From Hymenobacter duratus (lineage in GTDB: Bacteria > Bacteroidota > Bacteroidia > Cytophagales > Hymenobacteraceae), in the NCBI RefSeq assembly GCF_014698995.1, contig NZ_JACWZZ010000004.1:186001-250000 (forward strand): a stretch of 64,000 nucleotides of DNA, read 5' to 3'. Positions 1 to 64,000 of this stretch are shown one piece after another (the stretch's first letter is position 1; each line of letters starts with the position of its first letter). The notes beneath the pieces are model-generated. The model was not told the origin of the DNA, did no database searches, and saw nothing but the letters and a program-made list of their open reading frames with translations. The translations under genes and the position numbers were made by a program.

Positions 1-2
1 TT

Positions 3-122
3 ACAATGTACATGGAAGACGGATTGGATAGAAAATGGGCCTATTTGACACTTGTTCAGAGCAGATGCTCTATAAGTCAAATTAGGGCGGAAAAGCTAAA
101 GAAGGGTGTTGACGAGCTATAA
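3..122 (+). CDS. Possible C-terminal end of a gene entering from the left (partial)
   Basis: An open frame runs in from the left edge and encodes 39 residues before a TAA. The visible tail is lysine-rich and could be the end of a real protein, but it overlaps the opposing HNH gene by about 40 bases and has no recognisable motif. It could equally be chance. Confidence 0.2.
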   Translation, partial: TMYMEDGLDRKWAYLTLVQSRCSISQIRAEKLKKGVDEL

Positions 123-915
123 TAGCCTGCAACTCTGGCAGGCTGAGCATCTTTTTAGGATACCGGTGAATCATCGAATGGCAGTTAGCGCACAGCACTG
201 TCATATCATGTTGCGGATTGACAGCCAACATGCCGCCAGTGCTAGCAATTGGGTTTAGATGATGCACGTGGATGTACCCGCGGCCATGTGCACCATATAC
301 CTTTTCAAAGTCGAAGCCGCAGCCTTTGCACACCGGCCCATGCACCTGAAGCGCCCGGGCCCGTAGCCGGGGATTTCGCTCGTAGCGGGTGCCATAAACC
401 TTGCGCCCCGTCCCATCTTCAACAATGGTTTCGTAGGCATCGGCCACGCCTTGCCTGTCATCGTTCGTCTCAACCGGCACCACTTGCTGCGGTAGCACAA
501 TAAGCCCACTCGCTTCAAGAATTCGGTCGAATACTTCCTGGCTACAAGGCCTTACTCCATCCCGCCAAAAGTTGCTCGCTCTAGAGGCCGGAATGACTTC
601 TAATGTTTCCCTCGTCACTGGGTTGCTAGCTGGCACGGCCTGTTCAAAGCTTCGGTAATAAAGGATTTCACAGTAGTGGTCACCTTTCGAACTATTGCCG
701 TCAGGCGTAATCTTCCCAACTTCCGCTACCCCGAAATAATAGGGGTTCTTATCTAGTCGAACGTGGGCATACTGGTTACTTCGTTGCTTGCCCTTGTAGT
801 AGATAACGGGTGTACCCGGCTGTAAATACTGCAGGTACCTTTTGGGGAAGTGATAACTCTCCCCCGTGGCATCGTCCCACTCAGATTCGTCATTTTCAAC
901 AATGATTACGGGCAT
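82..915 (-). CDS. HNH endonuclease with an EVE/PUA-like N-terminal region
   Basis: The protein has 277 residues. The C-terminal third is a clear HNH nuclease: a zinc-type CxxC at residues 196-199, an HVHHLNP core at 216-222, an NPQHD segment at 233-237, CxxCH at 242-246 and a last His at 250. This is the layout of McrA-like and YajD-like zinc HNH enzymes, which cut double-stranded DNA. The N-terminal 140 residues (PGTPVIYYKG, YYFGVAEVGKI, EILYYRSFEQ) resemble the small beta-barrel EVE/PUA-type readers that some modification-dependent HNH enzymes carry; that part is inference. It lies 57 bases downstream of a helicase-HNH gene on the same strand and may be the fourth gene of that block. A type IV restriction enzyme against modified phage DNA is the simplest guess. 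Confidence 0.75.
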   Translation of the reverse strand: MPVIIVENDESEWDDATGESYHFPKRYLQYLQPGTPVIYYKGKQRSNQYAHVRLDKNPYYFGVAEVGKITPDGNSSKGDHYCEILYYRSFEQAVPASNPVTRETLEVIPASRASNFWRDGVRPCSQEVFDRILEASGLIVLPQQVVPVETNDDRQGVADAYETIVEDGTGRKVYGTRYERNPRLRARALQVHGPVCKGCGFDFEKVYGAHGRGYIHVHHLNPIASTGGMLAVNPQHDMTVLCANCHSMIHRYPKKMLSLPELQAIIARQHPSLAFPP

Positions 916-972
916 GCGCTAACGCTTTAAAACGCCAATGATAGATAGCTCGCGAGGTAGTTATAGCCGCCA

Positions 973-3555
973 CTAGGAAGACCCCTTCAGCGCGTTCTGC
1001 CGGCGGGTCAGCAGCTGCAGATTATCCGGTGTGGTAAGCCCGCCCCGGCTGAGGGCCCTGATGTGGTCTATCTGGAAGGCCAGCTTATTCTTGCTGCGGA
1101 AGTTGCCCTGCGCGCTGACGTAGTAGCCCTCCGCGTCCCGGTGCTTTTCAAACACTTCGTCTCTGAGTTTTCTCCAGTAGGCCTGATTCTGCTCCCGGAT
1201 TTCACCCATGCTCAACTCCTCCAGCCGCCGGAACTCCTTCTGGTCGGTCGGCAGCGTGGTGGGCCGCCGGTAAAGGTCCGGGTTGGCCAGCCGCCGGATG
1301 GCCAGGTCCAGCTCGTTCAGGAAGTAGCGCTTGTCCCGGCCGAAGAAGAGCCGCCACTGCGACTCCTGCTCATCCCAGAGCCGGCTCTTGTAAACCTCTT
1401 CCTCCGGGCGGGGCATACCGCTGCTCATAATCTCCTGAGCTACGCGGCTGATGTCGAATCTGGCGCGGTCCTCCAGCGCAATGTAGCCGGGTGCTTCGCC
1501 ATTCTGGTAGTAGAACTGCACCACGTCCTTTACATCTTGGCGGCTGTAGCCCGGATACAGGTCGTGGCCCTCAAAAAGCTCCTGCTCCACCAGCTGGCTG
1601 ATCTGCTCCAGCTGCGCATCCGACAGATAGTCGGCCACCGGCGCCTGCAGGTCCGCCAGCAGGTCCGGCAGCGCCTGCATCAGGTCAGCGTATGGCTGCC
1701 CGATATTGCTGTAGACGAGGATTTCGCAGTTCTTTTCCAGCGCTTCCTGCCCGCTCTGGGTGAGTAGGGAGAAATGATAGATGCCCAGCGGCAGCCGCTC
1801 GGTGAAGGTCAGCTGCTCCAGCTTCTCCCGCGCGGCCCTGTCCATGCTGGCATTCACCAGCATGGCAAACTCCTCAATCTTGCTGATGGCAATCAGCCGT
1901 ACCAACTGCTGCTGGCTGCTCTTCTGCTTATCGCTGAAATCCGTGTTTTCCTCAATCAGCAGCCGCTCCGGATTCACCCACTGCACCTTGTCCTGCCAGT
2001 TGTCCACGAAGCTGACAATGTAGGCCTGCTTCGTGCCGCCGGCCTTCTCGCCCCGCAGACCCCGCCCGATCATCTGCGTCATCAGCGTGGCCGATACGGT
2101 GGGCCGGGCCAGAAACACCGACTGCACATTGGGCAGGTCCGTGCCCTCCGTCAGGATGTTCACGTTGATGAGCACGTCCAACTCCCCAGCCCGGAAGCGC
2201 CGGATGATGTCCTTGTTGCCCTTGCTGGAAATGGTGGTGCCCGTGGCTTCGTCACGGATGGAGGAGAGCACGTACTCACAGCGCACCCCCTGCTGTTGGA
2301 ACAGCTTCTTCAAGGCAATGGCATTATCCTGATTCAGCGCAAACACCAGCGTCTGCCGGTACCTGGTCTGGTGCTTACAGTACTGGTTCACGATACACCA
2401 GTTGCGCTGGTCATTCTGAGCAATGGTTTTGGCCGTCTGCTCCCCGATGCTGCTGATGTCGAAATGTGCCAGCCGGTCCAGCTCCTGCTCGTTGAACAGG
2501 CTGGTCATGTCGAAATCGGTGTCGACGCTCTCAAAAACCGGGTCCGAGAGAATGCCGCGGTGAATGAGCGTGCGCAGATCCTCCTTGTGGACAATATTGT
2601 CCGGGAAAACCTTCGCAAGCAAACCTTTTTCCTCCTCGGCCGTCCGGAAGGGCGTTGCTGTCAGCCCCAGCATCCGGAACCGCGGGACGCTGCTGCGAAT
2701 GTCATCGATCAGCTTGCGGTAGGTTCTGGCCGTGGCGTGGTGGGCCTCGTCAATCACCAGGAAAACTTCCTCCTGTTTGGACAGCCATTTTTTCAGCAGG
2801 TAGTCGAAGCCGGCGTTCAAACTGTCCTTGCTGGCAATAATCAGATCATCGGAGGCCTTAATCCGGACCGGCTTGTCATGGATGCCGGAAATGATGCGGT
2901 AATTAAATGACTGCCGATTATGCAGAATATCCTGGTAGGCCAGCCGCTCATGAAAAGTGAGTTTGGCCTGGTCCAGCAGCTCATGCCGGTGCGCAATCCA
3001 CAGGATTTTCTTGTGCTGGTTCAGCAGGTTCACGCATAGCCAGTACGCTGCCGTCAGTGTTTTGCCGCCCCCGGTCGGTAGCACCAGCAGCCCCGCAAAT
3101 GGGTACTGACCGGTCTTAGTGATTTTGTCGTTGAGGTGCTGGATAGCATCGTCCTGATGCGAATAGAGCTTGATGCCACTGTCCTGCCGGGCTACCATGA
3201 TCGTGCCGGCGTGCTCGTAGCTAATCTGCTCCCGGCCACTGTCTGCATCCGGGCGGGTCTGCCCCCGGCTGCTGGCCGGATCCGCCACCCGGTCTGCCCT
3301 GCTGAGGCGGAACGTAATCCAGTCCTCCCGGTCGAAGTCCGCAATGGATTCCCGCTGCTCCCGGCCGCACCACACGGTAACACCCTGCTGCTGCAGGAAC
3401 GTGTCGATGAGGCTGATGCGCGCACTATTGCGCCGGTTCTCCATGTTGAAATTCGCCAGAAAGCCGGCGTATTTCCTGACTACGAGTTTGTTCTTCTTAT
3501 CCTGAATATCTTCCAGCAGCTGCTGGCATACTTCCTCAACGTCTGATTCCTGCAT
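973..3555 (-). CDS. Superfamily-2 DEAH-box helicase with C-terminal HNH nuclease
   Basis: The start is taken at the ATG at 3555 (MQESDVEEV), giving 860 residues; an upstream in-frame ATG at 3588 is also possible. Motif I is LPTGGGKT at about 159-166, motif II is DEAH at about 269-272, motif III is TATP at about 299, and motif VI is MIGRGLRG at about 490, so both RecA-like lobes are intact. The last 35 residues form a short HNH module (IDHIRALSRGG, then NLQLL and a final NALK). The fusion implies a DNA translocase that cuts. The N-terminal 140 residues are not recognised. It follows a HIT-family gene and an HNH gene on the same strand, which looks like a defence cassette. Restriction-type activity is inferred. 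Confidence 0.85.
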   Translation of the reverse strand: MQESDVEEVCQQLLEDIQDKKNKLVVRKYAGFLANFNMENRRNSARISLIDTFLQQQGVTVWCGREQRESIADFDREDWITFRLSRADRVADPASSRGQTRPDADSGREQISYEHAGTIMVARQDSGIKLYSHQDDAIQHLNDKITKTGQYPFAGLLVLPTGGGKTLTAAYWLCVNLLNQHKKILWIAHRHELLDQAKLTFHERLAYQDILHNRQSFNYRIISGIHDKPVRIKASDDLIIASKDSLNAGFDYLLKKWLSKQEEVFLVIDEAHHATARTYRKLIDDIRSSVPRFRMLGLTATPFRTAEEEKGLLAKVFPDNIVHKEDLRTLIHRGILSDPVFESVDTDFDMTSLFNEQELDRLAHFDISSIGEQTAKTIAQNDQRNWCIVNQYCKHQTRYRQTLVFALNQDNAIALKKLFQQQGVRCEYVLSSIRDEATGTTISSKGNKDIIRRFRAGELDVLINVNILTEGTDLPNVQSVFLARPTVSATLMTQMIGRGLRGEKAGGTKQAYIVSFVDNWQDKVQWVNPERLLIEENTDFSDKQKSSQQQLVRLIAISKIEEFAMLVNASMDRAAREKLEQLTFTERLPLGIYHFSLLTQSGQEALEKNCEILVYSNIGQPYADLMQALPDLLADLQAPVADYLSDAQLEQISQLVEQELFEGHDLYPGYSRQDVKDVVQFYYQNGEAPGYIALEDRARFDISRVAQEIMSSGMPRPEEEVYKSRLWDEQESQWRLFFGRDKRYFLNELDLAIRRLANPDLYRRPTTLPTDQKEFRRLEELSMGEIREQNQAYWRKLRDEVFEKHRDAEGYYVSAQGNFRSKNKLAFQIDHIRALSRGGLTTPDNLQLLTRRQNALKGSS

Positions 3556-3703
3556 GATAATTAAATAGGGTGGGGTAATACGCTGCAAGATAGTAGGAGC
3601 GCGCTACCATAATTGTCCTAGTGCTGTGCATGTATCCATCCGCTTCACTGCCACTGATGTAATGGCTGCCGCCACGTTGCCGACCGGTACTAGATGCCAG
3701 CTG

Positions 3704-4069
3704 TCAGTAGTATCCCTTGCCAGCAATACAGTGCCGGACGCCTCCCCGCGGGTTGTCCATATCACCCTCGAAGCGCGGAATAAGGTGACAGTGAAAGTGC
3801 GGCACAGTTTGACCTGCTGCCGCTCCGCAGTTCATCCCGATGTTGTAGCCATCCGGTCGGTAGTGCTGCTCAATGAGAAGCTTTGCCTGCGCAAGCACCA
3901 GCGGCAGGTGGAGTTGCTCTTCCCGCGTCAGGGCGAAGTAATCCGGCCGCACCTCGTTGGAAATGATGAGCGTGTGGCCCGGCGAAACCGGATATCCGTC
4001 CCGGATGATGAAGAACAGCGCGTCCCGGTACAGAATGCGTTCAGCAGGTACCTCTAGAAATACGCTCAT
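3704..4069 (-). CDS. HIT-family nucleotide hydrolase/transferase-like protein
   Basis: The protein has 121 residues, normal for a HIT protein. The histidine triad HFHCHLIPR is at residues 91-99 with all three His present, and an upstream segment (GHTLIISNEVRPDYFALT) matches the conserved HIT core. HIT enzymes hydrolyse nucleoside phosphoramidates, dinucleoside polyphosphates or adenylylated adducts. The C-terminal DNPRGGVRHCI stretch resembles a subgroup I recall beside DEAD-box helicases. It starts 3 bases after the stop of the upstream HNH gene, so the two are almost certainly co-transcribed, and it precedes the helicase by 148 bases. A nucleotide-signal or adduct-removal role within a defence operon is a hypothesis. 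Confidence 0.88.
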   Translation of the reverse strand: MSVFLEVPAERILYRDALFFIIRDGYPVSPGHTLIISNEVRPDYFALTREEQLHLPLVLAQAKLLIEQHYRPDGYNIGMNCGAAAGQTVPHFHCHLIPRFEGDMDNPRGGVRHCIAGKGYY

Positions 4070-4072
4070 ACC

Positions 4073-5089
4073 CTAAAAACTGCCCGGCAGCTCCACCTCA
4101 GGCTGCCATTGGTGAATCGAATAATCCAGCGCCAGCTGATAGTGCTTGAGCAGGAACTGCCGGCGCCGTTCGCTGGTGGCCCCCGTCTGGTTGATGATGG
4201 TCTCGGCCAGCGGGTGCTTGCTCTCAATGAAAAACTCATTGCGCTGATGCAGCCGCTGCAGAAAGCGCAGGGCCGGCACCCGGGCCCCCTTGGCCCCGTT
4301 CGTAGCCCGATCCGCCAGCACCAGGTTCCAGACCCCATTGATGTTGGCGGGCAGGTGGGCCCGCTTGTTGAGGTGGGGCAGGAAGTGATCCACTGCGCAC
4401 AGTTGCTCGGAGCCGGAAACAATGCTGATATCCTGGAAGCTGTAGAAGCATTTGCCCTTCTGGTAGCCGTTGAGGGCGTCGCGCACGGACGTAATGTTGA
4501 CCCGGCGCATCAGGTTGCGCTCAATGAAGAACATGCTCTGCACTTCGTCGTATTCCACCTCCAGCACGTTAGGGCTTACTTGCAGGTTCCAGGCCGTCTC
4601 CACCAGCCGCCAGCGGGCTTCCGCCTCCTGCGGCAGGTTCTGGAAGTGAAACGACTCCTTAAGCCGCAGGAAGTGGTCCGTGAGCGTGAGCTGCGGCTTG
4701 CCATTGACGCGGTGCTGCTCATAGAAGGGCTGCGGAATCAGGCCGTTGTGCACCACCTGAAATGCATCCAGTACGTTCACGAAGCCCAGTTGCTCGGTTT
4801 GCTGCAGAAGGCGCTCTAGGGGCAGCGTGCCCGCCAGGTACTGCCGGCAGGCCGTAAGGAACTTGCTCGACCCGGCGCTGCCCTGCTTGTCATGCAGGCG
4901 CAGGTGCTCGACAAGATGGCGCGAGAAGGGTTCGGCCAGATCCGTCAGGGTGATGGTGGTGGTTTCGCGTTCGGCCAGCTCCAGCAGAGACTTGGCAAAG
5001 GCAAACTTGTACGTGGCTGAGTTTTTCCCGAAAAGGATAAGGGCGCGCCATTGCGACTCTAGGGAAGGGTCATTGACTTGGTAATGCAC
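4073..5089 (-). CDS. HNH endonuclease domain protein, first gene of the helicase/HIT cassette
   Basis: A GTG at 5089 (VHYQVNDPSLESQ) is preferred over the in-frame ATG at 5182. The longer version would run into the opposing coding fragment and adds unlikely residues. The result is 338 residues. The HNH-like part is at about 215-275: KGKCFYSF, then AVDHFLPH (His-centred beta strand) and NLVLADRATNGAKG, the final N...K of the HNH fold. The zinc-type CxxC is incomplete: the second Cys position reads CFYSF. The N-terminal 200 residues (helical, with FAKSLLELA) are unassigned. A three-base gap to the HIT gene indicates tight coupling. Confidence 0.75.
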   Translation of the reverse strand: MHYQVNDPSLESQWRALILFGKNSATYKFAFAKSLLELAERETTTITLTDLAEPFSRHLVEHLRLHDKQGSAGSSKFLTACRQYLAGTLPLERLLQQTEQLGFVNVLDAFQVVHNGLIPQPFYEQHRVNGKPQLTLTDHFLRLKESFHFQNLPQEAEARWRLVETAWNLQVSPNVLEVEYDEVQSMFFIERNLMRRVNITSVRDALNGYQKGKCFYSFQDISIVSGSEQLCAVDHFLPHLNKRAHLPANINGVWNLVLADRATNGAKGARVPALRFLQRLHQRNEFFIESKHPLAETIINQTGATSERRRQFLLKHYQLALDYSIHQWQPEVELPGSF

Positions 5090-5090
5090 G

Positions 5091-5630
5091 GTGTGGGACG
5101 TCAGATACGCGTTAAACCTACGCACACCGACATGTAATATCACTGTGCAGGCCATAGAATCCGCCGGCCTGGACGATGCCAAGTCCGTGCTCCAGAAAAT
5201 TTCCAGTTATACCAAACAGTATTGCCGCACCCATCTGCCCGATTTCTTTCGCTCCACGAGCATGCGCTACCTCTGCGAGGCCATGGACGAAGAAGCCTGT
5301 ATTGTTCCCACGCCCGAGTTGGTGATGAATACTAGCGGTAGCCGTACCATTCAGGACTCCTTCCTGTTCACACTCATATGCCGCCATGTAGCCTATATCT
5401 TTTGGGAGAGCACCGAGGAAGGTAAGGCGACCTACGTGTTTCGCACTACTGCCTTCGCATTGTCGCACTCCCTGCAAAACGTCTTCAACTACATCGTCAA
5501 CGATACCGTGGTAAATAAGCGGAGCACGCTGTGCCGCAACCCTGAGTTGCAACGCCGCCTGGGCATGGTCGACTGGATTTCGCACACTGCTTACGCCGAA
5601 TGGAAGCAGCGTGTAAGGCCCTACTGCTAG
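5091..5630 (+). pseudogene. 5'-truncated gene fragment of unknown family
   Basis: From about 5141 onward the plus strand has the strong G/C third-position bias of genuine genes here, and it encodes about 160 residues (for example FRSTSMRYLCEAMDEEACIV, NTSGSRTIQDSF). The only available start is a GTG at 5091, two bases from the opposing gene's start codon. That leaves no room for a promoter on either side. The codon quality also falls off towards the 5' end. I read this as the C-terminal remnant of a larger gene cut when the HNH/HIT/helicase cassette arrived. No family is recognised, and an intact short gene cannot be excluded. Confidence 0.45.
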
Positions 5631-5751
5631 TAGAACACACCTAGCAAGATTGCTTGAGGATAAAATTGAGTACAATAAATTATTTATAAAGTATTGTAAA
5701 TGTATTATTAAAACTTAATATTTAGCTAGCCAGATATAGAATCACGCATTT

Positions 5752-7398
5752 ATGAGAACATGCTACCTACTCAGCGGCCTGTGGATGGCCCTGCTCTACT
5801 GTTTTCCGATTTTCGCCCAAACGCCTAAAAAAACACCGATCAGACCTTACTCGATAGGAGGGCCAGCAGGCGACACCTTATCAATTACTGTTCCCACAGC
5901 TGGCGATAGTCTAGAAGTTGCTGCTTCGTCAATTTGTGATTCTTGCGCTATAAAGGTGCTTTGTGTCTCAGATTCTTCAAAGCCTGTAGGTAGCTATCAG
6001 AACCCTGCCGTAGTTGACTTGGATTTCCGACGTAAGCTATTTACTAGCATCCCTAGAGGGCTAAAGCGCGGTGATTTCTATCGTATTAGTATCCGCTGCT
6101 TCAATCCAAGCCTCTACAAAATCAGCACAGGTGTATCCGATACCTCTTCGTCTAAAGCCCTGCCACCTCCTGGCTTTGGCAGTCTTGGCCTTACCGAGTT
6201 GACCACTCTTGCCGCGAGTGTGTCCGCCTTGGGTAGCATTCTTGGGCCAGCAGCATCAACTACCAAGGCCAGTGAAATGAGAGACATAGCTCTATTTTAC
6301 AAATACAGGATTTCATTAGAGGAAACAGCTTGGAGCAAAGCAAAAGCTAGTAATCCTAAAAAGCAGTATGCAATTGATACCACTAAAGCCGGGCAGATCA
6401 TCAATACATACATCAGCACGCTCTCTGAGCACGCGAGTGAACTGTCGGCGATAAAGGATACACTTCAAACTATTGTGCTAACTGCAGACAATTATAATCT
6501 GGAAAGCAAGCTGCAGGAAGGCGCAGGGGGCAGACCTACAGCAGAAAGCTTGCGCGACTTAAACCGGCGCCTGCAGTCAGCAAGAAACCGTATTCTTACT
6601 CTGTCAACGGAAACAAAGCAAGCCGCAGCAAACTTCACCACTCTGAGTACCCCATATCAAAAAGTCATTGCCAACAACGCTTCGCTTAAAGCCAGGAGCG
6701 AAAGAGCTTCTACCGCCGCACAAGAGTTGGATAAAGGTATCGAAGCTGCCAAAAGCAGTGTGTCGGCCGAAAATACCCGCACCCTGCTCGATGGCCTGGT
6801 AAATGTCATCAACAGCTCTCAGCAGTATTATTTGTCGTTGCCTATTCAGCTCACGAAAGACCAGAGCCACCTTAAAATATCCCTTATTCCCCGCGACGAT
6901 AAACTTCTGCTGCAGCCCTATAGTACTAAACTGCTATTTCCACTTAATACTGACCAGTTTTGGGGCGTCAGCACCGGCTTCTATGGTAGCTGGCTGCGCA
7001 ACGACGCCTATTCCACCCGCACCCTTCTCGATTCCCCTCAGGATACCACCGCCGAGTACCAGATTGTGCAGGAGAGGCCCGGCCGCGCCGAGTTTGGGGT
7101 AAGTGCCATGTTGCGCTATGGCCGTCAGCTTACTTCTTCTGTTGCCATTCATGGCGGCTTCGGCCCTGCCTTATCCATATCCGATAAAGTGCGCCCCCGG
7201 CTGATGGTAGGCGGTGGCCTTGCTTTCGGAAACCGGCATAAGTTTCTGCTCGATGGCGGCCTGATTGGTGGCTACGTTGACCGCAAAAGCCAAGTCTTCA
7301 CTACTGACCGGGTACTAGCCAAACCAGATAAGATTACCGTCTCCCGGCTTGATGTGCAGGGCTATTTCGGGCTGCACTATCTCTTTCTGCAATACTGA
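5752..7398 (+). CDS. Secreted protein with central coiled coil and barrel-like C-terminus
   Basis: The protein has 548 residues. A signal peptide is visible at the start (MRTCYLLSGLWMALLYCFPIFAQ). Residues about 60-115 form a beta-rich region with Cys pairs. Residues about 170-360 are helical and Lys/Glu/Gln-rich, likely a coiled coil. The last 150 residues alternate in the manner of outer-membrane beta strands (WGVSTGFYGSWL, RYGRQLTSSVAIHGGFGPALS) and end in an aromatic residue, HYLFLQY. Envelope location is inferred. No family is recognised. The upstream 120 bases are AT-rich, unlike flanking genes, and a bidirectional terminator follows. Confidence 0.7.
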   Translation: MRTCYLLSGLWMALLYCFPIFAQTPKKTPIRPYSIGGPAGDTLSITVPTAGDSLEVAASSICDSCAIKVLCVSDSSKPVGSYQNPAVVDLDFRRKLFTSIPRGLKRGDFYRISIRCFNPSLYKISTGVSDTSSSKALPPPGFGSLGLTELTTLAASVSALGSILGPAASTTKASEMRDIALFYKYRISLEETAWSKAKASNPKKQYAIDTTKAGQIINTYISTLSEHASELSAIKDTLQTIVLTADNYNLESKLQEGAGGRPTAESLRDLNRRLQSARNRILTLSTETKQAAANFTTLSTPYQKVIANNASLKARSERASTAAQELDKGIEAAKSSVSAENTRTLLDGLVNVINSSQQYYLSLPIQLTKDQSHLKISLIPRDDKLLLQPYSTKLLFPLNTDQFWGVSTGFYGSWLRNDAYSTRTLLDSPQDTTAEYQIVQERPGRAEFGVSAMLRYGRQLTSSVAIHGGFGPALSISDKVRPRLMVGGGLAFGNRHKFLLDGGLIGGYVDRKSQVFTTDRVLAKPDKITVSRLDVQGYFGLHYLFLQY

Positions 7399-7437
7399 TG
7401 GGAAGGAGCGAAAATCTAGCTTACCACCGCAAACTTA

Positions 7438-7474
7438 CAGCCCCGACCACACCGGCCGGGGCTGCTGATTTTTT
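7438..7474 (+). terminator. Rho-independent terminator between convergent genes
   Basis: An 8-bp stem CAGCCCCG/CGGGGCTG (7438-7445 with 7457-7464) is followed by a T-run at 7469-7474 on the plus strand. It sits between a plus-strand and a minus-strand gene. Confidence 0.75.
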
Positions 7475-7479
7475 GCCAC

Positions 7480-7740
7480 TTACCCCAGCATCCCGCGAGT
7501 AATCATTGCCAGCTTGGTATCCCGCAGCTGCTCCAGCCACTGCTGCGCCGCCTCAGGCGTTTGCATCTCCGCCGCCGGCAGCGGCAATAGGGGCGAAGCG
7601 TTACTTCCCTCGGCAAATAGCACCTTCAGCGCGTACCCCCCGAAGTAAGGCTCTGGCTTCACCTCGAACCGTAAGCCTTTGGTGATGTAGGCACCGAATA
7701 TCTCATTTAGCGACGCTTGGTCAGGAAGGAAATGTCTCAT
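7480..7740 (-). CDS. Small protein of unknown function
   Basis: The ATG at 7740 (MRHFLPDQASLNEIFG) gives 86 residues; an upstream ATG would add a low-quality AT-rich tail, so it is not used. The sequence mixes short helices (AAQQWLEQLRD) with a beta-like stretch (FGGYALKVLF). No motif is recognised. The GC-rich third positions support real coding. Confidence 0.5.
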   Translation of the reverse strand: MRHFLPDQASLNEIFGAYITKGLRFEVKPEPYFGGYALKVLFAEGSNASPLLPLPAAEMQTPEAAQQWLEQLRDTKLAMITRGMLG

Positions 7741-7899
7741 AGTGTTTTTGCTATTTAAATTAGTGGATGTTTGGAAGAAAGGTTGGCCAGCATTCAATTA
7801 ACTGAAGTGTCTGACAAAATGGCTTTATCTATATGATATAGGTGTTTTATGAGCATGTTGCATACCATTTGATCTATTGTGTTAGTGGCAGCTCTGCGC

Positions 7900-7938
7900 T
7901 AGTATACAAACAAAATGCTAACTATTTTAGTATACTTG
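7900..7938 (+). promoter_or_regulatory. Twin TAGTATAC boxes at the umuDC promoter
   Basis: TAGTATAC occurs at 7900-7907 and again at 7928-7935, exactly 28 bp apart, and each contains the palindrome GTATAC. The second copy overlaps TATACTTG (7931-7938), which differs by one base from the Bacteroidota -7 box TAnnTTTG, and the umuD ATG is 29 bases further on. A repressor bound here would block the promoter, so it is a candidate SOS-type operator. Confidence 0.45.
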
Positions 7939-7966
7939 CTGTGCCCGCTACTCTACCCACACCTTT

Positions 7967-8434
7967 ATGACGTCCATCGAACTAATAGAAGTAGGTGAGC
8001 CGACCACCACATTGTGGCTGCCTGTATTCGCCTCTCTCGTCCCTGCCGGCTTCCCTTCGCCCGCCTCCGACGAGCTGGAAGAGCTCTTCGACCTGAACCG
8101 CATCCTGTTCCGCCACCCCGAGGCCACCTACCTGATTCGCGTGTCGGGTGAGAGCATGCAGGGCGCTGAAATTCACGCCGGCGACCTACTGGCCGTCGAC
8201 AAGCACCTCGAAGCCGACCACAACCATATCGTGGTAGCCGTGGTGGAAGGGGAGTGCACTGTTAAGCGCCTCGTGCGCCGCGGCAACAACTGGTGGCTGC
8301 AGGCCGAAAATCCTGCTTACCCCGACTACCCCATCACCGACCCGGAAAACCTGCGCATCTGGGGCGTCGTCACCCACGTCGTCCACGAGCTCATCCCCGG
8401 CAAGCTCACCGCGCTGCTACGTAGCCGCGACTAG
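7967..8434 (+). CDS. umuD: UmuD-type S24 self-cleaving peptidase, DNA polymerase V subunit
   Basis: The protein has 155 residues. The autocleavage site is AG at residues 27-28 (in LVPAGFPSPA), the catalytic Ser is S63 in SGESM, and the Lys is K100 in CTVKRLVRR, all spaced as in UmuD. There is no N-terminal DNA-binding domain, which argues against LexA. Cleavage produces UmuD', which joins UmuC to form error-prone polymerase V. umuC starts 10 bases downstream. The pair lies in accessory DNA, as is common for mobile umuDC operons. Confidence 0.93.
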   Translation: MTSIELIEVGEPTTTLWLPVFASLVPAGFPSPASDELEELFDLNRILFRHPEATYLIRVSGESMQGAEIHAGDLLAVDKHLEADHNHIVVAVVEGECTVKRLVRRGNNWWLQAENPAYPDYPITDPENLRIWGVVTHVVHELIPGKLTALLRSRD

Positions 8435-8444
8435 GAGAGGAGCT

Positions 8445-9767
8445 ATGTTCGGATTAGTGGATGGCAACAACTTTTACGTTTCCTGCGAGCGGGTTTTTCA
8501 GCCCCGGCTCGACGGCCGCCCCGTCGTGGTCTTATCCAACAACGACGGCAATGTCGTGAGTCGCTCGGCCGAGGCCAAGCAGCTGGGCATTGCTATGGGT
8601 GCCCCGTTCTTTGAGGTGCGTGAGTTGCTGCGCCACCATCAGGGCCACGCCCTAAGCTCCAACTACGCTCTCTACGGCGACATGAGCCGCCGCGTCATGG
8701 CCCGCCTCGCCGACCAGGTGCCGGCCATCGAAGTGTACAGCATCGACGAAGCCTTCCTCGACCTGCACGGCCTCACCACCTTCTGCGGCACCCTCGATGC
8801 CCGCGCCCGCCAGCTGCGCCGCGACGTGCTCGGCTGCACCGGCATTCCTACCTGCGTAGGGATGGGTCCTACCAAGACCCTGGCTAAAGTCGCCAACCGC
8901 CTGGCCAAGAAATACCCCGAGCTGCAAGGTATCCTGCGTCTGGATACTGATAGCCGCCGCGAGCGGGCCCTCCGGGCTTTGCCCGTGGAAGACGTCTGGG
9001 GCATTGGCCGCCAGTACGCCGGCAAGCTGCACACCCACGGCCTGCGCACCGCCTGGGACTTAAGTCAGGTGTCCGAGGTCTGGGCCCGCAAGCATCTGGG
9101 TGGGGTAGTGGGGTGGCGGCTGGTGCAGGAGCTGCGCGGCCAGCCCTGCCAGGACCTGAACCCATCTGAGGACGGTAGTCTGGCCCGCCAAAGCATCAGC
9201 TGCTCCCGCAGCTTCGGCCAACGCCTCACGGCCTTCGACGACCTCTGGGGCGCCGTCACCACCTACCTGAGCCGGGCCGCCGAAAAGCTGCGCGCCCAGC
9301 ACGACCAGGCCCATATCCTCACCGTGTTTCTCAGCCAGGACCGCTACGACCAGCGCCTGCCGCCGCCGCACACCCGCTCTACCACGCTCACCCTTCCCAG
9401 CGGCCCCACCTCCGACACCCTCCAGCTGCTGGCCTACGCCCGCCGGATGCTGGAGCGGATCTACGAGCCCGGCCGCGTCTATGTGAAAGCAGGGGTGGTG
9501 CTCGATGGCCTGGAGCCCCCCGGCCGCGGTCAGCAGCTGAGTTTGTTCGCGCCTACCTCCGAAACCTCCCTGCCTGCCCCCGATGCCGGCCGCGCACAAC
9601 AGCTCATGCGCAGCCTCGACGCCCTCAACCGACAGTTCGGCCGCGGCACCGTACGGCCCGCCGCCGCTATTACCCCCGTCGGCCAGCCCGCACCCTGGCA
9701 AGGCAAAGCCCAGCACCGCAGTCAGGCCTACACCACCCGGTTCGAGGATATGATGGTGGTAAACTGA
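8445..9767 (+). CDS. umuC: Y-family translesion DNA polymerase UmuC
   Basis: The protein has 440 residues, of typical length. The N-terminal palm carries the metal-binding VDGNNFYVSCERVF and the second catalytic segment VYSIDEAFLDL. SNNDGNVVSRSAEAK and CVGMGPTKTLAKVANRLAK are the finger and thumb hallmarks, and VWGIGRQ is the helix-hairpin-helix. The C-terminal RSQAYTTRFEDMMVV matches the DUF4113 tail of UmuC. It copies past lesions at stalled forks when activated by UmuD' and RecA. It is operonic with umuD. Confidence 0.95.
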   Translation: MFGLVDGNNFYVSCERVFQPRLDGRPVVVLSNNDGNVVSRSAEAKQLGIAMGAPFFEVRELLRHHQGHALSSNYALYGDMSRRVMARLADQVPAIEVYSIDEAFLDLHGLTTFCGTLDARARQLRRDVLGCTGIPTCVGMGPTKTLAKVANRLAKKYPELQGILRLDTDSRRERALRALPVEDVWGIGRQYAGKLHTHGLRTAWDLSQVSEVWARKHLGGVVGWRLVQELRGQPCQDLNPSEDGSLARQSISCSRSFGQRLTAFDDLWGAVTTYLSRAAEKLRAQHDQAHILTVFLSQDRYDQRLPPPHTRSTTLTLPSGPTSDTLQLLAYARRMLERIYEPGRVYVKAGVVLDGLEPPGRGQQLSLFAPTSETSLPAPDAGRAQQLMRSLDALNRQFGRGTVRPAAAITPVGQPAPWQGKAQHRSQAYTTRFEDMMVVN

Positions 9768-9906
9768 GGGTAGATGTTCGCTGACCTGTACGCTGGATTG
9801 CCGCTTGCTGATAACATCCGCCGTTTGTGGCTTCGTCGCGCCCAATAGTCTATCCAAAAAAACGGCCGCGTATCTTTCGATATCCCGCCACTTGTTTTCC
9901 TGCCTT

Positions 9907-11025
9907 ATGTTCGGTTCGGTTCGTACACCTGCCCTCGTTTTTCTCGCCAGCAGCCTATTCTTGGCGTCCGGCTGCAATGATACCAACGAGCCCACCCCAC
10001 AGGTCCAGGTGCAATCTGGGACCGTCACCGGGCTATTTTCCCCGGCCAACTCCCTGACCAGCGTCACGGCTACTCCCGTGAGCGGTGGCACCGCCGTTAC
10101 GGCTAGCCTGCAAGCGGGTACCTATTCCTTTGCGGAGTTGCCTGCCGGCGAGTATACCGTGGCCTACGTAGCAGCCGCGGGATACCTGACGCCAGCTAGC
10201 CAAATTATCATGGTGCGCGCCGGCGCCACTACGCAACTAGCCGCCCTTACGGTACAGCTGGTTCCGCTGCCCATCCATCTAACGCTCGGCAACCCCAGCG
10301 GGGCTACTGCCGATATCAACCAGCCCACGAACTACCTGCTGAGCAAGACGCAGTACGCCCTGAGCTACCACCGGGACCGGGGCATCGCCAATTGGGTCAG
10401 CTGGCACCTCGACGCCAGCTGGCGCGGCTCTGCCGCCCGCCAGGACGACTTCCGCCCCGACAACACGCTGCCCGCCGGCTGGTATCAGGTCCAGGCCACC
10501 AGCTACTCCGGCTCCGGTTTCGACCGCGGCCACATGTGTCCCAGCGCCGACCGCACCAACACGGTGCCCGACAACTCGGCCACGTTCTTTATGACCAATA
10601 TGGTGCCCCAGGCCCCGCGCAACAACCAGCAGACCTGGGCGAATCTGGAAGACTACACCCGCTCCTTTCTAGCCACCGGCAACGAAGTCTACATCATCTG
10701 CGGCTCCTACGGCCGCGGTGGCACCGGCTCCAACGGTGGCCTCACCCAAACGCTCGACCAGGGCCGTGTAACCGTTCCTAATCGTCTTTGGAAGGTCGTA
10801 GTCATCCTGCCTACCGGCACCGACGACGCCACCCGCGTTAGCACCAACACCCGCATCATTGCCATTGACACGCCTAACGACAACTCCATCAACACCAATT
10901 GGGGCCAGTACCGCGTCAGCGTCGACGCCATCGAAGCCGCCACCGGCCTCGACCTGTTATCCGCCGTGCCAAGCGCCATCCAGCAACAGATAGAGGTCAG
11001 CGTAGACACTGGCCCTACCAATTAA
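9907..11025 (+). CDS. DNA/RNA non-specific endonuclease (NucA family), lipoprotein
   Basis: Start at 9907 (MFGSVRTPALVFLASSLFLASGC) because it gives a proper lipoprotein signal with lipobox ASGC; the in-frame ATG at 9805 would bury it. The product has 372 residues. Residues about 35-120 look like a small carboxypeptidase-regulatory-type beta domain (SFAELPAGEYTVAYVAAAGY). The remainder is a NucA/NucG nuclease with the active-site motif DRGHMCPSADRT and downstream Asn residues in NMVPQAPRNNQQTW. It should degrade nucleic acid at the cell surface or outside, for nutrition or against incoming DNA. No partner gene is evident. Confidence 0.88.
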   Translation: MFGSVRTPALVFLASSLFLASGCNDTNEPTPQVQVQSGTVTGLFSPANSLTSVTATPVSGGTAVTASLQAGTYSFAELPAGEYTVAYVAAAGYLTPASQIIMVRAGATTQLAALTVQLVPLPIHLTLGNPSGATADINQPTNYLLSKTQYALSYHRDRGIANWVSWHLDASWRGSAARQDDFRPDNTLPAGWYQVQATSYSGSGFDRGHMCPSADRTNTVPDNSATFFMTNMVPQAPRNNQQTWANLEDYTRSFLATGNEVYIICGSYGRGGTGSNGGLTQTLDQGRVTVPNRLWKVVVILPTGTDDATRVSTNTRIIAIDTPNDNSINTNWGQYRVSVDAIEAATGLDLLSAVPSAIQQQIEVSVDTGPTN

Positions 11026-11115
11026 TGACAAGTGGTTTATGAACTATGATATCCAGTAGCCTTACAGCGCTAAATCGTTGATATTTCCGCCTAACGGCGC
11101 TGCTTAAGAATCCAC

Positions 11116-12024
11116 ATGAAGCTCATTCAATCCCATGACGTGCAGAGTAAGCTGCTCCACGTTATTTTATCCGCTCAGAAGGAGCTGGTTATTGTTTCAC
11201 CCTACGTTAACCTGACCTACACTAAGTCGGTTTCCAATGCCCTCATAGCCGCTCAAAAACGGAACGTCCAAATCGCCTTCTACATCCGCGACGACCAGTC
11301 CAATAGTGTGAGCCGGGAACAAGTGCAGAATATGGGCCTCACGCCCCGCCCGATTCCTAACTTACATGCCAAGCTCTATTTCAACGAAACTACCGGCATC
11401 ATTGCTTCGCTCAATCTGCTGAGCAGCTCCATCGGCAATTCCATCGAAATAGGGGCCCAGCTGGAAACGGCCGAGGAACTGGCTGAGTTGCGCCTGTTCG
11501 TTGAGCAGTTCATCACCCCGTTCGATCCGGTTGCTACGCCAGCTGTTCCCACCCAGGCCACAACTCCTGTAGTAGCTGCCGCACCCACAAGCCGCGAGGA
11601 ACGCGAGTTTGCGGAGCAGGAGTTCGGCGCCATCCTAGCCGATTATCTGGCGTCCCGAATTGACCGCCGCTGTTCCATCGAAGGAAATGCCAAGCAGTTG
11701 TCCATCCGGGCGCTGAACAACTCATTCACGGTAGTCATTCGGGGAGTGTCTTCTCCAAAGTTGACCATAGAAGGGATTTTGTCCAGCAGTGAAGCAGATA
11801 GGTTTGCCGCCAAGGCGGCCAAGCATTTTCGCTCCGCTGCATTCGACTACTCAGTGAAACGCGGTGGGCAGGGGTACTACGATCAGGTACAAGCCGCACG
11901 GAAAGCCGAGCTTACCGCTGGTACCTACAACAGACTCAATTATGCAGAGAAGAAGCAACTCCTGCTTGAAATAGCGGATGTTCTGACCGCTACCCGCAAT
12001 TTTAAAGACGATTACAAAAGCTAA
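11116..12024 (+). CDS. Phospholipase D-fold protein, partner of the OLD-like ATPase
   Basis: The protein has 302 residues. Residues 1-120 form a PLD-type half-domain: LVIVSPYVNL, IAFYIRDD, then NLHAKLYFNETTGIIASLNLLSSS with the HxK at 84-86. The usual Asp of HxKxxxxD is not clear (Asn or Glu lies near that place), so it may act as a dimer or be altered. PLD-fold nucleases of this kind include bacterial Nuc and BfiI. Residues 150-302 are unassigned and end in a charged helix. It stops 15 bases before the ATPase gene, so the two are very likely one operon. A nuclease effector with an ATPase sensor is a reasonable hypothesis. Confidence 0.75.
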   Translation: MKLIQSHDVQSKLLHVILSAQKELVIVSPYVNLTYTKSVSNALIAAQKRNVQIAFYIRDDQSNSVSREQVQNMGLTPRPIPNLHAKLYFNETTGIIASLNLLSSSIGNSIEIGAQLETAEELAELRLFVEQFITPFDPVATPAVPTQATTPVVAAAPTSREEREFAEQEFGAILADYLASRIDRRCSIEGNAKQLSIRALNNSFTVVIRGVSSPKLTIEGILSSSEADRFAAKAAKHFRSAAFDYSVKRGGQGYYDQVQAARKAELTAGTYNRLNYAEKKQLLLEIADVLTATRNFKDDYKS

Positions 12025-12039
12025 ATCACCACCGCTTTT

Positions 12040-14205
12040 ATGCCTCGTTACCTCGCTTTCAGTGACGCTCAAAATCAGCGCAAGTCTAATCCGCTAGAAT
12101 CATATATTATTAGCGGCGCCGAACTACTTCCCAGGTATTTCGGCATAATCAACTCTGTTAATATATTTCTTGGAGAGAACAACTCAGGTAAAAGTCGTTT
12201 TATGCGAGAGGTAATGCGGAGTGCGGAAATAAAAACTATAAAAGACGAGGGCAACCAGAAGGATATAATTAACATAGTCAATAGTTTGCACGATATAAAT
12301 ATTGAGTTAAATTATGCTCTTGGTTCCTCAATTAGCACAAGGAACAGTGCCAGGCAAAGTAACTTTGAAAATTCCTTCGGCAAGCTTTTTTCTAATGACC
12401 TTTCGTCTAGTGGGAATGAAATAAAGCTTGGTAGCTACTGGAATGAGATGAATGATTTTTGTAATAATATCAAAGAATCATATAACAATATTGCAAATGC
12501 TATAAATGCAAGTATTAATAAAAATGAATTGTTTGACACTACATTAAAGCTAACAGTGATATTCGAGAAAATAAGAAACATATTTAAAGAAATAGCATCA
12601 GGTGTATACGAATATTACAGCCATAACAATTATTTTATGGATAATCAACAAAATGGATTGTCATTTTATAATACATTTTGGGAAATAAATGGCTACGATA
12701 TTGAAAAGAACATTAAAAAAGATGCTGAGACTATCATGGATAAAATAGGTAGTATGCTGGCGGATCTATCTGCTATTCAACTGCAAATGAAACAGCTGCA
12801 ATCCACCATTACTGCCCTGCCAGTTCGCACTTATATACCCACTTTACGAACTTCTAGAACTCTCATTTCAAAAGAACAGGCCCGACTAGAATCCGAAAAC
12901 GATATTTTCCGACATACCACTCAACATGACTACGATTTAGCTGATTCCGGAGTAATCGTAGATACTGGCTTCGGGCTATATGAGGCCGTGGACACCACTC
13001 GCAACGCCCGGCACAAGGGCCGTACCAGCTTCAAGGCTTTTGAGGATTTTCTGTCCGCAACGTTCTTCAGTGGCAAAACGGTAGAGGTAGTAGCCGAACG
13101 GGTTAAGGACAAGCGTGGGGGTAACATCACAGTAACCGTAGCAGGGGTAGAGCGGGATATTCACGACCTAGGAGATGGTATCCAGGCCATCATCATGCTC
13201 CTCTATCCTTTGTTCATTGCTCCCGACAAAGCGTGGTTCTTTATCGAGGAGCCCGAAACGCACTTGCATCCGGGTTTCCAGCGTCTATTCATCGAAACGA
13301 TAACCTCCAACCCGGTGCTGCGCAAGAAGCAGCTCACTGTCTTTCTCACCACGCACTCAAACCACATTCTGGACTTTGCTATTGATGAGGCCCGCCATAT
13401 CAACCTTTTCACGTTTCGGCGACAGGAGGGTAAAGCTGGGCGCACGTCCTTCCAGATTCAGCTATCCGCTCCCCGCGACCTGCAAAACCTAACTGCGCTG
13501 GGCGTGCAGAACTCTTCTGTATTCTTAGCCAACTGCACTCTATGGGTGGAGGGCATTACTGATAGATTATATCTGCGTGCCTACCTGCAAGCATATTGGA
13601 ATCAGTTGCAGAAAGAAGGCAAAACTGTTTCGCTGCTCGAAGGGCTGCACTACACTTTCCTCGAATACGCCGGTGCCAATGTCGAGCACTACCGCTTCGA
13701 TGAGCTGGCCCCGAATGGTCAGATAACTCCCGATATTCTTGATAAAATCCGCGCCCTATCTATTGCCAACCGAATCATGCTCATTGCCGATCAGGACGCC
13801 GGGAAACAAACGCGCCACGAAGGCCGCACCCGCCAGCAGCACTCCGGCTTTGTTTATCACATTCTGCCCGTTAGAGAAATTGAAAACCTACTTACACCGT
13901 CTGTTTTGGTGGAAACGCTACAAGGGTTATATAAGAAACAAACATTTGATTCCGCAAACCTAAAGCAAAACGCCTACACGAACTCCTACATTGGTACCTA
14001 TTTACGCAACAAGTTTCCATTGTTGCCTGACAGCTTTGCCCCAGCAAAAGGAAGCGGTACTATCGGTAGTGGCGTAAAGCGCAAGTTCGCGGAAGAAGCC
14101 ATCAAGCACATTACTTGGGACTCGATGAGCCCGGCCGCCCGCAAAATCACAGAGGAGATACACAGCTTCACCTTGGCACACAATCCGCGTTTGGGGTCTA
14201 ATTAA
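12040..14205 (+). CDS. OLD-like ATPase with C-terminal TOPRIM nuclease region
   Basis: The protein has 721 residues. The Walker A is GENNSGKS at 45-52. The Walker B is FIEEPETHLHP, with its catalytic Glu at about 403-404, followed by the H-loop LTTHSNHILDF at about 437-446. The C-terminal part carries TOPRIM-type acidic residues: WVEGITDRLYL (Glu at 504) and LIADQDAG (Asp 584 and 586). This is the ABC-ATPase/TOPRIM layout of OLD-family nucleases. Residues about 70-245 are a helical, Asn- and Lys-rich insertion encoded by much more AT-rich DNA than the rest. It follows the PLD-fold gene by 15 bases. A two-gene anti-phage module is suspected; Gabija and PARIS are related in parts but have other partners. 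Confidence 0.82.
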   Translation: MPRYLAFSDAQNQRKSNPLESYIISGAELLPRYFGIINSVNIFLGENNSGKSRFMREVMRSAEIKTIKDEGNQKDIINIVNSLHDINIELNYALGSSISTRNSARQSNFENSFGKLFSNDLSSSGNEIKLGSYWNEMNDFCNNIKESYNNIANAINASINKNELFDTTLKLTVIFEKIRNIFKEIASGVYEYYSHNNYFMDNQQNGLSFYNTFWEINGYDIEKNIKKDAETIMDKIGSMLADLSAIQLQMKQLQSTITALPVRTYIPTLRTSRTLISKEQARLESENDIFRHTTQHDYDLADSGVIVDTGFGLYEAVDTTRNARHKGRTSFKAFEDFLSATFFSGKTVEVVAERVKDKRGGNITVTVAGVERDIHDLGDGIQAIIMLLYPLFIAPDKAWFFIEEPETHLHPGFQRLFIETITSNPVLRKKQLTVFLTTHSNHILDFAIDEARHINLFTFRRQEGKAGRTSFQIQLSAPRDLQNLTALGVQNSSVFLANCTLWVEGITDRLYLRAYLQAYWNQLQKEGKTVSLLEGLHYTFLEYAGANVEHYRFDELAPNGQITPDILDKIRALSIANRIMLIADQDAGKQTRHEGRTRQQHSGFVYHILPVREIENLLTPSVLVETLQGLYKKQTFDSANLKQNAYTNSYIGTYLRNKFPLLPDSFAPAKGSGTIGSGVKRKFAEEAIKHITWDSMSPAARKITEEIHSFTLAHNPRLGSN

Positions 14206-14212
14206 GCAGTAG

Positions 14213-14332
14213 GAAGCCCAGCGCCAGATCGACGCCTACCTCGACCGGTTTCAGCTCACGCCACACCGCAAAAAGTACCCCGGCGTACCTTTCGAGCGGG
14301 CAGCGCCAGGACACCGCCATTGCCCAGCATGC
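14213..14332 (+). pseudogene. Short coding remnant
   Basis: A 39-codon open stretch with strong GC third-position bias (RQIDAYLDRFQLTPHRKKYP) ends in TAA at 14330-14332 and has no start, with an in-frame TAG at 14210. It lies between the OLD-like gene and a very AT-rich gene, and looks like a leftover gene tail at a recombination junction. No family is recognised. Confidence 0.3.
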
Positions 14333-14343
14333 TAATAATTTAA

Positions 14344-14351
14344 TAAGTTTG
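14344..14351 (+). promoter_or_regulatory. TAAGTTTG promoter box ahead of the HEXXH gene
   Basis: TAAGTTTG is an exact match to the Bacteroidota -7 consensus TAnnTTTG, with a TTG 21 bp upstream at 14320-14322. The ATG of the next gene is 25 bases downstream, so this gene probably has its own promoter. Confidence 0.4.
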
Positions 14352-14375
14352 AACTTTGGCAAAGAAGATTAAGCA

Positions 14376-15704
14376 ATGATGAAAGAGCAACTTCAAAATA
14401 ACGAATGGTCGTTATTTTCCAGCATACAAACAGTTGCATATTATAGCCCTTTAGGGGATTATATAATGCTGAATAAAGTAAATGAAACAACTTTAAGTGA
14501 AATACTTAATACGGATAAGCTTTCATTTGATAACATAAAAAATATTAGCATAATAAATCACGAATGGCAACATTGGGTTGATTATACAAGTACTTTATGG
14601 GGTATGAAAAAAATGGTGAATATGTACAATGCATATAATGCTTGGCTGAATGGAAAGGAGTCGGAATTTTTACATATAAAGATTTTATTTAATGAATTCA
14701 AGCAAGACAAATATTATTATTACTATACTCAGGTTAAAAATAAAATATATGGCAATGGGAAAGATGTATGGAAGATGGGCATGACTATTGGGCATAGGTT
14801 TAATGAAGATGGTCAATTGAATATGAAAAAACCGTTGCTGTTAGTCAATTTTGCGTCTAGCGCAGATATAGATATTGCTAGAGTTCCTGTTTCCATTGCA
14901 TCTATGCTTGAGTGCAATGCAATGTTCCAAGAGTTAGCAACTAAAAGTTTATTTATAGAGAGCTTAGAGGAAAATGATAAAATAATTGAAATATTAGAAT
15001 TAGATCGTTATATCTATAAATGGCTTTATGACCCGAATATGATATTGTATACTGTTGTAACACATCTAACTGCTAATACACTCAGAATTAACAGACCACT
15101 CATGGCAATTCATATTGCAAGTATTATCTCAAATCTTGTATTGAATTTGCCGGAAAAAGCTATACGACAAATGAAACTACCTGTTACGGCTCTCTTGCAT
15201 GGACAAGCAGGTGTAAATATGTTCAGTAATAGAGATAAAGGATATTTGTTTTTTTTAATACTCGAAAATTATGCTATTGAACATCCTGATAAACTTGATT
15301 TTGTTGTTGATGATTTATTGAAATCATCAAATCTTCCAAATCCTATGCAATTAGAGGAAATCATATTAGACGAAATAAATTCATATACGAAAACCAGTGC
15401 TATTGATGGGCCCTTGAATGATTTAATGATGGAGAAAATAAATACAGGAAAAATATTACTAAATATAAAAGGATCTGTCCTGAACAGACAATCCTCAATT
15501 ACAACTCGTGATTTACTTGCCAATAAAATCGATTTCCCAAATTTCTTATGTTCTGACACTTATATTGATACCGAACATTTGAGTATTAATAAAATTATAA
15601 ATAATGCAAAAATAAATGGTAAAATAGATTATAATGAGTGGTATAAGATATACGAATTTTGTGAGCCTAAATTTCGTGAATTTGTTGAGGTATGCGGGGT
15701 ATAA
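14376..15704 (+). CDS. AT-rich gene with an HEXXH zinc-metallopeptidase-like motif
   Basis: The protein has 442 residues. HEWQHWVDYTSTLWG places an HEXXH motif at residues 62-66, in the hydrophobic context expected of a zinc-binding helix (ISIINHEWQHW). Possible third ligands are Glu 179 or 185 in MLECNAMFQELA, as in gluzincins. No signal peptide is visible, so the protein should be cytoplasmic. No family is named. Base composition is strikingly AT-rich compared with all neighbours, and codon use follows it, so recent transfer is likely. In its setting behind the PLD/OLD pair it could be a protease effector, but the motif alone does not prove catalysis. Confidence 0.6.
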   Translation: MMKEQLQNNEWSLFSSIQTVAYYSPLGDYIMLNKVNETTLSEILNTDKLSFDNIKNISIINHEWQHWVDYTSTLWGMKKMVNMYNAYNAWLNGKESEFLHIKILFNEFKQDKYYYYYTQVKNKIYGNGKDVWKMGMTIGHRFNEDGQLNMKKPLLLVNFASSADIDIARVPVSIASMLECNAMFQELATKSLFIESLEENDKIIEILELDRYIYKWLYDPNMILYTVVTHLTANTLRINRPLMAIHIASIISNLVLNLPEKAIRQMKLPVTALLHGQAGVNMFSNRDKGYLFFLILENYAIEHPDKLDFVVDDLLKSSNLPNPMQLEEIILDEINSYTKTSAIDGPLNDLMMEKINTGKILLNIKGSVLNRQSSITTRDLLANKIDFPNFLCSDTYIDTEHLSINKIINNAKINGKIDYNEWYKIYEFCEPKFREFVEVCGV

Positions 15705-15755
15705 ATGACAGTAATGTCTTTTCGTAGATTATCAATTTCCCAATCTCCCTAAAAT

Positions 15756-16626
15756 ATGCCCAACGGAACTCTGCTACTCATCGATGACGAAGCCTGCTGG
15801 AGCAGGTGCTGGAAGGCTACACTACCCTGCACGCCCCCGATGCCACCCGCGGCGTGGAGCTTCTCTAGTAACACGCCGACTAGGTGCTGGTATTGCTCTA
15901 CGACATGAAGCTGCCCATCGCCCACAGGGTAGACCTCATGTCGCGCCTCAAGGCCAAAGCTCCCTCCATCGAAATCGTGCTGATCACGGCCTATGGCAGC
16001 ATCCTCGATGGCGTGCGGGCTATGGGGCCATGAAGAAGGGTGCCTTCGACTACCTCACCAATGGCAACTACGAGCAGCAATTAGTAGTAGTAGTGAAGCG
16101 CGCCTCCGAAAAGTTCGTCTGCGCCACCGCGTAGTCAAGCTGGAGCGGCGCATGCGCCAGCGGTTCAGCTTCGAGAGTATGATTGGCACGGCCCCGGCCT
16201 TGCGTCGCGCCCAAGACTTTGCCCGCCAGGTAGCGCCCACCTACAGCACCGTGCTGCTGGAAGGCCCCACAGGCGCCGGCAAGAAGGTGTTTGCCCAGGC
16301 TTTTTACTTGGCCATTGAATGGAAGGCCAAATCGTTTGTAGCCGTGAACTGCCTGGTTTCCCCCAAGGATTTGCTGAAATCGGAGCTGTTTGGCTAAAAG
16401 AAGGGCGCGTTTACGGGCGCGCTGGCCGACTAAGAAGGGCCAACTGGGAGAAGATACCGGCGGCACGCTGTTCCTGGACGAAATCGACGAGCTGGAACTG
16501 AACGTGCAGGCCAAGTTCCTGCGGGTACTCGAGACACTGCAGTTAACCAAGCACGGCGACACCAAGCTCATCAGCGTGAACGTGCACATTGTGGCGGCCA
16601 GTAGCCAGCTGAAAGAAAAAGCCTAG
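15756..16626 (+). pseudogene. Decayed sigma-54-dependent response regulator (NtrC/AtoC type)
   Basis: Pieces of a receiver plus AAA+ activator are readable across several frames. These are MPNGTLLLIDDE (receiver start, 15756), a frameshifted LEQVLEGYTTLHAPDA, the receiver end (EIVLITAYGS, AMKKGAFDYLT), then the AAA+ domain with LLEGPTGAGKKVFA (Walker A), KSELFG, an in-frame TAA where GYKKGAFTGA should begin, a further stop, and GGTLFLDEIDEL (Walker B). It ends soon after IVAAS with no HTH domain. At least two stops and two frameshifts show it is dead. Confidence 0.85.
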
Positions 16627-16642
16627 CCATTAGGCTAGGCTT
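16619..16642 (+). terminator. Perfect 10-bp hairpin after the pseudogene
   Basis: AAGCCTAGCC (16619-16628) pairs with GGCTAGGCTT (16633-16642) around the loop ATTA. The T-run is short, so termination is likely but not certain. It marks the boundary between the decayed regulator and the phage-like unit. Confidence 0.5.
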
Positions 16643-16831
16643 CCAGTACAACAGGTGTGGTGTAGCCACTAACTGAGTTACCCGCCTCTGCTGCCCGCAC
16701 ACACTATTCGGGCGGGACCGCACTCAAAGATTATAATGCCCACCGGATAGCTAGCCGTTGTAGTTAACATGCTGGGAGCAACACCGCCATATCTTCTCCT
16801 GGAAAACGAAGTACAGGAGTAGGAGAGAAGA

Positions 16832-17128
16832 TTACAGCGAAGCCGCGTCCCCACGCTCCACAATCTCGCGTACCTCGGCTGCCGTGCGCCCATCCACCTG
16901 AACCGGTGTCGTATCCGGGTCCACCGCCACGGACGACACGGCCGCCGCCACCGAGCCGGCCAGCACCAGGTAGCCGCCTAATGCCACCACGACTGCCGGC
17001 AACGCCACCGGCGCCGTCGCCAAGATGCTGCCCACCGCCGCCAGCGCGGCCCCAATGGTGCGTACTTTCCGAAAGAACCGGGGCGTTGGCAGCGTTACCC
17101 GGTCCAGCACTGTAAGTTTCTTGTCCAT
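16832..17128 (-). CDS. Small two-helix membrane protein, possible holin
   Basis: Start at ATG 17128 (MDKKLTVLDRV), giving 98 residues. Two hydrophobic Ala/Val-rich segments (IGAALAAVGSILATAPVALPAVVVAL and YLVLAGSVAAAVSSVAV) lie between short charged ends, which is a holin-like shape. It is third in a minus-strand group behind an M15 endolysin and a membrane coiled-coil protein, so a lysis role is inferred from order and topology only. Confidence 0.5.
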   Translation of the reverse strand: MDKKLTVLDRVTLPTPRFFRKVRTIGAALAAVGSILATAPVALPAVVVALGGYLVLAGSVAAAVSSVAVDPDTTPVQVDGRTAAEVREIVERGDAASL

Positions 17129-17135
17129 GTGAGTA

Positions 17136-17215
17136 GTTGTTAGTTGCATGTTGTCAGTTGTTAGTACCGGTCGGGAAGGCAGCCACTGACAACGGACAAC
17201 TACCCCCTGACAACT
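17136..17215 (+). repeat. Intergenic repeat family A, copy 1
   Basis: A run of GTTGTTAGTTG / GTTGTCAGTTG-type words is followed by their complements (CTGACAACGGACAACTACC), giving an imperfect hairpin. It closely matches the sequence at 37068-37150 in the his operon. Confidence 0.7.
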
Positions 17216-17665
17216 TTATTTCTGCTCCAGCCGCGCCAGAATCCGGTCGGCCCACTTATTCCGGGAGTCCTGCTCCTTGCTGGCCTCAGTTAGCACCTTC
17301 GTGCGTTCCTCTACCAGCGCCATGGTCTTGTCGATGTTGGCCAGCCGTTCCGTCAGCTTCAGCACCAGGTCGGTCATTTCCTTGCGCAGCTCGGCCCGCT
17401 GCTGCAGGCTCTCCACCCGCACCTGCTCGGCGTGCAGCTTCATTTCCTCGCGCAGCTTGGCCTCCCGCGCCACCGCCGACACGTGGTAGTCGTCTACCTT
17501 CAGCGCCAGCGCCGCCGACTGCTGCTCCTGCTTCTGGCAGGTCATCTTCAGCTCCTCCACCGCCCGCCAATTCTTCACGAAGTATAGCAGCACCGCCACT
17601 GCCCCGCCCACCACCGACGACACCACGCCCCAGTTAGCTAGTATCGGGCTATCCACGTTTATCAC
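17216..17665 (-). CDS. Membrane-anchored coiled-coil protein of a phage-like lysis module
   Basis: The protein has 149 residues. One transmembrane segment (WGVVSSVVGGAVAVLLYFV) at about 12-30 is followed by a long charged coiled coil rich in Glu, Lys, Gln and Leu. This is the shape of spanin or Rz-like and some holin-associated proteins. Its start overlaps the end of the M15 peptidase gene by 17 bases, a tight operon typical of phage lysis genes. Function is inferred from context. Confidence 0.55.
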   Translation of the reverse strand: MINVDSPILANWGVVSSVVGGAVAVLLYFVKNWRAVEELKMTCQKQEQQSAALALKVDDYHVSAVAREAKLREEMKLHAEQVRVESLQQRAELRKEMTDLVLKLTERLANIDKTMALVEERTKVLTEASKEQDSRNKWADRILARLEQK

Positions 17666-18170
17666 CTCCTTTCCCCGCTGTTAGCACCTCAAAATGCGGC
17701 CGGTCCTTGAACGTCACCCAGTCGCCGCCCCACACCACCCGTGCGTCGGCCGCTTTCATCAGCCGCGCAAACTTCGAGAGCAGCAGCCCCGACCACGACA
17801 CCGACCCATCGGCCAGCTGAAACGCCACGTCAATAGCAGGAGTGGGAGGGCCCTGGTTGTGCTTCGAGTCGCCCCCTCGTTTGTACGTCACAATAAGTCC
17901 CGGTTTGCTGCGCCCCAGCGCGAACAGCTCGTTCTGCCGCTCCGATGAACGGTAGCACTCCGTGATAATGGGCCGCCCCGTTAGCCGCAGCACCGGGTCG
18001 CCCTGCCACCGATTGAGCGCCTGCCGGTAAGCTGCCGCCAGATACGGTACTGCCTGATTGAGCCGCTGTGCCTGGGCAGCCAACTGTTTTACCGTAAGTC
18101 GGGGCGGTTGATCCAAGCGCCCAGATAGTACACGTGGCATAAAGGGTGCAGTAAAAAGGTGTAACTGCAA
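17649..18170 (-). CDS. M15-family peptidoglycan peptidase (phage endolysin type)
   Basis: The protein has up to 173 residues; an alternative ATG at 18140 (MPRVLSG) gives 163. The zinc site of VanY/CwlK-like M15 enzymes is visible: SKHNQGPPTPAIDVAF supplies the first His and the Asp, and DRPHFEVL supplies the second His, with ITECYRSSERQNELFALG upstream as the conserved substrate-binding part. It should cut the stem peptide of peptidoglycan. There is no signal peptide, as expected for a holin-released endolysin. It is the first gene of the lysis group. Confidence 0.85.
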   Translation of the reverse strand: MQLHLFTAPFMPRVLSGRLDQPPRLTVKQLAAQAQRLNQAVPYLAAAYRQALNRWQGDPVLRLTGRPIITECYRSSERQNELFALGRSKPGLIVTYKRGGDSKHNQGPPTPAIDVAFQLADGSVSWSGLLLSKFARLMKAADARVVWGGDWVTFKDRPHFEVLTAGKGGDKRG

Positions 18171-18850
18171 AGATGTATGATTTACACTATTATGTAATAT
18201 ATGAATGCAGAATATGTAAGCGTGTAAATTGACTTATTTCAGGTGGGCGCTGCCTACGGCCCAGGCTGTCCAGGGCTCCGCTGCGCTCCGGTGCTTTGCA
18301 CCCGCTCCTTCGTCGCAGCCCTTCCCATCCCTAGCGCATTCCGGTCGATTCTAAGGTTGCCTTCTGCTCCAATGTCGTTCCACGCTCCGCCCCAGGGCCC
18401 GAAAAGGGCCCCCGGCCTCCGCTCACCAAAACCACCCGCCCCGGCCCGCCTCCTGCTGGTCGGCCAGCCTCTACCCACCCATCCCCACGAGCACCCCGGC
18501 GCCCGTCCACTGCATCACAGTGGCTACAGCGGCTTCGCAGACGACGGGCAAAGAGTCTGGTGCACACCAGCCCGCCGCGTCAGGCTTCACACATTGAAGG
18601 ACGTTTCGCACGGCGGCTTTCATGCCCAGCCTTCCGTTGGTCGGCCAGTCATTGGCCTCGGCCCTGCAGCGTAGAGGCGGCTTGCAGCGGCAACAGCGGC
18701 TTGCTGCAGCAGGGCCTCATAAGGTGCCCTCCGGGCGGTGTTTTCTGGGGGCGGCCCCCCCAGCCCCCCCGGACATTTAGTGGCAGTAGGTGTGCTGCTC
18801 CGGCCCGCCATGGCCCCGGCGGCCCACCACCGGCAGCCGGACAGGTGTTA
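18171..18850. other. 680-base stretch without a supported gene
   Basis: The first 70 bases are AT-rich and probably hold the promoter of the minus-strand lysis genes. The rest is very GC-rich, with open frames on both strands but no start, codon pattern or motif that favours one. A run of seven C follows GGGGGCGG near 18,750. It may be a decayed gene or a phage control region. Confidence 0.4.
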
Positions 18851-19255
18851 TCATAGCCCCAGCCCGCCCGGCACCTGGGTGCTGCTGGGTGCGGGCTTGT
18901 GCAGCCACTCCAGTTGCTTGCCCAGCCGGGCCGCTTTGCGGGCGGCGTCCAGCGTGCCCCTGCTTTTCCCGTCCCAGCACACCAGCACTATATCAGCAGT
19001 GGCCACTATGGCGGCGTTGCGCACCAGTGGGGCGGCAGTTCCGTGGGCAGCATAGTCCGGCCGGTACTCGGTCAGCGGCACCTGGTTGCGCATAGCCCAG
19101 CCGGCCGCTAGCCCATCTATGCCCCGCGCCCCGCCGCTTACCACCGCCGCCACTTCACCGGCTCCGTGCAGCGCGTCCAGTCGCTTCAGCAGCGCCGGGC
19201 AGTGCGTCAGGCCACGGCTACCTACTACACCCACTGTTTTTAGCATATTTTCCAT
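18851..19255 (-). CDS. SLOG/YspA-like nucleotide-binding protein (DUF2493-like)
   Basis: Start ATG at 19255 or, with equal support, 19246 (MLKTVGVVGSRG), about 131-134 residues. GVVGSRGLTH and VVSGGARGIDGLAAGWA are the two glycine-rich loops of the DprA/SLOG Rossmann-like fold, and ADIVLVCWDGKSRGT is the third strand region. Such proteins bind nucleotides or nucleotide-derived ligands. Small SLOG proteins are frequent in phages and in signalling-type defence systems. It is divergent from the early plus-strand genes and shares an operator-like region with them. Confidence 0.72.
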   Translation of the reverse strand: MENMLKTVGVVGSRGLTHCPALLKRLDALHGAGEVAAVVSGGARGIDGLAAGWAMRNQVPLTEYRPDYAAHGTAAPLVRNAAIVATADIVLVCWDGKSRGTLDAARKAARLGKQLEWLHKPAPSSTQVPGGLGL

Positions 19256-19284
19256 ATATAAATATAATACATATTTCCGTAATT

Positions 19285-19326
19285 CTGTAAAAATATACCT
19301 ACTCTTTTCTTTGTATATATTTACAG
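19285..19326. promoter_or_regulatory. Operator-like inverted repeat between divergent phage-like genes
   Basis: CTGTAAAAATATAC (19285-19298) is the inverse of GTATATATTTACAG (19313-19326) with one mismatch in 14 and a 14-bp spacer. TTTCCGTA words flank the repeat on both sides, at about 19274 and 19328. It sits in an AT-rich island in otherwise GC-rich DNA, between the SLOG gene and the plus-strand early genes. A dimeric repressor or activator site for both promoters is inferred. Confidence 0.55.
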
Positions 19327-19438
19327 TTTTCCGTATACTTGTATAGTAGTTCGGGAGAGGCCCGGACGCCTTGCGCCCGCGGCGCGTGTTGGGCCCGGCC
19401 CGCACTGCAGCGCACCCCACGCCTAACATCTACAGGCT

Positions 19439-19795
19439 ATGCTCACCCCCCTGCAGTTCTCGCAGCTCGTTTCCGCCGCTTGGTGCGGCCCGGCCGTGGC
19501 CCATCATGCTAGCATCCAGGTCTACGCTGCCGCTTGCGGCTACCAGGCCACCCAGTACCAGGTTTCCTACCACACCAGCCAGGGCGTTTGTCATTACGCC
19601 GCCCAAGCGTGCCCGTTTCAGGCCGTAGCCGCCGCTGTGGCCGCTGCCGCGGCTGCCGGCGTTCCGGTCAGCCGCCACCACGCTCAGCGCATCATTAGCC
19701 GCACGGCCGCTGCTCTGTGCGGGGTGCAGCTCACCCGTCCCGGCTTTGCCTGCCGGGCGCGTCGCCACCAGGTAGTTCGCCGCCTTCATGCGTAG
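19439..19795 (+). CDS. Small Ala/His-rich protein, first early gene
   Basis: The protein has 118 residues. It is rich in Ala, His, Gln and Cys (HHASIQVYAAACGYQATQY), with an alanine run at about 62-72. The third-codon bias supports coding. No domain is recognised. Its stop overlaps the next start (ATGCGTAG), showing translational coupling. Confidence 0.55.
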   Translation: MLTPLQFSQLVSAAWCGPAVAHHASIQVYAAACGYQATQYQVSYHTSQGVCHYAAQACPFQAVAAAVAAAAAAGVPVSRHHAQRIISRTAAALCGVQLTRPGFACRARRHQVVRRLHA

Positions 19796-20102
19796 CCAGG
19801 CCACCACTGTAGCGCCTGCCCCGGCTGGGGCGGGCAGCTACTCCCGCCGGCACTGCTTTCCGGAGCGTGAGCTAGCGGTGTCACTGTTCGGCGGGCTTCG
19901 GCAAGTGCTGGCGGCCGTGTCCTACTATGTGCAGTGGGTTTCGGCCGATGAGTTCAGCTGGTCCAGTCGCCGGCAGCCCCACGTACGGCTGCGCGGCGTG
20001 TACTGCCTGCGCACCGGCCGCCCGCTGTATGTGGGCAGCGCCCAGGAGCAGGAGCTAACTGAGCAGTTGGAGGCGCTACTATTTGAGGAAGGCCAGCCAT
20101 GA
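19788..20102 (+). CDS. Small hypothetical protein of the early operon
   Basis: The protein has 104 residues. The C-terminal two-thirds (VRLRGVYCLRTGRPLYVGSAQEQELTEQLEALLFEE) has a beta-then-helix pattern. It overlaps the upstream gene by 8 bases and the downstream gene by 4. Function unknown. Confidence 0.55.
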   Translation: MRSQATTVAPAPAGAGSYSRRHCFPERELAVSLFGGLRQVLAAVSYYVQWVSADEFSWSSRRQPHVRLRGVYCLRTGRPLYVGSAQEQELTEQLEALLFEEGQP

Positions 20103-20317
20103 GCCTAGGCCCCGCAACGCAGGCAGGCCGCTGGTATGCGGCCTGCCTCTACGCCGCCGGCCCCGGTTGGGCCGTGGTGCACGACGTGCCTCAGCACGGT
20201 ACCATGCCCGGCCGCGCCGGCCTCTACCAGATGCAAGCAGCGCCCGGCCGCCATACCACACAGGAAGCCGCTACGGCTGCTGCCGCGGCCCTAAACAAGC
20301 CCGAACCCTGCCGCTGA
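20099..20317 (+). CDS. Small hypothetical protein of the early operon
   Basis: The protein has 72 residues, with an ATGA overlap with the preceding stop. GRWYAACLYAAGPGWAVVHDVPQHGTMPGRAGLYQM suggests a small beta domain. The family is not recognised; coding is supported by coupling and codon bias. Confidence 0.5.
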   Translation: MSLGPATQAGRWYAACLYAAGPGWAVVHDVPQHGTMPGRAGLYQMQAAPGRHTTQEAATAAAAALNKPEPCR

Positions 20318-20414
20318 GCGCGCACTGCGACGAGTACCACCCGCACCCTCAGGACTTGAAATAAGCTATTCACCGGCCCGCGCCCACCCGGCGTGGGCCT
20401 CAATACCTCACCTC

Positions 20415-20729
20415 ATGCCCGCCACCGCTACCACATACCAGCCCCATCTGCTCGACCCGCACAGCGCCGAGCCGCAACCCATCCACCCGGCCAACGGCCG
20501 CAGCTTCAAGCTGGCCGAACTCTACCGGCTGCTCGACTGCCAGACGGTGGACGTAGTGCGCCTCACGCCCGAGCTGATTCTCATCATCGACGACGAAGGC
20601 AAGTTCCGCCAGCCCTGCTACCTGAATCTGCTGGCTACTTACCTGTGGTACCAGTACCAGCCCGAAGCCCGCGGCCAGGATAGCATCGTGGGCCGCGTCA
20701 TTCTCTGCCACGACAAACAGTTCCGCTAG
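20415..20729 (+). CDS. Small hypothetical protein with an acidic beta-hairpin core
   Basis: The protein has 104 residues. GRSFKLAELYRLLDCQTVDVVRLTPELILIIDDEGKF resembles small phage and mobile-element proteins of the DUF3846 kind, in which a strand with IDDEG follows a helix; the similarity is from memory. No catalytic role is known. Confidence 0.55.
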   Translation: MPATATTYQPHLLDPHSAEPQPIHPANGRSFKLAELYRLLDCQTVDVVRLTPELILIIDDEGKFRQPCYLNLLATYLWYQYQPEARGQDSIVGRVILCHDKQFR

Positions 20730-20811
20730 GCCCCGCGCCCTGCACCCACACCAGTAATCACGGCGAAGGGGCCGGCCGCCGACTGACCCCACTTTTTTAC
20801 CTCCTTCCATT

Positions 20812-21522
20812 ATGGCAACCGCCACCAAAACCCCACAAACCGCCTCAGCTGCTACCGTTACGCCCGCCACTTCGGTCGCACCCCTTACGCCTAGCCGTGC
20901 CTACCTGACGGCCACCGTGGACGAGGCCACCGGCGAAGTCACCGAATCCAGCCGCTTCCGCTACCTGCCCGGCCACCCCAAGCAGATCCGCGCCGACCTG
21001 AAAGCCGGCGTGTTCAACGTCAACGGAGAAAAGGTGCTCGGCAAAACCCTGAGCTTCATTCCAATGGCCCTGCGCATCTTCTCGGATAACATCCTCAATA
21101 TGGGCCGCAAGGTGTGGGCCGAGCTTTTTTTCGTCGACGAAATCGGGGCCGTGTGCGCCGTACTGTTCCACGGCTACAGCGTCGAAAACCTGCAGAAGCT
21201 CAACGCCAGCCTGTTCTACGACGACCTCAAGCTCACCGATGTGCTGCTCACCGTCACGCCCCAGAAGAAGCAGACCGAGAAGGACGGCAAGCCCGCTACC
21301 TACTTCATTGCCGAGTTCAGCTACATACCCGCCGACCTAGCCGAAGTGCAGGCCCGCCAGGAATTCACCCAGGACCACGACATCTACCGCGCGGAAACCA
21401 TGACTAACACCGCCGAGCTGCGCATTTGCCAGGGCTACCGCCTGCCGGCCCGCTACACCGAGCCCCAGCCCGCTGAACTGGAAGCCGCGCCGGCTGCCAA
21501 AGCGGCGGCACTAGCTGCCTGA
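20812..21522 (+). CDS. Phage-type hypothetical protein, possible ssDNA-binding/annealing factor
   Basis: The protein has 236 residues. A low-complexity Thr/Ala N-terminus (about 1-35) precedes a folded core (FRYLPGHPKQIRADLKAGVFN, ALRIFSDNILNMGRKVWAELFFVDE), and the end is Ala/Glu/Pro-rich. It lies two genes upstream of a RecE-like exonuclease, where phages often keep a single-strand annealing or binding protein. That role is inferred from position only. Confidence 0.5.
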   Translation: MATATKTPQTASAATVTPATSVAPLTPSRAYLTATVDEATGEVTESSRFRYLPGHPKQIRADLKAGVFNVNGEKVLGKTLSFIPMALRIFSDNILNMGRKVWAELFFVDEIGAVCAVLFHGYSVENLQKLNASLFYDDLKLTDVLLTVTPQKKQTEKDGKPATYFIAEFSYIPADLAEVQARQEFTQDHDIYRAETMTNTAELRICQGYRLPARYTEPQPAELEAAPAAKAAALAA

Positions 21523-21608
21523 CCTACCGGCCCCCGACCCAGCAGCAGGAGAGGGGGCCACCCAGGCTATTGGCCATCAAAACGAATCCATGTCCCCAGT
21601 TACTCATT

Positions 21609-21854
21609 ATGTCTACTTCCCTGGATATGCCGCAGCTGGTAGTACACGAGCCTGCCCGCGACGAAACCGAAGCCACGCAATTCACCCGGCTGACTCAGCT
21701 CATTGAGGGCGTCGCACCGTTGCCTGACCTGCGCGACCTGGCCCCGGCCGTGCGCGAGCTGTTCCCGTCCCCGGATTACTTGGTTGGGTGCGGCGGCGCC
21801 CATATCTGGCTCCACCGCCAGGGGGAAGCCCAACGCCTGGCCTTCATCTGCTAG
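21609..21854 (+). CDS. Small hypothetical protein
   Basis: Start at ATG 21609 (MSTSLDMPQLVV), 81 residues. It is acidic, with a C-terminal LVGCGGAHIWLHRQGEAQRLAFIC segment that looks like a beta hairpin. It lies within the early operon between the putative DNA-binding gene and the exonuclease gene. Function unknown. Confidence 0.5.
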   Translation: MSTSLDMPQLVVHEPARDETEATQFTRLTQLIEGVAPLPDLRDLAPAVRELFPSPDYLVGCGGAHIWLHRQGEAQRLAFIC

Positions 21855-21898
21855 CTATCCTTCTAGCTTCTAACTCCCGACTTTCAGCTTCCCCCACG

Positions 21899-22594
21899 AT
21901 GTTCCATACCCTCACCGCTCACCCCGGCATCACCCAGGCCGAACACCGCGCCCTGCCCCACATCAGCAACACCGACTTGTCCAACCTTAAAAACGAGGCC
22001 CTGGGCATCACGCGCACCGGCAACCCCCAGGCGCTCATCTTCGGCGTCGCCTTCCACGAGGCGGTGCTGGAGCCGCACCTTTACCACGCCCCGCAGGACT
22101 TGCCCCCGGGTCAGCTGCGCCTGCTCGACAACCTGGCCGCCGCCGTGCGCCGCCAACGCTACTGCCGCGACCTATTATATAGAGGCACTGCCGAGGTGAC
22201 CCACACCGCCATCCACGCGGAAACTGGCCTCCCCGTTAAAATCCGCCCCGACCTGCTCGTAGTGACGCCTCGACTCGGCCGCAAGGTGCTTGTAGACTTC
22301 AAAACCACCAGCTGCCAGGATTACGCCCAGTTCGTGGCCACCATCGAAGCCTACGACTACGACCGCCAGGCCGCATTGTACACGGATGTGCTAGGCGCCG
22401 ACCGCTTTCTGATTGTGGGCGTGCAAAAGAAGGCCCCGCACGATATTTGGCTGGTAGAGCTGTCGGCCGACAACTACAGTATGGAGCAAGGCCGCAAGAA
22501 GTACCAGCGGCTGCTAAAATATTACGCTGAGCAAGGGCAGAAAGTAGTAGCTCCATTGGTTCAGCAGGTGCCGACGCGTACATGGGCCGATTAA
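21899..22594 (+). CDS. PD-(D/E)XK exonuclease, RecE/exodeoxyribonuclease VIII-like
   Basis: The protein has 231 residues. ISNTDLSNLKN and ALIFGVAFHEAVLEP match the N-terminal helix and GxxxHE motif of RecE-type PDDEXK nucleases. IRPDLLVV and VLVDFKTTSCQDY give the catalytic D...DxK. QAALYTDVLG is the helical QxxxY motif. It degrades duplex ends to make 3' single strands for annealing. It is the last gene of the plus-strand operon and is followed by a terminator. Confidence 0.82.
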   Translation: MFHTLTAHPGITQAEHRALPHISNTDLSNLKNEALGITRTGNPQALIFGVAFHEAVLEPHLYHAPQDLPPGQLRLLDNLAAAVRRQRYCRDLLYRGTAEVTHTAIHAETGLPVKIRPDLLVVTPRLGRKVLVDFKTTSCQDYAQFVATIEAYDYDRQAALYTDVLGADRFLIVGVQKKAPHDIWLVELSADNYSMEQGRKKYQRLLKYYAEQGQKVVAPLVQQVPTRTWAD

Positions 22595-22700
22595 CAACCA
22601 TTTCCACTCCCACCGCCGCCAACGGTGCTCCAGCAGCGCCACGCGCGACGGGGTCGGCCGACCCAGCCACAACGATATAGGCAACTAGCACCCCAAACAA

Positions 22701-22733
22701 AAAAGCCGGCCCCACTGTGATGGGCCGGCTTTT
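22701..22733. terminator. Bidirectional terminator
   Basis: AAAAGCCGGCCC (22701-22712) pairs with GGGCCGGCTTTT (22722-22733), giving A and T runs suited to both strands. It separates the plus-strand early operon from the minus-strand late-type genes. Confidence 0.8.
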
Positions 22734-22753
22734 ATACTGAATATGTATGCAGG

Positions 22754-23329
22754 CTATGCTGCGTTCGGGTCCCGGTATTCAGCAGCAGGAACAACAAACT
22801 GATGTTCAATGGCAACCCCTTGCCGATTGTAAATAGTAAAAGTGCCCTCAGAACCGGCCTCAAAGAAGCCGAGTTGAATGGTGGATTCCTGATTGCTATA
22901 AACAATACCCGGCGATACAGTAGGGGAGTAGTACACCAAAAAGGCCATATCATCCCTATCAGTTGAATGCACCGTAAGCTCAGCCCTAACGTACCCGATG
23001 GTAGAACCGGGGTTAGACGTCACGTTGGTAATAACGGCACGAGTAACTGATAACGTAGCTCTAGACCCAGTGGAGGCGCCGGCACCCGCCACCATCGTAG
23101 CGCCCGGCAGCTCAAACCCCAGCGTGGCCGCGTCCACGATATAAGCCCCGTCCTGTTGCAGCTGCGTGAGTGAGTTGAAGTTGCTGGTGGGCTTGAATAA
23201 TGTGTACCCATTACCCGCCCCATTGAAGCCGTAAATGGCCCGCACGTTGTTTTTCCAGGGAGCCGAGGCCAGCGCCAGCGCCGCCCCGTTGAAAAGAATA
23301 CCCGAAAGCTGTTTGCTGATAGTGCTCAT
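22754..23329 (-). CDS. Hypothetical, possible virion or surface protein
   Basis: Start at ATG 23329 (MSTISKQLSGILFNG), 191 residues. The protein is Gly/Ala/Ser/Thr-rich and beta-prone throughout, like phage structural or fibre proteins. No family is recognised. It follows two other minus-strand genes of similar character, with a hairpin in between. Confidence 0.5.
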   Translation of the reverse strand: MSTISKQLSGILFNGAALALASAPWKNNVRAIYGFNGAGNGYTLFKPTSNFNSLTQLQQDGAYIVDAATLGFELPGATMVAGAGASTGSRATLSVTRAVITNVTSNPGSTIGYVRAELTVHSTDRDDMAFLVYYSPTVSPGIVYSNQESTIQLGFFEAGSEGTFTIYNRQGVAIEHQFVVPAAEYRDPNAA

Positions 23330-23354
23330 TTTGAGAAAAAGTAAAGAGTAAAAC

Positions 23355-23390
23355 AAAAGGCCGGTCCTGGCTTACACACCCAGACCGGCC
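23355..23390 (-). terminator. Hairpin terminator on the minus strand
   Basis: GGCCGGTC (23359-23366) pairs with GACCGGCC (23383-23390). The A-run at 23355-23358 reads as a T-run at the end of a minus-strand transcript. It follows the gene at 23413-24069. Confidence 0.6.
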
Positions 23391-23412
23391 CATTCTGTTT
23401 CCAGGACAGATC

Positions 23413-24069
23413 CTAGAAGTTTACCACGGCCGCAAAGCTGCCCGTGCGGGTTACCCCACCCGTCGTGAAGCTGAACGCCTTGCCGTTGTAGCGGTCCAGG
23501 TACGCCACGCTGGCTACCTGCTGGCCACCCACGTTCACGTCCATGCTGCTTGGAGCCGAGCCGCCCTCCGCCAGCGTGTTGAAGCGCAGCACGTCCCCGG
23601 CCGAGGCTGCCAGTGTCACGCCGGAGGCGCTTTCGTCTGGGCCCGTCAAGGAGGTATTGTACATCGGAGCTGGTGGGGTGTCCACACCCGAGCCCGGACC
23701 CGTGCCAAGGTCAGGTGTTATTTCCCCAAACAACGCTTCCAGCGCCAGCACCGCGCCGCTGTTACCGTCTATCGTTAGGTTGAATAGCTGAATTTCTTCG
23801 CCGGGTGTGCTATTCCCCAGCATAGTGCCCAACTGGTCCCCGAGCCCGGATACGCGTACTTCGTGCGCTAAAAGGGTTTCAGTGCTGATATCAACCCCGT
23901 AAAGCAGGTTGATCCGGTTGATCCGGTTTCTGGCGTCCAGTGCCCCGGCAAGCGCCGCCAGCAGCGCCCCCGAATACTTGCGGAGGCGGCCATCAAAGCG
24001 GGCCCGTAGCCGCAGTGCATCCCGGGTGCGCTTGTCGGCTTGTTTCTGATAATCTGTCTTTCTAGGCAT
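23413..24069 (-). CDS. Hypothetical, possible virion-associated protein
   Basis: Start at ATG 24069 (MPRKTDYQKQADKRTRDALRL), 218 residues. A basic helical N-terminus (about 1-60) is followed by acidic and Gly/Ser-rich beta segments (GVTLAASAGDVLRFNTLAEGG). This resembles structural proteins of small Bacteroidota phages only in general character. Confidence 0.5.
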   Translation of the reverse strand: MPRKTDYQKQADKRTRDALRLRARFDGRLRKYSGALLAALAGALDARNRINRINLLYGVDISTETLLAHEVRVSGLGDQLGTMLGNSTPGEEIQLFNLTIDGNSGAVLALEALFGEITPDLGTGPGSGVDTPPAPMYNTSLTGPDESASGVTLAASAGDVLRFNTLAEGGSAPSSMDVNVGGQQVASVAYLDRYNGKAFSFTTGGVTRTGSFAAVVNF

Positions 24070-24240
24070 TGTGCTGCAGTCTGAATTGAAAAAATACAAG
24101 AAGGATGATCAGCCGAGCCGGGTGGTTTTCCGGTAGGTTGCTCCTAGCTTCTTCCTAGTCGTCTCCCGTCCGCCCCAACTGGCTTAAACACAAAACCGCC
24201 CCAACCAACGGCAGGCCAGGGCAGTTGTGCTGCTGCCCGA

Positions 24241-24876
24241 TTAGGCTACTTGCGCCTGCGAGGTCGCCGAGGCATCCGAGCCGTCGGCGCGGTAGGCGAA
24301 GGCCAAAACCATCAAATCGGCGGGTACCACGCCCATCAGCGTGTCATCATTTAATTCAATGCTCCCATCGGCCCGGGCAATGTCCTCATCCGAAGCAGCC
24401 ACCAAGCGGCCCGTAGCTTTGTTGACCACCACGGCCTTCACGCCGTCCGTTTCCAGCGCCGTGTTGCCGTTGGTGTTGTCGGCGAAGCTCACCGTTACCT
24501 TGCCCGTAACTGGGTCCAGCACAGCGCCCACGCCGGCCAGCGGCTCCACCGAGCCCCCCGACAGCACCAGCTTCGAATAGTCAATGCTGGCCACGGCCAG
24601 CGCGTCGGCCGTCGTGTTAATGAAGTTCAGCTGCACAAAACGGTTGTAAGCCGACTTTCCGCCCTGGGGCTTGAGGCCGGCCTGGGCCGCGCCACCGAAC
24701 TTGCGGAACAGGTCGGCCAGCAGCTTGAAGCGGCTGCGCGTGTTCTGCTGCGCGGGCGTGTTGCTGCTGTTGCTGGCAATTTTGGTGCGGATCTGGTTGT
24801 CACCTGCGCCGCCCGAAAAGGTCAGGTTGCCCAGGCTGCCTTTGATGTTGCCCAACGGGCTGTAAATGCGTGCCAT
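24241..24876 (-). CDS. DUF6266-like protein
   Basis: The protein has 211 residues. The N-terminus (MARIYSPLGNIKGSLGNLTFS) with the following NQIRTKI and QQNTRSRFKLLADLFRKFG is the pattern I recall for DUF6266 proteins, common in Bacteroidota mobile elements and of unknown role. A beta-rich C-terminal domain follows (VTGKVTVSFADNTNGN). It is probably co-transcribed with the thermonuclease gene upstream. Confidence 0.6.
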   Translation of the reverse strand: MARIYSPLGNIKGSLGNLTFSGGAGDNQIRTKIASNSSNTPAQQNTRSRFKLLADLFRKFGGAAQAGLKPQGGKSAYNRFVQLNFINTTADALAVASIDYSKLVLSGGSVEPLAGVGAVLDPVTGKVTVSFADNTNGNTALETDGVKAVVVNKATGRLVAASDEDIARADGSIELNDDTLMGVVPADLMVLAFAYRADGSDASATSQAQVA

Positions 24877-24924
24877 TGTAAATAAAGGAAAGAGGTGAGA
24901 AAAACGGCTGCTTCAACGGCCTTC

Positions 24925-25536
24925 CTACATCCGGGGGCAGCCGCCCCGGTTGCGCCGCTTCGTTTCTGCGTCCATGCTGCGCCATACGCGCGGCTCTATC
25001 GGCCCCGCTGGGCCGCATTGCCACAAGCCTCTGCCGGCCCGTTGCGCCTGTAGCTGCTCGGCCAGCCGGCGGGCAATGGTCCGGCTCGGCTCATAGGCCC
25101 AGGCCCAGCCCCGCACCACCAGCAGACTGTCCAGTGCCATTGTTCCAAAGGGGGAGAAGGCCGCCGGCCGTAGTCGTACCGCGGCCAGGTGCCGCCCATA
25201 CAGGTCCCGGCCCCGCACTTGCAGCCACACGTGCTGCCCCTGCAACAGGGCCCCGACCAGTGCCGTGGCCTGCCGTCCGAAGGGCTGATTTGCTTCCGGC
25301 GCGTCCACTCCCAGCAGCCGGACTCTGGCCCGCCCGCCGGCCGTGGCTACCTCGTAGGTATCGGCGTCCACCACCCGCTCTATCCGCATCAGCTGCCACA
25401 CCGGCGAGGCCGGCAGCGTTACGGTCGCCGGCGTGGGGCGCAGCAGGGCGGGGAGTCGGCTGGCGCGCACCTGGGCCTGAACCGACCAGTTACCGGTCAG
25501 CAGCATACCCGTCAGAAGTGCTTGAAAAACCTGCAT
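24925..25536 (-). CDS. Thermonuclease (SNase-like) family protein, secreted
   Basis: The protein has 203 residues. A signal peptide (MQVFQALLTGMLLTGNWSVQAQ) is followed by an OB-fold SNase: ERVVDADTYEV and VRLLGVDAPEANQPFGRQAT contain the calcium-binding Asp residues and catalytic Arg, and RDLYGRHLAAVRL holds the second Arg. It should be an exported nuclease. It opens the minus-strand group of the phage-like unit. Confidence 0.85.
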   Translation of the reverse strand: MQVFQALLTGMLLTGNWSVQAQVRASRLPALLRPTPATVTLPASPVWQLMRIERVVDADTYEVATAGGRARVRLLGVDAPEANQPFGRQATALVGALLQGQHVWLQVRGRDLYGRHLAAVRLRPAAFSPFGTMALDSLLVVRGWAWAYEPSRTIARRLAEQLQAQRAGRGLWQCGPAGPIEPRVWRSMDAETKRRNRGGCPRM

Positions 25537-25606
25537 GGCCCAAACCTAGCACCGCATCCTGGCGCTTCGTATCTTCACTTTCCGATACTACCCCACGATA
25601 CCCCGT

Positions 25607-25795
25607 ATGCCCCAGGTCTGCGTATTTCCCAAGGATGTAGCCACCCTCACCGGCCATAGCTACGACGGCGCCAAGCGCCTGCTCCAGCGCGTGCGCCGGC
25701 ATCTGGGCAAGCCTACCGGATCCTATGTATCCATCGGCGAGTTTTGCCGCTTCACTGGCCTGCCCGAGCACGAGGTAGCCGCCGCCCTGCGGTAA
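25607..25795 (+). CDS. Small helix-turn-helix-like protein
   Basis: The protein has 62 residues. FPKDVATLTGHSYDGAKRLLQRVRRHLG and YVSIGEFCRFTGLPEHEVAAAL look like two helical DNA-binding units. It is divergent from the thermonuclease gene, with which it may share a regulatory region. A small regulator or excisionase-type protein is possible. Confidence 0.55.
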   Translation: MPQVCVFPKDVATLTGHSYDGAKRLLQRVRRHLGKPTGSYVSIGEFCRFTGLPEHEVAAALR

Positions 25796-25950
25796 ATTTT
25801 CTTCAGGCCCAAGGCGGCCCTTTTTCCTGTATTACCCTATCTGTTTGACGGTGCCTGCCTTTTTACCGCTGCTGCTCATTTCCTGCTGGCCTTGCTGCCA
25901 CTGCTATTGAGTATCGCCATCAACGCCGCCGCCCCACACCCGACGACATA

Positions 25951-25987
25951 ATAATACCCCAGCCCACTGGGTGGGCTGGGGTATTAT
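25951..25987. terminator. Long perfect bidirectional terminator
   Basis: ATAATACCCCAGCCCA (25951-25966) is fully complementary to 25972-25987 around a 5-base loop. It lies between the small HTH gene and the convergent integrase gene. Confidence 0.8.
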
Positions 25988-26008
25988 AGCAGTAAATCAG
26001 ACGGTCAA

Positions 26009-27322
26009 TCAGGCAGCCGAGGATTGCACTGTGCAGATTGTTTCGGCAGCTACCGGCGCCGGCGTAGGCGCGTCGTCCCAGATGCGCCGCATGGTCTGAT
26101 GTTGGAAATCCTCCACGATTTTGGCGTACACCAGCGTGGTTTTGATGCTGGCGTGACCTAGAATCTTCTGTAACACCTCCACCGGCATACCTCGCAGCAG
26201 GCTTTGGGTGGCGAAGGTGTGGCGGGCCGTGTGCATCGTCACCAGCTCATGCTTGGGCCGCATTGACTTAATCACCTGTCCGGCCCGTACCTCCACCACT
26301 TCCACGCCCGCCGTGACGCCGGCCAACTGACAGATGCGCTTGAGGTAGCGGTTCATCACCTGGTTCTGGTACACCGGCAGCAGACGCGCACCCACACCTT
26401 CACGCTCCGGGCCGGCGTATTTTTCCAGCAGGGTAGAGGCCGCGGCCGTCAGGTATACGCTCACCCGCGTGCGGGTCTTGGTCTGGGTCAGGCGCAACAC
26501 CCTGCCCGAGCCGTCGGGCAAGGCTTCCACGTTGCCCCCGTGTAGCTGCAGCACATCCGAATAACGTAGGCCGGTATAGCAGCAGAAGAGAAACACGTCC
26601 CGTACCGGCGCCAGCGTAGTGGGTAGTACGGTTACACGAAGTCGCTCCAGCTCCGGTGCCGTGAGGTACACTTTTTCCGTGTCCTGACAGGCTACGCGCA
26701 GCTTGCGCGGTTCCACGCTGATGGGCAATTCTCGCTCATCGCGCAGGTAGCCGAAAAGCCGCCGCAGATCCTTGCCCACCGTGTAGAGGGAATTAGGGCT
26801 TAATTCTCGTTCGTGGCGAAGGTAGGCCAGTACCAGGTCGTGGGTGGCCAGGTCGTAGCCGCTGACGGTTAGCGAGCGGCCGGCCCATTTCTCAAAATCA
26901 CGCAGCCAATTTGCCGTCACCAGGTAGTGGCGCAACGTGTTCAACATCAGCCCGCGCCGGCGCATGACCTCACGGAACTGCATTATTTCCTCGACCACCA
27001 GCCGTTCGGAGGCAGGTGTGGGAGCTGGGGCAGGCCGCAGGGCCGCTTTTAGGCCAGCCACTGTGGGCGTCTCGCCGGCCGCGCGCGTGGTGCGCCACCA
27101 AGCCAGCACGTTTCCGGCCATTAGCTTCAGTAGGTCGTTGGCCTCGTCGGCTAGAGGATAGGAGCGCCGGAACTGCTGCCGTTCGGTATTCCAGTCGGCC
27201 GGTTTACACTTTTCGCCGGTGGCGCAGCGAAGGCGCAACCCGTCGAAGTAGACGACCAAATGTACGGGGCACCGGCCCGTGCTGTCTTTTTTGTCGGTGC
27301 GAAGCGTGAATTGCGTCACCAT
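26009..27322 (-). CDS. Tyrosine recombinase / phage-type integrase
   Basis: Start at ATG 27322 (MVTQFTLRTDKKDSTGRCPVHL), 437 residues; an upstream ATG would add residues unlike the family. The layout is that of Bacteroidota integrases: an Arm-binding N-terminus, a SAM-like core-binding domain (residues about 110-200) and a catalytic domain. Arg is in CCYTGLRYSDVLQL, HxxR in HTARHTFATQ, and the Tyr nucleophile in HASIKTTLVYAKI. It lies 155 bases from a tRNA-Thr gene, the likely attachment site. Confidence 0.93.
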   Translation of the reverse strand: MVTQFTLRTDKKDSTGRCPVHLVVYFDGLRLRCATGEKCKPADWNTERQQFRRSYPLADEANDLLKLMAGNVLAWWRTTRAAGETPTVAGLKAALRPAPAPTPASERLVVEEIMQFREVMRRRGLMLNTLRHYLVTANWLRDFEKWAGRSLTVSGYDLATHDLVLAYLRHERELSPNSLYTVGKDLRRLFGYLRDERELPISVEPRKLRVACQDTEKVYLTAPELERLRVTVLPTTLAPVRDVFLFCCYTGLRYSDVLQLHGGNVEALPDGSGRVLRLTQTKTRTRVSVYLTAAASTLLEKYAGPEREGVGARLLPVYQNQVMNRYLKRICQLAGVTAGVEVVEVRAGQVIKSMRPKHELVTMHTARHTFATQSLLRGMPVEVLQKILGHASIKTTLVYAKIVEDFQHQTMRRIWDDAPTPAPVAAETICTVQSSAA

Positions 27323-27407
27323 ACCGGTATGGGGGGCGTAAGGGGGGGCGTGACTCCCACCCAGAGTTGAAAGATTCGCGCCCAGAGAACCGAGTACCCC
27401 TAGACGC

Positions 27408-27455
27408 AAAAAACCCGGAAACCAGCTTTCGCAGCGCGAGGAGCAAGTTTCCGGG
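27408..27455 (-). terminator. Terminator downstream of tRNA-Thr
   Basis: Read on the minus strand, the 9-bp stem CCCGGAAAC/GTTTCCGGG (27447-27455 with 27414-27422) is followed by six T (27408-27413). It ends the tRNA transcript before the integrase gene. Confidence 0.7.
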
Positions 27456-27476
27456 CATTCCGGTAGTGATAAGAAG

Positions 27477-27549
<73 letters not shown>

Positions 27550-27636
27550 GAATTGTGCTGCAAAACTACGGGCTGCTGCCGTTATTTCAAGCTGGAAGCG
27601 AAAAAAAAGCACAACTTTTATCCAACGTATTGTGAT

Positions 27637-29097
27637 TCACGGCACTAATAATGCCGCTGCCAGCACCTCATCTTCGCAGTATACATCCGGATGAAAATAC
27701 AGACGGCCGTTGCGTGCTTCGCAGGTGTAGTAGCGAATCCGGATTGGCAGGCCTTTTGCCAGATCGTAGCGGCATTTTTGGTGGGTGGCAATGCTCCGGC
27801 GCATATCCGCCAAGGCAGCCTGCTGGCCTTCTCTCTTGAGCAGATATGCCGCTAGCTCCAGCGGCTTTTCCAACCGGATACAGCCGTGGCTGCGGGCCCG
27901 GCGGGTTTCCCGAAACAGTAGTCTGGCGGGTGTGTCGTGCAGGTAGATGGCGTGGTCGTTGGTAAAGTAGAAGACGATATTGCCCAAGGCATTGTGCCGG
28001 CCCGGCGTCTGACGAATCGTGTAGGGGAAGGTCTGAGGAGTAATTCGGTCCCACTGAACCCGCCACGGATTGACGGCACGATTCCGATAGTCGAATAAGC
28101 GGTAGTGGTTATCTGCCAGGAAGCTGGGGTCATTCTGTAGCTCCGGCAGGATTTCGTTTGCGGCAATACTATAGGGCACGCGCCAGTCGGGTGCCGTGAT
28201 GAACACGTTAATGTGGCTTTCCAGCTGTGGCGTTGGAGTCTGCGGTTTGCCCACCACCACCCGGTGCGTCTGCACTATCAGGCCGTTTTTAATAATCTGA
28301 AGCTGATAAGCAGGAATATTGACCAGCGCATACTCGGCAGTGTCGTTTCGGGCTTCATCCCAGCGCAGGCGCTCCAGATTAAGCGCAACCCGCCGAAAGT
28401 CTGCTTCATTTCCCCGGGTCGGCTGCGTCGAGTCCGAAGGAAGCTGCCGGCTCCAGGTCTGCTGCAGCTGCCGGTAGGCCCGGCTGCTGGGCTGGTAGCG
28501 CAGAAACTCCGCTGCCAGGTCTGGTGCTTGCAGGGCTTGCTGCAGATGCGTGGCAGCCCGTTGGGCCGAGTTGCTGCTGAGGGGAACAGGAGTGAGGGTT
28601 GCAGGTTGCAGGCGCCCGTAGCGGAGATGAGTGGCAAACCGTAGTAGGGCGTCGGTGAGGCGCAGTTCATACCCCGTGATGTTACTGGATGCGGTAGTTG
28701 AGCGGGAAAGTGAGTCAGGTAGGGCCGCTAGTTCCGCCCACATGTAGGTTGCAGGGTCCAGACCAAATTCCGGCGCCCGGCGCAGTAGTGCCAGGGCCTG
28801 CTCTGCTGAGTGATTCCAGCCAGAATCGGGATGAGTCCAGGCCGCCGTAAAATTGCGCAGGCTGTAAAACTGCTGGACGGCGGCTCCGGCCTGCAGGCCC
28901 AGCTGAGCATAAGTAGCTGTCGGTCCCAGAGCTACCGTGTCCAGCAGGGAGCGAAGTGTAAGTGCGGCCGGGTGAGTAGCCGGCACCGATAGGAAACAGT
29001 TGGCCTCTTTCGCCGATGACTGCACCGGAGCAAGCGCGCTACCGGCCAGAACCATCCAGAAAATAGCAGCGCGTGCGCTACTTCTTAACCAAGCCAT
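27637..29097 (-). CDS. L,D-transpeptidase (YkuD/YcbB type)
   Basis: The protein has 486 residues with an N-terminal signal sequence (AAIFWMVLAGSALAPVQSSA). Helical parts in the N-terminal half (FTAAWTHPDSGWNHSAEQALALL) match the domain that precedes YkuD in YcbB proteins. The catalytic domain carries HDTPARLLF and SHGCIRLEKPLELA (the nucleophile Cys, at about 404). It forms 3-3 cross-links or attaches proteins to peptidoglycan in the periplasm. It is a single gene transcribed away from the HD hydrolase gene. Confidence 0.9.
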   Translation of the reverse strand: MAWLRSSARAAIFWMVLAGSALAPVQSSAKEANCFLSVPATHPAALTLRSLLDTVALGPTATYAQLGLQAGAAVQQFYSLRNFTAAWTHPDSGWNHSAEQALALLRRAPEFGLDPATYMWAELAALPDSLSRSTTASSNITGYELRLTDALLRFATHLRYGRLQPATLTPVPLSSNSAQRAATHLQQALQAPDLAAEFLRYQPSSRAYRQLQQTWSRQLPSDSTQPTRGNEADFRRVALNLERLRWDEARNDTAEYALVNIPAYQLQIIKNGLIVQTHRVVVGKPQTPTPQLESHINVFITAPDWRVPYSIAANEILPELQNDPSFLADNHYRLFDYRNRAVNPWRVQWDRITPQTFPYTIRQTPGRHNALGNIVFYFTNDHAIYLHDTPARLLFRETRRARSHGCIRLEKPLELAAYLLKREGQQAALADMRRSIATHQKCRYDLAKGLPIRIRYYTCEARNGRLYFHPDVYCEDEVLAAALLVP

Positions 29098-29322
29098 GGG
29101 AGTAGGGGCAAGAAGCGCCGTAAAGAGCTGAGCGAGTAGATTTACTTCATGTAGCCGTTGGCAGAAAGCAAAATTTCCGTCTTGATAGCGACGCAGACCA
29201 GTTGGGATAAGTTAAGTATTTTCTATGTCGAAAGCAAGAACAGTGGATACATGTCCGCGACGCAGCGGAGGGGGAATCAATATTCTGCAAAAGGAGTCGT
29301 TGCTTTGCGACCAGAACCCATC

Positions 29323-30009
29323 ATGCTACATCCTTTGAATACTGACCTGATTGCACGCACCGCCGACTTTGTTCGCGAGAAATTTTTGCACGAAGGCTCC
29401 GGCCACGACTGGGAACATATTCGTCGGGTGTGGCAGGTCGCCCGTGCCCTTGCCGAAGAAACCCCGGAAGCCAATCCGCTCATCACTGAGCTAGGGGCTT
29501 TGCTGCACGACGTTGCCGACTGGAAGTTTCATGATGGCGACGAGGAGGCTGGCCCCCGGGCCGCGCGGGCTTGGCTGGAAGGCCTGCAGGCGGATGAACA
29601 CGTTATCAGGGCTGTCGAAACCATCATCCGGGAGGTAAGTTTCAAGGGAGTAGGCGTCCCCACGCCCATGAGTACGGTGGAAGGAGCTTTGGTGCAGGAT
29701 GCCGACCGGCTCGATGCCATTGGGGCCATCGGAGTGGCGCGTGCCTTTGCGTACGGTGGCCACAAAGGGCGCCCGCTGCACGACCCAGATATTCCGCCAG
29801 TGCAGCACGAGTCTTTTGCCAGCTACAAGCAAAACGTGGCACCTACTATCAACCACTTCTATGAAAAGCTGCTGCACCTACAGGAGCGGCTACATACGCC
29901 GGCGGCCCGCCGTGTGGCTGCGCAGCGGCACGCATTTATGGAAACCTACCTCACGCAGTTTCTTCGGGAATGGGAAGGCCAGGACCTGCATCCTGCCAGC
30001 GGCGGCTAA
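29323..30009 (+). CDS. HD-domain phosphohydrolase
   Basis: Start at ATG 29323 (MLHPLNTDLIARTADFV), since upstream residues in the longer frame look non-coding; 228 residues. The metal ligands are visible: H in GHDWEHIRRV, HD in LLHDVADWKF, and the last D in QDADRLDAIGAIGVARAF. This matches the YedJ/HD-superfamily hydrolases acting on nucleotides or related phosphates. Substrate unknown. Confidence 0.85.
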   Translation: MLHPLNTDLIARTADFVREKFLHEGSGHDWEHIRRVWQVARALAEETPEANPLITELGALLHDVADWKFHDGDEEAGPRAARAWLEGLQADEHVIRAVETIIREVSFKGVGVPTPMSTVEGALVQDADRLDAIGAIGVARAFAYGGHKGRPLHDPDIPPVQHESFASYKQNVAPTINHFYEKLLHLQERLHTPAARRVAAQRHAFMETYLTQFLREWEGQDLHPASGG

Positions 30010-30070
30010 AACGTAGTAGTTCATAGCTTCCGATTCGCTACTGCTGCTAAGAAACTCTCATCTTTGCTTC

Positions 30071-30313
30071 ATGACATTTCGAGTACTCGTTTTCCGGTTC
30101 CTGCTGCCGCTGGTTGTTCTGCTTACGGTGGCCTCCTGCCGCAATTGTCCCATCATGTCTTGCCACACCCGCAAGATTCATTTCCATGATGGAGTGAAGT
30201 ATCGTGGGCAGCCGCTGTTCAAGAAGCAGAACCCGGCAATCGGCGAAAAAATCAAGACCTACAACCCTAAATCGGGTAAGCACAAGGCCGATAAGAGCAA
30301 GTCGCTGAAGTAG
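30071..30313 (+). CDS. Small basic lipoprotein
   Basis: The protein has 80 residues. A signal sequence ends in lipobox TVASC (Cys at about 23). The mature part is Lys-rich ([30 protein letters not shown]) with His and Cys near its start ([18 protein letters not shown]). It precedes gyrA and is separated from it by a terminator-like hairpin. Function unknown. Confidence 0.6.
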
Positions 30314-30321
30314 GCCGAAAG

Positions 30322-30354
30322 GGCCGCAGACCGTAGGAAAAACGGCCTTTTTTG
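30322..30354 (+). terminator. Terminator-like hairpin before gyrA
   Basis: GGCCG pairs with CGGCC around a long loop and is followed by TTTTTT. The stem is short, so strength is uncertain. Confidence 0.45.
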
Positions 30355-30440
30355 CCTATCTTGCAGGCTTAACGCAACCTTCATTCACGGTGCCGGAACT
30401 GCTCTTTTTCAGCAGCGGCCGGCCTCCTCAAGTTCTCCCT

Positions 30441-33035
30441 ATGGCGGAAGGCGAAAAAATCATTCCGATTAACATCGAAGACGAGATGCGCGGCGCCTAC
30501 ATCGATTATTCGATGTCGGTTATCATCTCCCGGGCGCTGCCCGACGTGCGCGACGGCCTCAAGCCCGTGCACCGGCGCGTGCTCTACGGCATGAGCGAGT
30601 TGGGCGTCTCCTACAACAAATCCTACAAAAAATCAGCCCGTATTGTGGGGGAGGTGCTGGGTAAGTACCACCCCCACGGCGACTCCTCGGTATACGATAC
30701 CATGGTGCGCATGGCCCAGGACTGGAGCCTGCGCTACCCGCTCGTAGATGGGCAGGGCAACTTCGGCAGCATCGACGGCGACTCGCCGGCCGCCATGCGC
30801 TACACCGAGGCCCGCCTTAAGCGCCTGGCCGACGAAATGCTCGGCGACCTGGACAAGGAGACGGTTGACTTTCAGCCTAACTTCGACGACTCGCTGGAAG
30901 AGCCCAGCGTGATGCCGGCCAAGTTCCCGAACCTGCTGGTCAACGGTACGACCGGTATTGCCGTGGGTATGGCCACCAACATGGCGCCCCACAACCTGAC
31001 GGAAGTGGTCAGCGGTATTATTGCCTACCTCGATAACCCGGAAATTACCATTGCCGAGTTGATGGAGCATGTTACCGCGCCGGACTTCCCGACGGGTGGC
31101 ACCATTTACGGCTATGAGGGTGTAAAGCAGGCCTTTGAAACCGGCCGGGGCCGCGTGGTGGTCCGGGCCAAAGCCCACTACGAGACATTGCCCAGCGGCA
31201 AGGAGCAGATCATCATTACCGAAATTCCCTACATGGTGAATAAGGCGGCAATGATTGAGAAAACCGCTGCCCTGATCAACGACAAGAAGATTGAAGGCAT
31301 TGCCGACCTGCGCGACGAGTCGGACCGCGACGGTATGCGCATCGTGTACGACCTGAAGCGCGACGCCATGCCCAACGTGGTGCTCAACCAGCTCTACCGC
31401 TACACGCAGCTGCAGTCTTCGTTCGGCGTCAACAACGTGTGCCTGGTAAAAGGCCGCCCGATGACGCTCAACCTCAAGGAGCTGATTCATTACTTCGTGG
31501 AGCACCGTGCCGATGTGGTGGTGCGCCGCACCCGCTACGAGCTGGCCGAGGCCCAGAAGCGCGCCCACATCCTGGAAGGCTTGCTCATTGCGCTGGACCA
31601 TCTGGACGAAGTTATTGCCCTGATCCGCGGCTCGCGCGACGGCGAAGTGGCCCGTGCCCAGCTCATTGAGCGTTTCTCGCTGAGCGAAGTGCAGGCCCGT
31701 GCCATTCTGGATATGCGTCTGCAGCGCCTCACCGGCCTGGAGCGCGACAAAATAGTGGCCGAGTACGACGAGCTGATGAAGCTCGTGGACTACCTGAAAT
31801 CGGTGCTGGCCTCCGATGAGCTGCAGCGTCAGATCATCAAGGACGAGCTGACCGAAATCCGGGAACGGTACGGCGATGCCCGCCGCACGGCCATTGAGTA
31901 CGCCGGCGGCGACTTCTCGATGGAGGACATGATTGCAGACGAGAGTATGGTCATTACCATCTCCAACGACGGCTACATCAAGCGTACCGCTCTGAACGAG
32001 TACCGTTCGCAGGGCCGTGGCGGCGTAGGGGCCCGTGGTGCCGCTTCCAAGCAGGATGATTTCACGGAACATCTGTTTGTGGCCACCACGCACGAGTACC
32101 TGCTGTTCTTTACGGAACTGGGCCGGGTGTTCTGGCTGAAGGTGTACGAAGTGCCGGAAGGAGGGAAGGCTGCCAAAGGCCGGCCTATCCAGAACCTGAT
32201 TGAGATTCCGCGCGAAGACTCGGTACGCTCCGTGCTCAACGTGCGCGGCCTCCGCGACCCGGACTACCTGGAAAATACCTACCTGATGTTCTGCACCGAG
32301 CAGGGCACCGTGAAGAAAACGCCGCTGGAGGCGTACTCGCGGCCGCGTGCCGCCGGTATCAACGCCATTACTATCAACGAAGGCGACCGTCTGCTCGATG
32401 TGCGTTTGACCAACGGGAACTCAGAGGTGGTCGTAGCTCTGCGCTCCGGTCGGGCCGTTCGTTTTCCGGAAGGCAAAGTGCGCTCCATGGGCCGCACTGC
32501 CGCCGGGGTGCGCGGTATTACGCTGGCCGACGACTCAGACCGGGTAGTGGGTATGGTTTGTGTTTCGGATCCGACACAGGAACTGCTGGTGGTATCCGAA
32601 AATGGCTACGGCAAACGTTCCGAGCTGGACGAATACCGCATTACCAACCGTGGTGGTAAAGGGGTGCGAGCCATGAAAATCACGGATAAAACCGGGGCCC
32701 TGGTTGCCATCAAGGACGTCAATGATACGGACGACCTGATGATTATCAATAAGTCCGGTATCACCATCCGCCTGCGGGTGGCTGATCTGCGCATTATCGG
32801 CCGGGCTACCCAGGGAGTGCGGCTGCTGAAAATCAACGAAGGCGACGAAATTTCTTCGGTAGCTAAAGTAGCGGCCGAAGAAGATAAGGATCCGGAGACT
32901 GAGGCTGCTCTCGAAGGCGTGCCTGCCACGGCTGTTGATGCGGAACTGCTGGATGCAGACCCGGATGAAACTGAGGCCGATGAGGATGAGGACGTTGAGG
33001 AAACCGACGACGACGCATCTGATGACGAACTGTAA
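30441..33035 (+). CDS. gyrA: DNA gyrase subunit A
   Basis: Start at ATG 30441 ([21 protein letters not shown]), 864 residues. The quinolone-resistance region reads [17 protein letters not shown], so the Ser and Asp usually changed in resistant strains are the sensitive-type residues. The active-site Tyr is in [11 protein letters not shown] GyrA-box-like glycine motif ([10 protein letters not shown]) at about 524 opens the C-terminal beta-pinwheel, which distinguishes it from ParC. The end is a long acidic tail of Asp and Glu. With GyrB it introduces negative supercoils. Confidence 0.97.
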
Positions 33036-33054
33036 GAAATTTTAGAAAGCGGAG

Positions 33055-33085
33055 GCTGGACGTTTCAAAGCGTCCAGCTTCTCTC
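33055..33085 (+). terminator. Terminator of gyrA
   Basis: GCTGGACG (33055-33062) pairs with CGTCCAGC (33071-33078), followed by TTCTCTCTTT, 20 bases after the gyrA stop codon. Confidence 0.7.
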
Positions 33086-33185
33086 TTTCGGCCGGGGTAG
33101 TAGTAGCGCTGAACTTCGCATCGTATTTCCCCGTTTCCTGTGCAATTCCTTTCTTTCACCTGAACATTCTTCAGAAACACTCCCT

Positions 33186-34328
33186 ATGAAGAAGCTACTT
33201 CTGACGCTTGTCGCTGCGGCGGCGCTGACATCCGCTTCGGCCCAGAATTCGGCCGTAACCAACGCCATCCTGAACCAACGGCAGGGCCTGCTTGATAAAG
33301 CACGCACTGATATTGACAAGGCCATTGTTAACGAGAAAACGCAGGGCAAAGCCAAAACCTGGTACACGCGTGGCGAAATCTACGAGGGCATGGCCGCCAG
33401 CCCAATCTATAGCAAAAACCTGAGCGCCGGCGAAGGCACCCGCGTTGCGTTTGAGTCCTATCAGAAGGCTATCCAGCTCGACGGTAAAGACGGCGAGTTT
33501 GGCAAGCAGGCGGTTGCCAAGCTTGACAACCTGTATGGTGCGGCCCTGAACGCTGGTGTAGAAAGCTACAACGGCAAAAACTACGACGAAGCCATCAAGT
33601 CGTATAAAATGGCCCAGCAGATCCGGCCACAGGATACCACAGCCTATCTGTATGCTGCGTATGCTGCCGAAGCCAAGCAGGATTTTGCCTCTGCCAGATC
33701 CACGTACGACCAGCTGGTGGCGATGAATTACAAGTCGCCGCAGATGTATGGCCGCATGCTACAGATTGCGCGCCAGGAGAAAAACGACCAGGAAGCTATG
33801 AAGGTAGTGGAGCAGGCGCTGAAGGCATATCCCAACAACAAGGGTTTTATGTTGGAAGAACTCAACATGTATTTGAGTGCTGGTCGTGGGAAAGAAGCCC
33901 TTGGTAAAATTGAACGGGCAATCCAGGCTGACCCCACAAATTCTAACCTGTACGCCGTAAAAGGTTCTATTCTGGATCAGGACAAGCAGCCGGAAGAAGC
34001 GTTGAAAGCGTACCGGAAAGCGGTGGAAATTGATCCGAGCAATTTTGATGCGAACTTCAACCTGGGAGTATATAGCTTCAACAGAGGGGCTGACATCTTT
34101 AAGCGTACCAATAAGATGGATCTGGCGACATACCAGAAGACGGGTAAGCGTCTGGAAGCGGAAGGCAAGAAGTATATCTCTGATGCTGTTCCATACTTTG
34201 AAAAAGCAATGGCTATCCAGCCAGAGGATCGGGCTACCATTTCCTCACTGCAGAAAGCGTATCAGACGCTGGGGCGCACCGCAGATTCTGAACGCATGAT
34301 GGCAAAGCTTGATACCCTGAAGAAGTAA
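33186..34328 (+). CDS. Secreted tetratricopeptide-repeat protein
   Basis: The protein has 380 residues with a clean signal peptide (MKKLLLTLVAAAALTSASAQ). At least five TPR-like units are readable, for example NGKNYDEAIKSYKMAQQIRPQDTTAYLYAAYAAE, EALGKIERAIQADPTNSNLYAVKGSIL and EEALKAYRKAVEIDPSNFDANFNLGVY. It is probably periplasmic and acts as a protein-interaction scaffold. Such proteins are common behind housekeeping genes in Bacteroidota. No enzymatic domain is visible. Confidence 0.85.
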   Translation: MKKLLLTLVAAAALTSASAQNSAVTNAILNQRQGLLDKARTDIDKAIVNEKTQGKAKTWYTRGEIYEGMAASPIYSKNLSAGEGTRVAFESYQKAIQLDGKDGEFGKQAVAKLDNLYGAALNAGVESYNGKNYDEAIKSYKMAQQIRPQDTTAYLYAAYAAEAKQDFASARSTYDQLVAMNYKSPQMYGRMLQIARQEKNDQEAMKVVEQALKAYPNNKGFMLEELNMYLSAGRGKEALGKIERAIQADPTNSNLYAVKGSILDQDKQPEEALKAYRKAVEIDPSNFDANFNLGVYSFNRGADIFKRTNKMDLATYQKTGKRLEAEGKKYISDAVPYFEKAMAIQPEDRATISSLQKAYQTLGRTADSERMMAKLDTLKK

Positions 34329-34353
34329 GAGTTAATCTGTAGCAGTAGAGGAG

Positions 34354-34380
34354 CCCCGAACGATGTTTGGGGTTCTTTTT
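34354..34380 (+). terminator. Terminator of the TPR gene
   Basis: CCCCGAAC (34354-34361) pairs with GTTTGGGG (34365-34372, one G-T pair) and is followed by TTCTTTTT. Confidence 0.8.
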
Positions 34381-35180
34381 CGAATAATCACTTAACATAA
34401 TATAAATTATAAGACAAGGAAAATGAGCTACTTGCTCATGCTGATATTATGGTAAAGATCAACAAAGGCTTTGGCGATGCTGGCCGCCTGCTAAGCGTAA
34501 GGCCTTACCAGCTCCGGCTTGGCTCAGCTGTTGCTTGCTTTCTGAGAATCGTCTGGAAAATCATAGCGTATATCTGCTACCTGCAGTAAAGAGTGTTCCG
34601 TATGATGCGTGGTTGATTAGAGCAGCTGCTGTGGTTGTTTGGCAACGGGTAATAAAACTGCATGCTGGATTTTTCACTAGGCAATTTAGTCAGACGGCAG
34701 CATGTGCACATTTTGGGTGGATGTCATGTTCCCCCTTTCTGTCTGGTTTTTCAGCCAGCGTGGCCGACTTCCAGCCGTTACCAAGTTACGTCCGAAGCCA
34801 AGTAGCATTTGGGGCTTCGTTCGGCATGATAGTTTTCCGCTAAGTCGAAAAGGCTCCTCAGGAAAGAAAAGTAGATCCTCTACCCTATCTGCCTTATCTT
34901 TTCTTGCGTGTGTCTTCTGCTACTTCGTGTATCCGAAATGCAATGTTCGTTATAGCTGTTTACATGGGTATGTCTTGGGTATCAATATTGACGTGTACAG
35001 CAGCCTCACTCCGCAATAAGTCGAAATAGCCCATGGACTAGGCAAGACTTGATGGGCGCTAGTTTGAGGGCCGATATAATGCCTTATCCAGGCCCCTAGG
35101 CAAAGCCCCGCTCCTGCCCGAGGTTAGTGTGGTATATAAATAAAGAAGGTTGATGAAACGAGTTATGAGCACTAATAACA
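34381..35180. other. 800-base stretch without a supported gene
   Basis: Short open frames occur on the plus strand at 34535-34843 and 34702-35019, but neither has the third-position bias of local genes nor a recognisable motif. The composition is lower in GC than the flanks. It may be decayed mobile-element sequence. I see no terminal repeats and no clear transposase remnant. Confidence 0.4.
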
Positions 35181-35184
35181 GTTT

Positions 35185-35282
35185 AAGCACAAAAAAGCAC
35201 AAAAAGTATTAAATAGTATTACTCTTATTAACTTTTTTGTGCTTTTTACTACTTGCATTGTAATTATGTGCTTTTATATTTA
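35185..35282 (+). promoter_or_regulatory. Promoter with repeated AAAAGCAC/GTGCTTTT boxes
   Basis: TTG at 35253-35255, a 19-bp spacer and TATATTTA at 35275-35282 give a near-consensus Bacteroidota promoter, 34 bases before the next ATG. The octamer GTGCTTTT or its inverse occurs at 35193-35200, 35239-35246 and 35268-35275, with a shorter AAGCAC at 35185-35190. The last full copy lies between the two promoter boxes. The central pair forms a long A/T-rich inverted repeat. An autoregulatory operator is suspected. Confidence 0.5.
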
Positions 35283-35315
35283 CATACTCTTTTACCACTT
35301 GAACCTTCCTGTTAT

Positions 35316-36344
35316 ATGCCTAAGACTATCGATTACCCAAGAACTTCTTATGCTGGAGCTTGGGAAGTAGCAGAAGTAGTTGACGACACTGGTGGAAAGT
35401 GCTCTATCGAGGCATGTGCTCGTAAGCTGAACCGAAAAGTGAGCGGTTCCTTTAAAGCCATTCTCGGTTCGGCAGTGAAGTTTGGTTTGCTTACCAGCAA
35501 ACGAGAGTTACTCACAACCACAAACTTATTTCGCCGCATCAAACACGCGTACGATAAGCAGGAGGAACTACTCTACCACCGCGAAGCTTTCCTGCATCCG
35601 CCGCTGTTCTCCCAGATAAGCCGCAAATTCAGAAACAAGGAACTCCCCGTGCAGATGTTTGACATTATGCTGATCCGCGAGTTTGGTGTCGAAGAGATTA
35701 ATGCACAGAACGTAGCCAAGGCATTCATTGATGGTGCCCGGATGGCCGGGATTCTGGATGAGCGCAACGTAGTGGCCGACATCGACCAGCTCGCCGCACA
35801 GCAGGGTCCGCGCCGCGAGCTTGCCAGTGGCGAGATGCCGCTGAATCTCTTCAAAGCTTCGGATGTATCTACAGCGTATTCCGTCTCTCCTGCTACAGCA
35901 TATTCTGATTCCTCTCGTTTAGACCCTTCAGGGCGCTACGCCATAGATAGCACATTACCTGAGACCAGTCTTATACCAGCCTCGCCTCCAGAGTCGCTTA
36001 CAGAGGCTACAATGGACTCAGATCCGGTGTCGGCGCTGTTTGGTTTAAACCGGACAACTCCCAATCCGGCCATACAGTATTCCCCGGAAACAGCGGTTGT
36101 ACCTCCTGTTATACTTCAGGCCGCTGCCGCCAATCCTGAGCCCATCCAAACACCGGCGCCCCGTCCAGCCTCGCCGGCCCCACCCCGAGTATCTGAGCAG
36201 ATAATGACTCCACCCACCGAAGGCTATCTTATTCACATTGCCGGCCCGGGCCTGGACACCCAACTAAGCATTCAGGACGTGGACGACCTGGAGATTGTCC
36301 GTATTCTGTTAGAGAAAATAAGAAAGAATCTGACTAACAAATAG
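35316..36344 (+). CDS. Putative DNA-binding protein with disordered linker
   Basis: Start at ATG 35316 (MPKTIDYPRTSYAGAWEVAEVV), 342 residues. Residues about 10-70 look like a winged helix (SIEACARKLNRKVSGSFKAILGSAVKFGLLTSKRE). Residues 70-170 are helical (MFDIMLIREFGVEEINAQNVAKAFIDGARMAG). Residues 190-300 are Pro/Ser/Thr-rich and probably disordered. The last 40 (GYLIHIAGPGLDTQLSIQDVDDLEIVRILLEKIRKNL) form a conserved-looking small module. The family is not recognised. Boxes in its promoter would fit self-regulation. Confidence 0.6.
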   Translation: MPKTIDYPRTSYAGAWEVAEVVDDTGGKCSIEACARKLNRKVSGSFKAILGSAVKFGLLTSKRELLTTTNLFRRIKHAYDKQEELLYHREAFLHPPLFSQISRKFRNKELPVQMFDIMLIREFGVEEINAQNVAKAFIDGARMAGILDERNVVADIDQLAAQQGPRRELASGEMPLNLFKASDVSTAYSVSPATAYSDSSRLDPSGRYAIDSTLPETSLIPASPPESLTEATMDSDPVSALFGLNRTTPNPAIQYSPETAVVPPVILQAAAANPEPIQTPAPRPASPAPPRVSEQIMTPPTEGYLIHIAGPGLDTQLSIQDVDDLEIVRILLEKIRKNLTNK

Positions 36345-36363
36345 ATACAACCCTTAAATCGAA

Positions 36364-36400
36364 AAAGCCCCTTGCCGATTTGTAGTCAGTAAGGGGCTTT
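36364..36400. terminator. Bidirectional terminator after the his operon
   Basis: AAAGCCCCTT (36364-36373) pairs with AAGGGGCTTT (36391-36400). It lies between the convergent putative DNA-binding gene and hisIE and can serve both. Confidence 0.75.
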
Positions 36401-36419
36401 CAGGTTTAGAGAAGTTTGT

Positions 36420-37058
36420 CTACTCCCGCCGCACCCCGCCGGAAATGGTGGTGTGGCGTTGCTTAAGCACGTCCACCACGTCTTCCATGGAAAGCCCGGA
36501 GGCCGTCAGCAATACCAACAAATGGTACAGCAGGTCGGCGGCTTCGCCTTTCAGGCCTTCTAGGTTGCCACCCACCGCGTCGATGACGGTTTCCACGGCC
36601 TCCTCTCCCACTTTCTGGGCGATTTTGGGCATACCCTTCCGGAACAGGGAGGCGGTGTACGACTTGGGGTCTTCGTCGGGGTGTTGGTGGCGGCGCTGCA
36701 CCAGGCGCTCCAGCTCCGCCACAAAGCTCACGGCCGGGGCTGGGTAGCGCGTCTGCTGGGGCTGCTCGAAGCAGCTGGTGGTACCCCGGTGGCAGGTGGG
36801 GCCGTCGGGGCGGGCCAGGATGAGCAGGGCATCCTGGTCGCAATCCTCGTGCTCACTCACCACGGTGAGGTAGTTCCCGGACGTTTCGCCCTTGGTCCAG
36901 AGGCGCTGCTTGGAGCGGGAGAAGAACGTCACGCGGCCCGTCTGGCGGGTTACGCGCTGCGCTTCCTCGTTCTGGTAGCCCAGCATCAGCACCTGCCCCG
37001 TGTGGGCATCCTGCACAATCACCGGAATCAGCCCATCGGGCATTTTGGCAAAATCCAT
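36420..37058 (-). CDS. hisIE: Bifunctional phosphoribosyl-AMP cyclohydrolase / phosphoribosyl-ATP pyrophosphatase
   Basis: The protein has 212 residues. The N-terminal HisI half carries VIVQDAHTGQVLMLGYQNEEA and the zinc Cys residues in EDCDQDALLILARPDGPTCH. The C-terminal HisE half has SYTASLFRKGMPKIAQKVGEEAVETVIDA, the MazG-like metal site. It carries out steps two and three of histidine synthesis. It is the last gene of the minus-strand his operon. Confidence 0.96.
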   Translation of the reverse strand: MDFAKMPDGLIPVIVQDAHTGQVLMLGYQNEEAQRVTRQTGRVTFFSRSKQRLWTKGETSGNYLTVVSEHEDCDQDALLILARPDGPTCHRGTTSCFEQPQQTRYPAPAVSFVAELERLVQRRHQHPDEDPKSYTASLFRKGMPKIAQKVGEEAVETVIDAVGGNLEGLKGEAADLLYHLLVLLTASGLSMEDVVDVLKQRHTTISGGVRRE

Positions 37059-37067
37059 TGGATCTAG

Positions 37068-37150
37068 TTGTTAGTTGGTAGTTGGCAGTTGTTAGTACAG
37101 GCGCGAGCAGTCAATAAACTGACAACGGACAACTACCAACTGACAACTAA
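37068..37150 (-). repeat. Intergenic repeat family A, copy 2
   Basis: TTGTTAGTTGGTAGTTGGC words are followed by complementary CTGACAACGGACAACTACC, filling the hisF-hisIE gap. It is closely similar to 17136-17215, some 20 kb away in unrelated DNA. Confidence 0.7.
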
Positions 37151-37152
37151 AA

Positions 37153-37911
37153 TTACAGCCGCACGGCAATGCCGTCCTGGCGCAGGTGTTCTTTTAGCTC
37201 GCGGATACCGATTTCGCCGAAGTGGAAGATGCTGGCGGCGAGGCCGGCGTCGGCGTGGGCCTGCTGGAACACGTTCGTGAAATCCTGCTTGGAACCCGCA
37301 CCACCCGAGGCTACAACCGGAATGGTTACGGCCCGGCTCACGGCCCCGGTGATGTCCAGCGCGAAGCCGTCCTTGGTGCCGTCGTTGCTCATGGAGGTTA
37401 GCAGGATTTCGCCCGCGCCCCGGTCGGCAGCTTCCCGGCACCACTGCACCGCGTCACGGCCGGTGTTGTGGGTGCCGGCCCGGGTGTAGATCTGCCAGCC
37501 GTCGGCGTCGTGGTAGCGGGCATCGGCGGCCACCACAATGCACTGGGAGCCGAAGCGGGCCGCCAGCTCGTCAATCAGTTCGGGGCGAGCCAAAGCGGCC
37601 GAGTTGATGCTCACTTTATCAGCCCCATTCATGAGCAGGGCCTCCACATCGGATACAGTGCCGATGCCGCCGCCCACGGTGAACGGGATATCCAGCTCCC
37701 GGGCCACGTCGCGCACCAGGGTCACCAGCGTGGCGCGCTTCTGGTTGGTGGCGGTGATATCGAGGAACACCAGCTCGTCGGCGCCCTCGCGGGCGTAGCG
37801 GGCGGCCAGGGCCACCGGGTCGCCGGCGTCGCGCAGGCCCTCGAAGCGCACCCCTTTCACGGTGCGCCCGTCCTTCACGTCGAGGCAGGGTATGATTCGT
37901 TTGGTTAGCAT
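37153..37911 (-). CDS. hisF: Imidazole glycerol phosphate synthase, cyclase subunit
   Basis: The protein has 252 residues, a complete TIM barrel. The first catalytic Asp is present in [15 protein letters not shown]. At the place of the second catalytic Asp (TSIDRDGT in well-studied HisF) this protein reads TSMSNDGT, with Ser instead of Asp. Other phosphate-binding loops ([16 protein letters not shown]) are normal. With HisH it makes IGP and AICAR. The gene lies between the small acidic gene and hisIE. Confidence 0.95.
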
Positions 37912-37926
37912 GCTTGGTTGACTAGA

Positions 37927-38343
37927 TTAATCTTCTGTCTGATTTGAGTTGGGCCAGTTAAGAACTGACTTTTCACGTGGGTCCCAACCACTGAGTAGAG
38001 ACCCTAGCCTATTTAGCTCTGCTGGATTAGTCAGCATATAGAATCTGCAGTCACAGCTATAAGGTGCTTCTAAGTGATTCTTGATATCTACTAGAATGGC
38101 TGATGCACCATTTGGCTGGTAGCAGAAGACTTCCAGCAGCATGTAGTATGCCCATTTAGGGGAGTTTTCTCCTATTTGTAGCCTGACAGTGCTTTTGCCA
38201 GTCAACGGAAAATTCTTGAGTTGCTCTCCAAAGTCTCTGAACTGGTCATCGTATCCATAGAAGTCGAGGGCAGCCGCTGCATCACCATTGGACATGGCAA
38301 TTTCATAATGCAAAAAGCCGTCACCATCATCCAGACTTAGCAC
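37927..38343 (-). CDS. Small acidic protein of unknown function within the his operon
   Basis: The frame is good from about residue NTFIEQLLKVNVL onward, but the only ordinary start is a GTG at 38343, which would cut those residues; no ATG lies between hisA and them. The chosen form has 138 residues (LSLDDGDGFLHYEIAMSNGDAAAALDFYGYDDQF). Length, acidity and the ending resemble immunity-type proteins of polymorphic toxin systems, though no family is assigned. It lies between hisA and hisF with no histidine role known. It may have lost its original start on insertion. Confidence 0.5.
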   Translation of the reverse strand: MLSLDDGDGFLHYEIAMSNGDAAAALDFYGYDDQFRDFGEQLKNFPLTGKSTVRLQIGENSPKWAYYMLLEVFCYQPNGASAILVDIKNHLEAPYSCDCRFYMLTNPAELNRLGSLLSGWDPREKSVLNWPNSNQTED

Positions 38344-38380
38344 ATTTACCTTAAGAAGCTGCTCTATAAAAGTATTACTG

Positions 38381-39097
38381 TTACAACCAGGACTGCAGCT
38401 GGTCCAGCGTGATGGTGCCTTCGTAGATGGCTTTGCCGATGATGGCCCCGTGCATGCCCACAGCGGCCAGAGCCTCCACATCGGCAATGGTGGTGACGCC
38501 GCCGCTGGCAATGAGGCGGGCAGCGGGCAGCTGTTCGCGCAGCTCGGTGTAGGTACCCAGCGACGGGCCCTGGAGCTTGCCGTCCTTGCTCACGTCGGTG
38601 CAGATGAAGGTGCTGGCTCCGCTGGCCAGGTAGCCCTCCACAAACTCGCGCAAAGTCCGCTCGCTCTGCTCGGCCCAGGCGTTGATGGAAATGTGGTTGT
38701 CGCGGTAGTCCGCCCCGATGATGATTTGGTCGGCCCCGAAGGCATGTAGCCAGCCGTTCACGGTTTCCGGCTCACGCACGGCAATACTGCCGGCGGTAAC
38801 CTGCCGGGCCCCGGCGTCGAAGGCCTGGCGCACGGCTTCCTCGCTCTGCAGCCCGCCCCCGAAGTCGATGTGCAGGCTGGTGTGGCGGGCAATGCGCTCC
38901 AGTACGGGCAGGTTCACGGGGCGCTTGGCGCGGGCTCCGTCGAGGTCCACCAGGTGCAGGCGCTTCACGCCGGCGGCCTCGAAGCGTTGGGCCACGGCCA
39001 GCGGGTCGGCGTCGTAGGTGGTCTGCTGGGCAAAGTCGCCCTCCGTCAGGCGCACGCACTGGCCGTTAATGAGGTCAATAGCGGGAATGATTTCCAT
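38381..39097 (-). CDS. hisA: ProFAR isomerase (5'-ProFAR to PRFAR)
   Basis: The protein has 238 residues, a standard HisA barrel. Catalytic Asp residues are in PAIDLINGQCVRLTEGDF and CTDVSKDGKLQGPS, and phosphate loops in DFGGGLQSEEA and ASGGVTTIADV. It performs the fourth step of the pathway. It lies downstream of hisH across a repeat-filled gap. Confidence 0.96.
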   Translation of the reverse strand: MEIIPAIDLINGQCVRLTEGDFAQQTTYDADPLAVAQRFEAAGVKRLHLVDLDGARAKRPVNLPVLERIARHTSLHIDFGGGLQSEEAVRQAFDAGARQVTAGSIAVREPETVNGWLHAFGADQIIIGADYRDNHISINAWAEQSERTLREFVEGYLASGASTFICTDVSKDGKLQGPSLGTYTELREQLPAARLIASGGVTTIADVEALAAVGMHGAIIGKAIYEGTITLDQLQSWL

Positions 39098-39127
39098 GTT
39101 GAATTTAGTGCTTGGTGCTGGTAACGG

Positions 39128-39250
39128 ATCAAAAGAACGTCATGCTGAGCGAAGCCGGAGGCGAAGTCGAAGCATCTCTACCGCCTCGTTGAATTACTAC
39201 TGCAACGAAGCGGTAGAGATGCTTCGACAAGCTCAGCATGACGTTCTTTT
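39128..39250. repeat. Long inverted repeat (family B) between hisH and hisA
   Basis: GAACGTCATGCTGAGC near 39136 is mirrored by GCTCAGCATGACGTTC near 39230, with internal GCATCTCTACCGC / GCGGTAGAGATGC arms. The whole can fold into one long hairpin. One-arm relatives lie at 42905-42945 and 44140-44185. Confidence 0.8.
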
Positions 39251-39259
39251 ATCACCAGC

Positions 39260-39850
39260 TTACAGCTTGAGAAAGTTTTCTAGGATGCGGGTGCCGACGG
39301 GGCCGCTCTTTTCGGTGTGGAACTGCACAGCGTAGAAGTTCTCGTGCTGCACGGCGGCGCTGAACGGCGCGGGGTACGCGGCCTCGGCAATCGTATACTC
39401 GCCTACTGGGGCGTAGTAGCTGTGCACGAAGTACACGTAGTCCTCGGCGCTGAGACCCTCGAACAGAGGACTGCGCAATGCCTGCAGATTGTTCCAGCCC
39501 ATGTGCGGCACTTTATACTCCGCGGTGGCCGGGAACCGCACCACGTCGAACGGGAGAATTCCGAGCAGCTCGGTACCGCCGCCTTCCTGGGTGTGGCGGC
39601 CCAGCAGCTGCATGCCCAGGCAGATGCCCAGGAACGGCTGCGTGAGCGTGGGCAGCAGCTCATGCAGGCCTTGGGCCCGCAACTCCCGCATGGCGGAGGC
39701 AGCCTCGCCCTCGCCCGGGAACAGCACCTTATCGGCGCGGCGAATCACGTCGTGGTCGGCCGTGAGCGTGGCCTGCACGCCCAGCCGTTCCAGCGCAAAC
39801 AGCACCGACTGCACGTTGCCGCCTTTGTAATCAATGATGGCTATTTCCAT
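39260..39850 (-). CDS. hisH: Imidazole glycerol phosphate synthase, glutamine amidotransferase subunit
   Basis: The protein has 196 residues. It is a class I glutaminase with the nucleophile in FLGICLGMQLLG and the His-Glu pair in AVQFHTEKSGPVG. GGNVQSVLFALERLG is the typical N-terminus. It supplies ammonia to HisF. It is separated from hisB by about 220 bases of repeat-like DNA. Confidence 0.96.
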   Translation of the reverse strand: MEIAIIDYKGGNVQSVLFALERLGVQATLTADHDVIRRADKVLFPGEGEAASAMRELRAQGLHELLPTLTQPFLGICLGMQLLGRHTQEGGGTELLGILPFDVVRFPATAEYKVPHMGWNNLQALRSPLFEGLSAEDYVYFVHSYYAPVGEYTIAEAAYPAPFSAAVQHENFYAVQFHTEKSGPVGTRILENFLKL

Positions 39851-39872
39851 TTGAGAATATCAGAAGTCGACT

Positions 39873-40074
39873 GGTGTTTATTCTTATGTTTAAACAAATG
39901 TATAAAGCCATTTAAGCTTACCAGTTGTCATCCTGAGCAGAGCGGAGGACCTTACCACGTATGAGCGGTTAGTTCCGATGTTATAAGGTTCTTCGCTCCA
40001 TCTAGAATGAAAGCTATGCACACAACGCACACCCGGACAACTGTTTATTCATTTGTTTAAACAAATGAATAAAC
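39873..40074. repeat. 200-base segment bounded by GTTTAAAC-centred palindromes
   Basis: A perfect 32-bp palindrome (GTTTATTCATTTGTTT at 40043-40058 plus its complement at 40059-40074) ends inside the hisB stop codon. An imperfect relative with the same TTTAAACAAATG core lies at about 39876-39906. Between them is a GTCATCCTGAGC word of the type used in family B. It looks like a small non-coding mobile or repeat unit between hisB and hisH. Confidence 0.6.
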
Positions 40075-41186
40075 TACAAAATACCTTTCGTACTGGGGAT
40101 TTCCATGCGGCCGGCGTCGCGCACCAGGGCCATTTTGATAGACTTGGCTACGGCCTTGAAGATGGCTTCGATCTTGTGGTGCTCGTTCTGGCCCTCGGCT
40201 TTGATATTGAGGTTGCAGCGGGCGGCATCGGAGAAGCTCTTGAAGAAATGGTAAAACATTTCGCAGGGCATATCCCCTACTTTCTCGCGCTTGAACTCGG
40301 CATCCCACACAATCCAGGGACGGCCCGAGAAGTCGATGGCGGCCTGGGCCAGCACGTCGTCCATGGGCAGCAGGAAGCCGTAGCGGGCCAGGCCGCGCTT
40401 GTCGCCGAGGGCCTGGGTGAAAGCTTCGCCCAAGGCAATGGCCGTGTCCTCAATGGTGTGGTGCTCGTCGATGTGGAGGTCGCCCTGCACCGTGATTTTC
40501 ATATCCACGCCCGAGTGTTTGCTGAGCTGGTCGAGCATGTGGTCGAAGAATCCCAGGCCGGTATGCATCTCGGGGCGGCCGTTGCCGTCGAGGTTCAGCT
40601 CGATGCTGATTTTGGTTTCGTTGGTGTCGCGTTGTACCACGGCGGTGCGGGCGGGCAGCCGCAGAAACTGGTATATTTTTTCCCAGCTCATCGTGGTCAG
40701 CGCGGCGCGGTCGTCGCCCTCCCCTTCCGGCTTCAGCAGGATAGACTGGCAGCCCAGGTTCTGGGCCAGCTCCACGTCGGTCAGCCGGTCGCCGATGACG
40801 AAGGAGTTTTTGAGGTCGTAGCCGCTGGCTTCGCCCAGATACTGGGTGAGCATGCCGGTACCGGGCTTGCGGGTGGGCAGGTTCTCGTGGGGGAAGCTAC
40901 GGTCGATGTGCTCGCGCACGAACTCCACTCCTTCCGAGCGCAGCACGTCGAGCATCATATTGTGCGCCGGCCAGAAGGTTTCCTCCGGGTAGCTCTCGGT
41001 GCCGAGGCCGTCCTGGTTGCTCACCAGCACCAGCTCGTAATCCAGCTCGCGGGCAATGCGGGCCAGGCCGGTGATGGCACAGGGCACAAACTGAAATTTT
41101 TCCCGCGTCAGCGCGTCCACCTGGAAGTCCGTCGGCGGCTCGATGAGGATGGTCCCGTCGCGGTCAATGAAGAGTACTTTTTTCAT
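40074..41186 (-). CDS. hisB: Bifunctional histidinol-phosphatase / imidazoleglycerol-phosphate dehydratase
   Basis: Start at ATG 41186 ([18 protein letters not shown]), 370 residues. The HAD phosphatase half has the nucleophile motif FIDRDGTI, zinc-loop-type Cys/His residues in the middle and [16 protein letters not shown]. The dehydratase half has metal-binding [14 protein letters not shown] and the C-terminal [15 protein letters not shown]. It carries out steps six and eight. The upstream neighbour is the Thg1-family gene. Confidence 0.96.
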
Positions 41187-41256
41187 GAAGAGTAAACATG
41201 CCGGTGAGCCACTGTAGCTCCACGGCTTGAGAAACAAAAAAGAGAAACCCCGGCCT

Positions 41257-42021
41257 TTAGTCAGCCGCGGGTAACAGGTTCCGAATGAAGCCTGCGTAGG
41301 AGTCGCCAAGCGGCAATTCCAGATTTACAGCGAGTCGGCGGCGGAGAGTATGCACGGGTTCCTGGGTGTAGGGGTTGAATCCGTCCTTCAGGTAATCTTC
41401 CCAATAAATTCCCAGACCCCGCTTTTGCCAGCTCGGCAACTCATTATAGTTAATACCGTGCGCGAACAGCAAATCGTGCTTGGTAGCGGTGCGCTGGCCT
41501 TTCACCTGCGCCGTTGCTTCTGCCACGGTGCGGCCCTGTTTGCGCAGCAACCAGTAGCAATGGGCATTCAGGGAGTTACGGCCAGCATCTTCCTGCCGCC
41601 ACCGGAAGTAATCCACCACGTTTTCCCGACGCGGCAACTGGGAAATTCGGCAGTCAAATACCCCTATGTCGCCCAGCAACAGCGAGAATTTGGCGGACGC
41701 CTCCCCCGCCAGTACCGACGTGTACTTGCGCAGCTTACGGCCGAAAGAGTCCTCCGAAGGATGCAGCAGCAGAGAAATTTCGTCGCTTTGCGTATAGCCG
41801 TACACGATTCGGAAACCACATTCCAGCAAGTGCCGGGTGGTTTCAGCCATGTAGTCGCGCATCCGCACATCGAACGGAGCTTCAAACGGATGTACTTCCT
41901 TGGTCAGGCGGGTGAAGCCGCGCCCATCCAGACGGGCCACCAGGTAGAGGCCGGGCAGCGCGCAATGGTCGTGAGCTGTTTCGAATACCCGTAGTCGCGC
42001 GTCGAGGTCGTTAAATTTCAT
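41257..42021 (-). CDS. Thg1-family 3'-5' nucleotidyltransferase (tRNA-His guanylyltransferase-like)
   Basis: Start at ATG 42021 ([14 protein letters not shown]), 254 residues. Thg1 signatures are strong: [14 protein letters not shown] (metal Asp at 32), [14 protein letters not shown] (Asp 80, Glu 81), FDCRISQLP, and [17 protein letters not shown]. Family members add nucleotides in the 3'-5' direction, either G-1 to tRNA-His or, in bacterial Thg1-like proteins, to repair 5'-truncated tRNAs. Bacterial tRNA-His normally has an encoded G-1, so repair is more likely. Its start overlaps the kinase stop by 11 bases (ATGAAATTTAA), so the two are coupled. It lies inside the his operon. Confidence 0.92.
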
Positions 42022-42460
42022 CTTGCCAACTGGTAACGTCAAACGCTTGGTTATCGAGCACCCGCACAAAGTATAGTTGGTCAAACCCCTCAGCGCGGGA
42101 CGGCAGTTCCAGCCGATTGCGGGTGGCCCGAATACCCTTGTCGGGTATTTGTCGCTCCGGCGGACGCTGCTGGTTGCGCACCAGCGCTTCCCCCGCCACC
42201 GACTGAAAGAAGTAGCCGACCACCTCGAATCCCGCGGCCCGGGCCGCCGTTAGGTACACGGCCCGCTCGGCCTGCGTGGGGTTCGTGTTATCTATTACGC
42301 AACGCTGCTGGGTTTCCAGGCACAACTCCAGCAACCGCCGTTCCCGGTGGCGCGTGCGCAGCAGGTCCATGCTGATGCGCACGTGCGTATGGAAAAACCG
42401 CTGTTGGTAAAACGTCGATTTTCCGGTGGCCTGGATTCCGCAGAACAGCACGAGCTGCAT
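42011..42460 (-). CDS. P-loop kinase, polynucleotide-kinase-like, partner of Thg1
   Basis: The protein has 149 residues. The Walker A is GIQATGKSTF at 8-17, then RISMDLLRTR (general-base Asp region) and VIDNTNPTQAER, the lid-side motif seen in T4 Pnkp-type kinases (AAA_33). It probably phosphorylates 5' ends of RNA or a small nucleotide. Coupling with the Thg1 gene suggests preparation of RNA 5' ends before 3'-5' addition. The substrate is inferred. Confidence 0.82.
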   Translation of the reverse strand: MQLVLFCGIQATGKSTFYQQRFFHTHVRISMDLLRTRHRERRLLELCLETQQRCVIDNTNPTQAERAVYLTAARAAGFEVVGYFFQSVAGEALVRNQQRPPERQIPDKGIRATRNRLELPSRAEGFDQLYFVRVLDNQAFDVTSWQDEI

Positions 42461-42471
42461 GATAGGAGTTG

Positions 42472-42882
42472 TTATAAAGGAAGTGTTGGAATCAGGCTGA
42501 CGACTTCTGCAGCTTGGGCTACAAGGAAAGCATTCAGCCCGACCGCCGAATCGAGCGTGCAGGTAAGGTCGGCGTCCTGCTCATCAAATTTCAAACTGAA
42601 GATGACGTTTTGATGACCGAATCCATCAAAGTCGATTTCCTTGATGCCCGTAAACCGAAGCTCGATTTCGCAGTGCCTGGCCTGCAGAAAGTATCCCCGC
42701 TCATCGGTTGCCTTTGTCGTTTCAAAGGCAGCAATCAGAAACGTAACCTTCGGATAGTATCCTGGATTGGCTTCAAAGGTCACCTTTACAACTTCCGCAT
42801 CATGAAAGCCAGGCCAGTAACCGAAATGCTGCACAACTACTTCGGAGTTGACTATTCGGTGAATCGCAGGGTTATCAATCAT
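42472..42882 (-). CDS. Imm50-like immunity protein
   Basis: The protein has 136 residues. QHFGYWPGFHDAEVVKVTFE matches the WPxFHDAEV signature I recall for the Imm50 family, and the remainder alternates strands (EIELRFTGIKEIDFDGFGHQNVIFSLKF). Imm50 proteins are predicted to neutralise polymorphic toxins. No toxin gene is adjacent. The gene lies between hisC and the kinase gene, 11 bases before the latter. Confidence 0.7.
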   Translation of the reverse strand: MIDNPAIHRIVNSEVVVQHFGYWPGFHDAEVVKVTFEANPGYYPKVTFLIAAFETTKATDERGYFLQARHCEIELRFTGIKEIDFDGFGHQNVIFSLKFDEQDADLTCTLDSAVGLNAFLVAQAAEVVSLIPTLPL

Positions 42883-42900
42883 AACTCAATCCAGATTCAA

Positions 42901-42945
42901 CAACGAAACGGTAGAGATGCTTCGGCAAGCTCAGCATGACGTTCC
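42901..42945 (-). repeat. Family B repeat, half copy
   Basis: CGGTAGAGATGCTTCGGCAAGCTC followed by AGCATGACGTTC is one arm of the long inverted repeat at 39128-39250, here without its partner arm. Confidence 0.7.
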
Positions 42946-42962
42946 CTACTCTTTATAGTATA

Positions 42963-44015
42963 CTACCCCGCAAACTCCCGAAGAGCCTGGAGCAGCAGCT
43001 CGTTCTCGGCGGGGGTGCCTACGGTGAGGCGGAGCGTACCGGCGCAGCCGGGCTGGGTGGTGCGGTTGCGCACGATGATGCCCCGGGCGACCAGAAAATC
43101 GTACACGGCCGTGGCGTCGGGGTGGAAACGGACCAGCAGGAAGTTGGCATCCGAAGGGAACACCTCCGCCACGATGGGCAGCGCGGGCAGGCGCTCAGCC
43201 AGCCAGGCGCGGCCTACCAGCAACTGCTGGCGTAATGCTTCGAACCGGTCGGCGTCGCGCAGCGCCTGCAGGGCGAAACGCTGCGTGGCTTCCGACACGT
43301 TGTAGGGCGGCTTGATTTTGTTGAGGTAGCCGATGATTTCCGGCGAGGCGAAGGCCATGCCCAGGCGCAGACCGGCCAGACCCCAGGCCTTCGAGAAGGT
43401 TTGCAGCACCACCAGGTTGGGGAATTCGGCCAGGCGGGTAGTCCAGCTGGGGGCAGCGGCGAAATCGGCGTAAGCCTCATCTACCACTACCAGCCCGCGG
43501 AAACCGCGCAGAATTTCCTCGATGGCTTCGGCGTGGAGCAGGTTGCCGGTGGGGTTGTTAGGCGAGCAGAGCCACACGATTTTGGCATTCGAAGCCAGCA
43601 CGCCGGCCACGATTTCGGGCGAGAGCTGGAAGTCGGGCGTCAGCTGCAGGCGCTCCACGCGCACATCATTCAGGTTGGCGGCCACCTCGTACATGCCGTA
43701 GGTAGGCGGCAGGATCAGCAGGCTGTCGTGGCCGGGCACGCAGGTGAGGCGCACCAGCAGGTCGATGGCTTCATCGGAGCCGTTGCCGAGGAAAATCTGC
43801 TCGGGGCGCACGGCTTTGAGCTGGGCCAGCTCCTGCTTCACGGCGCGTTGCAGCGGGTCGGGGTAGCGGTTGAACTGGTCGGGGCCGGCGCTGCCGAGGC
43901 TGTTCTCGTTGGCGTCGAGCATGACCTGGGCCTCGCCCTGAAATTCGTCGCGGGCCGACGAGTAGGGCTTCATATCCCGCAGGTTGGGGCGTACGAGGCT
44001 ATCGAGGTTGAACAT
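42963..44015 (-). CDS. hisC: Histidinol-phosphate aminotransferase
   Basis: The protein has 350 residues. It is a class II-type PLP enzyme with the Schiff-base Lys in LQTFSKAWGLAGLRLG, WLCSPNNPTGN and VVVDEAYADF before it, and the C-terminal FLLVRFHPDA. It uses glutamate to convert imidazole acetol phosphate. It follows hisD across a repeat-rich gap. Confidence 0.96.
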   Translation of the reverse strand: MFNLDSLVRPNLRDMKPYSSARDEFQGEAQVMLDANENSLGSAGPDQFNRYPDPLQRAVKQELAQLKAVRPEQIFLGNGSDEAIDLLVRLTCVPGHDSLLILPPTYGMYEVAANLNDVRVERLQLTPDFQLSPEIVAGVLASNAKIVWLCSPNNPTGNLLHAEAIEEILRGFRGLVVVDEAYADFAAAPSWTTRLAEFPNLVVLQTFSKAWGLAGLRLGMAFASPEIIGYLNKIKPPYNVSEATQRFALQALRDADRFEALRQQLLVGRAWLAERLPALPIVAEVFPSDANFLLVRFHPDATAVYDFLVARGIIVRNRTTQPGCAGTLRLTVGTPAENELLLQALREFAG

Positions 44016-44027
44016 GAATCACAGATT

Positions 44028-44185
44028 TAAACGGATTATTCGGATTTCACGGATTTTGTAGAGCGTCAGGCGGCAGTTCGGTTCAGTAGCCCAGGGTTGA
44101 AACCCTGGGCTATGGAGCGGTTGTCGTTTTGGCGTCGGCAAGCGAGATGCTTCAACAAGCGGACGCTAGATCAAGCATGACGTTC
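44028..44185. repeat. Composite repeats between hisD and hisC
   Basis: Three elements lie end to end: a CACAGATTTAAACGGAT / CGGATTTCACGGATT direct-repeat unit (44030-44058), a perfect 12-bp-arm palindrome TAGCCCAGGGTT/AACCCTGGGCTA (44087-44112), and a degraded family B arm (44140-44185). Confidence 0.65.
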
Positions 44186-44201
44186 TACTGTTATCCTATA
44201 C

Positions 44202-45503
44202 TTATTCCTTCCCGCCGGCCAGGGCTTCCAAGCGGAGGGTGACAGCGCGGGCGTGGGCGCGGAGGCCTTCGGCTTCGGCCATGGTTTCTACCACGGGGCC
44301 CACGCTGAGCAGGCCTTCGGGGGTGAGGCGCTGGAAGGTGATTTTCTTCAGAAACGAATCCAGCGACACGCCGCTGTAGTTGCGGGCGTAGCCGTTGGTG
44401 GGCAGCGTGTGGTTGGTGCCCGAAGCGTAGTCGCCCACCGCTTCCGGGGTGAGGTGGCCCAGGAACACGGAGCCGGCGTTGGTGACGCCTTCGGCCAACT
44501 GTTCTGGATTTTTTACGGCTAGAATCAGGTGCTCGGGGGCGTACTGGTTCGAGAAGTACAGCATTTCCTCCGGCGTGCGCAGCAGAATGGCGCGGCTCTC
44601 GGTGAGGGCCTGGGCGGCTACCTCGGCCCGGGGCAGCTCGCGCAGCTGGCGTTCCACCTCGGCCTTGGTCTGCTCCAGCATCGACAGGGAGTCGGACAGC
44701 AGAATCACCTGCGAGTCGGGGCCGTGCTCGGCCTGGCTGAGCAGGTCGGCAGCCACGAAGGCCGGCGTGGCCGATTCGTCGGCAATAACCAGTACCTCCG
44801 AGGGGCCGGCCGGCATATCAATGGCCACGCCGTAGCGGGTGGCCAGCTGCTTGGCGGCCGTCACGTAGCGGTTGCCGGGGCCGAAAATCTTGTCCACGGC
44901 CGGCACCGAATCGGTACCGCCGCTCAGCGCGGCCACGGCCTGGGCCCCGCCAGCTTTTACGATGATGGTGATGCCCAGCAGCTGGGCCGTAAACAGGATA
45001 ATCGGGTTCACCAAGCCGTCCTTCTGGGGCGGGGTGCACAGCACGATTTCAGGGCAGCCGGCCAGCCGGGCGGGCACGCCCAGCATCAGCAACGTGCTGA
45101 ACAGCGGCGCCGAGCCGCCCGGAATGTAGAGGCCCACGCGCTGCACGGGCACCGCCCGCCGCCAGCACGTAACGCCCGGCATGGTTTCTACGCGCTCCTC
45201 CACGGGCACCTGGGCTTTGTGGAAGCGCAGAATATTGGCGTGCGCCTGCCGGATGGCCGTTTGCAGTTCGGCCGGCACCTGGGCCGCGGCGGCGGCCAGC
45301 TCCTCGGGCCCCACGCGCAGGCCGCCCGCGAGGTCGGCCCCGTCGAACTGCCGGGCGTAGTCGAGCAGAGCCGCGTCGCCGCGCAGGCGCACGTCCTCGA
45401 AAATCTGCTGCACGCGCTGCTCCACGTCCTGGGCCTGCTGCTGGGCCGCCCGCTGCTGCAGCGCCGCCCACTCCGGCTGGGATGGATATTGGAAGATGTT
45501 CAT
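44202..45503 (-). CDS. hisD: Histidinol dehydrogenase
   Basis: Start at ATG 45503 (MNIFQYPSQPEWAALQQ), 433 residues. KIFGPGNRYVTAAKQ and DMPAGPSEVLVIADESA are the family hallmarks, with zinc and catalytic His residues in LSQAEHGPDSQ and NHTLPTNGYA. It makes histidine from histidinol in two NAD-dependent oxidations. Confidence 0.96.
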   Translation of the reverse strand: MNIFQYPSQPEWAALQQRAAQQQAQDVEQRVQQIFEDVRLRGDAALLDYARQFDGADLAGGLRVGPEELAAAAAQVPAELQTAIRQAHANILRFHKAQVPVEERVETMPGVTCWRRAVPVQRVGLYIPGGSAPLFSTLLMLGVPARLAGCPEIVLCTPPQKDGLVNPIILFTAQLLGITIIVKAGGAQAVAALSGGTDSVPAVDKIFGPGNRYVTAAKQLATRYGVAIDMPAGPSEVLVIADESATPAFVAADLLSQAEHGPDSQVILLSDSLSMLEQTKAEVERQLRELPRAEVAAQALTESRAILLRTPEEMLYFSNQYAPEHLILAVKNPEQLAEGVTNAGSVFLGHLTPEAVGDYASGTNHTLPTNGYARNYSGVSLDSFLKKITFQRLTPEGLLSVGPVVETMAEAEGLRAHARAVTLRLEALAGGKE

Positions 45504-45626
45504 CTTTTGGGGCTTGGGGGCTTGGGGGCTTGGATACTGTTCTGATGAACTACGACGAACTACAGAGGCTGCTTTAGTTGATTCGAACATCAACTAACCC
45601 TGAGTCCCCAAGCCCCTAAGTCCCTG

Positions 45627-46478
45627 CTACGAAATCATTTTCTCAATCGGGAGTACCAGGATGCCTTCAGCACCGACAGCTTTGAGCTGGCTGGTGATGT
45701 GCCAGAAGTCGTCCTCGTTCACTACCGACTGCACCGATACCCAGCCTTCCTCGGCCAGGGGCGTTACCGTCGGCGACTTAATGCCGGGCAGCAGCTGCTT
45801 CACCGCATCCAGGGCCGCCACGGGGGCGTTGAGCAGGATGTACTTGTTGCGGCGGGCGCGGCGCACGGCCTGCATCCGGAACTGCAGCTGCTCGAGCAGC
45901 TCCTTCTTCTCGGCGCTCAGGTTCTGGTTGGCAATGAGCACGGCCTCGGAGCGGAACACGGTTTCCACTTCACGCAGGCCGTTGCCCAGCAGCGTGGAGC
46001 CGCTGCTCACAATATCACAGATGGCCTCGGCCAGCCCGATGCTGGGGGCAATTTCCACCGAGCCGCTGATGGTGTGCAGGTTGGCTTTCACGCCACGTTC
46101 GGTGAGGTACTGACCCAGAATCTGAGGGTACGAGGTGGCAATGTTCACACCCTGCAAATCCTCAATGGAATCGTAGGCGGCGGCGCGGGGCACGGCTAGG
46201 CTCAGGCGGCACTTGCTGAAACCCAGGCCTTCTACCTCCAGGCCGGGAAAACCCGCTTCTACCAGCACGTTCTGGCCCACGATGCCCAGGTCGGCCACGC
46301 CATCCTGCACGTAGCCGGGAATGTCGTCGTCGCGCAGGTAGAGGATTTCGAGGGGGAAGTTGGTGGCTTCGGTTTTGAGCTTGTAGGAAGCCGAGAGGAA
46401 GCTGATGCCGCATTCCCGAATCAGGTTCAGGGAATCTTCGCTTAAGCGGCCCGATTTCTGGATGGCCAGACGGAGCAT
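45627..46478 (-). CDS. hisG: ATP phosphoribosyltransferase, long form
   Basis: The protein has 283 residues, so it includes the C-terminal regulatory domain (VQSVVNEDDFWHITSQLKAVGAEGILVLPIEKM) that binds histidine. The PRPP loop is in EAICDIVSSGSTLLGNGL. It is the committed step and first gene of the operon, 207 bases downstream of a His-rich leader ORF. Feedback inhibition is expected from the domain. Confidence 0.96.
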   Translation of the reverse strand: MLRLAIQKSGRLSEDSLNLIRECGISFLSASYKLKTEATNFPLEILYLRDDDIPGYVQDGVADLGIVGQNVLVEAGFPGLEVEGLGFSKCRLSLAVPRAAAYDSIEDLQGVNIATSYPQILGQYLTERGVKANLHTISGSVEIAPSIGLAEAICDIVSSGSTLLGNGLREVETVFRSEAVLIANQNLSAEKKELLEQLQFRMQAVRRARRNKYILLNAPVAALDAVKQLLPGIKSPTVTPLAEEGWVSVQSVVNEDDFWHITSQLKAVGAEGILVLPIEKMIS

Positions 46479-46679
46479 GTTTCTTTCAATTAGGAATTAA
46501 GAATCAGGAATTAAGAATTGACCGGTGGGGCCAGGGCTTAATTATAATTCGGAACAGGTTGGGGGCAAACGGGGAACAGGACCCGGACGTTGGGAAATGG
46601 CCATGATTTGGCCGGGCCACCACTTTCGGGGGCCGGGGAACCAAGTGCGGTTCGCCCAACGGGACAATATGCGTGTGTT

Positions 46680-46699
46680 ATTCCTCTAAAAAGAGGAAT
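46680..46699 (-). promoter_or_regulatory. Hairpin overlapping the end of the his leader ORF
   Basis: ATTCCTCT (46680-46687) and AGAGGAAT (46692-46699) pair perfectly around AAAA. It covers the last His codon, the stop codon and the next few bases of the leader ORF, so a ribosome stalled at the His codons would keep it open. Longer pairings downstream exist on the minus strand (CGTTGGG with CCCAACG), but I see no classical U-tract terminator. Confidence 0.5.
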
Positions 46700-46811
46700 G
46701 GTACCCGTGCAGATGATGATGCGCCGCGCGCAGCCCAACCGTAGCTCCGCCACTGGCGGAAGCAGCCACGGGGCTGTTGGTGCAGAAGAAAAGCGCGGCC
46801 GATGCGGGCAT
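46686..46811 (-). CDS. Histidine leader peptide (putative attenuator)
   Basis: A 41-codon ORF runs ATG (46809-46811) to TAG (46686-46688) on the his strand. Codons 31-38 read His-His-His-Leu-His-Gly-Tyr-His, five His in eight codons, just before the stop. It begins 19 bases after a TACTTTTG promoter box and is followed by about 200 bases of structured leader before hisG. This is the arrangement of amino-acid-sensing leader peptides: low charged tRNA-His would stall ribosomes on the His run. A conventional His-run would be more continuous. No family model was run. Confidence 0.7.
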   Translation of the reverse strand: MPASAALFFCTNSPVAASASGGATVGLRAAHHHLHGYHSSF

Positions 46812-46829
46812 AGAAGCAGAGTTGCGGGG

Positions 46830-46837
46830 CAAAAGTA
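46830..46837 (-). promoter_or_regulatory. his operon promoter, -7 box TACTTTTG
   Basis: On the minus strand TACTTTTG is an exact TAnnTTTG match. A clean TTG at the ideal -33 distance is not seen (TTT or TTC there). The leader ATG follows after 18 bases, implying a very short untranslated start. Confidence 0.55.
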
Positions 46838-46990
46838 CACGGCAAACGTCCAAAATGAAATTTTATCCGGAAAAATTCTCCGGAACCCGGACCTTTGCCC
46901 TCCCGTTGTGTTTCCAACCAGCGTTTGGCATAATTGTTTCATGCTGCCTGCTGCGGTTGCCCGTCCTGAGTTCTACCCTATTGCGTTGCT

Positions 46991-47905
46991 ATGCGTTTGT
47001 TTGTTCGTCCGCTTGCCATTGCCGTTGCCTGCAGTGCAGTGCTGAGCCTGTTGCCGGGTCCGGCCGCTCATGCCCAGACCACTGCCTCCGCCATGCCGGC
47101 AGCCTCGCTGTTGCCGCTGCCGCAGGCCAGCCCCCACGTGCTGCTCAACCACACCATCGGGCTGTCGGAAGTAACGGTTGACTACCACGCTCCGAGCGTG
47201 CGCAACCGCGTTATCTGGGAAGGACTGGTGCCTTATAATCAGATCTGGCGGGCGGGCGCCAACGAAAACACGGTCATCACGTTTGCGGATACGGTGCGCG
47301 TCAATGGCAAAATGCTGCCCGCGGGCCAGTACTCCTTCTATGTGTTCCCGCGCTCCGACCAGGACTGGGACATGGTCTTTAACCGGGTAACGACGCACTG
47401 GGGGACGGAGAAGTACGATGAGAAGGACGACGTACTGCGCGTTCCGGTAGTGCCGGAAGCCACGGAATTTCACGAAACATTGCTGTACTGGTTTTCGGAT
47501 GTAAAGCCAGGCAGCGCCCATCTAAACCTGAGCTGGGAAAAGAAAACCGTTAGTCTCTTTATCGACACTAATGTACAGGCGCGCGTAGTGGCAGGTATTG
47601 AGAAAGCCGTGGCTCAGCGCCCCGGCGACTGGCAGCTTCTGGCACAGGCCGCCGACTACCTGGTGCAGAACAACCTCAATGCTGAGCGGGCCTTGTATTT
47701 CATAAACGAATCCATCCGCCTCCGCGACGTGTATACCAACAACTGGATCAAGGCTCGCCTGCTGGCTTCTAAGCTCGATTATGACACAGCCATCGTCTAT
47801 GGGCGCAAAGCCATTAAGCTCGGCGACAAGGACGATGAGGCCTTCCGGGCGCAGTTGCCTTCCATGCGGGTTTCGCTGATAGAATGGCAGGGCAAAGCGT
47901 ACTAG
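46991..47905 (+). CDS. DUF2911 domain protein, secreted
   Basis: The protein has 304 residues with a signal peptide (to about AHAQT). Residues about 45-190 are DUF2911: VTVDYHAPSVRNRVIWEGLVPYNQIWRAGANENTVITF and LPAGQYSFYVFPRSDQDWDMVFN. A helical TPR-like tail follows (AADYLVQNNLNAERALYFINESIRLRD). The family is widespread in Bacteroidota and of unknown function, probably periplasmic. It is divergent from the his operon. Confidence 0.9.
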   Translation: MRLFVRPLAIAVACSAVLSLLPGPAAHAQTTASAMPAASLLPLPQASPHVLLNHTIGLSEVTVDYHAPSVRNRVIWEGLVPYNQIWRAGANENTVITFADTVRVNGKMLPAGQYSFYVFPRSDQDWDMVFNRVTTHWGTEKYDEKDDVLRVPVVPEATEFHETLLYWFSDVKPGSAHLNLSWEKKTVSLFIDTNVQARVVAGIEKAVAQRPGDWQLLAQAADYLVQNNLNAERALYFINESIRLRDVYTNNWIKARLLASKLDYDTAIVYGRKAIKLGDKDDEAFRAQLPSMRVSLIEWQGKAY

Positions 47906-47939
47906 TGATAACGAGAATAGTGAAGCAGTAAAAAACAGA

Positions 47940-47982
47940 AAAAAGGCCCGCTCCGATGCGCATCGGAGCGGGCCTTTTTTTT
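47940..47982. terminator. Strong bidirectional terminator
   Basis: GGCCCGCTCCGATGC (47945-47959) is fully complementary to 47960-47974, with an A-run before and eight T after. It serves the convergent DUF2911 and TonB-receptor genes. Confidence 0.85.
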
Positions 47983-47996
47983 GTTCGAGCGACACG

Positions 47997-50552
47997 CTAA
48001 AACCGCGCAATAACTCGCAGATTCACCAGACGCTGGGACAGGTAGTTGGGTACGGCATAGGTGCGCCCGTTGAGGTCCTGAATGTAGCTGTAGCCGGCCA
48101 CGTTGTTGCGGCCCAGCACGTTCAGCACTTCCAGCCCCAGCCACAGGCTCTCCAGCTTCCCCACCCGCCGGTTGGGCTCTGTATTCAAAGCCAGAACCTT
48201 GGAAAAGCCCAGATCAACGCGCCAGTAGGCTCGGGTGAGTTCGGTGGTGCCCCGCTCCTGCTCATTGTTCGGCGGGCTAAACGGCAGCCCGGTTCCGAAT
48301 ACCGAGTTTACATACCCGCGCACCGATGGGTTGTTGGGCAGATGGTCCTGAAAGAAGATACTCAGGTTCACGCGCTGATCCTGCGGGCGGCGGATATAGC
48401 CTTTGGCCTGCCGCCCAATGGTGTCGCCGGTAGCACTATAGAGGGTGAGCGAGTCGCCCTGCAGGTTTTCGCGCGTCGTCAGCACGCCCAGCGTAAACCA
48501 CGATTCTGCCCCGTTCACAAACTCGCCGCCCACGCGCGCATCCACACCGGCTGAGTAGGCCGTAGCCAGGTTCTTGGCAAAATACCGCAGCCGCACGTTG
48601 TCAATATCGTAGGGAACGACATCAGTGAGATACTTAAAGTAGGCTTCGCCGGTAAAGCGGAACGGCCGGCCGTACTTCTCAAACCGAATTTCGTTGCCGG
48701 CAATAAAGTGCAGGGAGCGTTGGGCCCGCAGCTCTGGATTCAAGCTGGCTTCCACTAGTAGCGGACTGCCCGGCGTAGCGCGGCTGCCCTGCTGGTCGCG
48801 TAGTTCGCGGTAAAACGGCGGCTGGTAATACATGCCAGCCGCTACCTTATAGGAGTGGTTGGTGTGGCGGCGCGGAATAAAGGAGTATTGCAGCCGCGGG
48901 CTCACCACCAGCTGCTTGTTCACGGACCAATAGTGGGCCCGCACCCCATACGTGAAGGTGCGCATCGAATCCAGCTCCACGGTGTGCTGCGCGTAGCCCT
49001 GGGTGCGGGTGCTCTGCAAGTCGAGGTCTGACGTGAGGCGACTCCGCCGGGCATCGGGCACGTAGTCGGCCGAGTCGGCGAAACTGTACTCGTTGAGCAC
49101 GTCCTCAATCCGCTCACGGCCTGTTTTTACGCCAAAACGGACGGTATGGCGGTTGCCCGGTGTCCAACGGGCGCGGACCTCGGCCGTGGCAATACGGGCC
49201 TCCAGGTTGTTGCGCGAGTGGTCGAAGCGCGAACCGACGCTGCGCTGGCGCACAGCCTGGTTGAAATCCTTCGAGCTTGGGTCGCGGTTGATATCGGCCA
49301 GGCTGTACTTGGCTTCCACGTCGCGGTATTCCAGCTCGCGCGAGTACACCAGCCCCCCCAGCAGTTCGGTCTGAAACCGCGACGAAAAGTTGTGCTTCAG
49401 ATTCAGGCCTCCCTGGGCCATATCATACTGCATCCGCTCCCGGCCCTCATACACGATAAACAGGCGCGTCACCTGGTTAGTAGCCGTGCTGAAAGTGCTC
49501 TGGCCAGTTTCGGGCGTGAAGCGGTAGTCGTTGTGCGCGAAGGTGGTCAGCAACCCCAGCGAGGTGCGGTCCTCGTTGCCTTTCGGGCCAAGGTTGGCAT
49601 TGATGTACGCTTGCCCGTCGTAGAACGTGGGGTTGTAGCCGCCCTGCTGCTGGCGCAACGAGCTCAGTACATAGGTGGCATTTTTGTAGCGGACACCGGC
49701 CAGGTAGCTCAGGCGCTTGTTGGGCGAAGCCGCCTCCACGTGCACGGCGCCGCCTACCAGGCTCCCCGTAGCAGATGCCGCGAATTTCGTCGGCTGCTTG
49801 TACTCGATGCTCAGCACCGAGGAGAGTTTGTCGCCGTACTTGGGCTGCCAGCCGCCGGTCGAAAACTCCACCTTGTTTACCAGGTCCGGGTTCACGAAGC
49901 TAAGGCCTTCCTGCTGGGCCGCCGATATCAGAAACGGCCGGTAGATTTCGATACCGTTGACGTAGACCAGGTTTTCGTCGTAGTTGCCGCCGCGCACCGA
50001 ATAGGTACTCGTCAGCTCGTTCGTCGACTGCACGCCGGGTAGCGTTTTCAGAATAGCATTGAAGTCGCCGAACGGCGACGGCAGCACCTTGGCCGTTCGC
50101 GGGTCCAGCTTGATCATGCTCACCTGCTCGCGGGTATCGGCCTCGTCGGATCGGCCCCGCACGGTTACGTTGCCCAGCGCGCGCGAATCAGCCTGCAGCG
50201 CCAGTGTTAAGTCGCGGCGGTCTTCGGTGAGCGTGACAGGCACGCGCAAGGGCCGGTAGCGCAGGCTGCGCACCACCAGCACCGCCGCCTGGCCGGTGCG
50301 TGCCACCTGCAGCGAAAAGCGGCCCTTAGCATCCGTAACGGTGCCGCCCGGCTGGCCCTCCACGCCCACGCCCACCTGCTCCAGCGGCTGGCCCGCCGCA
50401 TCGCGCACGGTCCCCCTGATGGTTATCCGGTCGGTTTGCTGGGCGGCAGTAAGCAGTGGTGCCAGCGTCAGGGCAGCAGTCGGCAGCAGACTAAACACTG
50501 CCAAGCGCACGACCAGCGGCAAATGGCTGGCCCGGGAGGAAAGATGCGGCAT
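47997..50552 (-). CDS. TonB-dependent outer-membrane receptor with CarboxypepD-reg-like domain
   Basis: The protein has 851 residues. A signal region (to about LLTAAQQ) is followed by [22 protein letters not shown], the carboxypeptidase-regulatory-like beta domain, then a plug domain ([35 protein letters not shown] in outline) and a beta barrel ending in an aromatic, [10 protein letters not shown]. It takes up an unknown ligand using the TonB-ExbB-ExbD system encoded at the right of the window. No SusD partner is adjacent. It follows rpe by one base gap. Confidence 0.92.
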   Translation of the reverse strand: [851 protein letters not shown]

Positions 50553-50553
50553 G

Positions 50554-51261
50554 CTAGCGTTCCTCCTCTTCTGCGGCCCCTACGGTAGCCATAAGTTGGG
50601 CCCGCAGCTCCGACAGTGTCGCCACGGGGTCGGGCGAGTTGAACACGAACGAGCCGGCTACCAACACATCGGCCCCTGCTTCCACCAGCGCCGACGCATT
50701 GTCGCGGGTGACGCCACCATCAATTTCTATCAGCGCATCGGAGCCGCTGTCAACCAACAATTCCTTCAGGGCCGTCACTTTGCGCAGCGTGTTCGGGATG
50801 AAAGCCTGCCCTCCGAAACCCGGATTCACGGACATAATGCACACCAGGTCGAGGTCAGCGGCTATGTCTTCCAACACCCACACCGGCGTGTGCGGGTTCA
50901 GGGCCACACCGGCATTACAGCCCAGGGCCTTAATCTGCTGAATGACACGGTGCAGGTGGGTGCAGGCCTCATAGTGCACCGTAATATTTTGGGCGCCGGC
51001 GTCGCGGAAGGCGCTCAGGTAATGCTGGGGCTCCTCAATCATGAGGTGTACATCCAGCGGCTGCTTGGCATGCCGGTGAATAGCCTGCAACACCGGAATA
51101 CCGAAGGAGATATTGGGCACGAAACGGCCGTCCATCACGTCGCAGTGCAGCCAGTCGGCAGCGCTGCCCGCGAGACGTTCGGTTTCAGCCTGGAGGTTGC
51201 CGAAATCGGCAGCGAGCAAAGAAGGAGCCAGCAACGGCGCCCGGCGGCGGTTCAGAGTCAT
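50554..51261 (-). CDS. rpe: Ribulose-phosphate 3-epimerase
   Basis: The protein has 235 residues. LAPSLLAADFGNLQAE, the metal-binding HCDVMDGRFVPNISFG, HLMIEEP, MSVNPGFGGQAFI and EIDGGVTRDN give all catalytic and phosphate-binding motifs. It interconverts ribulose-5-phosphate and xylulose-5-phosphate in the pentose phosphate pathway. Confidence 0.96.
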   Translation of the reverse strand: MTLNRRRAPLLAPSLLAADFGNLQAETERLAGSAADWLHCDVMDGRFVPNISFGIPVLQAIHRHAKQPLDVHLMIEEPQHYLSAFRDAGAQNITVHYEACTHLHRVIQQIKALGCNAGVALNPHTPVWVLEDIAADLDLVCIMSVNPGFGGQAFIPNTLRKVTALKELLVDSGSDALIEIDGGVTRDNASALVEAGADVLVAGSFVFNSPDPVATLSELRAQLMATVGAAEEEER

Positions 51262-51459
51262 ACCGCGAAGGTAAGCAGGATTAGGCGACAGATAGGCGGA
51301 AAAGGCCGATTATGCAACTGCGCCGCAACCACAAAAAAAGAACCTTCTGCCAGCCTAACGACTCCGGCCCGAACATTTATTGTTCAGCCCAGTGTGCTTG
51401 CTCGCAAAAGGTTCTTCGTATGGTATCCCGAGTCCTGTATTCGCTACCCGGTTACCTGC

Positions 51460-51783
51460 TTATTTCGTGGCTGAATCGTTTTTCTCATACGCACGCCAGT
51501 CCAGCTTACCATCCTCTGTTTTGCGCAGGAAATAGGTCTGGTCGTCTTCCTGCCGCTTGCCGAACGTTACATCGGCACGGCAGTCGAGGCAACGCAACGA
51601 GGTATACTTAAACTTATCCTGCGCCACACGGGCTGTCAGGTCGAGGTTGTCGGAGCCACAGATGCCGCACTTGGCTACATCCGGAAAGCTCAGCCGCTCA
51701 TATTCACTCACCACTTCGTGGAGGTTGTTACCGGACACGGTGAAGTGGAACTGGCGACGCCCCAGACGCTTCGAAATCATCAT
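51460..51783 (-). CDS. Small zinc-ribbon-like protein
   Basis: Start at ATG 51783 (MMISKRLGRRQFHFTVSG), 107 residues; ATG 51792 adds three. Two CxxC knuckles, CGICGSDNL and LRCLDCRADV, about 30 residues apart, form a likely zinc ribbon; the tail is charged (TYFLRKTEDGKLDWRAYEK). It may bind DNA or RNA. The family is not named. Confidence 0.65.
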   Translation of the reverse strand: MMISKRLGRRQFHFTVSGNNLHEVVSEYERLSFPDVAKCGICGSDNLDLTARVAQDKFKYTSLRCLDCRADVTFGKRQEDDQTYFLRKTEDGKLDWRAYEKNDSATK

Positions 51784-51935
51784 TTGCAACATGGTATTGC
51801 GGATTGTGGGAAGTATATCCCTTGAAAAAAGAAAGGAACCCGGCTCGTCCGAATTCCTTTCCAAGGTACTAATAATATTTGCTTTTTCGTGCTAACTCAA
51901 TTGGGTTTCCCTGTAAAAAACAGACCACGCACCAC

Positions 51936-53633
51936 TTACAGCTTCACGAACCGCACCGTACGGCGCACTTTCTCCCCTGCCGATACGTCGCAGGTGTACA
52001 CTCCTTTCGCCAGCGGACCGGGCGTAAGCCGCACTTCGTTGGTGCCAGTGGCAGCTAGCGTCTGTTCTGCTACCAGCGCCCCACGGGCATCGTAGAACCG
52101 GACGCGCAACGGCTTGCCGTGAAAAGCTTCCGTCAACTGCAGATATAGCTCGTTGTTTCTGACCGGATTGGGATAAATAAACAACTGGCCAGCCGCCACC
52201 TTGGGGTCGGCAGCCGAGAGCGGGGCGTTTGGGTTAGCCAGGTTGTAGGCCGTCACGAAATTGGGAATTCCGTAGCCGAGCAGGTTATCGGGTGAGGCAA
52301 ACTGCGAGCCAGAGCGCTGCAGAAAGCTGATGACCTGCTGCGCGGTGAGCGTAGGGTTAGCCTGCCAGAAACAAGCCACCATACCGGCCAGCACCGGGCA
52401 AGCATACGAGGTGCCGCTGCCGCGGGTAGGCACGCCGGCCACATTCACAATAGCTGTCTGGTGGCCCTGGCTGGCCAGATTGGGCTTGATGCGACCGTCG
52501 GCGCTGGGACCGATGGAGCTGAAGCCAACCCGGTTGCGGAACGAATCGACAGCGGCTACGGCCAGAATGGAATCAGCGTCGGCGGGCGCCAGGATGCGCT
52601 GCCAAGCGCTGTTGCCCTCGTTACCGGCCGAGTTGACGACCACCATTCCCACCCGCGCGGCAATGCTGGCCGCCCGCGTCGAAATAGCCGTGCGGCCGTT
52701 CAGGTCGGAGTAGGTGTAGTTGCCGTAGGGCGTATCGAAGCTGCTATAGCCGAGCGAGGAGCTGATGACGTCCACCCCGGCGGAATCGGCCCGTTCGGCG
52801 GCCAGCAGCCAGTTTACCTCTTCTATTGGGTTTTCGCCGATGATATTTTCGGTGAGATAGAGCCGGTACGTGGCTTTAGGAGCCGTGCCGATGAACTTGC
52901 CAGTTTCGTTGGCGGCCATCGTGGACAGGCAATGCGTGCCGTGGCTGTCGCGGCCATATACGGCCGTGTTGCGCTCCACAAAGTTATAGACGTCGGCCAA
53001 GCGGTTCTCATTCCGCATGGAGGCAAACGGCGAGGTCTGATCGACGCCGGGAAATCCATCGTCGAATACGGCAATGTTCATGCCTTCGCCCCGGAAGCCG
53101 GCGTTGTGCATGTCCACGGCACCCAGCATTAGGGCCTGGTTGTAGGCAATGCCATAGACTGGGTTGGCCTGGGTGCGCTGCAGTTGCGGTTCTTCAGCAT
53201 CTTCCGAGCTGCGGGGCCGGGGCGTAGAGGGCGTTACGTTGGCCGTACGGTTCAGCGTAGTGGCGCTGCGCACAAACGGCAGAGCCTGCAGGTTGCGCAA
53301 CGTGGCCGAGTCGCAGGACACCACGGCGGCATTGAACCAGCGCGACGTGTACCAGACGGTAGCGCCCGGCACGGCCCGCAGCTGCGACACGTAGGCGGGC
53401 GTCACGGGCAGGTCGCGGGGCTGCACGGCAATGCTTTGGCGGGTGCGGCGCTGCACGGCCCGCGCCGACAGGAAAGCCTGCGGCTGGCCAACGGTGAACG
53501 GCGTGCCGGCTTTGTCGCGGAAATACACCAGATGCTTGCGCACGGAATTGGTCTGGGCCTGCGCGGCAACCGGCGAAGCCAGCGCGGCAGCTACTGCCAG
53601 ACCACCCAGCAGCGCGGAGTAAGAAAGACGCAT
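51936..53633 (-). CDS. Subtilisin-family (S8) serine peptidase with T9SS sorting domain
   Basis: Start at ATG 53633 (MRLSYSALLGGLAVAAALASPVAAQ), a clear signal peptide; 565 residues. The triad is visible: Asp in AVFDDGFPGVDQ, His in DSHGTHCLSTMAAN, Ser in GTSYACPVLAGM, plus the oxyanion Asn in VVNSAGNEGNS. A propeptide precedes the core. The last 80 residues (LFIYPNPVRNNELYL ... GVYTCDVSAGEKVRRTVRFVKL) are a type A T9SS sorting domain, so it is exported by the type IX system and probably surface-linked. Confidence 0.95.
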   Translation of the reverse strand: MRLSYSALLGGLAVAAALASPVAAQAQTNSVRKHLVYFRDKAGTPFTVGQPQAFLSARAVQRRTRQSIAVQPRDLPVTPAYVSQLRAVPGATVWYTSRWFNAAVVSCDSATLRNLQALPFVRSATTLNRTANVTPSTPRPRSSEDAEEPQLQRTQANPVYGIAYNQALMLGAVDMHNAGFRGEGMNIAVFDDGFPGVDQTSPFASMRNENRLADVYNFVERNTAVYGRDSHGTHCLSTMAANETGKFIGTAPKATYRLYLTENIIGENPIEEVNWLLAAERADSAGVDVISSSLGYSSFDTPYGNYTYSDLNGRTAISTRAASIAARVGMVVVNSAGNEGNSAWQRILAPADADSILAVAAVDSFRNRVGFSSIGPSADGRIKPNLASQGHQTAIVNVAGVPTRGSGTSYACPVLAGMVACFWQANPTLTAQQVISFLQRSGSQFASPDNLLGYGIPNFVTAYNLANPNAPLSAADPKVAAGQLFIYPNPVRNNELYLQLTEAFHGKPLRVRFYDARGALVAEQTLAATGTNEVRLTPGPLAKGVYTCDVSAGEKVRRTVRFVKL

Positions 53634-53736
53634 GGAAAGTAGAGCTAAATGACGTGCCGGAAGATACGAATTTGGCCCCATACTCCGGTTTGCACGGCTA
53701 ATAGGTAGAGTACAACTACAGGCCAGGCAAAAAGTA

Positions 53737-53770
53737 AAAAGCCGTTCCGCACCACGTGCAGAACGGCTTT
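53737..53770 (-). terminator. Terminator after the lipoprotein gene
   Basis: AAAAGCCGTTC (53737-53747) pairs with GAACGGCTTT (53761-53770). It lies just downstream of the minus-strand lipoprotein gene. Confidence 0.7.
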
Positions 53771-53817
53771 CCAGCAATTCATATTAGATTCGGACAACGA
53801 AGCAGCTGCTTCGCTTA

Positions 53818-54588
53818 TTATTTACCGGATTCGAGCAGTATCTCCGTGCGGGCCGAGCCGCTGTGGATGTAGCTAGGCGACGGGATGCAGTTGCCATCCG
53901 CGCAGTAGATGAAGCGGCGGCGGCTGCGGTACACGGGCCCTATGCCCGGCGCATACACCTGCCGGTTGCGGTAGTAGTAATACAGGTTGATGTACTCGCC
54001 GCCTTCTTCCGCATCGGTTTCGCGCAGCGCCGTTGTCACCGTTTTCGGATACGTTACGGATTGGCCGGCCGTATTGGTCGTCGTGAACGGCTCCCCCACC
54101 TGCTTGAAATGAATGTCGCTCTTTTCAATAGGGTTAAGCTCATTGAAAGCATTCAGGTTCCAGAAATAGCCCGTGCGGACCGGATATACCAGCTCCACGG
54201 TGCGGCGGTTGTTGCGCGTCACCAGCACGTTGGCAGCCGAGGGGCTTACGGCCAGCACGCTGTCGGAAAGCCAGGCATCGGCGGGCGTACTGCGTTTAGA
54301 GCGCACCACCCGAAAAGCCGTGCGGCCAGCCGCATCAGTATACTGCTCCGTCACCTGCTCCCGGAACTGGTAGCGGGCTATAGTCTTGACGTTGCGCAGC
54401 CAGGTAGTATCTGTCACCTCATAGATGCGGAAGTCGCCAACCTGCACCGGATAGTAGCTGGTATCAATCGGCTCTACCTTCTCCACCTCATTTTTGCAGC
54501 TGGCCAGCCCCACGGCCAGCAGCGCCGGAACAAGCCAGCGGCGAACAGTGAGAGTAACCGTGGGAACAGGAGTTAATATCGAAGCCAT
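53818..54588 (-). CDS. Hypothetical lipoprotein
   Basis: Start at ATG 54588 (MASILTPVPTVTLTVRRWLVPALLAVGLASC), with lipobox GLASC; 256 residues. The mature part is beta-rich (YYPVQVGDFRIYEVTDT, GRTAFRVVRSKRS), in keeping with envelope proteins of Bacteroidota. It starts 19 bases downstream of mnmA. No known function. Confidence 0.75.
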   Translation of the reverse strand: MASILTPVPTVTLTVRRWLVPALLAVGLASCKNEVEKVEPIDTSYYPVQVGDFRIYEVTDTTWLRNVKTIARYQFREQVTEQYTDAAGRTAFRVVRSKRSTPADAWLSDSVLAVSPSAANVLVTRNNRRTVELVYPVRTGYFWNLNAFNELNPIEKSDIHFKQVGEPFTTTNTAGQSVTYPKTVTTALRETDAEEGGEYINLYYYYRNRQVYAPGIGPVYRSRRRFIYCADGNCIPSPSYIHSGSARTEILLESGK

Positions 54589-54607
54589 AGCGCAGAAAGG
54601 TTGCGGC

Positions 54608-55780
54608 TTATAACGCAGCCGCAGCTGCCGAAGATACGGGAGTTTCGCCGATGGTATGCCGCTCAATCCAGCCGCCCCCAATGACGTCCTGACCGTCGTA
54701 GAATACGGCGGCCTGGCCGGGCGTCACGGCGTGCACGGGTTCCTCGAAGTAGACGTTGATTTTTTCACCGACCTGCTCCAGAAACGCGGCCGCGCCGCCG
54801 TTGTGGTTGTAGCGCACTTTCGTGCGGCTCGGTACCAGCCCCATGCCTTCCAGCGACGCGTATTTGCCCATATTGAGCTTGCTCACGGTGGTGCGCGTGC
54901 TGGCCAGATCATCGAAATTGCCCAGCACGACTTCGTTGGTATCGGGCCGGATTTCGGTCACGTAGGCCGGGAAGCCCAGCGCCACGCCCAACCCCTTGCG
55001 CTGCCCGATGGTGTAGAACGGGTAGCCCTCGTGGGTGCCCAGCACGGTGCCGTCGCGCGTCACGAACTTGCCGCCCGCTACCCGCTCCTCCAGGCCCGGC
55101 ACCCGGCGCCGCAGAAAGCCCCGGTAGTCGTTGTCGGGAATAAAGCAGATTTCGTAGCTCTCGGGCTTGTTGACCAGCTCCGTGAAGCCGCGGCGGCGGG
55201 CCTCGTCGTAGATTTCAGTTTTGCGCATTTGGCCTAGCGGGAACAGCGTGCGGCTCAGGCTTTCCTGGCTCACGCCCCACAGCGCGTAGCTCTGGTCCTT
55301 GTTTTCGTCGAGGCCTTTGCTGACCACGTAGCGGCCGTTTTCGTGGCGCACCTGCGCGTAGTGGCCGGTAGCAATAAACTCGCAGCCGAGCTGGTCGGCA
55401 CGGCGCAGCAGCGCGTCCCACTTGATGTGGGTGTTGCAGAGCACGCACGGATTGGGCGTGCGGCCGGCCAGGTATTCCTCGGTGAAATTGGAGATAACAA
55501 AATCGCCGAACTCGTCGCGGATATCAATGATATAGTGCGGAAAACCCAGCTCCACAGCAATCTGGCGGGCATCGTTGATGCTGTCGAGCGAGCAGCAGCC
55601 GGTTTCTTTCTTGGAGCCGCCGGCCGAGGCGTAGTCCCAGGTTTTCATGGTCATCCCGACCACTTCGTAGCCCTGTTCGTGCAGGAGCACGGCCGCTACA
55701 GATGAATCGATGCCGCCGCTCATGGCGACGAGAACGCGCCCACGGGCGGGCGTCGTTGGGGAAGGTGCAGAGTGCGTCAT
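54608..55780 (-). CDS. mnmA: tRNA-specific 2-thiouridylase
   Basis: Start at ATG 55780 (MTHSAPSPTTPARGRVLVAMSGGIDSS), 390 residues; the frame stays open upstream, but that part is antisense to the TrpF-like gene. The PP-loop is AMSGGIDSSVAAVLL. The catalytic Cys residues are in NPCVLCNTHIKWDALL and SYEICFIPDNDYRGFL. GQRKGLGVALG lies in the second domain. It thiolates U34 of Lys, Glu and Gln tRNAs. Confidence 0.96.
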   Translation of the reverse strand: MTHSAPSPTTPARGRVLVAMSGGIDSSVAAVLLHEQGYEVVGMTMKTWDYASAGGSKKETGCCSLDSINDARQIAVELGFPHYIIDIRDEFGDFVISNFTEEYLAGRTPNPCVLCNTHIKWDALLRRADQLGCEFIATGHYAQVRHENGRYVVSKGLDENKDQSYALWGVSQESLSRTLFPLGQMRKTEIYDEARRRGFTELVNKPESYEICFIPDNDYRGFLRRRVPGLEERVAGGKFVTRDGTVLGTHEGYPFYTIGQRKGLGVALGFPAYVTEIRPDTNEVVLGNFDDLASTRTTVSKLNMGKYASLEGMGLVPSRTKVRYNHNGGAAAFLEQVGEKINVYFEEPVHAVTPGQAAVFYDGQDVIGGGWIERHTIGETPVSSAAAAAL

Positions 55781-55975
55781 ATAGGAAAGCGCCCGTGGAG
55801 TCAAGGTCCGCGGCCACGTGGCAAAGATAACACAGCCGCGCCAGTCGGAGTTTCTTTCTACTGAAAGCCCGCTGCTGGCAACTACGAGCGGGCCGGATTC
55901 CGTACTTTTGGGTTCAGATTGCTCCTGCCTGCGCTTTCCGATGCAGGCTGGCACGGGCTCCAACTTTTGTTTGCC

Positions 55976-56605
55976 ATGGCTTTGCTTACATCCGTGCTGG
56001 TGCGCGGCATTAATAATCTCTCCGATGCCCGCTACTGCGCCGGCATGGGAGCCGACCGTCTCACCTTCCGCCTCGACCCCGCCCTGCCGGGGCATTTGAC
56101 GCCGGAAGCCGTGCAGGAAATAAGCGGCTGGGTGTCCGGCGTGGAGCTGGTCGGCGAGTTTGATACTCTGCCCGCAGCGGCCATCAATGACATTGTGCAG
56201 CGCTGCGGCCTGCACGGCATCCTGCTGCACCGCCGCCGCACCGCCGAAGAGGTGGCTCTGCTCAGCCGGCCGGCCCTCAAGCTGATTCCGTGGATTGCGG
56301 ATATGCTCCCCGAAGACGTGGACAGCCGCTTCCGCGCCCAGAAAGACGACGTAGCTGGTTTCGTGCTGGCCCACCCCCCAACGGAAACCCTCTCGACAAC
56401 GCAGGTTACGCACCTTATCCAGCAGGCCCGCATGTTTTCAATATGGCTCGGCACCGGCTTCGCGGCCAGCACCGGCGGCTCTGTCCGGAACCTGATTGAA
56501 CTGGTCCGGCCGACGGGCATAGTGCTGGAAGGCGGCGACGAAATCAAGCCCGGCCTGCGGGATTTCTCCGAAATGGAGGCTGTGTTCGAGGAATTGGAAG
56601 CTTAA
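55976..56605 (+). CDS. TrpF-like barrel protein lacking the catalytic Cys
   Basis: Start at ATG 55976 (MALLTSVLVRGINNLSDARY), 209 residues. The pattern VRGINNLSDARYCAGMGADRLTF follows the first strand and helix of phosphoribosylanthranilate isomerase (usual KICGINNLEDA), and the end (IVLEGGDEIKPGLRDFSEMEAVFEEL) matches its last strand and helix. Arg replaces the catalytic Cys. It is therefore probably not a working TrpF. No trp gene is nearby. It is divergent from mnmA. Confidence 0.65.
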   Translation: MALLTSVLVRGINNLSDARYCAGMGADRLTFRLDPALPGHLTPEAVQEISGWVSGVELVGEFDTLPAAAINDIVQRCGLHGILLHRRRTAEEVALLSRPALKLIPWIADMLPEDVDSRFRAQKDDVAGFVLAHPPTETLSTTQVTHLIQQARMFSIWLGTGFAASTGGSVRNLIELVRPTGIVLEGGDEIKPGLRDFSEMEAVFEELEA

Positions 56606-56614
56606 CCTGTTGCA

Positions 56615-57454
56615 TCAGGCCATTACCGTTACCAGGCTATAGAGCGGCTCGGCCAGCTCGGTTTGGCCGGTAGCCTGCAGGTAGCCGGCCGCCAGTTGGC
56701 GTGGAAGACTTTTCGTGAACAGCCGCCAGGCTACCTCGCCGGCCAGTGTGATGCTCGTGGCAACCGCGCCAGTGTAGTCGGTGCCCAACTCCCAGCCCGC
56801 CGCAGTCCGCCGCAGATACCAGGTGCCGCCGCCCGCCCCGCTGATCATAAGCTGAACTACTGTGCCCGCCGCGGCTTCTACGTTGCGGTAGTGGTGCGGC
56901 AGCGCCCGCAGGCAGGTGCTTAGAAAAGGATGATACAGCGCTGCGGTGAGCAACGGCGCTTCCTGCCCTACTGCCTGCCGGATCTGCTGCTGATGGTGCC
57001 ACTTCTCGGTGTATTCGCGGGCTACGTGAAACCAGTTGAGCGACGTTTGCTCGCCGGCCCAGGCTACCGGAAACACGGCCGGCGCGTGCGGCGGCAACGA
57101 GCTGATGTACGCGTTGTAGGCGGGCCCGCTCAGTTCCAAGAGCCACGTAATAAGGGTCGGACTGAGGCGCTGCCCGGCCAGTACCCACTCCTGGTTCACC
57201 TGATTCAGGTAGCTGACTACATCAGCATAAGCCGGACTAGCCGGGCTGCCAGCCCCAAAATGCCCATCGCGCAGCACCGACAACGTGCGCAGGCTGCCAT
57301 CAAGCAGATGTAAAGCCACGTCGCGCACGCGCCACTGTGGGGCCAGCGTAGGCCGTTCCCAGTCCGCCGGATCTAAGGCCCGAAGCAACGCCAGCAGGTG
57401 CGCATCGAGAATTGGGAATAGAGGCGCAGTAGATAAGACCGGAAGTGGCTGCAT
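56615..57454 (-). CDS. DinB/maleylpyruvate isomerase-type metalloprotein
   Basis: Start at ATG 57454 (MQPLPVLSTAPLFPILDAH), 279 residues. WERPTLAPQWRVRDVALHLLDGSLR and WFHVAREYTEKWHHQQQIRQAVG are the two His-bearing helices of the DinB-like four-helix bundle, as in the TIGR03083/mycothiol-dependent group. The C-terminal domain resembles SCP2-like tails. The thiol cofactor in Bacteroidota would not be mycothiol. Function unassigned. Confidence 0.75.
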   Translation of the reverse strand: MQPLPVLSTAPLFPILDAHLLALLRALDPADWERPTLAPQWRVRDVALHLLDGSLRTLSVLRDGHFGAGSPASPAYADVVSYLNQVNQEWVLAGQRLSPTLITWLLELSGPAYNAYISSLPPHAPAVFPVAWAGEQTSLNWFHVAREYTEKWHHQQQIRQAVGQEAPLLTAALYHPFLSTCLRALPHHYRNVEAAAGTVVQLMISGAGGGTWYLRRTAAGWELGTDYTGAVATSITLAGEVAWRLFTKSLPRQLAAGYLQATGQTELAEPLYSLVTVMA

Positions 57455-57535
57455 AAGACGTAAGCAGAAAGAAGCCGGAAGCAAGGCGAAAATATACGCA
57501 CTGGCTTCCGGCTTCTCGGTGGCAAGGGTTTTCGG

Positions 57536-58198
57536 CTAACTCAGCCGAAACTGCACGTATTTGATAGGAACACCCTGCGCGCGGTACTTGCTTTCGAAGT
57601 TGGTTTCAATGTCTTCGGCGTGCGGCAGCAGCTCCGGAGTGGCGTAGAGGTCTTTGGTTTGCGCCAGAATCGTGGTGCCGGGCCGCTCGGCCAGCACTTC
57701 CAGGGTGTAGTCGAACAGATCGGCGTTGTCGGTTTTGAGGTGCACGAGGCCGCCGGGCCGCAGCAGCTGCCGGTACAGCTCCAGGAAGCGCGGCGAAGTC
57801 AGGCGGCGCTTAATGTCCCGGTCACGCGGGCGCGGGTCCGGAAACGTAATCCAGATTTCGTCCAGCTCGTGCGGGGCGAAGTGCTGCAGCAGGTCGTGGG
57901 CGCGCATCCGCACAAAGCCCACGTTGGTCAGGCCCAGTGCCTCGGCCCGCTTGCTGCCGCGCCAGATTCTTTCGCCCTTGATGTCGAGGCCCAGGTAATT
58001 GCGCTCCGGGTAGCGGGCGGCCAGCCCCACCGTGTACTCGCCTTTGCCGCAGCCGACCTCCAGCGTTATCGGGTGGTCGTTGCGGAAAAACTCCTCGTGC
58101 CAGCGGCCGCGCAGCTGCTCATAGTTGGCTTTGCCGGGCTCTACAATGTCATTTCGCTCTGCATTCTCGGCAAAGCGCTTCAGTTTAATTCGACTCAC
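57536..58198 (-). CDS. trmB: tRNA (guanine-N7-)-methyltransferase
   Basis: GTG start at 58198 (VSRIKLKRFAENAERNDIVEP), chosen because the family begins near this residue; the longer frame adds an unrelated tail. The product has 220 residues. SAM-binding motif is LEVGCGKGEYTVGLA, and the family-specific WITFPDPRPRDRDIKRRL and LKTDNADLFDYTLEVL are intact. It methylates G46 of tRNA. Confidence 0.94.
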   Translation of the reverse strand: MSRIKLKRFAENAERNDIVEPGKANYEQLRGRWHEEFFRNDHPITLEVGCGKGEYTVGLAARYPERNYLGLDIKGERIWRGSKRAEALGLTNVGFVRMRAHDLLQHFAPHELDEIWITFPDPRPRDRDIKRRLTSPRFLELYRQLLRPGGLVHLKTDNADLFDYTLEVLAERPGTTILAQTKDLYATPELLPHAEDIETNFESKYRAQGVPIKYVQFRLS

Positions 58199-58290
58199 GA
58201 AGGGTGAAATGGAAAAGTGAAATGGTGCATGCAGAAAGCAAAGCAGGCTGTCGGCGGGCACCATGCAGTAGTTCTGGAATGTGAGCCGGT

Positions 58291-59592
58291 CTAGAGGTTC
58301 TCTATTTCGGCCACTACAAAGGTACTGCCGCCAATGAACACCACCTCATCCGGGGCAGCGGCGGCCCGGGCCGCCGCCACGGCTTCCGGCACCGGACCAT
58401 ATACCCGGCCCCGCAAACCCGCTGCTGCCGCCTGCTCGGCCAGCTCCGTAGCCGGCAGCGCCCTCGGAATAGACGCCTGGCAGAAATAGTACGTGGCCGA
58501 TTTGGGCAGCAGCGCCAGCATCTTCGTTACGTCCTTATCGTTGACGACGCCAAGCACAAAGTGCAGATGCCGTTGCGACAGGCGGGCCAACTGCTGCACT
58601 ACAAACCGGATACCCGCCTCGTTGTGGCCCGTGTCGCAGACGACCAGCGGGCGGAGGCCCAGAATAGTCCAGCGCCCCCGAAAGCCCGTGAGGCGGCGGA
58701 CGTCGCGCAGCCCTTCGCGCACAGCCTCTTCCGGAAGCACGAAGCCCTGTTGCCGCAGCTCGTCCAAGGTGGCCAGCACACCCGGCAGATTCAGGCGCTG
58801 GTAGTCGCCTACCAGACCCAGCGTCACTTCATCCAGCAAGGGGTGGCCATCGACGGTAAACAGGAGTTGCTGAGAGTCTTCATCCGGGGCGGGCATCCTG
58901 ACCAGCTCCGTGCGGTAGTGCTGATCAGCATACAACAGGCGAGCCCCTTCCGCGGCAGCTTTCTGCTCAAACACCGCCTGTACTTCGGGCTGGGTCTGGC
59001 TGATGATGACCGGCACGCCGGGCTTGATGATGCCGGCTTTTTCGGCCGCAATCTGCGGTAGGGTATCGCCGAGCAGGTTCTGGTGGTCGTAGCTGATGTT
59101 GGTGATGAGCGACACCAGCGGCCGGATGATGTTGGTTGAATCGAGCCGGCCACCCAGCCCTACTTCTATGATGGCAACATCTACCTTCTCCTCGGCGAAA
59201 TACGAAAACGCCAGCGCCACGCACATTTCAAAGAACGAGGGCTGCAGCTCGGCAAACAGCGGCTGCCAGCGGGCTACCCACTGCACCAGGTAATCCGGTG
59301 TCAGATCCTGCCCGTTCACCTTGATGCGTTCCGTAAATTCCTTCAGGTGCGGTGAAGTATAGAGGCCCGTTTTGTAGCCGGCCGCCTGCAGCACGGCGGC
59401 CAGCAGGTTGGAGCTGCTGCCCTTGCCATTGGTGCCCGCCACGTGCACGCAGCGCACCAGCCGCTCCGGATTGCCCATAGCAGCGGCAAGTTTCTCGGTG
59501 GTTTGCAGCCCCGGCTTATAGCCGGCCGCCCCTATCCGCTGAAACATGGGCAGCTGGCTGTATAGATAGTCAAGGGTTTCGGCGTAGGTCAT
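58291..59592 (-). CDS. folC: Folylpolyglutamate / dihydrofolate synthase
   Basis: Start at ATG 59592 (MTYAETLDYLYSQLPMFQRIG), 433 residues. The ATP-binding loop is VHVAGTNGKGSSSNLLAAVL, with YTSPHLKEFTERIKVNG and EVGLGGRLDSTNI as the Mur-ligase-fold hallmarks. LVVCDTGHNEAG is in the C-terminal domain. It adds glutamate to folates. It lies downstream of the TonB genes, beyond a hairpin. Confidence 0.96.
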   Translation of the reverse strand: MTYAETLDYLYSQLPMFQRIGAAGYKPGLQTTEKLAAAMGNPERLVRCVHVAGTNGKGSSSNLLAAVLQAAGYKTGLYTSPHLKEFTERIKVNGQDLTPDYLVQWVARWQPLFAELQPSFFEMCVALAFSYFAEEKVDVAIIEVGLGGRLDSTNIIRPLVSLITNISYDHQNLLGDTLPQIAAEKAGIIKPGVPVIISQTQPEVQAVFEQKAAAEGARLLYADQHYRTELVRMPAPDEDSQQLLFTVDGHPLLDEVTLGLVGDYQRLNLPGVLATLDELRQQGFVLPEEAVREGLRDVRRLTGFRGRWTILGLRPLVVCDTGHNEAGIRFVVQQLARLSQRHLHFVLGVVNDKDVTKMLALLPKSATYYFCQASIPRALPATELAEQAAAAGLRGRVYGPVPEAVAAARAAAAPDEVVFIGGSTFVVAEIENL

Positions 59593-59709
59593 GAGCCAGG
59601 CAACACAAAATAAGTAGTTCATTCTTGTGCAGACGAGCCTATTCCTACCAGGGTGCCGCACAACAGCACAAAGGTAGCTTTGCGGGCAGACGGTTCGCAA
59701 AGCAGCAGC

Positions 59710-59747
59710 AAAACAAAGCCGCCGGCCGGATTGCTCCGACCGGCGGC
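59710..59747 (-). terminator. Hairpin terminator between tonB and folC
   Basis: GCCGCCGG (59718-59725) pairs with CCGGCGGC (59740-59747), and the A-rich 59710-59717 reads as a T-rich end on the minus strand. Confidence 0.65.
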
Positions 59748-59772
59748 CCGGTAACGAAAGAACTGGCGCGGT

Positions 59773-60660
59773 TTAGCGCACCGTGAATTTGAACGTGTAG
59801 AAGCCCGTAGCGCCACCATTGGCCGAGTTAGTACGGCGGAACTCGGCGTTTTCCAGCGCGTCGCGACATGCCTTTTCCTGCGCCGCCGACACGTTGCCGG
59901 AAACCTTCGTGACAGCCTCCACTTCGCCGTCGGCATTCACTTTGATTTTGAAGCGGACGAAGCCCGATGTGTTATCGATAGCCGGGGCACTGGGCCGGTT
60001 CACAAATGCCCAGCCGCTCATCCCTTCCAGACCACCCGAACCGGGGCTGCTGCCGCTACCACCACTGCCGGGCTGGCCGTACAGGGCCTTCGCGTCGAGC
60101 GAGCCATTCGGGTCGCCCTGGTCGCCGACGGAGCCGGGACGGTCGCCGTTGTTGTTGCCGGTGGCCGCGTTGCTGGTGCCGTTTACGCCGTTGCCGCCCC
60201 CGCTGGCGCTGCCTTTCGGCGTGTAGAGGGTACGAGGGCGCTCCACGGGTTTAGGTGCTTCTTTCACTTCTTCTTTCGGCGCCGGGGAAGGCTTCTCCAC
60301 GGGCGGAGCCGTTACCGGGCTTTCCTCGGCCTCACTCGTGACGGTGCGGGCCTCGGCGGCCTGCTGTGGCACGGGCGGAGTTGCCTGGGGCTGAGGGGGC
60401 GTCGGTTGTGGATCGGGATTGGATGCCGGCGGGCGGCTGTCCTCGCGGTTTTTGGAATCGTTGGCGGTGGCCAAGCTCTGCACGTCGCCAGAGCCGGCCT
60501 CGTCAACGCCGTAGTTCAGCTCCACGCCGTCGCCGCCCAGACTGTCCAGTGGTGGGTCGGGGCCTTTGAAGACGGTAAAAAAGAACACCGCCGCCAAGGC
60601 CGCGTGCAGCAGCACGGTGCCCAGCAAGGCTTCTTTCCGGTGTTCTTCGCGGTAGTCCAT
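59773..60660 (-). CDS. tonB: TonB-family energy transducer
   Basis: The protein has 295 residues. A short cytoplasmic start leads to one membrane helix (LGTVLLHAALAAVFFFTVF), then a long Pro/Glu/Ala-rich periplasmic spacer (about 55-200) and a TonB C-terminal domain (VRFKIKVNADGEVEAVTKVSG ... GFYTFKFTVR). It couples inner-membrane proton motive force to outer-membrane receptors. It lies downstream of exbD. Confidence 0.88.
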   Translation of the reverse strand: MDYREEHRKEALLGTVLLHAALAAVFFFTVFKGPDPPLDSLGGDGVELNYGVDEAGSGDVQSLATANDSKNREDSRPPASNPDPQPTPPQPQATPPVPQQAAEARTVTSEAEESPVTAPPVEKPSPAPKEEVKEAPKPVERPRTLYTPKGSASGGGNGVNGTSNAATGNNNGDRPGSVGDQGDPNGSLDAKALYGQPGSGGSGSSPGSGGLEGMSGWAFVNRPSAPAIDNTSGFVRFKIKVNADGEVEAVTKVSGNVSAAQEKACRDALENAEFRRTNSANGGATGFYTFKFTVR

Positions 60661-60669
60661 ACCTGGTTA

Positions 60670-60736
60670 GTTGCTAGTTGTTGGTTACGTGGTGCCAGTT
60701 GCTGGGTTGAGGTTGCCAGTAACCAACAACTAGCAA
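60670..60736. repeat. Inverted repeat in the exbD-tonB gap
   Basis: TTGCTAGTTGTTGGTTAC (60671-60688) is the exact complement of 60719-60736. An 18-bp-arm hairpin fills the intercistronic space, in a style like the repeats in the his operon. Confidence 0.75.
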
Positions 60737-60757
60737 TCAACAATTATTAGCCCAAAA

Positions 60758-61168
60758 CTATTTCCCGGCGGCCTGTTGCGCCTGCGTGGCCATCACCATC
60801 TTAATCTTGAGGCGGTTGCCGATTTCCAGAATATCCACCAGCTTCTGTACGTTCAGCGAGGCGTCTACGCGCAGCACGGCCGTAGGGCTTTCGGCCCCTT
60901 GTACGCGCCGCTGCAGCTCGCCTTCCAGCTGCTGCGCCGTCGTCGGCTGCCGGTCGATGAAATACTGACCAGCCCCATCGACGGATATCGTAATGGGCTG
61001 CTTCATCATCTGCTTGCTGCTTTTGGCATTGGGCAGCATCAGCTTGATAATATTGGGGTTCACCATCGTCGAGACAATCAGGAAGAACAGCATCAGGAAA
61101 AACATGATGTCGTTCATCGAGCCAGTCTCAACGTGCGAAGAAAGCTTACGACGGCGGCTGAGATTCAT
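60758..61168 (-). CDS. exbD: Biopolymer transport protein ExbD/TolR
   Basis: The protein has 136 residues. One membrane helix (MNDIMFFLMLFFLIVSTMV), with the conserved Asp at its start, is followed by a periplasmic domain (KQPITISVDGAGQYFIDRQP). With ExbB it forms the proton-driven motor for TonB. Confidence 0.92.
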   Translation of the reverse strand: MNLSRRRKLSSHVETGSMNDIMFFLMLFFLIVSTMVNPNIIKLMLPNAKSSKQMMKQPITISVDGAGQYFIDRQPTTAQQLEGELQRRVQGAESPTAVLRVDASLNVQKLVDILEIGNRLKIKMVMATQAQQAAGK

Positions 61169-61174
61169 TTGAGC

Positions 61175-61258
61175 GAATGATTGGATGAGTGGATAAGTGA
61201 ATAGGCAGACACCAGTGGCCGATTAAACGACATTCACTCATCCGCTCATTCAATCATT
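61175..61258. repeat. Inverted repeat in the exbB-exbD gap
   Basis: GAATGATTGGATGAGTGGAT is mirrored by CCGCTCATTCAATCATTC with few mismatches, about 30 bases apart, forming a long imperfect hairpin. Confidence 0.65.
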
Positions 61259-61260
61259 CA

Positions 61261-61992
61261 CTAATTATCCTGCAGGATGTCCATGAACTCGATGGCCGAG
61301 TTTTCCATGCGGAACACGAGGCGCTCTACCATGATGCTGAGCCAGTGGTAGCCGATGTGGGCAATGATACCGACGATAAGACCCGTAGCGGAAGTCACCA
61401 TTTTCGTGTACAGACCGCCCGAAATCTGGGCAATACCAAAGTCGCCGGTGGCGCTGATGGCATAGAAAATCTTGATTACCCCGATGATGGTACCCACGAA
61501 ACCAAGCATCGGTGCAATACCGGCAATGATGCCCAGAATGCTGATGTTCTTCTCGAGGCGGGCAATTTCCACCTTGCCTACATTTTCAACGCTGGTTTCA
61601 ATGTCTTTCAGCGGCAGCCCGATGCGGCGGATGCCTTTCTCAATCATGCGGGCCAGCGGCGTGGCAGTTTGAGCGCAGAGCATTTTGGCACCCTGCAGGT
61701 CTCCTTTCACCATCAGGTTGCGGATGCCGGGCATGAACGACTCCGGCACCGAGGCCGCCCGGCGAATGGTGATGTACCGCTCAATGATGATGTAGAGCGA
61801 AACGAACGAGAGCAAAAACAGCGGGAGCATGATCCAGCCGCCTTTCACAATCAGGTCAATCAGGGAGAGGTCGGCGGCGGCGGCGTTGGCAGCGGCGTTG
61901 GCAGCAGTGGCGGTTGAGTCGGCGGCGGCAGCCCCGGCATCGGGCGTGCTGCCGACTTGCATCTGGAGCAGCAGAGAAAGCAAAAAGGTCAT
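61261..61992 (-). CDS. exbB: MotA/TolQ/ExbB proton channel family protein
   Basis: Start at ATG 61992 (MTFLLSLLLQMQVGSTPDAG), 243 residues. Three membrane helices can be seen: near residue 55 (IMLPLFLLSFVSLYIIIERYI), 150 (ISILGIIAGIAPMLGFVGTIIGVIKIF) and 200 (ATGLIVGIIAHIGYHWL). The Ala-rich N-terminal extension is typical of Bacteroidota. It pairs with ExbD to energise TonB. Confidence 0.94.
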   Translation of the reverse strand: MTFLLSLLLQMQVGSTPDAGAAAADSTATAANAAANAAAADLSLIDLIVKGGWIMLPLFLLSFVSLYIIIERYITIRRAASVPESFMPGIRNLMVKGDLQGAKMLCAQTATPLARMIEKGIRRIGLPLKDIETSVENVGKVEIARLEKNISILGIIAGIAPMLGFVGTIIGVIKIFYAISATGDFGIAQISGGLYTKMVTSATGLIVGIIAHIGYHWLSIMVERLVFRMENSAIEFMDILQDN

Positions 61993-61993
61993 G

Positions 61994-63178
61994 CTAGTAA
62001 TTGAGTACCCAGAGAGAAGAACCCATCCGCTTGCGCAGAATGGTAGCCTGACGGTCGGCCGAAGTCCGGTCGGCGTAGTCGGCAACGGAGAGCTTGAACT
62101 GGCGGCTGCCGGCCTGCGGCAGAATTACGCGGGCCGGGTGGCCCAACCGAACCAGGGCCTGACGCCCCTTTTCGGCATTGGCCAGGCTGGTATAAGAGCC
62201 TGCCACCACGTAGTAACGGCCCGTGCGGCTTTTAATTGTCGCGGTTTCGGCTACCGGAGTTGCATTGGTGGCCCGCGCCTTTTCCCAGCCCGGTGCTTTT
62301 GTAGCCGGCTTGGCTGCAGCAGCTTTGGCTTTAGATTTCGCGGCGGCCGGCGTCTGCACATCCACGGAGGCAGCAGCTGGCTTTGCAGCGTCAGCAACCG
62401 GCTTTATAGCTACGGTAGGTGCGGCAGCAGGCAACTCAGCAGAACTGCTGGCTGGGCGCTTGGCTACGAAGTTGTCGGCGGGCGTGAGAGCGGCCTGCTG
62501 GCGGCTGATAACGGCTTCGGTAGCGGCCTGCGAAGCAGCCGGAGCTTCTGGACGGGTTTCAAACACTGAAAGCTGGGCGGGCAGACGCAGCGAATCGGGC
62601 AGGTAGCCCTGCTGATCAGCAAACATGTAGCTGGCCGAGAACATCAGGCCTACAACCACCGCCGTCAGGGCATTATACACGACCCGGGAAGCACGGCGGC
62701 GCACTGTCGCCAGCTGCGGAGCGGCGGGCTGCCGCTCACGCGAGTTCAGCGCATCCGTAGCGCGCACCGGGCGCGATACTAGTTCTGGCAGGCCAAAGCT
62801 GGCGGAAAGCAGATTGTCGGTACCCGTGTATTCAAACTCAAGACCACGGCCTGCCGAGCGGCGGAAGATGCCAATGCCGCTCAACTCGGTACGCTGGCCG
62901 GTTTCCAGTTCCTGCTGCATGCGAGCCACGGCCTCCCGAACCATCTGCCGGGCCTGGGCCGGGCTCAGATTCAGGTGCTGGCTTAACGCATCTACCAGCA
63001 GACCGTCGTTGCGGGTCAACGACTGATTGAAGGCTACGCGCTTGGCCGGCGGGGCCAGCGTATGGCGCACCGGATGAATGCGGGCGGGAGCGTAGTCGGC
63101 AATCAGGCCGCCAAAATCAGGGATGATGACGCAGTCATGGTCCCGGAGCAACGTGCGGATGTGGTCGGATAGCGGCAA
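61994..63178 (-). CDS. HU-CCDC81 and SPOR domain protein
   Basis: The protein has 394 residues. The N-terminal part (IRTLLRDHDCVIIPDFGGLIADYAPARIHP and KRVAFNQSLTRNDGLLVDALSQ) matches the HU-CCDC81 domains of Bacteroidota. One membrane segment lies in the middle (VVYNALTAVVVGLMFSASYMF), then an Ala/Pro/Lys-rich linker, then a SPOR domain (GRYYVVAGSYTSLANAEKGRQALV ... WVLNY) that binds denuded peptidoglycan. It is probably at the division septum. It stops one base before exbB. Confidence 0.88.
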   Translation of the reverse strand: MPLSDHIRTLLRDHDCVIIPDFGGLIADYAPARIHPVRHTLAPPAKRVAFNQSLTRNDGLLVDALSQHLNLSPAQARQMVREAVARMQQELETGQRTELSGIGIFRRSAGRGLEFEYTGTDNLLSASFGLPELVSRPVRATDALNSRERQPAAPQLATVRRRASRVVYNALTAVVVGLMFSASYMFADQQGYLPDSLRLPAQLSVFETRPEAPAASQAATEAVISRQQAALTPADNFVAKRPASSSAELPAAAPTVAIKPVADAAKPAAASVDVQTPAAAKSKAKAAAAKPATKAPGWEKARATNATPVAETATIKSRTGRYYVVAGSYTSLANAEKGRQALVRLGHPARVILPQAGSRQFKLSVADYADRTSADRQATILRKRMGSSLWVLNY

Positions 63179-63277
63179 GGTGTAGCGGTCTGGGATGAAA
63201 AGCAGAGGTAGTAAAATCGTCTGTCAGCCGCTGCAGACAGCAGGCTGACAGACGATTCGGTATCTCAAGGCGCAGAT

Positions 63278-64000
63278 TTAAAAGTCGTAGGTAACTCCTG
63301 CCAAGACGTTGATTCCTTTCACGGGGTAGTTCAGGAACCGCTCGTATTTACGGCCCAGCAGGTTATTGCCTTGAGCAAAGATGCTCAGATTTTCCATAAT
63401 CCGGTAATCTGCCTTCAGGTTCAGGTCGATGACGGAGTCGGTAGGACGCACAATTTCACGGCCGGGCACGAAGGCCGGATCGAAAGCCCCCGGCTTGTAG
63501 CTGGAGCCGTAGCTGGAGCTATACGTGTATAGTTCGGCGCCCAGCAGCAGCTTCTCATATACGTTGTGCGTGGCGAACAGCACCGACTGGAACGCCGGCC
63601 GGTGGAACGGCTGAGCCAGCGTTTTCACTTTGTAGCCGTTGTAGTCAGCCTTGAGCCCGATGCGGGTTTTTTCGGCCGCGTTGTAAATAATTTCGCCGTG
63701 TACATTGATCAGCTGCGTGGCCTTCTTGTCATAGACGAGGTCGAACTTGGTGGAGTCGCGGCGGGAGTTGTTGTAGAAGTACAGGTTCCGGTCGTTACTC
63801 AGCGTCACCTTGGCATTCACCTCCAGCGCGCGGGCTGGGGCCGCGTTGAAGCCGAAGAACACAGTTGGGCCGCGGTGGGTGTCGGCCACGCGCTGGTTGG
63901 GCGCCAGCCAGGGGTTTTCGGTGGTCAGGTCGTACATCGTCACGCGCTGCAAACCGCCACCCAAGCCGCCAAACACCACGAATTTGTCCTCGGTGACGGT
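63278..64000 (-). CDS. TonB-dependent receptor-like outer-membrane protein, C-terminal part
   Basis: Partial: the frame is open through the right edge. About 240 residues are present, made of alternating barrel strands (FVVFGGLGGGLQRVTMYDL, EVNAKVTLSNDRNLYFYNNS) and ending NVLAGVTYDF with the terminal aromatic. NLSIFAQGNNLLGRKYERFLNYP is the usual penultimate segment of receptors in this phylum. It precedes the SPOR gene by 99 bases. Confidence 0.75.
   Translation of the reverse strand, partial: TVTEDKFVVFGGLGGGLQRVTMYDLTTENPWLAPNQRVADTHRGPTVFFGFNAAPARALEVNAKVTLSNDRNLYFYNNSRRDSTKFDLVYDKKATQLINVHGEIIYNAAEKTRIGLKADYNGYKVKTLAQPFHRPAFQSVLFATHNVYEKLLLGAELYTYSSSYGSSYKPGAFDPAFVPGREIVRPTDSVIDLNLKADYRIMENLSIFAQGNNLLGRKYERFLNYPVKGINVLAGVTYDF

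Follow-up and report, generated by a model that had tools for sequence, protein, structure and literature searches.

The his Operon and Its Leader

The window, that is, the whole 64,000-nt stretch of DNA analyzed here, comes from Hymenobacter and carries a histidine biosynthesis operon on its minus strand. The first gene of the operon, hisG (45627–46478, minus strand), matches NCBIfam TIGR00070 with 182 bits, and hisD, hisC, and hisB lie downstream of it according to NCBIfam matches. After hisB, Pfam matches identify a class-I GATase, two His_biosynth proteins, and a PRA-CH/PRA-PH protein; the names hisH, hisA, hisF, and hisIE were assigned here to these four genes. An earlier note on this DNA had pointed to an unannotated ORF of 41 codons on the his strand upstream of hisG. 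This ORF is present as described at 46686–46811 (minus strand; M...RAAHHHLHGYHSSF*), with its ATG at 46811 and its stop codon TAG at 46688–46686, and encodes the peptide MPASAALFFCTNSPVAASASGGATVGLRAAHHHLHGYHSSF. Five of the eight codons between 46721 and 46698 (HHHLHGYH) specify His and form the putative histidine sensor. The note had counted these codons correctly but had placed them directly before the stop, from which they are separated by Ser-Ser-Phe. The promoter box that it reported ahead of the leader was also found: TACTTTTG, at 46837–46830 on the minus strand, ends 19 bases before the A of the leader ATG and fits the pattern TAnnTTTG, which we take to be the Bacteroidota −7 box. The leader stop codon is separated from hisG by 207 untranslated nt. 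Directly upstream of the biosynthetic operon there is thus a short ORF containing codons for its end product, as is general for attenuators.

Conservation of the Leader in Hymenobacteraceae

The hisG gene is present in 100 of the 101 genomes of the genus. We collected 110 loci, duplicates included (L001–L110), which correspond to 96 distinct upstream sequences in the family. At each locus the leader was defined as the ORF with the densest His window, and shuffled sequences scored by the same rule served as a control. An ORF with at least four His in eight codons, at most 400 nt from hisG, was found in 95 of the 96 distinct sequences. Such a window was found in none of 480 dinucleotide shuffles, in none of the 96 reverse complements, and in only 1 of 124 stretches near trpE, ilvB, and aspartokinase genes. 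Because of this difference, we consider that a chance origin of the leader ORF is excluded by sequence comparison. The earlier note had named the loss of the His codons or of the reading frame in relatives as evidence against a leader. On the contrary, Hymenobacter, Solirubrum, Pontibacter, Rufibacter, and Adhaeribacter all share the leader and its promoter spacing, and the hairpin described below is kept in all five genera except in two Hymenobacter clades, B and C.

The end of the peptide reads HHHLHGYHSSF in the window, HHHHHGHHSSF in other Hymenobacter, and HHFHHSS in many Pontibacter and Rufibacter. In the clades possessing the hairpin, which we named P1, the His codons vary synonymously (231 CAT and 131 CAC). 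The last one, whose AT opens P1, is nevertheless CAT in 76 of 76 sequences, and the Ser codon that follows is TCC in 75 of 76. This invariance points to a constraint on the RNA and not on the peptide.

The TAnnTTTG box lies at a narrow distance from the leader ATG within each group: 17–22 nt in 43 of 46 clade-A relatives, 9–11 nt in 14 of 17 Pontibacter, 8–10 nt in all eight Rufibacter and Adhaeribacter, and 6–8 nt in all 19 sequences of clades B and C. In these last 19 loci, found between L055 and L082, the proximity of the box to the ATG suggests that leader mRNAs may begin at or next to the AUG, and hence that translation could be leaderless.

A Hairpin Enclosing the Leader Stop Codon

An 8-bp hairpin overlapping the end of the ORF had been noticed previously. 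P1 lies at 46699–46680 (minus strand; ATTCCTCT-TTTT-AGAGGAAT) and, moreover, holds the stop codon TAG itself. In the 4.67-Mb genome of origin, the exact word CATTCCTC-N3-8-GAGGAA has a single site, at hisG. It was found in 23 of 41 genomes of the genus, always at hisG, with three additional sites elsewhere. Among 81 loci from the P1 clades and their near relatives, at least six of the seven core pairs are conserved in 80 and all seven in 71. The spacer between the 7-bp arms measures 4, 5, 6, or 7 nt. Leaving L117 aside, we observed four changes within the core, three producing U-G wobbles and one a mismatch. The stop codon is just behind P1, not inside it, in the Sol clade (six sequences), in Adhaeribacter (three), and in L088. 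In clades B and C, other structures follow the His codons in place of P1. In two sequences of family f57, the place of P1 is taken by a stem whose sequence differs but whose arms are still complementary (GGCUCUC/GAGAGCC); many f22 leaders can form GUGC/GCAC with the stop codon in the loop, and one f4 member AUCGCC/GGCGAU.

Folding z scores around the stop codon average −3.8 in clade A (n = 30 distinct sequences) and −4.4 in Pontibacter (n = 15), as compared with −0.97 in f22 (n = 23) and −0.01 in leaders followed by a terminator (n = 47). As identical stretches were dropped in several tests, n for clade A is 46, 30, or 29. Base pairing that spans the stop codon is stronger than in shuffles (P = 0.05) in 58 of 112 leaders without a terminator versus 0 of 47 terminator-type leaders, a contrast for which Fisher values overstate independence since the sequences are related. 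Outside Hymenobacteraceae, such pairing is significant in 10 of 38 sequences, and it is weak in single sequences of f22 (5/23), f3 (0/3), and f4 (0/4), so the claim of a wider distribution of stop-codon hairpins relies on fewer and weaker cases. In the folding model, the RNA structure beside the His codons depends on the position of the ribosome: a ribosome placed on the first His codon leaves P1 with a probability of 0.97, whereas one placed on the last His codon or the stop brings it to 0, these zero values following from the imposed ribosome block.

Nine nucleotides after P1 begins a conserved ATATTG box (46665–46670, minus strand). The ATAT motif follows the hairpin at a spacing of 8–9 nt in 45 of 46 sequences of clade A and of 9 nt in 15 of 17 Pontibacter, while 162 of 4,200 shuffled tails contain it at any position; this count leaves out the 10 of 84 sequences in which the 3′ arm was unmatched (six Sol, three Adhaeribacter, and L088). 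The box is absent from genus g3 of family f2 (0/3) and from f43 (0/1). Its distance from P1 presumably resembles the geometry of a hairpin-stabilized pause.

Farther downstream, a structured stretch (46588–46661, minus strand) consists of an outer stem CGTTGGG/CCCAACG (46661–46655 with 46594–46588) enclosing a hairpin H-a (46653–46638) and two GC-rich hairpins. The two pairs with the strongest covariation in the clade-A alignment belong to H-a. A tRNA-like fold of this stretch had been suspected by eye, and the Rfam tRNA model gives no match there. The idea that the P1 3′ arm (GAGGAAT) pairs with ATTCCT repeats close to the start of hisG was likewise considered and was dropped by eye, without a count, because several relatives have ATTACT or other words at this place. 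In two Adhaeribacter loci (L085 and L104), the P1 3′ arm has another potential partner, a ATTATTCCTC that lies downstream and precedes a short U run; this pairing might serve as an alternative terminator.

Search for Terminators and Comparison with trp and thr Leaders

We scored candidate terminators with a formula made here, which adds a U-tail term to the stem energy. The cut-off of 16.5 was chosen after inspection of the scores, so the 49/49 obtained for the terminator group is by selection. No canonical intrinsic terminator, that is, a GC hairpin followed by a U tract, was detected before hisG in the window, where the best score is 8.5. Similarly, none of the 77 his leaders of the P1 clades (46 clade A, 6 Sol, 17 Pontibacter, 5 Rufibacter, and 3 Adhaeribacter) reaches 16.5. 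The earlier note had seen no obvious U-tract terminator and had doubted that the output was the usual one; both remarks hold for the lineage, although Hymenobacter trp leaders do have a terminator. The mean best score is 12.1 in clade A against 9.8 in shuffles, and 3 of the 46 sequences beat all 20 of their shuffles (2.2 expected). In Pontibacter the mean is 10.4 against 4.1, indicating that some weak terminator-like hairpin is present there, and 1 of 17 sequences beats all shuffles. As both means are somewhat above those of shuffles, weak terminator-like hairpins may exist in the two groups. Some clade-A relatives, such as L008 (score 13.5), have a GGCC hairpin followed by UUUUUCC. L111, a clade-A Hymenobacter locus outside the 77, scores 17.2 and was kept out of the terminator group. 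The cut-off is reached in 2 of 11 clade-B and 2 of 8 clade-C sequences (4/19 together). Other his leaders devoid of a terminator belong to f22 (24 sequences), f4 (4), and genus g3 of f2 (3).

Trp-rich leaders (WWW or WW) were found upstream of trpE in the genome of origin and in 15 relatives (L230 and L220–L235). A canonical terminator follows in 16 of 16 genomes, with scores from 18.5 to 22.3. The trp leader of the genome of origin (L230; MIFSMTQQAWWWPYGESGRDNLCVR) has a terminator score of 20.5, versus 8.5 for its his leader. No Rfam match was obtained in the two trp loci scanned, the Bacteroid-trp model RF01692 not being reached at gathering score. In six of ten Hymenobacter loci (L252–L256 and L258), a leader ending in a Thr-rich run (e.g., TTITTTR) was matched upstream of a long aspartokinase-containing gene; terminator scores there range from 17.6 to 22.8. 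The pattern used detected no Thr leader at the four other aspartokinase loci. Upstream of ilvB, no Ile/Val/Leu-rich leader was found (0/8); one listing of pattern hits abounds in noise from coding frames. In 9 of 17 Hymenobacter genomes (the genome of origin and 8 of 16 relatives), no acetolactate synthase exceeded the family cut-off; in G003 it is in two pieces. Branched-chain amino acid auxotrophy is possible in the genomes lacking this enzyme.

Two Designs of his Leaders in Bacteroidota

In a sample of the phylum, hisG was present in 171 of 198 genomes, from which 109 upstream regions (L111–L219, the first two from Hymenobacter) were examined. A leader with at least three His in eight codons is found at 86 of the 109 loci and none at 23. 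When restricted to long-type hisG loci, including the two from Hymenobacter, 79 of 93 have at least four His in eight codons, versus 1 of 465 shuffles. His leaders thus occur in many other families of the phylum. Their distribution within the order is patchy: 47 of 56 further loci have no leader with at least three His in eight codons, and a looser look at this order-wide sample, without the requirement for a start codon, added few leaders. A canonical terminator follows the leader at 52 of the 109 loci (51 without Hymenobacter L111), and 34 have a leader without one. This final tally is the only one in which L196–L198 (f20) were scored (19.9, 14.2, and 19.2); L199 has no leader. Judged from these sequences, there are two designs in the phylum, a leader followed by a canonical terminator and a leader without terminator.

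For 43 leaders of the first design, the transcript was folded up to the terminator 5′ arm with a ribosome footprint on either the first His codon or the stop. The mean probability that the terminator 5′ arm pairs upstream, in an antiterminator, is 0.87 for the stalled ribosome and 0.32 for the ribosome at the stop (n = 43). The shift exceeds 0.2 in the expected direction in 39 of 43 and is reversed in none, and the antiterminator complementarity beats shuffles (P = 0.05) in 29 of 43. This procedure, from which L111 was left out, was used in place of the equilibrium folding of whole transcripts to the terminator end, which separates the two ribosome states in just 11 of 44 cases (L111 included; none reversed). 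By their anatomy, and as modeled here, the terminator-type leaders are classical his attenuators.

Rfam 15 gave no match to a his leader at gathering score, either in the whole window or in 17 further his loci. In the region 46300–47000, nothing matched even at E values up to 10, including the His_leader model. No T-box match was obtained in the window at gathering score, where the only Rfam match is a tRNA at 27477–27549.

A Putative Histidine Attenuator without Terminator

Transcripts between the leader and hisG contain more C than G. The skew is 0.25 in the window, compared with 0.05 (SD 0.16) for 30 other upstream regions of the window, a difference of about 1.25 SD. It amounts to 0.23 in clade A, 0.49 in f22, and −0.01 in terminator-type leaders, and is positive in all ten terminator-less groups (0.09–0.49). 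The untranslated stretch 46479–46587 (minus strand) is a candidate Rho-loading region; the skew agrees with termination by Rho but is only suggestive. The stretch after the leader is partly structured, which does not favor Rho.

The conserved His codons, the adjoining hairpin, and the terminator-type leaders of relatives together provide good support for a leader that senses histidine supply through ribosome stalling. A similar leader feeding a terminator and a stall-dependent antiterminator in relatives points to its purpose. The proposal of the earlier note, a his leader attenuator of Bacteroidota, is thus supported, attenuation itself being deduced from comparative anatomy. The leader, its conservation, P1, and the missing canonical terminator are read from the sequence, and the dependence of P1 on ribosome position from folding models; the regulation, its sign, and its output are what we infer. 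The best reading of the output is that it is not a canonical terminator; perhaps it depends on Rho. We consider it probable that the locus is a ribosome-mediated histidine attenuator, the output of which would most likely be Rho-dependent termination, with P1 and the AUAU box as a pause or Rho-opposing element. Transcription would start just upstream of the leader gene, and a ribosome would read the His codons. With ample charged tRNA-His, the ribosome would reach the stop codon, melt P1, and leave, and RNA polymerase would then be halted before hisG, most likely by Rho acting within the C-rich untranslated stretch. Under histidine shortage, the ribosome would wait on the His codons, P1 could form, and transcription would proceed into the his operon, P1 together with the AUAU box either pausing the polymerase or opposing Rho. 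The modeled folding of P1 does not by itself indicate how this hairpin would oppose termination.

The output could alternatively be a degenerate intrinsic terminator within a classical attenuator. CCCGUUGGG would pair with the His-Gly codons (CACGGG) or, upon stalling, with the downstream CCCAACG, and a short GC hairpin with a short U run would halt the polymerase. These two pairings do exchange with ribosome position in the window: CACGGG:CCCGUUG has a probability of 0.63 with the ribosome at the stop and 0.03 at the first His codon, against 0.01 and 0.73 for the outer stem CGUUGGG:CCCAACG. The exchange is hardly seen across the clade, where the outer stem is weak (mean probability of about 0.1, pairs forming in 28–38 of 42–46 sequences). 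The scores of L008, L111, the four sequences of clades B and C, and Pontibacter as a whole are in line with a residual terminator, but sequences beating all their shuffles are about as frequent as expected in clade A, and Pontibacter has a single one. We regard this explanation as rather unlikely. Still less probable is a control of translation or mRNA stability, the leader ribosome altering the accessibility of the hisG start or the exposure to a nuclease while transcription is not stopped. It would agree with the lack of a detected terminator and with the position of hisG in f22 and f4, about 70–110 nt past the leader stop. In the window, this distance is 207 nt, and in all four minimum-energy structures computed for it the hisG-proximal stretch folds on itself without involving P1. 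Moreover, transcription terminators follow comparable leaders in many relatives.

P1 is also a near-perfect palindrome, almost invariant over several genera and unique in its genome, as would be expected of an inverted-repeat DNA operator bound by a repressor, the His codons inside it serving elsewhere or being incidental. The variable spacer between its arms, the three U-G wobbles of the transcribed strand among its four core changes, the fourth being a mismatch, and the different but complementary stem of the two f57 sequences all argue against this role, which we judge very improbable. As for a functionless ORF, its missing annotation is all that could be said in its favor; conservation against shuffles, reverse complements, and other genes refutes it and leaves it next to no credence. 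More generally, the preferred attenuator might represent a second class, defined by a His leader without intrinsic terminator. Its stop-codon hairpin would be a switch formed only when the ribosome is held upstream, and would be read by the polymerase or by Rho, perhaps via the AUAU box. Within Bacteroidota, such a class would have taken the place of the terminator design on more than one occasion, and it would coexist in one genome with a classical trp attenuator. We put this generalization forward tentatively, at somewhat less than even odds.

Relation to Known Leaders

The classical leader attenuators of gammaproteobacterial his operons correspond to the Rfam family His_leader (RF00514). 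Like them, the window has a short ORF with a run of His codons before hisG and a predicted stall-dependent RNA folding. Unlike them, it has no Rfam match, its lineage lacks a U-tract terminator, and the stop codon of its leader lies within a hairpin. TnaC responds to free Trp through arrest at its stop codon, whereas the his leader would rely on codon starvation. Bacteroidetes his leaders may already be listed in a 2010 comparative survey (Lopatovskaya and others).

In Flavobacterium psychrophilum, leader-peptide attenuation has been suggested for amino acid operons, and a conserved structured 5′ element was reported upstream of hisG, such elements having no Rfam hit (PMC9723704). This element concerns the same phylum and the same gene as the window, and the relevant passages of that report give no His-leader anatomy (PMC9723704). 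For comparison, families f5 to f8, which belong to the same class as the organism of the window, are of the terminator type in our analysis, unlike the window. Bacteroid-trp RNA (RF01692) is described as a trp element of Bacteroidetes (PMC2864571). Like the his leader, the Hymenobacter trp leader has codons for the product amino acid; it keeps a strong intrinsic terminator (16/16), which the his leader does not have. In Mycobacterium, cys operons have leaders with Cys codons and no conserved terminator, which the authors compare with the Rho-dependent tna operon of Escherichia coli (PMC1262725). As in the window, the amino acid codons are near the leader stop, a conserved terminator hairpin is missing, and pyrimidine motifs are present, and Rho-dependent termination was proposed (PMC1262725); a conserved hairpin enclosing the stop codon distinguishes the his leader. 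In Bacteroides thetaiotaomicron, sORFs are described in general terms as reminiscent of leader peptides (PMC7366714), and attenuation comes up for Salmonella and E. coli in a survey of his genes in the superphylum (PMC8305728). In searches of openly licensed literature, judged by titles, the beginnings of abstracts, and selected passages, we found no description of a terminator-less His leader with a stop-codon hairpin.

Histidine leader peptides, best known from enterobacteria, therefore appear to be common in Bacteroidota, where Rfam 15 matches none in the loci scanned. The data indicate that a single phylum couples one kind of sensor to two different outputs. As one genome combines a trp attenuator of textbook anatomy with a his leader devoid of terminator, it offers a clean comparison for asking by what means ribosome stalling is read when no terminator hairpin is present, and whether amino acid control in this phylum makes use of Rho.

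A Thg1-Like Gene in the his Operon

In two Hymenobacter genomes, hisG matches are split in three pieces (G009:C1:3883033-3883879 and G090:C2:2402004-2402850), so the gene looks broken there. Inside the his operon of the window, between hisC and hisB, Pfam detects a gene of the Thg1/Thg1C type (tRNA-His guanylyltransferase-like), accompanied by a small AAA_33 (polynucleotide-kinase-like) gene and an Imm50 gene (41257–42024, with 42011–42460 and 42472–42882, minus strand; NCBIfam/Pfam). Thg1 matches were found in 16 of 61 Hymenobacter genomes. In 12 of these 16, the match is located about 3.0–3.8 kb downstream of hisG on the same strand, so the Thg1-like gene may be under the control of the His leader.
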